46,559 bases of DNA, from contig JAAPAO010000193.1 of the NCBI GenBank assembly GCA_013115145.1, positions 6,443 to 53,001 on the forward strand, given 5' to 3'. The stretch is from Perkinsus chesapeaki (taxonomy: Eukaryota > Perkinsozoa > Perkinsida > Perkinsidae). The position numbers were made by a program, and so were the translations under genes. Shown one piece after another: positions 1 through 46,559 of this stretch (its first letter is position 1; each line of letters begins with the position of its first letter). The notes under the pieces are model-generated. The model made no database searches, had not been told where the DNA came from, and saw only the letters and a list, made by a program, of their open reading frames with translations.

Positions 1-96
1 ATGGAGGGCTGTGTATAACCCAACATGGAGGGCTGTGTATAACCCAACATGGAGGGCTGTGTATAACCCAACATGGAGGGCTGTGTATAACCCAAC
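1..96. repeat. 24-bp tandem repeat, 4 copies, at left edge
   Basis: Four perfect head-to-tail copies of a 24-bp unit starting ATGGAGGGCTGTGTATAACC. A fifth unit begins and degenerates at about 97-105. The array starts at base 1, so it probably continues outside the window; its true length is unknown. Confidence 0.95.
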
Positions 97-1030
97 ATGG
101 AAGGCGGCAGCCCTTCGGCTAACGGCCTAGAAGGCCACATTGGCGCGATCATATGGAATACTGTTATATTCAGCCGATGCCTGTGCTGCACTTGGTAGCG
201 GTTATGAATCTGATTGTCCAATGGCTATGCATGAGAGAACACCTCTCATAGGAGCTATCTGTCAGTTAGTACCACACTGCTGCCACGGGAAGCTGAAAGA
301 CTTCGAAGAGCGATCTCCGAGATCCCCTCAATGTTCCCAGCACAGAGACTAAAAAGCAGCAACGCGTGAGGCTGCCTAGTCCGTCATTGCATCGTCCGAT
401 TCCTCAACCTTTAGCCGATTCATGGAATCCGTCCGATTGATGAACGGAGATGAGGAAATTGCATGTAGCGGAGCCTCGTCGGAGCACTATCAGCACCTCG
501 TCTCAGGCGTCCATTTGAGCGGCGGAACGATCGTACTTGAACCGAGCGAGAACACGGAAGACGCGATGTGATGTCCTCCATTCATATAGTGTACATAGAA
601 TGCAATTGTAGGCAACCTTCGGAAAATAGCCGTGTCGGATCTGTGGGAGGGAGAAACTCAGAGTTGAAGACAAGTACGGTCGAAAAGCTGATCACGTTGG
701 CCTCCCTGTTGTTAATATAAAGGCGGCTATGGCAAGAACGTCCGCAAAGGGACACTAAAAGTCGCACCCTGTCGCGAGACCAGCAAGGAAGGAAAAACTG
801 TAGGCAACAAGCGTGTAGTTACTCTTCCTCAACAGCTCGACTGTTTGAATCATTTGAACATTGGAGAGTTTAATGAGCTTATTCATGCTAGTGATTGGCT
901 ATGGTTTCCAGCACGATTCTAAAATATATAATACTATAGTCTAAGAAGATCTAAATATCGTAATAAAGTATACCTAACTTGAAGTTCACTGATTATGATA
1001 AAAATATAATGCTATAAGGAATATAATATT
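97..1030. other. Unresolved region, possible 3' exon of an upstream gene
   Basis: No gene can be called with confidence. Two short plus-strand open stretches look mildly coding: one ending at the TGA at 367-369, rich in Arg, Glu and Ser, and one from ATG 422 to TGA 569-571 (49 codons). Either could be the end of a gene whose start lies to the left. The rest, about 580-1030, is AT-rich and shows nothing I recognise. Confidence 0.25.
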
Positions 1031-1800
1031 GTACTGTATGACTCGAACACATATTTGTGCAAGTCAGACCCGGTGCCATTGGACTAAACGAGAGTGCTTA
1101 CAAATAGCATTTATACACGGAAGATATTACGCACACCTGAGCGAGGTAAGCCTCCCACTGTCGATACATCTATCCATGGCAGCCACCCTGTTTCGTTGCG
1201 TTGGCGATTGCGAATTACAAGTCTCGTGTCTTCTGTGTCACAGTCTGTGGAGACGCATGCTCTACCTGAGTCTTATGAACTGCTTTCAGCTTTCTATCGG
1301 GTCGAGTCAGACGGTGTGGCTGAAACTCAGCCGAGAACAGCCGCATTGGCTTCAGTTAGGGGACGAGTTCCGTATCGGAAAGTTGGTGAGTCGTGGGATA
1401 CCCACGGAGGCGATGATCTCCCGGATATCACGCCCCATCTTATGTGGCTCATTACCGTGTAAAACTCAGGACTTCGACCATTCTGTGTAGAACATGAAGT
1501 TGAATGGCTCGTGGGCTCTGATTTGACTGCTCTACACATTTGGCTACAAATCGAAGTCTACTGCAAAGCAGCGTCGTAGGCTTCAAATGGTAGCGTACAA
1601 TAGTTCGAGCCATAGCTTCAATATAGAGGGATGTACAGTGTACACTGTAGACCCTATAGCGACCTGATTAAAACGAACGCCATTCGGCTGTTGCTCCGGC
1701 GAACGGGAACGTTTCTAATCTTCTGGAAGTTCCTAGAGCTCAGTTCCTCTGAACAACGAGTTGCGGAAGGATCAAGGAATCCAATTCCAATTCCAAAGCT
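1030..1800 (+). other. Probable 5' exons of the PP2C gene, FHA-like segment
   Basis: Around 1290-1386 the plus strand encodes SSQTVWLKL, then LQLGDEFRIGKL, followed by a GTGAGT donor. The spacing and the G-D-x-F-R-I-G-K pattern resemble the end of an FHA phosphothreonine-binding domain. Some eukaryotic PP2C phosphatases, such as plant KAPP, carry an FHA domain. I could not join this exon in frame to the phosphatase exons downstream, so the true start codon and exon chain are unresolved. It could also be a separate fragment. Confidence 0.35.
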
Positions 1801-3829
1801 CTCAGACGTTCACAGCTTGTCGATTCCATATCGGAGTATGTCACGAGCAAGGCTACAGACCTTCTATGGAGGACGAAGACATATGCATACAGGTAATTAG
1901 CCGAGGTCGAGCGACGCGAGCTACATCTCATCCACCTCAGGATCTCGCCATTTCCAACTTGAAACCCTGTAGTTGGTTTGCAGTGTAAGCAAGTCTGCTG
2001 CCGGTCTTAGTATCTCCCTTGACGAGCGCTGTTGTAGATATGACGGACATGGAGGTCGCGAATGCGTTACTTTTTTACGAAAGTATCTGCATCTTTGCTT
2101 CATTGCACAACTCCACCAGCGAGGTGATTTGTTCGCACATCGCAGCACTGGGCAGACTTCTTCTCTGAGGAAGAGGCTTCTGCGTTTTCCCCGTCGACGA
2201 TGAGATTGAGTGTGCTCTCAGGTGGTATTGACCGTTCCGAAGACATTCACGGAGATATAATGGAATCCTTGCAAGGAGTGAGACTCCCTATGAGCAGTGC
2301 CATAAAAGCGTCACGAATCCTATGCTAGGCTTTCCAAGCGACAGACGAAGCCTTCATTCAGGAAGCAGGCAACAGGCAATGGTCTGTCGCTGCTGGTAGG
2401 TTTGCATGCCTTTTTTCGGCGGCCTGACTGGATGTCTTGTAGGTTGCGTGGCAGTGGCCGTTCTCATCATCGGTTCAACAATTTTCTGCGCGAATACTGG
2501 GGACTCGCGGGCGGTTCTATCTAGAAATGGAAAGTGAGTTCGAATGAGGCATAGTGCTTCTCATTGGCAACGAGTCGTGGCTCTTGGCTCGCGCCAGCAG
2601 TTCTGGCCCAGCACGCAGAACTGCTAACTTTGCGTCACAGTATATATCCCTTCCGTGTACCTGCCAAGGGATATATAGCAACATTTCCACTCTACAGTAT
2701 ATTGCTTGTAGAGTAACCTCCTCTCTGTTCGAATCACCGTCGCCTCAATCTTGGAATATCGATTGGGCGACTCTGGGACCCAGGGCCTGGAATCCAGAAT
2801 CTGGATATCCCGACCACACAGCCTGCACAACCATCCGATCATCTATGGAGTGCCTTCATTTCGTGGTGTGATTTTGCGACCATAGCGGTAGGGGACCATA
2901 GACAGCATTCTGATTATCTCCGTTGAGTGTCCTCGTTACGGTATTCGGCCGCGTTCTACAGGGCGGTCGAGTTGTCTAACGACCAACGTCCATCGCGCCA
3001 AGATGAGTTCAAGAGAATCAAAGATGCGGGAGGATTCATCTTCTTCGGAAGAGTTTTGGGAAGGTGCGTTAGACCGCCCCTCACCTGCTGATGAGTTACA
3101 GGCTCGCGGTATCTCGCGCTTTTGGGGACATAGAGTATAAAACCGGCCTGCCGGATGATCAGTCCCCCCTGGTCATCTGTGAACCCGAGATCCATGCTGA
3201 TACTCTTCGGGTAAGCTCCGCCCACTGACGGATATTCATATATGACTCTGAACCAATATTTGTGAACACTTGTTGACTGCGGTACGACTCGTAGCCTAAA
3301 AATTATGGTGCTGTCTACCACTCGGAATACTTGTGAAGCTAGACTTGGCGACGGAATCCGGACCAGTCGATTGACAGTGAAGCATTCGATCTCCGATTGA
3401 GTGCCTGTCTCTTAATCCCAACAGCATGGGACATGTCCCGAATCTGGCTGCAATTCCGCGACTTCTTTCAGGACGAAGATGAGTTCATCGTTCTTGCGTG
3501 TGATGGGCTGTTCGACGTCCTGTCATCCCAGGTTAGCAACTCCGACACTGTCTAGTCACGTGAATAATTTCTTTTAGGAAGTTGTTGACTTCGTGAGAGG
3601 CCGCTTCTTGCGCATGTCTAAAGGAGAGCAAGATCCCACCACAGTGGCTCAAGTAGGTTTCTCGGGACAACTCGAATGCGCGTTAAAGATTCATCTGCTT
3701 CGCCCCTGCTTACATACACTCAGCGCCCCTTATCAGGAGCTCGTTCAAGAGGCTATTATAGAAAAAGGCTCCCGAGATAATGTAACGTGCGTCATTGTGA
3801 TGTTGAAAAAAATCCTTTCTAAAGCCTGA
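1801..3829 (+). CDS. PP2C-family protein phosphatase (11 exons recognised)
   Basis: A metal-dependent Ser/Thr phosphatase of the PPM/PP2C family. Exons, all in consistent phase: ~1801-1892, 1941-1984, 2038-2123, 2222-2277, 2329-2395, 2443-2533, 2962-3063, 3102-3210, 3472-3531, 3578-3652, 3737-3829. Motifs appear in family order: RPSMED, WFAVYDGHGG (split by an intron), CANTGDSRAVLSRNG, DAGGFIFFGRVLGRLAVSRA, LACDGLFDVLS and GSRDNVTCVIV. The four metal-ligand acidic positions (MED, DGH, CDG, RDN) are all present, so the enzyme should be active. Introns run from 38 to 428 nt. The 428-nt intron (2534-2961) holds a hairpin whose arms are TATATATCCCTT and AAGGGATATATA. The TGA at 3827 ends the protein directly after the last conserved strand. 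The N-terminus is uncertain; see the upstream entry. Confidence 0.93.
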
Positions 3830-4107
3830 TAATGAACACTGAAGAGCTATCGATTTTCCCTGTTGTAAACGTGAAGGCTCGTGTTGTAAAGAATATAGCT
3901 ATTTTCGGGCTTATGGGGCCAAAGTCTACCAATCTCTAGCTTCGTGCAGGGACACTGCGAAGTAAGTTTTCCGATGGGTCATTTCATCTAAGTAGCGTCG
4001 ATGCGCCCTGACTTTCTTATCAACTTCCACACTGGAAGTTGCAGTAAAACCGGCTAAGAAATCATGGTTGGACGCTGGATTCTCCAGTGTGATACGCACT
4101 GTGATTG

Positions 4108-4342
4108 AAGACTATTAGTAATAGTCTTAATAGTAACCTTCAGTCGTAATAGTCTTTCACGGTTCGTGATATACGAGTATTCGAAGTTTGGAAGTTAAGA
4201 GAGCTATTCGAAATAGCCTATTCCTCTCGGCCCGAGAGTCTCGGTCCGGCCCAGACCGAGAATTAATCCGCATTACGGGCCGTAATTTACGGCATGCCCA
4301 GACGGTCTGGGGTTATGATGACGGATGTGATGCGGATTAATT
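4108..4342. repeat. Cluster of short palindromes plus a 13-bp inverted repeat
   Basis: Inverted repeats with one central base: 4108-4128 (arms AAGACTATTA/TAATAGTCTT), 4232-4244 (CCGAGA/TCTCGG), 4272-4286 (ATTACGG/CCGTAAT) and 4297-4311 (CCCAGAC/GTCTGGG). The last two sit between a wider 13-bp inverted repeat, AATTAATCCGCAT at 4261 and its complement ending near 4342. No coding signal is visible from 3830 to 4900. Confidence 0.85.
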
Positions 4343-4908
4343 GAGAGCAGGTGTGCACTATATAACCCGCTATGGGCTACTCACACAATTCCTGTCTATC
4401 GCACAATTGTCACACCACGCTATTACTAGCTTTATTTACTCATCATATTCTACTCATTACTCACTCTGTTTTACTGCTCTATCCGCCTTCGGATATACCT
4501 TATCCTTGTGGTGTTTATAACACTGCAGGCGTTTGTTCACGAACCTCTCCCACTAACCTTAACACAACATATTGACAGACATGATGACAACTCAACTGCC
4601 GCTACTGTTGAAAAGCAGCTAAAGCTTGTGACTCTAAGAGCTGTTGAAAGATCTAATCGAGGCTCTACGATCGATTACTAAACTGACGAATGCCGTCATT
4701 CGTGGAACGAAGTTGTGCCAGCGATCTCGCTAATTCGCTGGTGTTGTAATACAATACAGTACAATACAGTCACACAGTACCAGTTTGTAATACAAACTTT
4801 GTATATCAGTGTAATCAGTAAGATCTGTACTGAAAAATGTGTCATCAAAGTGATAAATCGTCTGCGCGCAGATTCGCAACGGTCCATCAACTCGAGCTCG
4901 ACTTGGAA

Positions 4909-7148
4909 TTACTTAGACGCTATTCTCATGACTGAAACGAAGGTTGCGGTTATTATGAATGCAGTGATAACCACAAAAAGCCCACACCCCACGTAACGCT
5001 GAAAAGGGCTTGGTCTGAATATTTTAAAATAGAACCACATAGGACACAGGTATAACAGGCCTGAAAGCGAAATATCACGGCCAAAAATGGACTCCATTTA
5101 ATGGAGTTTTAATTCGCGAGGAAAATTCGGAATTAGATTATCATTCTGAGTGTTATCGAGGGGAACGGGAAATCTCAGTCAAATATTGCTGAGAGTTTCG
5201 TCTGTCCCAGTTAAGAACACATGGAACTCCGAGAAATTTTTTAACTTCGAGCTTTTAAGTGACTTCGACCAAGTCGAAGGGTGGTAATTTCAGATTTGAC
5301 AGCTCCATCTAGCTCACCCATGCTGGAGACACAGATAGTTAAAGCATGAAGTCATACTCGGAAAACGGAGATATCTTACACGTTGTTAGCGCGGCAGAGG
5401 CCAGCACTTGGAAATAAGCGAGTTCACTTTTCGCCAGCATTGCAGAAACTGCAATAACTGCTACTAGCACAAGTCTGGTGGCCACCCTCCAAGCCTTGGT
5501 AGTCGTTAGAGCTCTTGTCCATCGGTGCGAACCCTGAGGTTGCTCAATGACTGTTGTTGACCCTTCAGAGCGTTGATTATATGGGCAGTTATATTCGCAA
5601 CGTGGGAAATGCCTATTCGAGATCAAAGTCAATATATACTTACCAGTATTTGGCTGATAGCCTTTTCAGTAGCCACCATTACCGCCACCATCTTGACTTG
5701 CGCCATAGAAAACATTCTTATCAATACAAAAATATACAAGGAATATGCCAACCACAATTGGACACGATTCGGTCCGATACCACCTGCTGTAGACACATCA
5801 CCCATAGCAATGAAGAGATTCAAAATGCAACTCACTGGTAAGGCTTGCTGGAAAGAAGTCGCTGCAAGGGCCATCACAAATCTGCATCCCTGCTACGCCC
5901 ATAATATAAATATAGACCAGTGATATAATTTGACAAGTAGCCAGTATGAGACTGATTCGTCTGTTAGTTGTACCTGGATGTACGTAGTACTAAAAAGACT
6001 CTGAACGCCAGTCGAAGTGTCCACCTTTGACGCAGCCAATGTAAGGAGTCAAGGAAGGCAGGTCCCCGCAGGACCAGACCGACAAGCTAATAGCTGCAAT
6101 GATGTGGGCTGCCACTGGCTCACGTGGAGGAATATTCTCAACCAGATGAGAGTCCGGTAGAATTGCGAATGAAGTGCCTACCTGAAGGAATGATACAATT
6201 TCATGGACTCTAATGTGTAGACCTACCCATGAACCCAAAGTCCCTATCGTTCCAAAAACTCCTAATGCTCCCATTACAATAGTAACTTGTTTAAGCCGAG
6301 GGATCGCAATCGCGAGAATGAGTAGTAGCGAGAAGATAATGATCCAAATGTTAGCTGAGCAATGAGTGGACATGATATTTTATTAGTGGGCTTTACCGCT
6401 CATTGCCGGAGCGATAAGAGTGCCACAGACTCCAATCGCTCCTACAATTGTCGCAATGCTAGCTAAGTATTGGAAGCTGATGACCTGAAATGGGATGTTC
6501 GGGGCTGCTCATTATGAACTAAATAATAAATTTCGTTGGCAATCTTACAAAGAGGACAAAGATGCGGCCGAACCGACCTCCGCAATACTCAGCTAAGAAA
6601 GTGTACTCTCTTTCGAAGTATGGAACACCTTTCTCATCTCCATATGCGCAAACCTGGAGAGTCATAATACCGTACTATTAATACGGGTCGAGTCTACGAT
6701 AACCAACTGAATCAAGACTACCAGGGGTCCAGTATCGTCTCGGTAGTTTGAAAAAGACGTGAAATTTGAAAAGTTTTGGACCGAAACCAGGCAGGACGTC
6801 GATCTCTTGGAATTTATCTCATCGCTTACTTGTTCACTCTGGAGCACGGTCCTGAGGACTTCAAGTGAAGTGAATGTTAGCGCCGATGTCAAAGCCGGCG
6901 CCACGAAAGATACCCATCCGGAAGTAGTGAACATATACGGGATAGAGATAGCTTGTGAAATGAGTGCATTACAGCAGGCGAAGAAGAACGCTCTGAAATG
7001 AAAACTTTTCGGCGAATGCAGTGCTTACGAAGGAGGGGTACTTCGGGGTTATGCTATGTGCAATCTGCTCACCAATCTTGCTCGATGGCGAAGATGAGTT
7101 ACTGTCAGAATTGATACTTATCGAGGAGTCAGTCGTATACAATGACAT
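4909..7148 (-). CDS. AAAP-family amino acid permease, copy 1 (8 exons, 438 aa)
   Basis: Predicted secondary transporter of the amino acid/auxin permease (AAAP, SLC32/36/38-like) fold. Exons from the 5' end: 7042-7148, 6830-6992, 6549-6653, 6397-6484, 6025-6354, 5644-5861, 5380-5533, 4909-5060. Every junction is GT-AG and in phase, giving 438 residues, normal for the family. A Ser-rich cytosolic N-terminus of about 36 residues is followed by the family's TM1 signature, seen here as ACCNALISQAISIPYMFTTS then GWVSF. Further hydrophobic segments follow, including IWIIIFSLLLILAIAIP, and the last exon carries LLYLCPMWFYF before a final membrane helix. The substrate is not predictable. The start is the ATG at 7148; the reading frame stays open upstream, but only through a TTG. 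A paralogue lies at 10163-12162. Bases 5639-6470 match it almost exactly, introns included. Confidence 0.9.
5639..6470 (-). repeat. Near-identical block shared with 10743-11574
   Basis: An ungapped match (constant offset 5104) covering exon 6, intron 5, exon 5, intron 4 and most of exon 4 of the two permease genes. By eye there are about 20 differences in about 830 bp. Identity stops abruptly at the exon 6/intron 6 border and fades near 6470. Confidence 0.9.
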
Positions 7149-8190
7149 TGGCGTGATGAGATACAACAGCTTGCAAAAACAGATGCCAAGTTCAAGGTGA
7201 TGGTGGGGCGCGGCTCGCCGTGCACCCGTGTACGCATCGCATACTATGCGGAGCTAACCTCTCAATCCTTCCACTAACCTCAAATTTCGTGCTGCATTGG
7301 GGACACCTGACTGTGTCCTTGACTTGTCCCGGGTGAAGTGCACTCAAATGTGACCAAAGATATTGTGGTTCTACCCGACAACTTTTGTTTATGAACTCAT
7401 AGCAACAATGATGTGCTAGTGGATAATTGGGGACATTACATGTGTGCTGTCGCGCGGAAAGGCCTTATCCGAAAAGGTGAGTGCTACTCAGTGGGTAGGG
7501 AGGAAAGAGTGTACAAAACACCAGTGCATGCTGGTGCAGTATTATAAACACCGCAAGGATGAGGCATGCCCGAAGGGATATAGATAATCGTTACAGTCTA
7601 CTGTAAGTACAGTTAGCTTCGCTTACAGGGACATGAAAAAGGGGACAGAATGTATTATTTCTGTGAATCATCATTACATAGGAATTCCGGAGATCGAGGT
7701 TGAGAAAACCTTGTTTGCAAGTGCAAATGACGGTACAGTTTTAGGTACCAGCGGGGTGGAAAAAGAATGGTGAGAGTAACTCTTAGCGAGATAGAACTGT
7801 ACAACTCGACTCGCACATATTCTGTGCCACAGAACCATGCTTTGTGACCGTGAACCGTCACGACAGGGGAAAGATACGGCGACGTACCAATCGTACGGTC
7901 AATGAGGCCCATCAGTTGCTACGTAAGTTATGCGGTACCTGCGTTATCACCGAAGTTTAGAAGCACGATGCCGTTTTTCTTCTGTTAGAGGAGCAGATTG
8001 TAGCGCAACTACTCCATGAACTGTTGCGACACTCTTCGTGTTTGGCACAATAATTGCGCCACAATGCGCTCCACGTGTCTCCTTGTCTCTTAACAGCTCC
8101 TGGCTCTCCTGGGGGAGCGAATCCTGAAACAGTGCGTCCACCCGCAGGCCTGCAATGACCCACCAACAGTAGGAAATGAGAGACTTCTAG
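7149..8190. other. Intergenic, no gene seen
   Basis: Spacer between the first permease gene and the palindrome-rich stretch. Several open frames of 60-85 codons occur, but none has recognisable composition, splice pattern or motif. A short GC-rich patch at 7200-7240 contains small self-complementary words. Confidence 0.6.
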
Positions 8191-8200
8191 GAACCAATTC

Positions 8201-9032
8201 TACTATTGAATAGTAACTATTCTGAAGTATGTTTCCCCTCATGGTTTGCAGAACGTCAGCAATAGGTGTTGCACATGAAAGCCGCTGTGTGAAGGTTCAT
8301 GATGAACCGTTCATCCCGAGACGTGTTACACCCTGTAGCTTACAGGCTGTAACTTACAGGGCATCATGCGTAACTTCATAGGCGTCGTAACCCAACCGGC
8401 AGCCCGGCAATTGCCGGGCGGCCCAGTAAGGTACCCGCTCTGCCCGGCAAAGTCGGGGCGGCCCGTGAGAGTCCCCGGCGTTGCCCGGGTGGTGCCTGCG
8501 ACCCCTCTAGTCGATTGTGTTTACACTGCACTATTACTGACCAGCTGTTAGCCTTACAGTATTACTGAGTAACTGTTACCCTAGTAGGGTGTACTACAGC
8601 CGCTGTAGTAGTCTACGACCCGTAGACTACGAGCTGCCCGAGCAGGGCATTGTGAGACTCACACTGTTAGTCCTGCGTTTTGCGGCAAAAGTTTGGCCTT
8701 GTAACGCAGCAATTATATACATTTCATAGCGTGTGTCACTCCCGCTATAATGTTCCCACCGTAGAAACTCTGCGGCAGAAACATTCTCGCGAAGAATTTT
8801 TGTAGGCTGCGGCCGGCCCATGGTAAGAGCGGGTAAGCTCGGCCAGCGGCATGCCGGGCAGTCGTATGCCCTCGATAATAAGTTAGCTAACTGGCCTCTA
8901 TCGGCCACTATCTAATCGAAATCGCTAAGGTATTGTCTAAATAATATAACCTCAGATAGGCGATTAGCTAAGTCACTTCACAACGTAGGTTGTTCAAGTC
9001 TGCAACTCCATTGTGACTCACAATTTGTGAGT
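8201..9032. repeat. Array of short single-centre palindromes
   Basis: At least a dozen inverted repeats, most with a 0-3 base centre: 8201-8215, 8294-8308 (GGTTCAT/ATGAACC), 8332-8346, 8347-8359, 8402-8419 (an 18-bp even palindrome), 8557-8567, 8578-8590 (ACCCTA/TAGGGT), 8592-8610 (TACTACAGC/GCTGTAGTA), 8608-8630, 8651-8663, 9011-9023 and 9016-9032 (ACTCACAA/TTGTGAGT). Several abut or overlap. There is no convincing coding sequence in the interval. Confidence 0.9.
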
Positions 9033-10162
9033 CTGCTATTTCCGTTCGCAATGCGTCTATCCTGCTCTCCTCCGCAATTGCCTCGTTGTGAACTGAGGCG
9101 ACTGACTAACTTCGGCTCGCACGTGGCTATCCCAACGTATTGACTTCACCATCACGGTGCTAACGATTGGAATTGGTATCTCAGCAAGTCTTCTTCCCAT
9201 GGAGCCCTTTTCTACAGACTGGAGTAGTCCGCTCAACACACATAACTCGTGCGGTATGACATAAGGTGTCCGGATTACGGCCTCACTATCGAGTCGTTAG
9301 TGACTACCAGTGAGTAATCAGCATCGAGGTGACCTAGACTCGACCTTGATAAAGTCGCTGTTCAACTTGGACGTGGCTCGCAGGCCGATAACCTGTAAGC
9401 CAGCGAAGCCTTCTTAACAGCACTCTTACACCCCCACACTAGGGATTCAAAATACGGGATTCTAGTCTGTTCCAAGTTCACGCAGCAAGGTTTCCCCTTG
9501 GGTGTTCAAGAGCACGGCGTGCGCTGGCGGGCCGCCCAATAGGAGTCAACAGCTATTGACTAACGATCCGTCAGTGATGAATCGTACTTGGTGGTTTTCC
9601 AGATCCCGGTTCACGAAGCCTGGTTCAGTGCAACTAGTAGGCACATTGTCTCAATATATCAACCCATGCAAGTCACTTAAGTACTTGAACGCAACTTGGC
9701 AAGGTTCAGTATATGAAAATCTACCTCTCAGAGGCATGGTTTAATGAACTCTAATACAGCTGCGCTGTAGCAGCTCTAGTGATCAACTATAATCAACCTT
9801 AGTATGTCTAATAAAATGACTATTAAGGGTGACCTACCGACGAGAAACGCGTATTTTTGGCTGAAGCCTCGCTGAAGCCAGCTACGCTTTTATCAAGGCA
9901 GTTCCATGGGTACACACGAGAAATTATGATACACGAAAACATTCACCTGTCTTATCTGCCGTATTGACAGCCACGAGGGGCCAGCCATAGAACAACGAGC
10001 GGAAAGCTATCAATGACAAGGTATTGGAACAGCGTGGTCGAACTTCGACCGTCGAAACAGCACACACTGCATCATGTACATTGCCAATGGCAATTTGCCA
10101 TTCTAATGATGGAGTTTTAATAGACCATCACAGCCTTTGATTCAAAGGTAGAACCGTAGCCA
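9033..10162. other. Intergenic, palindromes thinning out
   Basis: No gene recognised. Short inverted repeats continue at lower density, for example AGTCAA/TTGACT near 9542-9560 and ACAGC/GCTGT near 9756-9768. An 80-codon plus-strand open frame at 9502-9744 looks like chance. Confidence 0.55.
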
Positions 10163-12162
10163 CTAATCCAAAATCCCCATCACTGAGACATAAGTAGCCA
10201 CGATCATAAATGTAGAGGTCAGTGCGATCGATACGTAAATCATATATAATTTGGTGCCATGTGGACCAGTGACTCTATAGTAGAACCAGATGGGGCACAA
10301 GTAGAGCAAACCTGTTGATGCAAACATGCGATTATGAGCAGCAACCGAGTAGGCCTACACGTTGTTAGTAGAGAAGATGTCACCGCTTGGAAATAGGCAA
10401 GTTCGTGTTTGACAAGGGCTGCAGCCACTGCGACGATTGCTACCAGTATGACTCTCAAGGCCAATCTCCAAGCATTGGAAGCCGCTAGGACTTCTTTTGA
10501 GAGCGACAAAACCTAAGGTTCTTAATGATACACTACTAATCTGTGTGGCTAAGATTTTCACAATCGAAAGAATTGCTTGAAATATTTCTCGCCACAAGAA
10601 TATGCTGCCCTGGACTATCGACGCTAGTCACGGGATTTAAAAAAAAATAAATTTTCTGGGTAGGAAAGCCACTAAACTGGATAACCTTCTGTACTCCGTA
10701 ATGTTACACATGAAAGGTTTGTCCGAAACACGTATGCCTATGCTTACCAGTATTTGGCTGATAGCCTTTTCAGTAGCCACCATTACCGCCACCATCTTGA
10801 CTTGCGCCATAGAAAACATTCTTATCAATATAAAAATATACAAGGAATATGCCAAACATAATCGGACACGATTCGGTCCGATACCACCTGCTGTAGACAC
10901 ATCACCCATAGCAATTAAGAGATTCAAAATGCAACTCACTGGTAAGGCTTGCTGGATAGAAGTCGCTGCAAAGGCCATCACAAATCTGCATCCCTGCTAC
11001 GCCCATAATATAAATATAGAACAGTGATATAACTTGACAAGTAGCCAGTATGAGACTGATTCGTCTATTAGTTGTACCTGGATGTACGTAGTACTAAAAC
11101 GACTCTGAACGCCAGTCGAAGTGTCCACCTTTGACGCAGCCAATGTAAGGAGTCAAGGAAGGCAGGTCCCCGCAAGACCAGACCGACAAGCTAATAGCTG
11201 CAATGATGTGGGCTGCCACTGGCTCACGTGGAGGAATATTCTCAACCAGATGAGAGTCCGGTAGAATTGCGAATGAAGTGCCTACCTGAAGGAATGATAC
11301 AATTTCATGGACTCTAATGTATAGACCTACCCATGAACCCAAAGTCCCTATCGTTCCAAAAACTCCTAATGCTCCCATTACAATAGTAACTTGTTTAAGC
11401 CAAGGTATCGCAATCGCGAGAATGAGTAGTAGCGAGAAGATAATGATCCAAATGTTAGCTGAGCAATGAGTGGACATGATATTTTATTAGTGGAGTTTAC
11501 CGCTCATTGCCGGAGCGATAAGAGTGCCACAGACTCCAATTGCTCCTACGATTGTCGCAATGCTGGCCAAGTATTGCAAAAGTATCACCTGTAAGTGTAG
11601 GACTTGGGACAACTTCCTCTAGCCTACCATGTGGCGAATCTTACAACCAAAATGAAATTGCGGCAGACTCGCCCTCCGCAATACTCAGCTAAAAAGGTGT
11701 ACTCTCTTTCAAAACTGGGAATGTCTTTTGCATCCCCGTAGGAGCGAACCTGAGGAGAAACACTACAGATCGAGCTTATGATTACTCCTTGATGAAGGCT
11801 GCAAACTTGGTAGTAGCATGGAGATACGCTGGAATCTTCACCTGCTCATTCTGAAGTACAATCCTGAGGAGCTCGCTTGAAACTAGAGTTAGCCCCGACG
11901 TCACAGCCTGTGCTATGAAGCATACCCATCCCGCAGTAGTAAATATATACGGGGTGGAGATTGCTTGGGATATGAGCGCATTACAGCAGGCGAAGGCAAA
12001 GGCCCTAAAGTGGAATTTGCGACCGTATTGCGTTGACACCTCGAGATTTTACCTGGGGGTGATGCCATGCTCAATCTGATCGCCAGTCTTCTTCACCGTC
12101 GAAGAAGCCGAATCACTCTCAAAATGAACAATTGCGGAAGACTCCTCCGAATACGCGCACAT
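10163..12162 (-). CDS. AAAP-family amino acid permease, copy 2 (8 exons, 438 aa)
   Basis: Tandem paralogue of the gene at 4909-7148, same orientation and the same eight-exon layout. Exons: 12053-12162, 11842-12004, 11645-11749, 11501-11588, 11129-11458, 10748-10965, 10359-10512, 10163-10311. The coding total is again 438 residues. TM1 reads NALISQAISTPYIFTTAGW, and the last exon carries LLYLCPIWFYY. Outside the shared block the two proteins differ strongly: the N-terminus, the exon 7 membrane segment and the C-terminal tail match only in part. Exons 4-6 are almost identical. The frame is intact, so both copies are probably expressed. Substrate unknown. Confidence 0.9.
10743..11574 (-). repeat. 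Near-identical block shared with 5639-6470
   Basis: Second copy of the ~830-bp block described at 5639-6470. It lies inside permease copy 2 and has no insertions or deletions relative to copy 1. Confidence 0.9.
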
Positions 12163-12330
12163 TAAGGTCGAAAAATACTGCACCACAAATCTTGCTCTCA
12201 TAGGCCCCATGCCGCATTTTATATGATTGGAGAGTATTTCGTCAGGGGTAGGGACGTTCTGTCAGTCGTGGAGGGTAGGGACAGGGCGGCGTTGTCACGT
12301 CACTACTTGTGACTCACCAATGGTTGTGGT

Positions 12331-12740
12331 AGGAGGTTCCTGTATTCCTTCTACGTGTACCGGTTTTTAGCTGTGTGCCTGCTATATTGTATGTAAATCG
12401 ATTCCGTTCGGCCACATGTAGGTACGAGTCTCTACATCCCCTGCTGCTGTAGTCGGTCGCAGGCGTGGCGCTTTTAGTGCGAATTAGCTGAGTGCGCACG
12501 CGTACGGTGTGAGTCACAAAGAGAAGACTCGCCGTTTTGTCCGTGCTGTTGATGAGGAGTTAGCTTCACCTACGCTTCATTACTTGTCTTCGAGGTCTCA
12601 AGCTATCGTAGCTCGAAGCTACGTATATTGTCCGCCTGCTAAGCACTACTTCGTATAAAGCCTTTGGGATTGTGTTATCAGAGTCGCCCTTCGTCTACCG
12701 ATAGTATCAATCGACGTCTGGATCACGACTCCGCCCACAT
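12331..12740 (+). mobile_element. Degenerate transposon fragment, inverted relative to 22490-22910
   Basis: About 400 bp align with the reverse complement of 22490-22910. One example is the shared stretch TTGTCCGTGCTGTTGRTGAG at 12537 and on the opposite strand near 22711. Both copies retain the same encoded peptide, EELASPTLHYLSxRSQAIV, so the repeat comes from a protein-coding mobile element. This copy has stop codons and frame breaks. I cannot assign a transposon family, and the ends are not defined. Confidence 0.75.
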
Positions 12741-13433
12741 GGTGTCATCAACCAAGAAGCTATAATCAGGGTGACATTCTTCATTCCTGCCGCGCAGTGC
12801 GCGGCACGAATGCTCACCTCATGAGTGTTGCCGAGACTGTGGATCATCCACTGACTGAACAACTCACGAACGATTCCCGGCCCGTGTTTAATCTAATGAG
12901 TAGTTTGCTTCAGGGATTCACCGCGAATATGTTATACTTGCTGGCTTAGATAATTTGATAATAATATGCAAATCACTGGCCTTGTGAGCGTTCGTACAAG
13001 CCCAGTAACTCCGCCTCTTCTCGGCGTTTTGTCCTTCCATACGGTGGGACCGTTTGTACGCAAGCAGAGGCTTTTCACCAAACGAAGAAACCCATTTCAA
13101 CTGTTGGGTGTTAGTGTTAGACATATTTGTTTCAAACTTTGAAACGCTTCGTTGTTTCGAGATCCAAAAAGATTGGTATTCAAACGAGATAACTACGTAC
13201 ATCATGTACGGTAAATGAATAGTAAAATACTAGTCCACTCCTGCTGCAGGAGTACTGCACTTAGATTACAGCAACTGGCTGTTGCTTAGATGTAATAGTT
13301 GGCGGTTGCCAGCTGCCCGATAAGTCTGTCGCGCGGCGCGACTCGCGCCAGCAATTCGTAGAGTATTCGCGTGTATACTTCCTTTACCTTTCGCTAGAGA
13401 TTTGTGCGACGTGATGACTTGAAGTATTTGAGG

Positions 13434-13612
13434 CCCTCACAGTGAGGGTGTGACGCGGCACTATTGTCACAATAGTACTGTGTCAAACTTTGACAGTCAA
13501 AGATACCTTCGGACTCCTAAAGTTAGGAGTGCAGCGTGAGGTGCTTCAAGTTGAAGGCTTCAAGGCTTGAAGCCGGGAACCGTCTTATACGTAGTCGGAC
13601 TACATATAAGAC
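13434..13612. repeat. Dense chain of eight palindromes in about 180 bp
   Basis: Members: 13434-13448 (CCCTCAC-A-GTGAGGG), 13460-13476 (ACTATTGT-C-ACAATAGT), 13481-13495 (TGTCAAA-C-TTTGACA), 13488-13502 (CTTTGAC-A-GTCAAAG), 13513-13530 (ACTCCTAA/TTAGGAGT with a 2-base centre), 13544-13556 (CTTCAA-G-TTGAAG), 13556-13574 (GGCTTCAAG-G-CTTGAAGCC) and 13582-13612 (31 bp with one mismatched pair). Adjacent units share bases. No coding sequence overlaps. Confidence 0.95.
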
Positions 13613-13849
13613 TCCGGTACTACGGTGGTCCTGACAAGTAGACACCTTATTTCGCCGATTATCTTTCTCGCTCGCCCAGAAATGTTTCCGCGTGCAGTTC
13701 CGTAAGATTTTCACCGTAAGACTGACCGGGGGAGCTAAGTTTCGTCGTGTGCCAACTAACTTAGCTTGTCGAACTCTTACAGTAAGAATAAGTTTTACTT
13801 GTGCAACAGTAAACTCAAAATACGGTGGTTACACAATGAAATAAAACTG

Positions 13850-14389
13850 CACCATTTCAAGATCTAATTAGTAAAAGCCAAGACCAAATTATTAGGAGCC
13901 CAGACCAAATTAATACTTTTTCAGATCAATTTAGTAACCTGCTCACCATAATGTCGGTAAAACCGCCTTTAGTATACGCCGTGTACCATTTCACGCACAT
14001 GTGCATCACGTTCGGCAAATGGGTTGCAAACTGCAACCTATTTGGTCTGACCAACTTCGCCGATTGTGAGGCATGATTTGTGATCATCCTGATACTTTCG
14101 AAGGGGTAAGATGAGGTTACTGAGGCGATGATGTAGGTTGGTAACTCACATGGGTAGTGAAGAGAAACAATAACTGACGCAAACGATGCCAGAGGAGGCG
14201 TATGAATCATTCACCGCAGAATGGACTCTCTGATGGTGCTTTGAGCTTCCGTTCAATCTGGACACGAAATTGGTCTGGGCTTTTACTAATTTGTTCTGGG
14301 TTATATTAACTTGTTCTGGGCATTTACTAATTTGTTCTGGGCTATATTAATTTGGTCTTGGCTCTTACTAATTAGATCTTGAAATGGTG
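13850..14389. mobile_element. 540-bp terminal-inverted-repeat element (MITE-like)
   Basis: The ends are 42-bp inverted repeats starting CACCATTTCAAGATCTAATT, with one mismatch between arms (13850-13891 and 14348-14389). Inside each end are subterminal repeats built on GCCCAGACCAAATTA, about two copies at the left and five at the right (14270-14360). No transposase is encoded, so it is probably non-autonomous. A clear target-site duplication is not visible. The right end lies about 150 bp upstream of the ATPase start codon at 14544. Confidence 0.85.
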
Positions 14390-14543
14390 TAGTTCATATT
14401 CGTGCAAGACAGAACAGCTACTATAGTGGGCCGAAGCCCAGCATTATTTCCGCATGATCTCCTCTAGTGGGCACGGCTCACATTGGACCCGAAAAGCGTC
14501 AATGAGTCGTAATAACTATCATCCCGGCAAGTGTTTTCTTCAA

Positions 14544-17500
14544 ATGTTATTATTACATTACACAAAGTGCGTGTCTCCACTTTGTTCCATATACCGTACC
14601 GCTCCTGCCATCATCTCGTCAAGATTACTAGCTACCTCAGCAGCCAAGTATAATGGCGTATTGCAAGCCTATCAGCATTTAGTGAAGAAAGGTAATAGGG
14701 GATGCACATTATATCTTAACAGTTCCGGACCTCAATTTCATCGGCGTAAAGCGCAAGCTGGATGAAGTGTGTATTAAGAGTGGTGATAAGTTTCAACATG
14801 TCACGCCAAGCTGCCTGGCCCAGACAGGCCAATATTCGTTAAATGCATTAGACGCTGCCCTCGGCCGGGGTCGACTAGCTTGTTTTTATCAGGTGACTTG
14901 AGTCCCGATGAGAAGCAAGAATCAGTTGTACGTAAACTGGATGGACTATCTGATAGGCTGTCAAGATATACACCAACATTTAACCAGCTCACTGACCAGG
15001 AGATGGCAGCGACTGCCTCAGGAACAGGTTATATAGTGGGGTGGTTAGTCTGGTGGTTTCTCTTGGCGTAGGACTCAAGTTCGATCCCATGTAAACTGAA
15101 GTTGAATATCCTTTTTCTCCACTATTCCAAGCCAAACATTTCATGCACGGTGTGATGCTAGATGCCATCCATCTTGGACCATTTTTCATCATTTCCGAAT
15201 TCAGTCCTGGCTTTTCCTCGCGGAATTGCCGCGTGCTTTGAGCAACTTCTTAGCGTCTGCCTTCCCTCGTCAAATTTATCATGTACTAGTTGGCAGGTCA
15301 ATCGACAGTAGAGCGGAATGGCGACCATAAGGCGACATCAAACGGGGGCTTATTCAGTCGACTTTTTGGCGGGCCGTCACAGTCTGTCTCCTCTCACCAA
15401 GTTCCGCCGCATGTAGCCTGCCGAGGGTGAGAGTATATAATTTCCGATGCCACTGATCCGGTGATAGGTTGTATCTGTGGGGAGGTTGCGGTAGCGGCAA
15501 GTCCATGCTCATGGACTTGTTCTACCATAATGTTGGTGTAAAGGAGAAAAAGAGAGTTCATTTCCATGAGTGGATGATGCAGGTACGAGGGCAGGAATTT
15601 ATCGCGTTTCTGAATGGCTCGATTTTCCGTGTCAAGTTGATGGTATTAATTGCCGCTCTTTTCGACACATGGCAAATGCGGGCTATTTGGACGGCTGTAC
15701 ATTACTTAACCTATTTTGAATCTTTTAACGTCATTATGTCCCTATTAGGTCCATTCAAAACTCCACGAGTTCCAGCTTAAAAGCGCAAGTAGAATGGCGA
15801 AGTGTGATACAGCGTGGACTGCAGCCAGCGCAGAGGTGATATCGGCCCGGTCATTAAAGATAAATGATAACCTGATTAGCTCGGTATTCAAAGCCTCACT
15901 GCGGCGTTGATCTGTTCTGGGGATAATACAGTGATGTGTTGGAAAATATATTTCAATACTTTTGAAATTGATAGAGAATTCGTTTTTTGGTGCTGGTCTA
16001 CGAGGAGCAGGCCTCCGCGCACGTAACCTAGACATCGTGAGGCATTTCGGTTAGACTTTGTTATTGTTTATGAACTTCTCAGGCTCAACGGATGAGCCTT
16101 CAAGGAACTAATGGAGATAAACAGAATGATTTAATTGATCAAGTAGCTGATGAAATGATGGCTGAGGCTTGGCTATTATGCTTCGATGAATTCCAAGTAA
16201 GTTGGGAAAGTTGCAACGAGCAATATGCCAGGACTGTCCTTTACATTATAAAGTAGTATTACTCAATAATGGTGTATTAGGTGTAAATATTAATTATTAT
16301 TGTAAGTAACTGCTTTCACAGACTATGTTAAATATGTTATCGAGATATTACACATACATAGTTTTGTCGATAACAGTTATATTCTTTGGTGTTTTTCCCT
16401 ATCCATTTCCCATTAACTACCCTCTACATCTCTATCTCTATAGTCTATACTTATCACGGATGCCTCGAAGTGAACTATGAAAGGGTATCTTGAGCCCAGT
16501 CGAACTGCCGAACTGAACCTCTAGCGCAGTTTAAATGCGGCATTTGGACGGCTTATGGAGATGCTGTTCTGATCAGGTCACATTTATATCGGATGCGGTC
16601 ATCATGCGTCGATTGTTCAGCAAGCTGTTCCAGCGCGGCTGTGTGGTGATAGCGACATCCAACCGACCTCCAGAGGATCTTTATAAGAACGGCCTCAATA
16701 GGGGCTTATTTTTACCGTTTATTCCGATGATTAATAGATTCACTGAAGTGAGTTGGCATGATAAAGTGAAATTCATTGCCTGTTTGATAGGTTGTCAATT
16801 TGGATTCGGATGTTGATTATCGTTACATTATGGCACAGGCAGCGAACGCTGGCGATGACAGGAGCGTCTATTTGGCTCCTTTGAGTGATTATAACAAACG
16901 TCTTTTGGAAGCGAAGTTCTATCGAATGGCTAAAAACGAAGTTATTACTCATCAAAAGTGAGCACGCCGTCACTCGTTATCCTTCCGTTCCTCCCACACA
17001 CTGAATAGGGTTCGGTGTCAGTCAGAAAAAAACTAAGTCCTGATAGCTTTTGTTGCTCCTCGATGCTCTGGCTTGCAGAACTATAGCGATTATTCCCACA
17101 ACGCTGCCGCCTATTTGGAGTCCTTTTCAGATTGGAAATCCAAGGCCGTCATTTGGATGTTCGCCGAGCAGCAAAGCATACAGCGCTGGCCTGGTTTACG
17201 TTCAAAGAGCTTTGTGATCGACCACTGGGAGCGGCAGACTATTTGGCCATCGGTGAGATGGGGAATGTTTGGGTGATTTGAGGGTTTTATAGGTAAGCAT
17301 TATCATACCATATTTTTGGAGGAAGTTCCAGTCCTTACGATCAATGAGAGAGATCAAGTAAAAGTAGCCCCTTTCATCTGATTCTTATTCAATTTTTTAA
17401 GGTGCGACGGTTCATCACTTTGATAGACGGTCTCTATGAAGCGGGGACAAAACTTGTGTGCTCGGCTGCTGCTGAACCTGGTAAGATGCTCCTTGATCGC

Positions 17501-18478
17501 TGTAGGACTTCCGCAGTTCAATCACGAAAATCGTCGACCGTATCGAGTAGCGTCTTCAAATCTCAGTGGTGTGGAAATCTTGCACAGTTTTGTGGGATCC
17601 CCTTTTTCGGCATTTCTCGGCAACTGCATTCACATTCGGTTGCGCATCACCCAAGTACACAAAGAGGCTTTGAATGTGTTACTTCGGCCACTGCCAGTGG
17701 CCGAAGTAACACTTTCAACCAGTGGCCCACTGGTGGATGATTACTGGAATAACCTGTCATTTTAGACCGAACTGTTGAGGTATCGAGGGATTCGTCGTAG
17801 AGGAACGCTACATTTTGCTGGAAATAGTGCATTGTCGCTCGGAGATGTGTTTCCAAGTGGACTGTCTGTCATGGTGCTGTATCCGTAACGCATTTCCCGG
17901 AGGCTAGAACAGTCCTTGGGCCGATCCTGCTATTTGCACATCTCCCTCAGGTGCATTGTTTTCCATCACTGATGAGGACAGGGCGAACTCGGCATTTGAT
18001 GAGGTCTTTGCATGGGACAGAACTGTGTCGAGGCTGATGGAAGTAAGTGGCCGATTTACCGGGCTCGCTTCATCTGTGTCGATGTCAGATGCAATCTGGC
18101 GAGTATCTTTCAGAGCATGCTCGGAAGCTAAGCGCTGATGAGATGCTTGGTCAATATGAGCTCAGCAACCTCTCGAAAGAGGATATGGACGACCTGTGGT
18201 TCAGGTAGCCCTCTGCATTCATAAGCTTTCACAGCCTCTTGGTCAGATATGATCGGGATGACAGCGGATCAATTGATGCTAGCGAGCTCGCACTCCTTCT
18301 TGAAGATCTCACCGAGCACGTCGAGGGTCATCGTCACGTGCCTGCAGAAGTTGTTGTTGCATCGATGGATTTTCTCGACCTCGACAAGAATGGTGTTATT
18401 GATAGATCTGAGTTTGACCACTACTGTGAGAAGTATGGTTTAGCAATTACTGGTCCTATCAAGTTAGGCGGATCTTAA
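14544..18478 (+). CDS. AFG1-type mitochondrial ATPase fused to a C-terminal EF-hand pair (565 aa)
   Basis: AFG1/LACE1 proteins are mitochondrial P-loop (AAA+-like) ATPases involved in inner-membrane protein quality control. Thirteen exons in phase: 14544-14691, 14893-15027, 15297-15426, 15468-15582, 16083-16196, 16577-16747, 16791-16957, 17131-17252, 17293-17357, 17402-17480, 17951-18042, 18089-18204, 18235-18478. The first ~35 residues look like a mitochondrial presequence. Walker A is GGCGSGKS (143-150), Walker B LLCFDE (207-212), and ATSNRPP, FKELCDRPLGAADYLAI, RRFITLIDGLYE and SRLMEMQSGEYL follow in family order. AFG1 normally ends about there. This protein continues with a helical linker and two canonical EF-hand loops, DRDDSGSIDASE (491-502) and DLDKNGVIDRSE (533-544). 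The box usually reading VTDIADA is VTFISDA here. The last intron is only 30 nt; without it the frame stops, so the fusion depends on that splice. Confidence 0.9.
17676..17734. repeat. 37-bp and 17-bp perfect palindromes inside an AFG1 intron
   Basis: 17676-17712 has 18-base arms (GTGTTACTTCGGCCACTG and its complement) around a single C. It is followed at 17718-17734 by ACCAGTGG-C-CCACTGGT. Both lie in the 470-nt intron 17481-17950, one of the longest in this gene. Confidence 0.97.
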
Positions 18479-18848
18479 GTTAGTATTATGTTGTTTGATT
18501 TTGTACACTGTGACGTCCAGTCAAGTTTGTTCTACATTTCCTTGCGTCATTTTTATTGAGACACATGTTTGTATGATTCCTTTTATATAGCCTCAAGCTG
18601 CTTTGTGTTATATCAACATTCAATCTGGCTTCACATGCTGATGAAGCGTCTCCTAGAATCCTATTAATCAACCCTAGATAGCGGGACCTGACCCGCTTCC
18701 CTTTATCCGATCCCTCGGTGCCGGTTTGACAATACCATCGTTGTCCGGATTTATATTGAGTCGCTGATGTGGATAATCTGGGAATTGAACTCGGATCATT
18801 GGCTAAGTGGGCTGAGCTCCTAACCATTTCACCATTACCGAAGTTTGT

Positions 18849-21012
18849 ATGTTGCTTGCGTCATCCCTTTCCATTGGTCTACTCTACCGTAGAACGTCGA
18901 CAACATCGGTTTGTCGTCGGTTCAGAGGACTTGCTTGCCAAAGACGCCTTTTCGGCAGCTCGCTCGACTACTCGCCCATCGTCATTGCAAAGGTCTCGGA
19001 ATCTCATGCAGCCCGCCAAAAGGAACTGTACCTCGAGGTGAGCAGCAGAGCTTCACCGAATACCCGACTATGGAGGGTTCAGGTGTCCCCCTCGCAAGCT
19101 TCTGACGACATCCGGTCACTTGTCGTGCCCATTCATCCTCAAGACGATGTTCGCTCACTTTGTCAGGTAAACGTTCGGTTAGTTTGGGCATCGTCACACA
19201 GGGCGATGACTCGTTCTTGAAGGCTGGGGTGTTGTTGGTCTTACCTGTCATGTGGAATGTGTTGCAGGGCACTCATTCGATTGTCCATAAATACATCGAA
19301 CCGTTTAAGAAGCTTCTGTCTTAAGTTTAGACTCTCTAAAGCGGCTAAATCAGGCTAAGACCTTCAACACTATTTCGTCCGAGTCTCCTTCAACAATCAT
19401 TTTTAAGCTTCCTGCTAGCATGCCTGCGGTTCCAACACGGGGGTATCGGTGTTAGTTGTGGAGTAAAATTCAGTTCGCCCACAACTTGAGGGTGTGTATT
19501 AGTACCCTTCCTACGAGGGGTTCAGAATCCCAGGGGATCTGCCACGGATCTGTGCTGGCATGCCGATTTGAGTGCCAGGAAGAACTTTCAACCCAAGGCT
19601 GATTAGGAGCACAGAAAACCTCAATGCGTGCGTGCAACTGTGTAGATCCCTAATAGCAAACTGCGCAACTATAAAGGACGGTGCAAAGATAACAAACATT
19701 CTTGCCTACCTAAGCTGACTAAGTCTACTGATATCCTAGCACAGCTAATCTCACACTAGTGCACACAGAGTGACATAGCCTATGCTAGTGGATAGACATT
19801 GACTACACATCTTCTACCCGTTTTTCTGTTAAACGTTCGTGTTGATAAATGTTGGTATCTCAGAAAGTCGGAGCCTCTATCGGTTCCCCACAAGTTGACA
19901 TACTTACCAGTCGACCAGCAAGCATCGTTGTTTCACCTGAAGAATCGGTATGGAAGCTCACGGATGTCGATGAAGGCTTCCAAGTATCTACGTCACGTCA
20001 CACGCACTCGGACTCGCCACTTCTCAGCTACGTGTGACGCCGCCTTCTGGTGCCCAAAGCCAACCACAATCGATTGAAGTCCACTCGGGAAGGAGCGCCA
20101 CTTGCGCTCCGCCGGGGAACGCCGCAAGGCTTGCAGAATTGAAGGAACAACGTCGACGGTTACAAGCCTTAGAAGGAGATATAAGAGAGCTTGCAATGAA
20201 GAAAACTAAGTGATTGAAATGATTGCCTATTTTATTTCTAAGCTGTTCGTAGTAAGTATGCTGCTGGTGGTGTAGCGCTATTTTCCTTTGAATGGGCGTT
20301 GGTGTATTATGGCACATATTTCCTATATGGATGGGATGTTATGGAACCAATTACGGTACCAATGCATCCACTTATTTACTGATTCATATCTTTAGTATTT
20401 GCTTGGCTTATTTGACGTTATCGTAACATACGGATTCTATATGTTTTGGAGGGAGGACTATTCCCCGAAGACCTTTCATCAAGTGAGCCTCAATTACTAA
20501 CAGGAATATGTACATTCGCTCGCCTACCCAATACGTGTCGAATTCTTTGGCGCTGAGGTCACTTGCTTGAGCTTTATTAGTAATAAAGCTTAAGTAATGA
20601 ATTATTACGCCACCAACTTCGCAGAATTAATCACTCATACAGCCCGACGCGATTGAGTAAAGTATTCCGCATCCTTTTGGTTTTTTTATCGTGTGAAAAA
20701 ACTAGTAAATGGGGATTATTCTATTGAATTGCATTGGGCAGTACTGTACTGCCAGTACATAAAGGATATGTTAGATATCCTCATATAGGGAAAGGGAAAT
20801 TTGGAGGGAGTTCTGTCCATTTTCTTGCAGCGATTTCGTGCCCAATTGGGGTAGGCGGATAGATATTTGAACGCTTTATTGTCGAGTGTGGTTGGCAGGT
20901 TATATACTCTCGACAGGAACGTATACTAAGGCATCAGCGAGGCTTTGATCCGAAAGTTAAAGATGCTGTGGAACACGAGATAAAAATGCTGGAAGATGAA
21001 CTTAACGAATGA
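18849..21012 (+). CDS. MCU: Mitochondrial calcium uniporter (MCU family)
   Basis: MCU forms the Ca2+-selective pore of the inner mitochondrial membrane. Well-resolved exons, all in phase: 19864-19983, 20028-20209, 20253-20355, 20396-20482, 20917-21012. They encode a coiled coil (AELKEQRRRLQALEGDIREL), TM1 (GGVALFSFEWALVYYGTYF), the selectivity-filter motif WDVMEP (human WDIMEP), TM2 (YLLGLFDVIVTYGFYMFW) and a C-terminal coiled coil ending at TGA 21010. The likely start is the ATG at 18849: a basic, Ser/Arg-rich presequence of about 35 residues, then exons 18849-19037 and 19083-19166. I could not connect these to 19864 in frame; the exons between 19268 and 19860, which should hold the N-terminal domain, are unresolved. 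The gene starts 370 bp after the AFG1-EF-hand stop, on the same strand. Confidence 0.88.
20566..20594. repeat. 29-bp palindrome in the last MCU intron
   Basis: Arms AGCTTTATTA/TAATAAAGCT surround a single G at 20580. Pairing extends to CTTG/TAAG outside them with one G-T wobble. The host intron (20483-20916, 434 nt) is by far the longest resolved in MCU and also holds GGCAGTAC-T-GTACTGCC near 20728. Confidence 0.9.
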
Positions 21013-21104
21013 GCGCTTGTGTGAAGCTATGATACCTTTCATCCTCCCCTTCTTGATTCGCGTTATGGGAGTTGCTAGAGTAGCGTAATATTCGTTAATT
21101 TTTA

Positions 21105-21530
21105 ATGACATCCGCTTATCTTCTACTCATCTGTACCATTGTTATCGGGAATGCCTTTGTGTTTCCCGATGGAGTCTATAGGAGCCAACCTGGTGGGCAC
21201 AATTGGATTGATATGGTTTGTGAATTCTCAAGAGCTGACAAAAGCGTTGATATCAACATCAGATGTAACCCCAATGCATCTTACTTTGGTGGACTATTTT
21301 ATGTGTACGAGCTTGAAGGGTATCCTAAAGTTGAAATTTACCACAGTTCGTTGTATGACATCCCGTATCGTGCCATGCTATGGGAATATAACGAACATTG
21401 CGGTCCAGTGAAAGCATCAGCTCTAAGAGATGATCTTGCAGTGTTCGGATATTTCACTGATACTTTAGGGCTCATGACGACAATTGACGATTTGGCAGTT
21501 CCTCTTCATCCTCAATATTTTGGTGAATAG
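21105..21530 (+). CDS. Small secreted protein (141 aa), unknown function
   Basis: A single-exon frame of 141 residues. The first ~17 residues form a typical signal peptide (MTSAYLLLICTIVIGNA), then a polar, acidic mature chain with Cys at 39, 54 and 98 and one N-glycosylation sequon (NAS). I recognise no family. It starts 92 bp after the MCU stop on the same strand. A truncated copy with nearly identical upstream DNA occurs at 23082-23345, where the tryptophan codon at residue 34 has become TGA. An open stretch behind an acceptor at about 21665 could be a further exon of an alternative form. Confidence 0.7.
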   Translation: MTSAYLLLICTIVIGNAFVFPDGVYRSQPGGHNWIDMVCEFSRADKSVDINIRCNPNASYFGGLFYVYELEGYPKVEIYHSSLYDIPYRAMLWEYNEHCGPVKASALRDDLAVFGYFTDTLGLMTTIDDLAVPLHPQYFGE

Positions 21531-21665
21531 GAAACTGCCAGTGATACGTAACTATGTTAATGTATTAGTTGTCAGACGTCAATTTCGTGGTGGTTGATAC
21601 TTTATAGTCTCTATTTAGTTATTCTCTTGACTTGATCAGCGCTTTTCAACTTCACTTTCATCCAG

Positions 21666-21860
21666 CAAGTGCTGCTACATTCCATGTTTCGTGTTATCGA
21701 AGTCAACAAGGGAGAAAAATGCCAAGGAAAGTTCGGCAATTATGATCACCATATCAACAGGGAACTAGCTAGGCCCAGCAGCTGTATGGAGTGTCCGCGG
21801 AAAGAGCACGTGTGTGCAGGTTTATTGATGAACGAAACACCAACAATCCTGGGATTCTAA
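21666..21860 (+). other. Possible cysteine-containing 3' exon
   Basis: After a TTTCATCCAG acceptor the frame encodes about 64 residues with CMECPRKEHVC and ends at TAA 21858-21860. It does not join the 21105-21530 frame in phase. It may be an independent exon or chance. Confidence 0.3.
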
Positions 21861-22079
21861 ACGCCACTTAATATATAACAGTATTGAACGAGCAAGCAAA
21901 CACTACCGCTAGAGAGACATAACACAGTTCACAATATATGGTAACAAGTAATCATCATCTTGTGGGGTAATATCTTAAGCCTTCCTACTGGAACCGGCAC
22001 ATGTGCGGCTCGCTGCTAGTTACGACGCACCCATTGTGTGATACATATTCGACAACCGCTGTAGATCACACAAGGCCTT

Positions 22080-22167
22080 GCGGCCGGGAATCGAATAGGG
22101 AGAAATACGCACGATTAAGCTCTGGAGAATGAGATAAGGATGCTTGAAGATGAATTGGAAAGCACGA
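22080..22167 (+). pseudogene. Remnant of an MCU last exon
   Basis: The frame encodes LENEIRMLEDELEST, matching the MCU C-terminal coiled coil (VEHEIKMLEDELNE at about 20967-21009). Just upstream the match degrades and an in-frame TAA occurs. Together with 23082-23345 it marks a second, decayed copy of the MCU-tail-to-secreted-gene segment. Confidence 0.65.
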
Positions 22168-22175
22168 AGTGCTTG

Positions 22176-23081
22176 GAGGTAAAGTTCGAGCCGGAGTCGG
22201 TTCGTCCCCCGTATATTTTTTCATATTCATCTTTGTGTTGCCACCACACAATTCTGTGGTAGACAGGGCACGCATTTGTATTCGAACCGACAAGATAATT
22301 GTTGTTGGACCATACATTGTTGTCATCTCGCCTCAAGTTTGCGGCGAAATCCTCACCGTGCGAAAACACGATTTTGTCCCTCTTGCTTTCCTGCACCATT
22401 TGTTTCCTCATGTCTGCATCGAACTTTGTTGCTGCTAGTTGTTACTCCCTGAGTCCACATATCAGGTCTTAGTACGAAGCCTGAGATGAAGAAGGTCTTG
22501 GGGACTCCTATCTGCCGGGATCTGTGCCGAGTCGAGAGCGGTTGATGCTATCGGTTGATGCTGGCCGACCCTGGCAATACGATCCAAAGGCTTTGTACAA
22601 AGTAGTGCCTAGCAGGCAGGCAATATAGCTTCCAGGTACAATAGCTTGAGACCTCGGAGACAAGTAATGAAGCGTAGGTGAAGCTAACTCCTCACCAACA
22701 GCACGGACAAGAGATTCCGGCGAATCTTTGCTTTGCGACACAGCGACAGACAATAGCGCTGCGCCTGTGACCGACTACATCAGCGGGTGATCGCCAAGAC
22801 TCGTAGCTACATGTGGCCGAACAAAATCGATTTACATATGATATAGCAGGCAGACAGGTAGTACCTGTAAGGTACAAAGTGTACAAGCAGAAGGAATACA
22901 GAAATCTGAGTTTCTGTGCGTTTCTGTGCGGTAGGAGGGTTCAAACCTCAAACCTTTCTGTGCGTGCGTGTTGTCCCAGCGCACGCGTGCTTTTCCTCAC
23001 TTTGTTGCTCGTTGCCATAATTAGGCGGGCTGTAGCGAGACACAATATTGCGTTCAGTCCGGGGCGGCGAACCGACCACAG
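22176..23081 (-). mobile_element. 906-bp insertion flanked by AGTGCTTG direct repeats
   Basis: AGTGCTTG occurs at 22168-22175 and 23082-23089, exactly where the duplicated MCU-tail segment is interrupted. Subterminal inverted repeats GTCGGTTCG (22196-22204) and CGAACCGAC (23068-23076) lie near the ends. The minus strand carries coding-like sequence: at 22490-22910 the EELASPTLHYLSPRSQAIV segment shared with 12331-12740, then at 22180-22430 a polar stretch with VYHRIVWWQHKDEYEKIYGG. The frames are broken, so the element is defective. Family unknown. Confidence 0.7.
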
Positions 23082-23345
23082 AGTGCTTGTGTGAAGCTAT
23101 GATACCATTCATCCTCCCCTTCTTGATTCGCGTTATGGGAGTTGCTAGAGTAGCGTAATATTCATTAATTTTTAATGACATCCGCTTATCTTCTACTCAT
23201 CTGTACCATTGTTATCGGGAATGCCTTTGTGTTTCCCGATCGAGTCTATAGGAGCCAACCTGGTGGGCACAATTGAATTGATATGGTTTGTGAATTCTCA
23301 AGAGCTGACAAAAGCGTTGCTATCAACATCAAATGCAATCCCGCT
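23082..23345 (+). pseudogene. Truncated, nonsense-mutated copy of the secreted-protein gene
   Basis: Bases 23082-23345 repeat 21009-21272 with few changes, covering the intergenic DNA, the start codon (23177) and the signal peptide. TGG at residue 34 is TGA here (23274-23276). Homology ends after about 55 codons. Confidence 0.9.
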
Positions 23346-23853
23346 CTATCCTCAGTCATCTACGTGAGGACTGATTGCAAGGCAGTTATGATGCATAGAT
23401 CGCGTTATTCATAAAACTTGCCCTGGTTCTTGACCTTTCATTTTTCATCATCACCTTGCACGGCTTTTGGTTGATTGTTGGCGGGAATGCTCCCTCTGAG
23501 TTCGCGACATTGAGGTATCCAACATGGGGAATTCAGGAAGCATGTCCTGCATCGCACCGGACGGCCGCCACTCCACACAACATCGGTTTTAAAATACTTG
23601 ATAGCATGCAACTTCATTGGACTTAATATATCATAATCTTCTTCAACCTTAAGGATAATGCATACTGTAACTTGGCAAGGGCCCACTAGTTGGGTTAACC
23701 ATTAGAAGGGAACGTGTTGACAGATTGACTGAGTATCTGCTACTGCTGTTGCTCCCAATACTTCCGACACTAACACGCCCCATACGGCTGTAACTTGGCG
23801 GCTCTCTGGACAACTCGAAAGCACCTTAAAGCACACACTGGAGGAATCAATCA

Positions 23854-26331
23854 TTATATCAACCCACCTGATGACGAGGATGAACCCATTTGATACATGT
23901 TGACGGCAGCAGCAGCAGGCATAGAATCTACTGAACGATCAGGAGAAGATTTCGGCGGCGGAAGTGACCTCGGATATCTGACCAGAGGAAGCCTTCTACA
24001 AATACACAGACTTAGCTCACGCGCCAAGGGGATTGGAGGCCGGCCTCTTTGGCTCGTTTTTATCATCATCAGAATCAATGCCACGGACTCTATCGGATCC
24101 TGAAGAACACATAGTGGTAGATTCAGCTGTAGCGCCTGTACCTTCTGATCCTTCAGGCGATGACATGAATTGATGTGGGTCCGTCTGAAGGGAACCTTTT
24201 AAGGGACTCTTATAGCCTGTCGCTACTTCATCTGGATTATATAAAATGATAATGTCATTCGGAGGTTGCCCGTCGTCTTCCTCGAATACAACGTCTTTGC
24301 GTCCGGCAGTCCTCCGATGTATTCTCGCCGGAGAGACTAGATGCTCCGATCCCGACTCACTCTGCATTTCCAAGGTCTCTGCTGGGACACCTTCAAACTA
24401 GAATGAAGCAGCAGCTCAGAAGTCCTAAGTTCACCTTCACTGTGGTGTACAATCCTGATAACGCTGCCATCCCTCGAGGATTGACGTCCGTGTTTATGAG
24501 GGTGTAAACGAGTTACTTCGGTCTCAGCGTCACTGATCTGCCGATGATGCATTCGATGAACGCTGTAAGGGCAAGGTGTTCCCTCTTCAGGAACATCTGG
24601 GAAACAGAAGAATTCCACTTCATACCACCACAAATGGTCCTGTTGTGTGGCGTAAGGTAATCACACAAGCTGGAATGGTCTAGTTGGTTATGACGATCGC
24701 CTCACACGCGATAGGTCCCGAGTTCGATTCTCGGTTCCAGTATTCGCGGTCGTCTTCCCCTTACCTTCATCGGTAGTAGCTGCCGGACTTCTTACAGGGG
24801 TCGATACTTCGCTCGAAGCATCCTGCTCCTCCTCGGCGGTGCCTTCTTCAAGACTTCCTTCTTCCTCATGTTGTCGAACGTAATCTCGGTATGCCGGATG
24901 AACTCGGAACCTAATAACACCTACGCAACGCTATTCCGCATTGGTGGTACAATCGGCGGAGGAATGACTGGACAGTTCCTGTCATGCTCATCGCCATAAG
25001 GGCACCATCGAGGACTGTGTTCACTCGGCTCAACTCTCGATCCCGATAGTCTCCGAGGAAACTGAAATGTGGGTTCAGAAGAGTCCTCAGTGTCTGGCTG
25101 ACTTTTTGATGGGGATGCCGTTATCCAAATGGAAGGCGAAACAGCATCTGAAGTGTCAAGTGAAGAATCCCTCAGGCGTCGCCGCTACAGGTTATTGTCG
25201 AGGATTATGGTACGGTCGAGATTTCTCCCGAGGCACTTCAAGTCTTTGACCAGAATAGTGGATTCTCTTTCATGATCAAAAAATTCCTGAGTTCGCATAG
25301 TTCCACAGCTGCTGCGTTGGATCTCACCGAACAGTGCTCGCGATAAAGCCTGTGCGACACTAACATGCCATGCGGGTCCAAGAAGTCCACAACTTGATCA
25401 GCTGGAAGGATATAAGTATTACCTCATCAAATCATATCTTACCGTAGCTCTTGCAACCGGCAGTGAAGATGACAATCTCAAATTTACTGGCCCAGTAGGA
25501 GAGATATACCCTCACCCACGGACGTAGAAATATGTACGCCTGATTGCAGTCGAAATCAGCAATCGCCTTCGCCGCCGATACCGACTGATTCAGAATTTTC
25601 TTTATCTGTTGGATCGGCATAAACTCGCATGAAGTGCTGACTGGTGCCCTCGGCCTCCGGATCGAGGCCTGAAAGAAGTTGCTATCATTTGCATCTTGGT
25701 GCGTAAGACGTGACGGTTCAGTGTCTCATTTTTTGTATTGCTCGAGTTTCAAGTCCATAAAAACACTTACGAAGACCTTTTGTGATTTCCTAGCGCTTCC
25801 GCACGTGCTTTGGGTCACGTCGAACAGCTGTAGAGAAACACTCTGTGTTAATGATGTGGATGAACTGCTGCCAATTATCGCAAACATGCCGGATTATTGA
25901 TGTTTATTAGTAGATAGCGCACAGTGTATAGTATCATTCAGGATATTAGTGAAGAGTAAGTAGTGAGCTCTTCTAAACCGATCTTATAGAGAGACGCCTA
26001 CTACTTAGCCAGCAAAGGGAATCGAATTGGAGCCAGACCACCGCAGTTGAGGAGCTCACCCGATTGATGGAGGAAGTCATAAGACATCAGAGTGAGGGTA
26101 TCATCAACATCCAAGCATAATGTAGGCCTGTTAGGGTATTCAGGGGGTGGTCTGATGACGAATAAACAAGAGAGCGGTATGGAATTTCCCACAGATAGGG
26201 CCAATCTTCCTCGTTGCTAACATCATGATCTTCACGTTTACATTGACGTAGCTAACATTCGATGAGGTGCTACAATCATTTGGATTTACCTGCGCGATCG
26301 ACTTGAATGCATGCAAAGACTGTTCGCAAAC
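23854..26331 (-). CDS. FCP1/NIF-domain (HAD-type) protein phosphatase with acidic disordered tail
   Basis: A CTD-phosphatase-like (FCP1, SCP, NIF) HAD enzyme. Exons: 26290-26331, 26060-26127, 25586-25668, 25443-25539, 25328-25401, 25189-25286, 25103-25147, 24921-25061, 24796-24910, 24391-24639, 24021-24361, 23854-23995, about 497 residues in phase. The motif LCLDVDDTLT supplies the catalytic DxDxT. Then come FLRPWVRVYLSYWASKFEIV with IFTAG, DQVVDFLDPHG, LVKDLKCLGRNL with TIILDN, and DNGIPIK. The C-terminal half is rich in Ser, Glu, Asp and Pro, probably disordered. Exons upstream of 26331 (open frames at 26380-26607) are likely but unresolved. The 24921-25061 and 24796-24910 exons are separated by only 10 nt (GTGTTATTAG on the coding strand). 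A tRNA gene lies antisense in intron 24640-24795. Confidence 0.87.
24670..24741 (+). tRNA. tRNA-Val (anticodon CAC)
   Basis: Acceptor stem CTGGAAT/GTTCCAG (one T-G pair), anticodon stem ATCGC/GCGAT with loop CTCACAC giving anticodon CAC, and T stem CCGAG/CTCGG around TTCGATT. The discriminator base is T. No intron. It lies wholly inside intron 24640-24795 of the minus-strand phosphatase gene, in the opposite direction. Confidence 0.93.
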
Positions 26332-27154
26332 CTGAAAGGAGTCACCTGCGCAAATCACCACACGAAAGAGAAATGCATTTACACTTGTCCAGTCAAATTC
26401 TTCCGCGTGCGCAATCCCCTCCTTGGGTAAAGGTCGAGGAAGATACCCGAGCCTCGAGGAATCATTCTGACTGTTGTAATGCGAGCCGTCAGGGGTCTTC
26501 GATCCCACGGAACTGTGGCGACTTTGTGCGGTTGATGGGCGTCGAGGGTCGAGTAGTCTGAAAAAGCTGGTAACCGACGATATAGCAAGGCCGCTTCGCG
26601 AATCCACCTTTACATCTTTGCTATTTTAGCTCCCAATAGTGTTATTTTCTTCCACTATTATTGCTCATAATATCGCTATTTTCCCTATTATTGCTATTTT
26701 ATTTCTAGTGTCAAGTTCTATTTTGTTCTATTTCTGAACTAGTGGCCTGAGAAATATGAACTCACCCATGATTTCCATCGCCAACTTGCTCGAGTGTGTG
26801 TTGTGGCGGTAAAGTAAGGTGTGAAGATCCAACTCTCAGAGATGGTACTGCATAGGTTGATAGCATTCTATAGGAAATGCTGAGAGCTACTTTATGGTTA
26901 ATTCAAATCTAGGGTGTTGCTATAATCCATTCCAATCGGTTTGCATACCGCTCCCTCCCCGTATTGACAAACATTGAAGCATAACACTCTGATGACAACA
27001 CGATAATCATGATTGAGTTGCACAAATTGGCTTAACAAAGGACTCTTCACTGCTCGGGGATGACTGGATTTTTGTACCGCTGACGAAAAAGGCGTTTCCT
27101 TAGCGGAGCGAAGCGCCGACCCCACACCTTCGTATTGAATATGCATTTGGGTAT
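26332..27154. other. Unresolved phosphatase 5' region and AT-rich spacer
   Basis: From 26332 to about 26607 the minus strand stays open in two frames and probably holds N-terminal phosphatase exons, but no start codon or phase-consistent donor was found. From 26620 to 26760 the DNA is a T-rich run with repeated CTATTATTGCTATTTT-like words. Nothing recognisable follows up to 27154. Confidence 0.4.
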
Positions 27155-28030
27155 TCACTTGGGGAATACGTAACCCCACCGCAGCGCTTTCCAATTTCTA
27201 TACAGCGGTGTTTCGCCTCTGACAAGAACGAGTCGTTCTGAACGACGGTAAAAGAGGAATGAACCGGCAGCCAACCTGCCAGTGTTGGAAATGCCCGAGG
27301 ATCCGCCAGCCCTTCTAGAAAACTGACAGTGAAATCATGAGCGTGTTAACGAGCTAACAATCACCTATTGACGTGATGTGGCCAATCACATGCCTGCTTG
27401 TCGGAGGATATACAACTCCCTTTCAACCACACCTGATAAGTCGATAACAGAGGGCTTATAATTACGGTTACTTCATGACCGGCCTCGGTAGTACTGATGG
27501 CTGGATCACTTTCCTTACCGATATTCCAAAATTTATGAGAGCCTCGAATTGGTCGATCTGTCAGTACTGCTAAAGCTTGCCTACCAACCCTATATGCCTG
27601 CACGCCTGCACAGGCGGACTTGATCTCCTCGCATCGACGCTGAGCCATCACGAGGCGCGCATACGGACTGTGGTCGAGGTTCCGAAGGACTACCTGGAAT
27701 AATGTGGCGCGCGGTCACCAATCGTAGTAACCATACAGTGTTTTCTGTCTTCTGCCATTCACAGCTTAATTTTGCCGCTTTCTCATCTACCGTTTGCTCA
27801 TCGAGACTCTCCGGTGGACTTGGACGGTCATCTGGCGTCACGTCACGCGGGTGAGCACTCATCCATTTTTGCTTCAGAAAATCGGATTTACTTGACCAGA
27901 GGTATACCTTCGCGGCATCCACGTGACACGAACGCCTCGCCTTCTTTCAAACCTTTTCCCTCTCTGCGTTGCTTAAGGCCTCCTGGGGCGCCAAAACTGT
28001 GTCCCAGTCCTCCCCACCGAGGGGGTCCAT
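27155..28030 (-). CDS. Uncharacterised protein, 4 exons, 168 aa
   Basis: Start ATG at 28030. Exons 27953-28030, 27737-27907, 27519-27693 and 27155-27237 join in phase (0, 0, 1) and end at TGA. The protein begins MDPLGGEDWDTVLAPQEA, is charged and helical in the middle (a MAQRRCEEIKSACAGVQAY segment), and ends ETPLYRNWKALRWGYVFPK. There is no signal peptide and no membrane helix. I do not recognise the family. The first junction uses a GTTTGA donor and an AAG acceptor, weaker than the others. Consistent phase over three introns makes a real gene likely. Confidence 0.6.
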
Positions 28031-29769
28031 ACCAGTAAGAGCGAAAATGCACATTCTGCACTGTGAATGGATGTACCTTCGGAAGGCGTCGAGACTTGAT
28101 ATGGAAGTGATATCATCAATACTTAGATATATAGATTGTCCGCTACTGAGTAATAATAATTAACCAATATAATAAATATAAAAGACAGTATCCTATGGTG
28201 TTTATATTTTTATAGATTATTGATTATAAAAGACAAGAAGAATTGTAGGAATTTTCCGATTCCAAATCTGAAGAAGATCGTACCGATTCTAACTTTCATA
28301 GACTTGGAAAGCTGAGGAGGTAGATCAAAACAATAAACTTATTCGGGTAACATCACATACTGATATCTAGAAGATCGGACAAAATGTTCTTTAACATTCC
28401 CCGGAGATGTCCACCAGCTTGTGTGTTCCAACCACAGGGTTTTGTTACTGGCAACAGCTTTCATATATCTAATAAATATTCCTAATAAATGGTCTTAGTA
28501 GGATAACATCACCCAGCGACCTCCCTTGGCCCTGAGAAATCATCGACATTGATGATAGCGCGGCGGTTGGGCAGTAAGGAATTGACTTCCGGGCAACCTC
28601 GGAATACCACGATCGCTCCGCCCTGGACGGGGCTCTGGAAGCCATCGGCGGAAGCATTATTACTTGTAGGGCCCTTGAGATCTTGTCAGAGCAATAAAGC
28701 TCATAAGGTTCAATAGCAATGTAAAAAAGATATCTGCAAGGTTGGTATGTTGACTAAGTCTAAAGACAGTTACTGTTGTAATATGTCCTGTGGCGCTCCT
28801 ACAGCCCTTTGGTCGTCCTTATTATGGAGGCAAGGGCCCATGCTATCAATTGGGTAATGGTCCATTAACTCACGCACCTACACTTTACTTGCACTTTTGA
28901 ACTATGCCAAAGGCAGTCTCCGAAACAATGCCGGTGAAATAGACCACTTGCGTTTGCAGGGATCGAAATTTTCGATGAATTTTCGTGGAACTCTGGACAA
29001 TTTTCACCCCTTCGCACCGAAAGGGCATATCCTATCATCATGAGGAATACACGTACGTGTAGAAGGTTGACGTCGTCGTATGGACGACAATCCGAATTTC
29101 GCAACGATCGTGAGCGCCTGGAATTAGCTACTTATGGGATCTTACAAACTGAGCTCTTCCAGTGGGAGAGTCGCACGCACGCTGTAGATAAACTGCATTT
29201 TTGCTGCGTTTTTCGAAAGGTGTCTGAAAACATCCAATGTGCTACCGGCAGTATCAGGGTAATAGATGTACTTTAGTTGGTTTCCAGAATACGGGATCCT
29301 CAAAGAAGTAATCAGATATTAAAGGTGTTAGGATATGACTTGATACACCTAACCGTATGGGAGTGTTAGCGATGCAAAGCAGAAAAGGCGGGCCCTTTGA
29401 GCATAGTACTAAGGGAGCGAAGTGATAACAAAGTTAGTCCTACTCAATAAAAGAAAGACATTGAGATGAGACATGTTGAGGCCTGCATTCAGCAAATTGA
29501 TATTTATATAATATACTAAATAGATATGAATAATACTATAATAACCCTTAATACTACTATATAAATTTATAATAAAATCATGATGAATATAAAACTAACT
29601 TCATTACTACTATATATAATGATATACATTTTACTAACAATATACTGAATAGATATTAATCACATAGTGAATAGTGAATACTAACAACCAACAAGTCGGA
29701 CTTGTAGGATATTATAAATTACAACTTTTCCGATTCTAACTAACTTGGCTAATATATTAAAGTCAACGA
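28031..29769. other. Intergenic, partly very AT-rich
   Basis: No gene recognised. 28130-28260 and 29490-29690 are strongly AT-rich, with ATATA and TAATAC words. Similar phrases (TTTTCCGATTCYAA, ACTTGG) near 28250-28310 and 29720-29750 hint at a dispersed repeat. Open frames on both strands at 28865-29276 have no supporting motif. Confidence 0.5.
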
Positions 29770-30144
29770 CTATTTTATGGATACAGCCCAAAACAGAGGG
29801 ATATACTTTGTCACCTGCTTCAGCGGCTTCGGGTTGATGACCGTCAATAATAGAAGTTGCCGTAGCGTCAAACTGATAACATGGGACCTCATCATCATAA
29901 GAAAAGGTGATCCCACATGAGATAATATATTTTTATCTCTTATTCCGGGATGAAGATTATCCGGTTCGATTTGTAAGGCAATCCATCGCTGCCCGGGCGG
30001 TTTTTTGTCATTTGTGTAGCCCCCAAAATTGACTAAGTGATGAACGACTCCGTCAGCTGAAGGAAATGTTAAGTTTTCCGGGGCGTCTGTATTGTTACGT
30101 CCGCCTACCCTCTGCTGCTCTGTGTCTTTCATGGGTATATTCAC
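29770..30144 (-). CDS. Possible GT10 (fucosyltransferase-like) fragment
   Basis: One open frame with ATG at 30132 or slightly upstream. It contains ADGVVHHLVNF, then KKPPGQRWIALQIEPDN. This resembles the A-D-x-V-x-x-H and R-P-P-G-Q-x-W-V-x-x-x-E pattern of GT10 alpha-1,3-fucosyltransferases. The donor-binding half of such an enzyme was not found on either side, so this is a fragment, a gene with unresolved exons, or coincidence. Confidence 0.35.
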   Translation of the reverse strand: MNIPMKDTEQQRVGGRNNTDAPENLTFPSADGVVHHLVNFGGYTNDKKPPGQRWIALQIEPDNLHPGIRDKNILSHVGSPFLMMMRSHVISLTLRQLLLLTVINPKPLKQVTKYIPLFWAVSIK

Positions 30145-30541
30145 ACTTTACTGGACAAGGGCTGTACAGCTGATTAGGTTGCTGCTGACCCCAGAAGGTA
30201 TCGGCAAATAGTATCAATGCTGATCGCTGAAGGAAACGAATGATACGTAGCACGATATAGACAACATTACAAAGTAATGCTCATATCAGGCTGCAATACC
30301 ATCATAATTGGTATTGCTAGATTCCACTGTATGAGACACCAATAACGATAAAAGCATTGCGATATGTTCATTAGTTATACTATATGGCAATGGAAAGATT
30401 CACTCACACAAACTTGCTAATTGTCTGAGAAGTCTCTTGAGGGTGCATTCTGGTGTCGTTGGATTAAGAACGAGCCCGACCTTGAGGAATGCTCACGTAT
30501 GATTTAATCGCCAATATGAATGCCCAGGAGTATCAATGCCC

Positions 30542-31227
30542 CTAAGGTTCTATTCGACCATCGAGGCTCCCGTAAAGTACAATAGTCTTCCATAGGGAGT
30601 CGAGCCAAACGTTCTCAAAGCCACAAGATGGGGGGCAGCTACCACCGTATACTTCGCACGAGAATACGAGATTTGGCCAGCGGTGTGCTAGGGCGAGAAA
30701 TACCTTGGTTATGCCATCGAGGATGCGGTCGATATTTGCCGTTACTTTCCGTAGCATAGCATTAACGTATCGTTCATCAAGTCCTGTGGAGTTACGTTGC
30801 CAGGTGTGCTCTGTTGAAGTGTTTACCGTATCCCATCTTTTTCAATTCGGCATTGGTCATGTGCGTTAATGATCTGACTGGAGCCATCAGGACAGGAACT
30901 ACGCTGGCCTTCGATGGCTGAGGTGTCATCCGGAGAAGGCCACGTGGGTCTGCCGGAGAGTCTTCTCTGGCTTTCAATTGTGAACTCGTATCTTCGTCTG
31001 GAGGACTCCGGAACGCCCTGGATGGCGGGAGGTTTCTCCCTAATGAGCGATCGCATGAGTTTGATGGCCCAACTTATCGTGCAACTCGATAAGCGCGATG
31101 AGCAAGTCACTGACGGTTGCGAATAATCACAGGTGCTGGGAGCTTTCGCGATCGTCATGGAATTCAGGAATCCAGGAGGGAACATTGCGAGTGTTTCTTC
31201 GTTTACTAGGAATATATTGACCTGCAA
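30542..31227 (-). CDS. Uncharacterised gene, exon structure unclear
   Basis: Two coding-like minus-strand stretches. 30820-31227 includes NEETLAMFPPGFLNSM and, in another frame, MTNAELKKMGYGKHFNRAHL. 30542-30757 includes RWPNLVFSCEVYGGSCPPSC. The second motif is reminiscent of glycosyltransferases with an F-S-x-E-x-x-C-x-P element, but that is weak. No complete in-phase model was obtained. Confidence 0.35.
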
Positions 31228-32594
31228 GCTCTAAGCTATTTTTCAACACTACCAACATTTCAAGGTAATCGAAGAGAGTATTTTGGCAATGCTGATTGAG
31301 AACTAATCACACTAGTGAAGTCAGCTTGCCATTATTTACCTACTATTGAAAAGGGTTCACTAAGCGGTATTTAATATAAGCTGCTAGTGATGAAGTTGAT
31401 CCTATCCTTTACATGTAGTGATACGCATACGCTCAGTTATATTAGTAAGTACATAATGCAGCATTATAAGAAATACGTTCACCTATTGGCGGCGCTACGG
31501 AACGATTATAAATATACTGAGAACTGTCCGGTACAAAAAGGACAATGAAGAGGTGTTGTCAAATTCCGCCGAGACCTACCACCATCAGAGGCTTCCTTTT
31601 TATATCGCTTCAGCTCGACAGACAAATCGATAATGGCCTAAAGAACTACCAGATTGGCTTCTGAGAGCAAAGAGCACTCCCTTACACCCTCAAGCTGCCT
31701 TAGACGTGCTGTAGTTGTCGAGTGAACGTAATAACTAAAACATGATAACAATACATATACTGTGGCAGTCTTACGTATTCATCATGACACATATCAATAC
31801 CAGCATCATTAATACTATAACCGCTACCGCAAGGCCTCTCCCGACTGTGCTGGGCGATTGCCGGGAGAGCGTACTGCGGACCATGAGAATGAAAAAAAAA
31901 TGCAGCTACTAATTTTCATTGGTCCCATCGTAATAATCTCGGACGCTGTAATGAATCGCTCAATTGAAACGCCGACAGTTTCAAACTAACACAGATATAT
32001 TCAAGGCTGCCCGTGCGTCATGGCAATTCGATGACCTACTAGTATCGCTTCCGACACGGATTGTCATGTTTCGTGTGAGCCGAACTACTAGAACGTTTAT
32101 CAAACATTAGTATCTATCTGAAGCAGATCCGTCTGGACTAACTCAGCCAAACATACCGTCAGTAACTGACTTTGTAAGTGCTGCCATCTTGGTGAATTAT
32201 TTCCATTATATGATTCAATCACCCTTCGCCATTTACAGGATTCACTGTTTTCAGTCGGGGCCCCACGACACGCCCCCGCCGTCGCTGAGTTGCGCTCGCC
32301 CGTAACGGTAGGATATTCATGGATGAGCTGCACTTATAAGTACAGTGGCTAAGCCATCACGCTCCACTATGATAGATCTATCATGGTCGAATTTCCACCA
32401 GAGTGAACCGTCAGAGAAAATAACGCAGCCAAACGTAGGAAGGTTCTGGCTGTTATCTTCGCACTGGTTGCTGATTAGATGTCTCATGTGGATGTAATCG
32501 ACTTGGCTTACAGCAATGTAGGAACTGCTCGAGGAGATATTGAAGACAATCTTATAACCCTCCGCAAGGAGGCAAGTGCCTAGTGTACTTCTCG
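31228..32594. other. Intergenic, no gene seen
   Basis: No motif or splice-consistent model. An imperfect hairpin with arms CTCTCCCG/CGGGAGAG lies at about 31839-31870. A short coiled-coil-like open stretch at about 32511-32580 (RGDIEDNLITLRKEAS) may be an upstream exon of the leucine-rich-repeat gene. Confidence 0.45.
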
Positions 32595-33410
32595 ATGATG
32601 GTGAAGCGTCAGTTACGTATTGCGACCGCGGAGCTGCAGGCTGCCGAGAAGGCTTTGGAAGCAGCCAAAAAGGAAAAGGACTTTGCAAGAAGTAAGACTC
32701 TGTCAAAGCAACAGAGGTTGATCGCTGTTGTGAAATAACAGATGCTGAGAAGACCAGAGATGCCCGCGCTACAATCGAGGCCAAAAGTGGCGTCGCTGGG
32801 AGGTTGAAAAAAGATATCAGAAAGTGACGTGGAGACAGCTTGTGTGATAGAGGTTTTCTCAGTTCAGAGGAAGTCCTTCGAAGGGAGTCCCCAATAACAA
32901 GTATCCTACAAAACTACTCCAGTGCGATTCCAACAGTTAAAGTGCTGAGAATGACAGCGTGCTGTCTGACTGGAGAAACACTGAGGATCCTACTGGAGGA
33001 GTTGGAGGGAAAACAGTGTCTACTTGAAGAGCTGGTACGTCTACTATCAGCGAGCTGCCGGGGCTGGTTTCCGATCGAACTGTGGGAGCTTTCAGGTACT
33101 CGATTGCAATGATTTTTCTGATCCTTCATGTTGTGATATAATCTCAAACATTATCAACAGCAAGTCCTTGCCTTGTATCAAGACGCTCTCCATCAGGCAT
33201 TGCGGCATCGACACTGAAGGGCTTTCCGTAAAGCTACCGAAGTTGACATGCTTATTAGTTTTTGCCCAGGCGATTCTTTCGTGTTTGGCTGCGCCAACTA
33301 CGATAGAAAAGGTCGATCTCCGAGACAATCCTCAAATACCCGATAAAGTGATGAAAGTGGCGGTGGACAGCCTGATGCGATTCAACCAAAGAATCAAGAT
33401 AGCATCATAA
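32595..33410 (+). CDS. Coiled-coil and leucine-rich-repeat (RNI-like) protein (207 aa)
   Basis: Exons 32595-32691, 32742-32823, 32863-33034, 33096-33227 and 33270-33410 join in phase and end at TAA. Residues 1-60 form a charged coiled coil (ELQAAEKALEAAKKEKDFAR). The rest reads as ribonuclease-inhibitor-type repeats: VKVLRMTACCLTGETLRILL, LDCNDFSDPSCCDIISNII, IKTLSIRHCGIDTEGL and IEKVDLRDNPQI, each a strand with a Cys or Asn turn and a helix. A protein-binding role is likely; the partner is unknown. The start is the first of two adjacent ATGs (32595, 32598). An upstream exon cannot be excluded. Confidence 0.7.
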
Positions 33411-33701
33411 CAATATTAGCAGTTTCAAAAGACGTTGCGTTATAGTTGATAAGTCGAACACCAAATGACTGTTACTTTCGAAACCAGCCTGAGCAGATAG
33501 AAAGTATATCGACCAACGAGCACCCTGTTAATATAACACTCAAGGGACAATAGCAACAGATGCCTTGATTAAACAGAGTGTTAATTATTCTATAACGCAA
33601 TCCACGAGATTGACGACGGTAACCCGCTAGAAACACATCGGTCGCTGGAATGAGCGTGCTTATAAAAATAACTGGTCAAACTGGGGTGCTTAGAAAGAAA
33701 T

Positions 33702-36700
33702 TCATTTATCTAAAAACTTAGTAGCTTGTTCGGTAGCTTGCAGTAAATCAACCTCCTGATTACTCTTGATGGCGGAGATTAGGATGCCATCATCTCCTCC
33801 GCTCGTGGTTATTGCTGTATAACGTTCAACATCTGGTACACTCAAATGAGTTATTCTTCTAATGCCAGTAGACATATCCCAAATATGGATATCACCATTA
33901 TTAGTAAGAACCAATAAACCGTATTTGTCAGAATTAGCAATGCCAGTTATTTTATTTGGTTCATGATTATAATTACCAATCTTAGCCTGGCGATGCCAAA
34001 CACCATCATTATCAAGAGATAACAAGTATAAATTATTATCAGGTGTGGAAACAGCCAAACTTCCCTCTGATAAGAATGCCATCTTCTCGACTTTAACAGG
34101 CATAGCCTGAGAACTGCCAGTGGAGGGATCTATGAGTCCTTCAGTCCCATTGGCAACCATCACTTTTCCATACAGGCTGATGATATCACTCGGGTTCAGT
34201 TCCCGGTCAGGGTATCTTTTCGGCCAAATAGATATGCCATCAGTAGCAATGATTGCGTTGTTGTTGTCAACGGCCAAACCAATTGGAGTAAAAAAAGGTG
34301 GCAACGGTTCGGTGACAGAAGTAGAGCTGAAAACCGGGCCCGACAGGCCGGTACCGGTGGGAACGCCAGCGCACACGAGGATCCACCAGAGAAGTCTAAA
34401 CGCAAAATGGGAAGGACAAATAAGGATAAATACAGTAACTTACCCTATGAACCAGCAAAATATGACAATAAAAGAAATTTGTTTATAAATAGACCAAGGA
34501 CGGATGAGATACCGTGAGATACTGGCATGACGGCCGGTGTGATGCTGCTCGCATGGCTTGCGGAGAACGGTTTCGTCATCATCTGAACACCTGGGAAGCA
34601 GTGAGTTGGAAATATAGAAGGGATATCCTACCTTCTCGAGGATGATAACTCTTCAACACTTTTACCAAAGCTTTTCACTTCATCATCCAGTCCACGGGAA
34701 CGCTACACGAAGCGGGGGAATACGCGGACTGGCAGAGGGAGGAGACTCACCTTGTCAAAACACGATTCCTGCCATCTGTCTTCTGGCGCCTTCCCCTCAC
34801 CGTAATGGACTTCCCACCATGTTCCTGAATGCACTAATTTCCATGCAGTAAAGAAAAACCTCGCAGCAGCGGAAAGATTGGGCTTTGCTCGGAGGATCGA
34901 GTAACAGACGACGAAAAATCTGTGTAACTCACCTAAATCACCGCAACCGATCTCAGGTTTTTTGAGGCCTTCTTCCATCATGGTCATATCCAAATCACCT
35001 CTGAAAGTAGCCAATACCGCAGGTGTGGATGTTATGTATGAAAGTCACCTAGTTCGCTTAAAGTCCTTCTCAAGGTCAGTGATCCTGTTCTGACCATGAG
35101 CGGTGATATCATTCCAGTGCCTTCGCTCCGCCTTGATCAACTCTTCAATAGCGGTTTCTCTTCTTTGGCATTCGGTCAAATCGGTATCATCACCGCAATG
35201 TTTTTCGCGGTCTTTGTGGTCCCACTCGGAGTCGCAGGGCTTGCCAGTCTGAGATAACGACGATCTTGACCATCGACAAGTAAGCCGTCACGACCATATT
35301 AGTTTTTTACTACTTCACGACAAATTCCAGGACAAAATATTACATTGTAAATTTTTTTATCAAAAATTACTAGTATTGAAAAATGTTAAAAAATATATCA
35401 GAAGCTGAAAACACGCAAAGTATTTTTTCCGTTTATTGTCAATGAGTCACGGGAGCTAAGGAAACTTACCTCGATGCCACCCTCAGCCATTTGGCGTCGA
35501 AAGAAGTCATAGAAGGGGTTTTCATGCATTAGGATATCTTAACGGAAAGCGAGTACGAAGTGAGTGGTATTGGCATGAACCCACCCGAGGTCATACTGAC
35601 AATATTGAACTTGCCGGGTACGATGCCAACTGACTCTAATCCTTGCAATATCAAATAGAGGTACCAGATAGCGTGTAGAGCGATGGAAGCCAACGCTACA
35701 TCCTCTCCTGAATAACAAGACATCCGAGGCAAAAAACCCTTTCAAACCGATCGACGAGAGCCCACCTATAGACGTCCAGCCGGCATAGTCCATAGTGGCT
35801 GCGGCGGCCGCCGATAAAGGTGTCAGATAAACCAATACTAACATAACCAGAAGCTCATTATAAGTGGAAATGATGATATCCATTCGGAGATGAAGCATTG
35901 CAGCAGTTGAGATAACAACAGTGAATGCCCAAGCTGCCCATGGCTCACGATCCCCCATCATGGTAGACCTGATGAATGCGTTGAGGAAACGCAAGATTGC
36001 AAGTTTCACTTACCCCATCGCGAAGTCTGAAAGTGTCATCAACATTTGATTGGTGGCCAATACCATAAAGACTCGAGCGTAGGCATCATAACCTTGCCAT
36101 GATTTCTGGATGCTTTCGAAAAGTGAAAAGTGTGAAACTGTGTATCTATCAACATTGGTATGAAATGCTCGGCAGGCGGATCAGCCCGACTTATCATTTT
36201 CATTGTGGAACATCATACCGTTCTCTCCGACATCCCTCGCGTCCTCGGGGGAGGAGCCAGCAGGACTAGACAGGTTTTTGGATAATCTCCGAAGGACTGG
36301 GATTCTGAAGATCTTCTTTAATGGATTGCATTCGAAGCGCTGAGAGGCAGAAATCAAGAATATGGAGCACCCTAAAGTCCCTATGTCATCGCGGAAGCCA
36401 TGAAGCATACAACAAGTATGCGCCGTTGTGCATCCTAAACCGGTACTCTAAAAAAATTCTAGTGAGAGAACTTCCTTCACTAGAAATATATTTTCCTCTA
36501 GCTTTCTTTCAAGAAGAAACGTGAAGATCACAGCATCTGAGACGCTGCATCTCGTATTCCACTACGGTTTAAAATTCATCGCAAGGAAGACTTACCTCCA
36601 TTGTATCTGCCGCATTGTCAATATCAGACATCGCTGGCAAGGGAAGCCTAATGGATGCAGATCACCAATGCAAAGGTGTCATATTGCGACTACCTAAGCC

Positions 36701-37433
36701 AGCGAGTGAGAAGTTTGACTTCGAGGGATTGTGCAATAATGGATGCGTGAAGGGAGAATGAAACAGAGAGTAGCAGTAGGATAGTACAGATCGATAAGTT
36801 GAGAACCCTGAAATACATAGCTTGTAATACTGTGCAACAGAAAGACTTACCAAATGAACCAAAGCCAAGGCGGAACGTCCTTCGGATCTGGTATATTAGG
36901 CTGAAGCATGCCGTCATAAATTGAGTGGATACTCACTGCCAGGGCAACTGAGTTCACCAGCAAGTAAGTGTCCATCCTAGAAATGGTGAGGCCAAAGAGA
37001 TCTCTGAGATCTTCCCTATAGAGGCCGATCTGAAGCACAACCAACTTGTCACTATGCATCCAGTTTATAATAACCGGTTGCTCGATACGAACTTTGCGGG
37101 CCGGAGACTTGATTTTCCCACAGGATCTCTGGTCGACAGTGAATCCGACTAAAGAGTGTGCTCTTGAACAGAGAAGCCTGTCAGTGGATGCATTTGCCCT
37201 AGGCTTGGAAGTAATGTACTTAGCATTGCTGACTGACTACTCGGATTTCCCTTGATACTCCTTGAAGAGTAGGGACTTACTTGATTTATTCGCATATCTT
37301 GAACTTGATGGACCATCCATTGCCTCAACGTCTGATCAAGAATGAACGCGGCTTTGTTATAGGAGAATAGTGCTCCTGCGGTAGTGCACGCCAGGGAAGC
37401 GCCTGAAACTGCTGCTGCAGTTGCGGCTGCCAT
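33702..37433 (-). CDS. Multipass membrane protein with beta-propeller-like C-terminus, copy A (15 exons, 796 aa)
   Basis: Exons: 37281-37433, 36851-37029, 36694-36807, 36596-36647, 36219-36339, 36014-36137, 35766-35968, 35585-35707, 35470-35537, 35049-35248, 34933-35000, 34751-34824, 34632-34702, 34444-34590, 33702-34395, all in phase. The N-terminal half has a conserved block, YREDLRDLFGLTISRMDTYL, membrane helices (SICTILLLLSVSFSLHASII), RLPLPA, FRIPVLR, YDAYARV and further helices. A charged, Cys-containing linker leads to RPWSIYKQISFIVIFCWFIG, a membrane segment. The last exon looks like beta-propeller blades (GLLVLTNNGDIHIWDMSTG). The architecture recalls uncharacterised dinoflagellate/perkinsid proteins known to me only from memory. 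The ATG at 37433 is the likely start. Function unknown; the propeller is presumably luminal or extracellular. Confidence 0.82.
33758..34103 (-). repeat. 346-bp near-identical block shared with 39083-39428
   Basis: Ungapped (offset 5325), with about 10 differences by eye (~97%). It lies in the last exon of copy A. It is AT-rich with A/T-ending codons, unlike the exon sequence on either side. Confidence 0.9.
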
Positions 37434-38083
37434 TATTAATATACATGCTAACAACAAGAAGTGTTTTCAAGTAGACCTCCATCTCCGCCTCAGGCGGTGT
37501 TGACCAGCCCCTGATGTGTCGGTTTTTTTCGAGTGCGAAAACCACTTGTTTCAAAGGCTATCGCTTCCACAGCACGAGCCTGAATTTTGTTCTGGAATCA
37601 TTCCAGAATTGTCTCTCCTAGACTTCAGCAATGTAATACCGGTGTGACTGGCCGAATCCTCTCGAATGCTGCTGCAGTCGGCGGTGCCTGATGACGTGGA
37701 CCGCCCCATCATGCGCGCGCAAAGCGTCGATTACCATTGAGGATCGGACAAATACTAGTAAAAATCGAAAATAGCGTGGCGTGCCTAACGCCCCGGAGCT
37801 CAAAACTACGGTGCTCGAACTATAGCGGAGGAAGAATGGAAAACGGTTTTGTTCGTGTTGAATGCACGCCTCGAACTTCGCCGGCCCAAAGGCTACTTGG
37901 CTAGTCTGGTGCTTTCGCATAATTGTACACTCAATGTGGGTCGGCGCTGCGAGGCGTAAGCTTCTCGAACACTGGCGACAGCCCTGGAAGAGACGCCAGC
38001 TTAGCGCGGTCTATCGCCCTAGAGCAGACGTCCGGCGATGTGACCACCACTCTCTCCAAGTCAGTCCATAATTCTATAAAAGC

Positions 38084-38504
38084 AGCCTCAGGGCCTGAGG
38101 CTCAGGCTGCCAGCCTGCCCTGGACAGAAGTTGTTCCTGGGAATGTAAGCTCGTGGATCGAGCCTCGATCATCGAGGTGATTGAAAATGTGAACCGCTAC
38201 CATCAGCCACAGATTCTTCGAGTGTACCGCTTAAGTAATGCTACTCATGGACAGCAGACCAATACATTCTTCCCACACTCTCATACACTTACATATTGAA
38301 AGCCGAAAGCGACTCGATAGCGCTGTTGCGCTAAACTAAGATTGGAGGCAGCGCGCACAAGATACCTGTTTCGTGACACTGCATCACAAGAAGGTTACAC
38401 GATGTAACCATCATCCTCGGACCAGGGGCCCTGGCTGTTGTTTCCTAGGGCATTTCCGAGCCGCAATGAATGAAAAATCCCAGGAGCGCCACTGACAGTG
38501 TCAG
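38084..38504. repeat. Palindrome cluster between copies A and B
   Basis: 38084-38102 (AGCCTCAGG-G-CCTGAGGCT), 38103-38117 (CAGGCTG-C-CAGCCTG), 38163-38177 (CCTCGAT-C-ATCGAGG), 38393-38409 (GGTTACA/TGTAACC), 38422-38434 (CCAGGG-G-CCCTGG) and 38492-38504 (CTGACA-G-TGTCAG). No gene is recognised from 37434 to 39047. Confidence 0.92.
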
Positions 38505-39047
38505 CGATCACTCAGAGTTATTCACTGAGTGACTTTCACTCTGACAAACGAACTTGTCGTCTCACTCTCCAATAGTCAACCTGCATGGTAGAATGACGCA
38601 TCTGATGTACTGCGCGGCAGACAAGCACCGGGAAGTCCCAGGCTCACACTTCGGTTGGAAAGGAGACTGACATTAGCAGAGTGCAAGGAGGAGAAGTTCT
38701 CCTGGAGAACTCAACAACAAACGCTATCATTCCCTCAACTGCCAACCATGACCAGCTTTAACACCGAGACTTTATTTTGAGAACGCTCGAAACTGGAGAT
38801 TAATCGGCTTAGAACAGGCAGCGAAATCCTTCGAGTTTTCGCTAAACCAAGAATGTTAGGTCCACACCGTCAACTGTAAACGGACAGACAGCCCGCTGCT
38901 CCCAAAGGAAAAGCATCGTTACTAAAGTTACAGAAAATAAGGTACTTATGAGACATTGTGAATAGGTTTAAAATAGCAATAGAATGATAGCCATACTACA
39001 TTTCATACGAAATATTGATATAAATAGCAAACGCGATACGAAAAGAT

Positions 39048-42000
39048 TCATCGTATCTGAGCATTCACCTGAACGGCTTGATGATTACTCTTGATGGCGG
39101 AGATTAGGATGCCATCATCTCCTCCGCTCGTGGTTAACGCTGTATAGCGTTCAACATCTGGTACACTTGAATGAGTTATTCTTCTAATGCCAGTAGACAT
39201 ATCCCAAATATGGATATCACCATTATTAGTAAGAACCAATAAACCGTATTTGTCAGAATTAGCAATACCAGTTATTTTATTTGGTTCATGATTATAATTA
39301 CCAATCTTAGCCTGACGATGCCAAACACCATCATTATCAAGAGATAACAAGTATAAATTATTATCAGGTGTGGAAACAGCTAAACTTCCCTCTGATAAGA
39401 ATGCCATCTTCTCAACTTTAACCGGCATCTTAATCTCCCGACCGTTTTCGTATTCAATCAGCCTGTCCTCGCCACATGCGACAGCAACGGTGTTATTCAA
39501 ATACTCGACGTCTGAGATGTCATGACCGAGCTCGAGCCGATCACTAACACGTGGCCACAAACCAACTGCATCCGCTATAATGAGCGAGTCGGATAATGAA
39601 TTACGTGAAGTCATACCCACAGGTACGAAAAAAGGCCCTGGAGCGCCGACGACAGGTACTGCACCTTCAACTGAGGCTCGTAAATCTTTGCCAGTCGGAA
39701 TGTTCAGGAGATCAAGCACGCACCAAATGATGCTGAAATATGAAACTACACAGCTTGTTTGATCGACCGATCCCCCACTTACCCAACTGTCCAGGCAACC
39801 ACGACGACGGTGGAGGCTTGTTTATAGATGGACCATGGTCGAAGAGAATAATGCTGGAAGTCCATAGGAGCTCTGTGGTGACGATGACGCTTACTGTCCT
39901 TGCATGAAGACGTAGTAGACGTCGAAGTTGTCGAGGTCGATGAACTTGAGGATGAAGATGATGATGACTCAGAGGAGCACTTAGTTGAGCCTTCGGACCT
40001 GTAAGCACAGCTACAGAGCATACAAAAGTCTACTGTATATTATCGAAGAAAGTCGATGCCAACAAATAGGGGATTAGTATGACTAAGCGGCAGCAAGGCC
40101 TCAGTCAGAGCGAACCAGACAAAAGATATCATTCTAACGACGTGCGAAGTTTCTTCTCTTCGGGTGTATTCACAGTCTATCAACATATGCACCGTTGTTC
40201 AGATCATCACTGACGTCTCCCTCCATGTTATACCTATCCTCTGGTTCTATGGATCCCATCTCCAACTTCTCCACAGACTTCTTGAATTCCCTCACTTCAT
40301 GTTCGAGACGATCGGTTTCGCCCGCGGAGCTTTCGGAGCTGAGGCCGCGAGTGGACGCAGACGACAGCGTGTCACTCTGCCAAAGGTAGCATCATCGTAA
40401 ACTCTTCAGACAGGATAGTGTAGTGTCAAGAGAGGCATGCCCAAGGCAGACGTACTGATACCAACTTACCATAGATCTCCGAAGTGCTGGTCTCCAACGT
40501 ATATCCCCAGTGACACTATTAACGTAATAATCAGTGCGAGAACCCTCAGGACCTGAAATGAGACATACTTCCCCGCCGGGGAAAGTTTCACCGGAAAATT
40601 CCCGTCGGAAATTATCTTCAAGCACGATCGGGAGCGTGCGTGCTTTGGAACGGGAAGTGAGAAGAGAATCATTTCATAGTTAAAATTTTCCTATCACGTG
40701 AGAAGTGAGAAATGACAAATGTACATCGCGGGCATGTTTTGGTGGGGCTGTAGTCGGAAAACAAATCCGATAGAGGAAGTTGTGGGATTCCAGAGTGTAT
40801 ATGTCACACCGTTTCTGACTCCAGTCTCACGAAAACGTACCCGTGAAGTACAAGTAATAAATTCAGCGATCGAGGCCATTGGTCTACCGTTGGTCTTAGG
40901 CCGACCGTAGTGCAAGATTACAAAACTCGGGAGAGACGATGCGGAACGATCCTGACTCAAAACTATCGCCGCTTAAATCCTTACCGTTCGCTGAACAATC
41001 TCCAGCAAGCTTCACCCAATCCTGCTCCGACGATGTTTCCATCGATGAAGTGTCATCACATACGTCATCATCATTCGAACTTTGCTCCGTTCGCTTAGCC
41101 AAGTCAAATTCATTCCTGGGATACATTAGTACAAGATTGCTCAACCAGCTTCGCTGATTCAAGCTACTAAAACCGCCGAATCAAATTCGGTGTATCCTAT
41201 TCAATGAGCTGCCCATCAATAGGTTCAAGGATATAGGTTAAGACATACTGTATTGTATATCCTTCGACCTACCTTCAGATTCCTATGTAAATGGCTAGGC
41301 AAATCCTGGACAAAAAGGGCAATTGAACAAAAAGGACAATATCAACTTCGGGAACGGACTCTCTATTGAATAAACTAACCTAGTTATGGCCGTCAAACGA
41401 ATAAAGAAAAATTTAGTCCTGACTCAGAACAGAAGTAGAATTCCTACTGCGGCGATGACGAATACCACATTCGAAGTGCGAATCATTGCTTTTCAGCGTG
41501 ATACGTGAAGCCCTAGCTATTACCTGATTTTCTGAAAATCGCTTTTCAAAGCCGCCAGTCTCCCATTCGGCATTCTTGGCAGCTTACTATCGTCCGCAAA
41601 AACCTTCGCCAATTTACTCTCTTCTTCTTCACATTTCCCCAGTAATTCCCCATCTGGAGTAGAGCCCTTCGTGAGGTCGCTGCTGCCCCATAGGAAATCG
41701 CCCGGATTCTCCGCCTACCAAAAATGTATACTGTATTAAACTGATACAAATGTAAACTAATATAACTAACATTTCACAACTCCAAGGTAGAAGAGGTCTT
41801 GAACTGCAGCAATTTTTATTGGTATTAATGAAACCATTTGGGGTTGGATACCCTAACTTCTAAAACGACAGTTGACAGTTCGAAGGTACAGGAGTAACGA
41901 AACCATTCGTGCTCAAAAGTTTTCCTCTGAGAAGCGACACCAGTTCCCCAAATTACTACATCAATTCCAAGATCCCGTAATTCATCCTGGACAAAATGCT

Positions 42001-45000
42001 GCATTGAATTGTCACTCATAACATCTGAAAGAGGAGCGCGAGAATCCAACAGGAGAAATCGGCAACAAGAAATGTTTAATTTTATTAATTCTGTGGTGCT
42101 CATTACCTGAAGAGATATCGACTGTATTGAACTTTTCTGGAAGGCCGCCCCGAGACTCCATGGCTTGGGCAAATACGAAACATATCCAAAGGTCATTTAT
42201 AATAAATGATATTAGAGCCCATACACGACCTGAGATAAGACAGTCAAGGGGAACAAACTACAAAAACGAAATGTCATTTCCGAAATATGTCATAGCGAAG
42301 GAGACCAGAAGAGACCGGTGGACAGGAAATCCTGGAAGGAGATTTCACGGAGCGTTGACCGGAGATACTCGACCCTCATGATTTTAGATTTAGCCTTGTT
42401 TTGAGTAGGTAAAAGAAGATTCTGATTCCTGTGATTCTAGTTGCAAGCCATCCGAGCGAGATATTCTATCAGCCCATAGCCTTCGGAGTTAAATTACTAT
42501 TTAAAGCTCTGCTCCTCTGATGGTGAAGTTCATCAGGGAGCCAGGACTTCATTGACGCCAGCGCAAAGCTAACACTAAAATCCAATGGCCCTCAGAAACT
42601 ACGACTTTTGTCGATCTCCTTAGCTCTACATAACTACAATGAATGGTCCAAAGTGTTATGAACAATACTGTAGGCTAATTTCTGGTAACTCTTAGAATCG
42701 CATAAAATAGATATTATATGGCATCTCTTCCCCTCCTCAAGATTTTTTATTCTATTAACATGATTGTGGCTACGACGGTAAGCTATGACAGGCTACCGTG
42801 GGCCGGCAACAATCGATCATTCACCGCCGCGATGCCATCGCATCAACTACTAATACAGAATATACCTTCTCAAGATTCAAGTCTTGAATTTGGAGAATCT
42901 CAAACCCTCCGCACCCAAGCTACTACCTGCAACAAGCCAGCCGGCGTAGTCCAGTGTCGCCGCCACAGCTGCTGTCAATGGTGCAGCATAGATAAGCGCT
43001 ACCATAACAATCAACTCCAACTTCGACAAAGTCAAGTTAATTCTAAAATGTAGCATCGCACCAGTTGCCACAACAACGATAAATACCCAAGCAGCCCAAG
43101 GTTGGCGGTCGCCGATCAGTGTGGACCTAATTGAAACTATCTCGGTCTGGGAAGCGCCTCTGAGCACAAGAAATCTAGAAATCCTCGAGCCGTCATTTCA
43201 TCTCAGTACTTTCACATCCATCTGGATGAGACAGCTACTCGTCAAATGGTCGTACGCGATTTCCTGGGCTCGTAGATATGCGGACACCTCCGTACGTGAC
43301 CCTGAGTCTCACCGTTAGCAGTCGCTAAGGTCGCACGAGACCTTAGAGCGTCAAGTATATAACGGATGGGGTCCGCGGAATATTCACGAACTCTAGTCAA
43401 TGAAGTTTAACAGTAACGGAGGGCTTTGAAAGTAGTATTGCTAACCTTCCCATTGTGATACAGCACCGATCCGATCACTCTTACCCCATAGCAAAGACGC
43501 ATAATGTCAATAATAATTGATTCGTTCCAACAGCCATGCATACCCGCGCATAAGCATCGTAACCTTGCCAGGATTTCTGCACATGCTCGAAGAGCTTAAA
43601 GTGAATGTGGTACCTAGGAAGCATTCAAGTTAGGCGGGCCGAGTGAAATGAAACTCCAGCTTCGTCGAACTATCGGCCAACAAAGGGAGATCTATCCGAG
43701 GTCCTCCGATAGAACGCCGTTTATACGAACCGAGGATCATCAATGACTTAACTTAATTTCGAGTCAAAACACTTTTTGACAAGCTTATCGTACAAAGAGG
43801 CAATACAAAGAGATGAAAAATCAGATTTAATGGCTCATCGAGGAATATCAGAATTCCAGAGCAGTCTTCTCACTGCTGTCGAATCCTAGGCTATACTACC
43901 TCAAGCTGTAAAGTATTAGATTTCAAATATCTCGGAATATCTTAGGTCGACCTTCGCAAGATGCTACATAGGTTGAACTTACATTCGATCTCCTTCCCCA
44001 CTAACTCTCCCATCTTTATCAACCTTCGAGAATGCATCCATATCGGCCTTCTTACGACGAGGATCGAATCGCTGCAGGCCGGGAATCCTCAGAATGGATG
44101 ATACTGGACAACACTCGTAATCCTGACAAAGTCAAATAGACCGCTTGCATGAACTTCGTGTAATAGTTTCACAATTTTACACCGGCTGTATTTCAGAAAG
44201 CTGATCAGCTCTGTAACACAGTTAATGTAGTTTAAACGCTATATAGAATTCAGAGGGCAATTTTCTGGTGATTTTTTATTGCAATCGAAGCTCATTCTCA
44301 ATATTTGGTATATTATTACTTCAACAGTAGCAGACGCAGCCGCTATATCCTCAGTTCGTGGCAAAGGCAACCTGACAATGAGCAATTACCGCACGCCCCG
44401 AAATGACATTTCCAATGCCATTTATTATTTCCCACACTTCAGTGCTGAGAAAATTCCCCGGAAATGGCTGCCTGATCTGACGGTAAGTTGTCGGAAATCT
44501 CACACACACGAGCTCCAAGAGAATACTAACTATAAAATAACAAGGTGCAACCCTGTTCTTGACCCGGCTATTCACGCACTCAACTCGAATGGAGAGAAGA
44601 ACACCGTATCATTCAGCTATGGCCAATACGGCCTTATGGGCTGATTCTTAGAGCTCTCGAAATTCCGACAATTTAATTCTCGCTGTCCGAACTGGGAAAA
44701 GTGGTACATTCTCTCTCACAGATTTTACAATAACGAAACGGAGGGAGTTAAAACTGAGGCGCCGAAACCTTTGAAGTTCAAAAACAGTTGAAACTCGTCT
44801 CTGTTTTTCGCATTGCATGGAAAATTCCTTCTGGTTATTCTGAAAAGTTTTCCGATATCAATTTTGCAGCTCCTCCGCAGCCGCGAAAGCTCACTGCGAG
44901 GCACTAGCTGCTGATACCAAATGTAACTATTGAGAATCCACCTCTGTGACGTTGGAAGTTTTCTTACCGAAACTTCCTCTTAGAACGGAGTCAAAATTTT

Positions 45001-46162
45001 CCTAGGGTCGAGAAGTTTTCCTACCAACCAGCACTCCCCAGTACCTCAGCCATTGAGTAAGCAGTTTAACTACCATAGCTTGGGCTGTGATCGATGCATG
45101 CAGTGATAACCAAACCGATATTAACAGGAAAATTGTAGCACCAGAAAGATCGAGACACCTAGCAAGGGAACAAGATCCTTCGTTGTAGTTGTTGTCGACC
45201 GACTAGTACCAGTGCTGGGCCAGCCGGTCGGTCAGGCAGCAGTGCGCTACTGCTAGTTGGTTACCAAAAAGGTTAAATCAGCCCTGCACTGGGCGAAGTC
45301 AAATTTCACTAATCGCGCATGAGTTTTTTTTCCCGTTTTCCTTCAGGTTTTCCGACTGGCGACACGTTAGTACTACTGTACTTGATAAGCAGTTGTTCCT
45401 AGTCCTGGAGGGTTCGGATTTCCCATTCTAACCTAGCCTAAACGGGGAACCTGAGTCGTCCTACAGTGCGAACCAGGTCTACAGCACCAACTTTGAGTCG
45501 AATGTGAGTTTAGTATGAACTGGCGAAACAACCATTGCTGATCACGAATATGCCGAATCGCCGAGGCCCATTCGGTATCCTACTTTTTATAATTCTTTCA
45601 TGGCAATGGAAGATTGCAACAATACATGAAAACTGTACGAACGGGCTACCTAAAGTCTCCATTGGGTGTTGAAATGCTTGCTTTGATGTGAGAGTTGGAA
45701 ATTTCTATCTCAATGAGATTGGCTATGATCAGCCAGTGGCTCCTGTGGGTTACTATACCCGCGAAACTTCCTTTCCTCGGTAAGATATGGCCGATAGACC
45801 GAAGGCATACAGCCCGACACAGTGAAATAGAAAGTAGTAAAAACGAAACAAAGAATCGTCGGTAGTAAATCGACACAGTGAAATCAGCTACAGGCCCGGC
45901 CACAGTAAGATAGAATAAACCAACTAACGTTCCCAATTTCCTAGACAAAAGCAATCTATAATTTTTCCGGAATCTACAACCCGACCTCGTCCTTTTAGTA
46001 CCACATCCACCAAATCCATGGGGGATTGTTGTCCGGCAGCACACCATCGTAAAATAGAGCAATACAGAAGCCAAGCATTAAGGTGTTAACAACCAGATAG
46101 TTATCCATCTTAGAGATAGTCAAACCAAATAGGTCTCGAAGATCCTCCCGATACAGGCCGAC
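39048..46162 (-). CDS. Multipass membrane protein with beta-propeller-like C-terminus, copy B (5' exon not found)
   Basis: Paralogue of 33702-37433 with the same exon order and spliced phases but longer introns. Exons fixed: 46002-46162, 45045-45158, 44320-44371, 43983-44122, 39783-39998, 39048-39732; others lie near 43490-43615, 42935-43127, 42120-42230, 41960-42030 and between 40390 and 41160. Conserved blocks include YREDLRDLFGLTISKMDNYL, LHASITAQAMVVKLLTQWL, RLPLPRTEDIA, SILRIPGLQRFDP, YDAYARVCMA and DRQPWAAW. A WW-like motif (YYVNSVTGDIRWRP) lies at 40495-40555, and a poly-Ser/Thr stretch precedes the last membrane segment (LRPWSIYKQASTVVVVAW). Exons 45045-45158 and 44320-44371 equal their copy A counterparts in length. 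The first exon is probably beyond 46162 or outside the window. Confidence 0.75.
39083..39428 (-). repeat. 346-bp near-identical block shared with 33758-34103
   Basis: Second copy of the AT-rich block in the last exon of copy B. Immediately upstream in the coding sense the two proteins have little in common. Confidence 0.9.
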
Positions 46163-46397
46163 CTGAAAAAGTCAACTTAAACCGTTTGCTGCCGCTCCGG
46201 AGACTCATAAGAGTTGCAGTAGTGAGTGACAGTTCACGGACGATGAAAATGATGCTCATGAAAAATTGGCGTGCAAAGCGAACCGACCCTGTGAGACAGT
46301 CTCAACAAACATTCGTCTATTGTGATAGTAAAGTTCGCCAAACACTTCAAATATTAATGATATCTGTCAGACAGTATTAATTTAATAACTTGATAAC

Positions 46398-46559
46398 CAT
46401 TAGATTTATATATTATTTTGATCTCATTAGATTTATATATTATTTTGATCTCATTACCTTTATATATTATTTTGATCTCATTAGATTTATATATTATTTT
46501 GATCTCATTAGATTTATATATTATTTTGATCTCATTAGATTTATATATTATTTTGATCT
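46398..46559. repeat. 27-bp tandem repeat, 6 copies, at right edge
   Basis: Six head-to-tail copies of a 27-bp AT-rich unit beginning CATTAGATTTATATATTATT. They end exactly at the last base of the window; copy 3 differs by AG to CC. The array probably continues outside. Confidence 0.97.

What the first reader, a model, noticed from the sequence alone, without database searches (positions are those of the whole stretch)
14544..18478. AFG1 ATPase fused to a canonical EF-hand pair
The AFG1 domain is complete through its usual C-terminus (SRLMEMQSGEYL), and the same in-phase transcript model continues into two EF-hand loops with all Ca2+ ligands (residues 491-502 and 533-544). AFG1/LACE1 proteins as I know them lack EF-hands. 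A built-in calcium sensor would tie this mitochondrial ATPase to matrix or intermembrane-space Ca2+. I know of no description of this fusion.
Basis: partly seen in the sequence, partly recalled or inferred. Interest (0 to 1): 0.85.

Follow-up and report, generated by a model that had tools for sequence, protein, structure and literature searches.

The report
Mitochondrial AFG1 ATPase with calcium-binding tail
A relative of dinoflagellates, most likely the clam parasite Perkinsus chesapeaki, encodes a probably mitochondrial protein-handling ATPase joined to a pair of calcium-binding EF-hands; related species share the fusion, which suggests a calcium control of this machine that nobody has yet tested.

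Summary
The window (probably Perkinsus chesapeaki, inferred from a deposited protein identical over 378 residues) carries a 14-exon gene, 14544-18478 (+), coding 590 aa: an AFG1/ZapE-type AAA+ ATPase (Pfam 316 bits) followed by two canonical EF-hands. One exon, 18089-18204, holds both the AFG1 end and the first EF helix. The last intron is 18205-18246, not 18205-18234.

The fusion is not private to this genome. Of the 120 homologues listed (best of 7,882), 119 carry the tail and 89 have two canonical Ca2+ loops; they include Perkinsus, Polarella, Prorocentrum, Amoebophrya and transcriptome-derived proteins. It already sits in databases; five full-text searches showed no paper about it. One clade kept the tail but lost the ligands. 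A second, divergent AFG1 in the genome ends without EF-hands.

Most likely function: a built-in calcium switch on a mitochondrial AFG1, the cis counterpart of the calmodulin-binding plant AFG1L1. This is inferred. The next gene downstream is the only mitochondrial calcium uniporter found in this genome; deposited models that fuse it to AFG1 look like annotation errors.

The parts
14544..18478 (+). AFG1-EF gene, 14 exons: 14544-14691, 14893-15027, 15297-15426, 15468-15582, 15749-15835, 16083-16196, 16577-16747, 16791-16957, 17131-17252, 17293-17357, 17402-17480, 17951-18042, 18089-18204, 18247-18478; 590 aa
   Evidence: GT-AG introns and one open frame; residues from exon 6 into exon 14 identical to deposited P0002 over 378 residues. 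Exons 1-5 rest on splice logic and similarity to P0001, P0004 and dinoflagellate homologues; the start codon is not proven.
14544..14691 (+). N-terminal exon, candidate mitochondrial presequence (first 40 residues: 4 K/R, 0 D/E)
   Evidence: Charge count only; no targeting predictor was run.
15410..18112 (+). AFG1_ATPase domain, residues 133-483
   Evidence: Pfam PF03969, 315.9 bits, cut-off 27
15481..15504 (+). Walker A, GGCGSGKS, residues 143-150
   Evidence: Sequence; motif name recalled
16173..16193 (+). Walker B region, LLCFDEF, residues 236-242
   Evidence: Sequence; C, F, D, E, F, Q invariant in 62 aligned homologues
18089..18204 (+). Linking exon: AFG1 end (MQSGEYL), linker (ARKLSADEMLGQYELSNL) and the first EF helix up to DLWF
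   Evidence: Sequence; S478, Y481 and R514 invariant in 120 of 120 tail-bearing rows, window included
18205..18246 (+). Last intron, 42 nt (corrected acceptor); reading on without splicing meets TAG at once (DLWFR*)
   Evidence: WFRYDRDD in P0001, P0002, P0003
18251..18286 (+). EF-hand loop 1, DRDDSGSIDASE, residues 516-527
18377..18412 (+). EF-hand loop 2, DLDKNGVIDRSE, residues 558-569
18849..21012 (+). Neighbouring gene: mitochondrial calcium uniporter (MCU), own ATG 370 nt after the AFG1-EF stop, Arg-rich start; context, not part of the fusion
   Evidence: PF04678 77.1 bits, cut-off 30.8; ATG and stop located; only PF04678 match in the genome

Best explanation
One gene makes one protein: a mitochondrial AFG1/ZapE-type AAA+ ATPase whose C-terminal helix runs on, through a short conserved linker, into a two-loop EF-hand lobe. 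Shown by sequence: the single open gene model, both domains, intact ATPase motifs, intact Ca2+ ligands, and conservation of the tail across dinoflagellates, perkinsids and parasitic dinoflagellate relatives. Inferred: Ca2+ in the mitochondrial matrix binds the EF lobe, changes how the linker and last AFG1 helix pack on the ring, and so raises or lowers ATP-driven handling of inner-membrane (Oxa1/complex IV-linked) substrates. It would do in cis what calmodulin is reported to do in trans for plant AFG1L1.
For: Gene model and domains. 97 of 120 listed homologues carry PF03969 plus an EF-hand Pfam; 119 of 120 carry the tail, 89 with both loops canonical, 9 loop 1 only, 5 loop 2 only, 16 neither. 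Eight are from transcript assemblies by source label: P0009, P0015, P0017, P0020, P0036, P0037, P0052, P0055, all with both loops canonical; P0111 (GEMP01 accession) is probably a ninth, by recall. Median identity to the window is 57% in the ATPase core, 47% in the AFG1 end plus linker and 41% in the EF pair, against 25% in the variable stretch 81-137. AlphaFold2 of the Polarella homologue P0012 gives mean pLDDT 92-97 per ten-residue block over residues 501-610. Plant AFG1L1 is described as calmodulin-binding and dual mitochondrial/chloroplast (passages in PMC4844381, PMC6471148, PMC3758327: citing Bussemer et al. 2009, itself not held). AFG1's matrix-side place and its Oxa1/complex IV link come from passages in PMC12699882, PMC7050145 and PMC7314023.
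Against: No Ca2+ binding, ATPase or localisation data. 16 of 119 tail-bearing homologues have neither canonical loop and 14 keep only part of the pair, so Ca2+ binding is dispensable in some lineages. EF-hand lobes can also be structural. The genome has another, EF-less AFG1, so the shared AFG1 function need not be under Ca2+ control. No whole-model PDB match reached E 0.001 and no contact between lobe and ring could be read from the model output.
Confidence: 0.6

Rival explanations
1. The fusion is real but the EF lobe is a structural or oligomerisation module (possibly filled by Ca2+ or Mg2+ all the time) rather than a sensor; the conserved linker and the invariant R514 serve ring assembly or membrane contact.
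For: A clade of 14 sequences keeps the whole tail, including R514, while losing the ligands of both loops; 14 further homologues have only one canonical loop. Parvalbumins, which are buffers rather than switches (recalled), are among the Foldseek matches of the tail.
Against: 89 of 119 tail-bearing homologues keep both canonical loops at 41% median identity over the EF pair, more than a purely structural role would seem to require.
Confidence: 0.3
2. Two genes: an ordinary AFG1 and a separate small EF-hand protein read together by mistake.
For: No transcript of this species was examined; the last intron is short (42 nt) and, if kept, gives a stop right before the EF loops.
Against: AFG1's end and the first EF helix share exon 18089-18204; full-length homologues from transcript assemblies contain both parts; deposited P. 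marinus, P. chesapeaki and P. olseni models run from AFG1 into the EF region (P. olseni P0003 loses loop 2 in its model; P. olseni P0004 is cut short).
Confidence: 0.03
3. A triple fusion AFG1-EF-MCU, as the deposited P. chesapeaki (P0002) and P. olseni (P0003) models have it: ATPase, Ca2+ sensor and uniporter in one chain.
For: Two deposited models carry PF03969 and PF04678 together; the genes lie head to tail 370 nt apart.
Against: In the window the EF exon ends in a stop and the MCU frame has its own ATG at 18849 with an Arg-rich start that both deposited models skip; the P0003 model destroys EF loop 2 to make the join; P. marinus P0001 ends without MCU; the other 118 of 120 listed homologues show no MCU domain.
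Confidence: 0.04

Closest known systems
[quoted passage not shown] Bussemer et al. 2009, not read, seen only through citing passages)
   Same: An AFG1 ATPase of mitochondria tied to Ca2+ signalling
   Different: There the sensor is a separate calmodulin; here two EF-hands are part of the chain
AFG1/LACE1/ZapE of yeast, mammals, trypanosomes and proteobacteria
   Same: Complete AFG1_ATPase domain with Walker motifs; matrix side of the inner membrane and Oxa1/complex IV link by the literature passages
   Different: As far as the passages and the bacterial ZapE hits show, no EF-hands; here a roughly 110-residue EF tail follows the domain end
AFG1 plus EF-hand proteins already in databases (P. marinus 'ATPase n2b', Polarella glacialis 'EF-hand domain-containing protein', Prorocentrum cordatum, Amoebophrya sp. 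A25)
   Same: Same domain order and conserved linker
   Different: Nothing essential; these are the orthologue set to which the window gene belongs
EF-hand fusions to other mitochondrial proteins, such as the ATP-Mg/Pi carriers (Harborne and Kunji 2018, seen only as a reference title)
   Same: Principle: an EF-hand regulatory domain fused in cis to a mitochondrial protein
   Different: Carrier, not an AAA+ ATPase

Membership tests
AFG1/ZapE ATPase (PF03969) | Whole-domain profile match over the curated cut-off | tested here: met
   315.9 bits against cut-off 27, profile positions 58-359 of 361; the first 57 profile positions are not in the best stretch
AFG1/ZapE ATPase (PF03969) | Walker A and Walker B with intact K and DE | tested here: met
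   GGCGSGKS 143-150 and LLCFDEF 236-242; motif names recalled
AFG1/ZapE ATPase (PF03969) | ATPase activity and ring assembly | not testable with these tools
   Needs protein
AFG1/ZapE ATPase (PF03969) | Mitochondrial (or bacterial inner membrane) location | tested here: inconclusive
   First 40 residues 4 K/R, 0 D/E; no predictor, no experiment
EF-hand Ca2+-binding protein | Two 12-residue loops with ligands at 1, 3, 5 and 12 | tested here: met
   Both loops match; EF-hand_6, _1 and _5 over cut-off, EF-hand_7 pair model 26.8 against 30, under it; P. marinus P0001 and Polarella P0012 pass EF-hand_7
EF-hand Ca2+-binding protein | Measured Ca2+ affinity | not testable with these tools
   Needs protein
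Calmodulin-regulated AFG1L1 (plant) | Calmodulin-binding segment in the ATPase | not tested
   Segment not known to me; the 2009 paper is not held
AFG1-EF-MCU triple fusion (deposited models P0002, P0003) | Open frame continuing from EF-hands into MCU | tested here: not met
   Stop TAA at 18478 and separate MCU ATG at 18849 in the window; the join needs an intron that skips both

The most novel reading that the evidence does not exclude
In perkinsids and dinoflagellates the AFG1 membrane-protein quality-control ATPase became a direct matrix Ca2+ effector, coupled in function and, in Perkinsus, in gene order to the mitochondrial calcium uniporter: Ca2+ entering through MCU would switch AFG1-driven turnover of inner-membrane or respiratory proteins (perhaps including MCU itself) without calmodulin.
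Probability: 0.15. Interest if true: 0.8.

Novelty: new variant of a known kind. Interest (0 to 1): 0.5.

Why it matters
How mitochondrial Ca2+ reaches protein quality control is poorly known in protists (general knowledge, not searched). A Ca2+ sensor built into AFG1, kept across a major marine group, gives a direct and testable link, and natural loss-of-ligand relatives supply ready-made controls. The plant case (AFG1L1 and calmodulin) suggests that Ca2+ control of AFG1 may have arisen by two routes.

Tried and rejected
Two separate genes: rejected on the shared exon and full-length homologues. Triple fusion with MCU: considered and set aside.

Distribution beyond perkinsids and dinoflagellates stays open. 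One search lists only the best 120 of 7,882 hits, from a candidate list itself cut at 7,997. A tail-only search (P0029 residues 388-502) returned just 4 proteins, all AFG1 plus EF, because of its word filter. No apicomplexan, chromerid or ciliate AFG1 was obtained, so where the fusion arose is unknown. The tree (86 rows of AAA columns, quick method) puts the 14 ligand-less rows on one branch (SH-aLRT 100) and separates 73 tail-bearing from 13 EF-less rows (97), but the EF-less rows are bacterial or the long-branched paralogue, the program warned of long branches meeting, and rows labelled 'intact' there include P0014 and P0078, which fail one loop; it does not show a single origin.

Structure: Foldseek found 0 PDB matches at E 0.001 or better; the best were DnaI/DnaA/IstB-type AAA+ and parvalbumins at about 2e-3 to 7e-3. 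VIA-align rows cover model residues 62-472 almost only, so the tail was not tested there. By sequence the tail of P0012 matches calbindin (3.2e-10) and weakly parvalbumin (8.9e-5).

Literature: AFG1 with EF-hand (7 papers), with dinoflagellate, with Toxoplasma, with alveolate, 'ATPase family gene 1' with EF-hand; by titles, abstract starts and the passages I opened, none is about such a fusion. Most listed papers were not opened. The library lacks most subscription journals. Perkinsus with mitochondrial calcium uniporter gave 0 papers. No search for a MICU homologue was made.

Full report
What is there. The region 14544-18478 (+) is a gene of 14 exons and 13 GT-AG introns (40-470 nt) with one open frame of 590 codons. 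The protein has an AFG1_ATPase domain at residues 133-483 (315.9 bits, cut-off 27), with Walker A GGCGSGKS at 143-150 and Walker B LLCFDEF at 236-242, then a linker and two EF-hands with loops at 516-527 and 558-569. Three single-EF-hand Pfam models pass their cut-offs; the pair model EF-hand_7 scores 26.8 against 30 here, while P. marinus P0001 and Polarella P0012 pass it. The PROSITE EF pattern (recalled) hits the window three times, twice here; Markov-resampled windows average 0.025 hits, so the pair is not chance.

One gene, and one correction. Exon 18089-18204 carries the AFG1 end (MQSGEYL), the linker and most of the first EF helix (DMDDLWF), so the two domains cannot be parted at an exon edge. 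No transcript of this species was examined; exons 1-5 and the start codon are less sure than the rest.

Relatives. The homologue search scored 7,997 candidates, kept 7,882 and listed the best 120. By precomputed Pfam, 97 of 120 carry AFG1 and EF-hand domains. By alignment 119 of 120 have the tail (P0004, 413 aa, is cut short); 89 have both loops canonical, 9 only loop 1, 5 only loop 2, 16 neither. Named sources are Perkinsus marinus, P. chesapeaki, P. olseni, Polarella glacialis, Prorocentrum cordatum, Effrenium voratum and Amoebophrya sp. A25 and A120. Eight are transcript assemblies by label, all with both loops canonical. The EF pair (median 41% identity to the window) and linker (47%) are kept better than the variable stretch 81-137 (25%) though less than the ATPase core (57%). 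The simplest reading is that the fusion predates the split of perkinsids and dinoflagellates; where it arose was not settled, because no other alveolate AFG1 was obtained.

Exceptions. Fourteen rows with altered loops (such as DKNNDSIIAVAG) form one branch, SH-aLRT 100, near Perkinsus; they keep the tail and R514 but not the ligands. Two more rows (P0057, P0098) lost both loops. So Ca2+ binding has been given up at least twice on this tree while the tail stayed, which argues for some structural part as well.

The second AFG1. The genome search found AFG1 exons in only two places: here and on contig C144. The C144 gene (my hand-made model, 501 aa, PF03969 168.9 bits) ends shortly after its SRLCEIT motif; no EF-hand family appears in its Pfam scan. 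Its 12 homologues are two P. olseni proteins and ten others, of which the named ones are bacterial ZapE; none carries an EF Pfam.

The neighbour. The next gene on the same strand, 18849-21012, is a mitochondrial calcium uniporter (PF04678, 77.1 bits), the only match in the genome by exon-wise search, with its own ATG 370 nt after the AFG1-EF stop and an Arg-rich start, MLLASSLSIGLLYRRTSTTSVCRRFRG. P0002 and P0003 are deposited as AFG1-EF-MCU fusions, but P0002 must skip a stop and an ATG, and P0003 breaks EF loop 2. I read them as annotation errors; they do show that the gene order is shared by P. chesapeaki and P. olseni.

Fold. AlphaFold2 on the Polarella homologue with 62 rows gives mean pLDDT 81.5, pTM 0.72, and 92-97 per ten-residue block over residues 501-610. 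Foldseek's best matches, all above E 0.001, are DnaI/DnaA/IstB-type AAA+ and parvalbumins. By sequence the tail matches calbindin, E-value 3.2e-10.

How it most likely works. From passages in papers: AFG1 sits on the matrix side of the inner membrane, interacts with Oxa1 and is tied to turnover of respiratory subunits; plant AFG1L1 binds calmodulin. I infer that the EF lobe lets matrix Ca2+ act on the ATPase directly. Shown: domains, motifs, ligands, conservation. Inferred: Ca2+ binding, mitochondrial location, effect on ATPase. The leading rival is a structural lobe.

Novelty. The fusion is present in databases under neutral names. Five full-text searches returned no paper that, by title or opened passage, describes it; the library lacks most subscription journals. 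I file it as a new variant of a known kind.

Noticed in passing
18849-21012 (+): MCU gene directly downstream of AFG1-EF; deposited P. chesapeaki (P0002) and P. olseni (P0003) models fuse the two, probably by mistake, so the adjacency holds in both species.
   Followed up: partly
G000 contig C144, 14468-15016 (-) and flanks; locus L006: A second, divergent AFG1 without EF-hands; among the 12 hits of its homologue search only two P. olseni proteins are eukaryotic by name.
   Followed up: partly
P0062, P0071, P0073, P0079, P0086, P0094, P0103, P0105, P0107, P0109, P0110, P0115, P0118, P0120: A clade of 14 homologues keeps the tail but has lost the Ca2+ ligands of both loops: a natural loss-of-function set.
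   Followed up: partly
18205-18246: If this 42-nt intron is kept, translation stops at once (DLWFR*), giving an EF-less AFG1; a possible but unsupported alternative isoform.
   Followed up: no
P0001 (P. marinus deposited model): The segment HYHTIFVEDIPVLTIHERDQ occurs twice in the deposited protein, probably a gene-model error.
   Followed up: no
24669-24742 (+): tRNA-Val (CAC) by ARAGORN, the only tRNA called in the window.
   Followed up: no
intron 15028-15296 and 18781-18838: Stretches that look tRNA-like by eye; ARAGORN calls neither, and the second (searched as 18690-18850) has no other copy found in the genome.
   Followed up: partly
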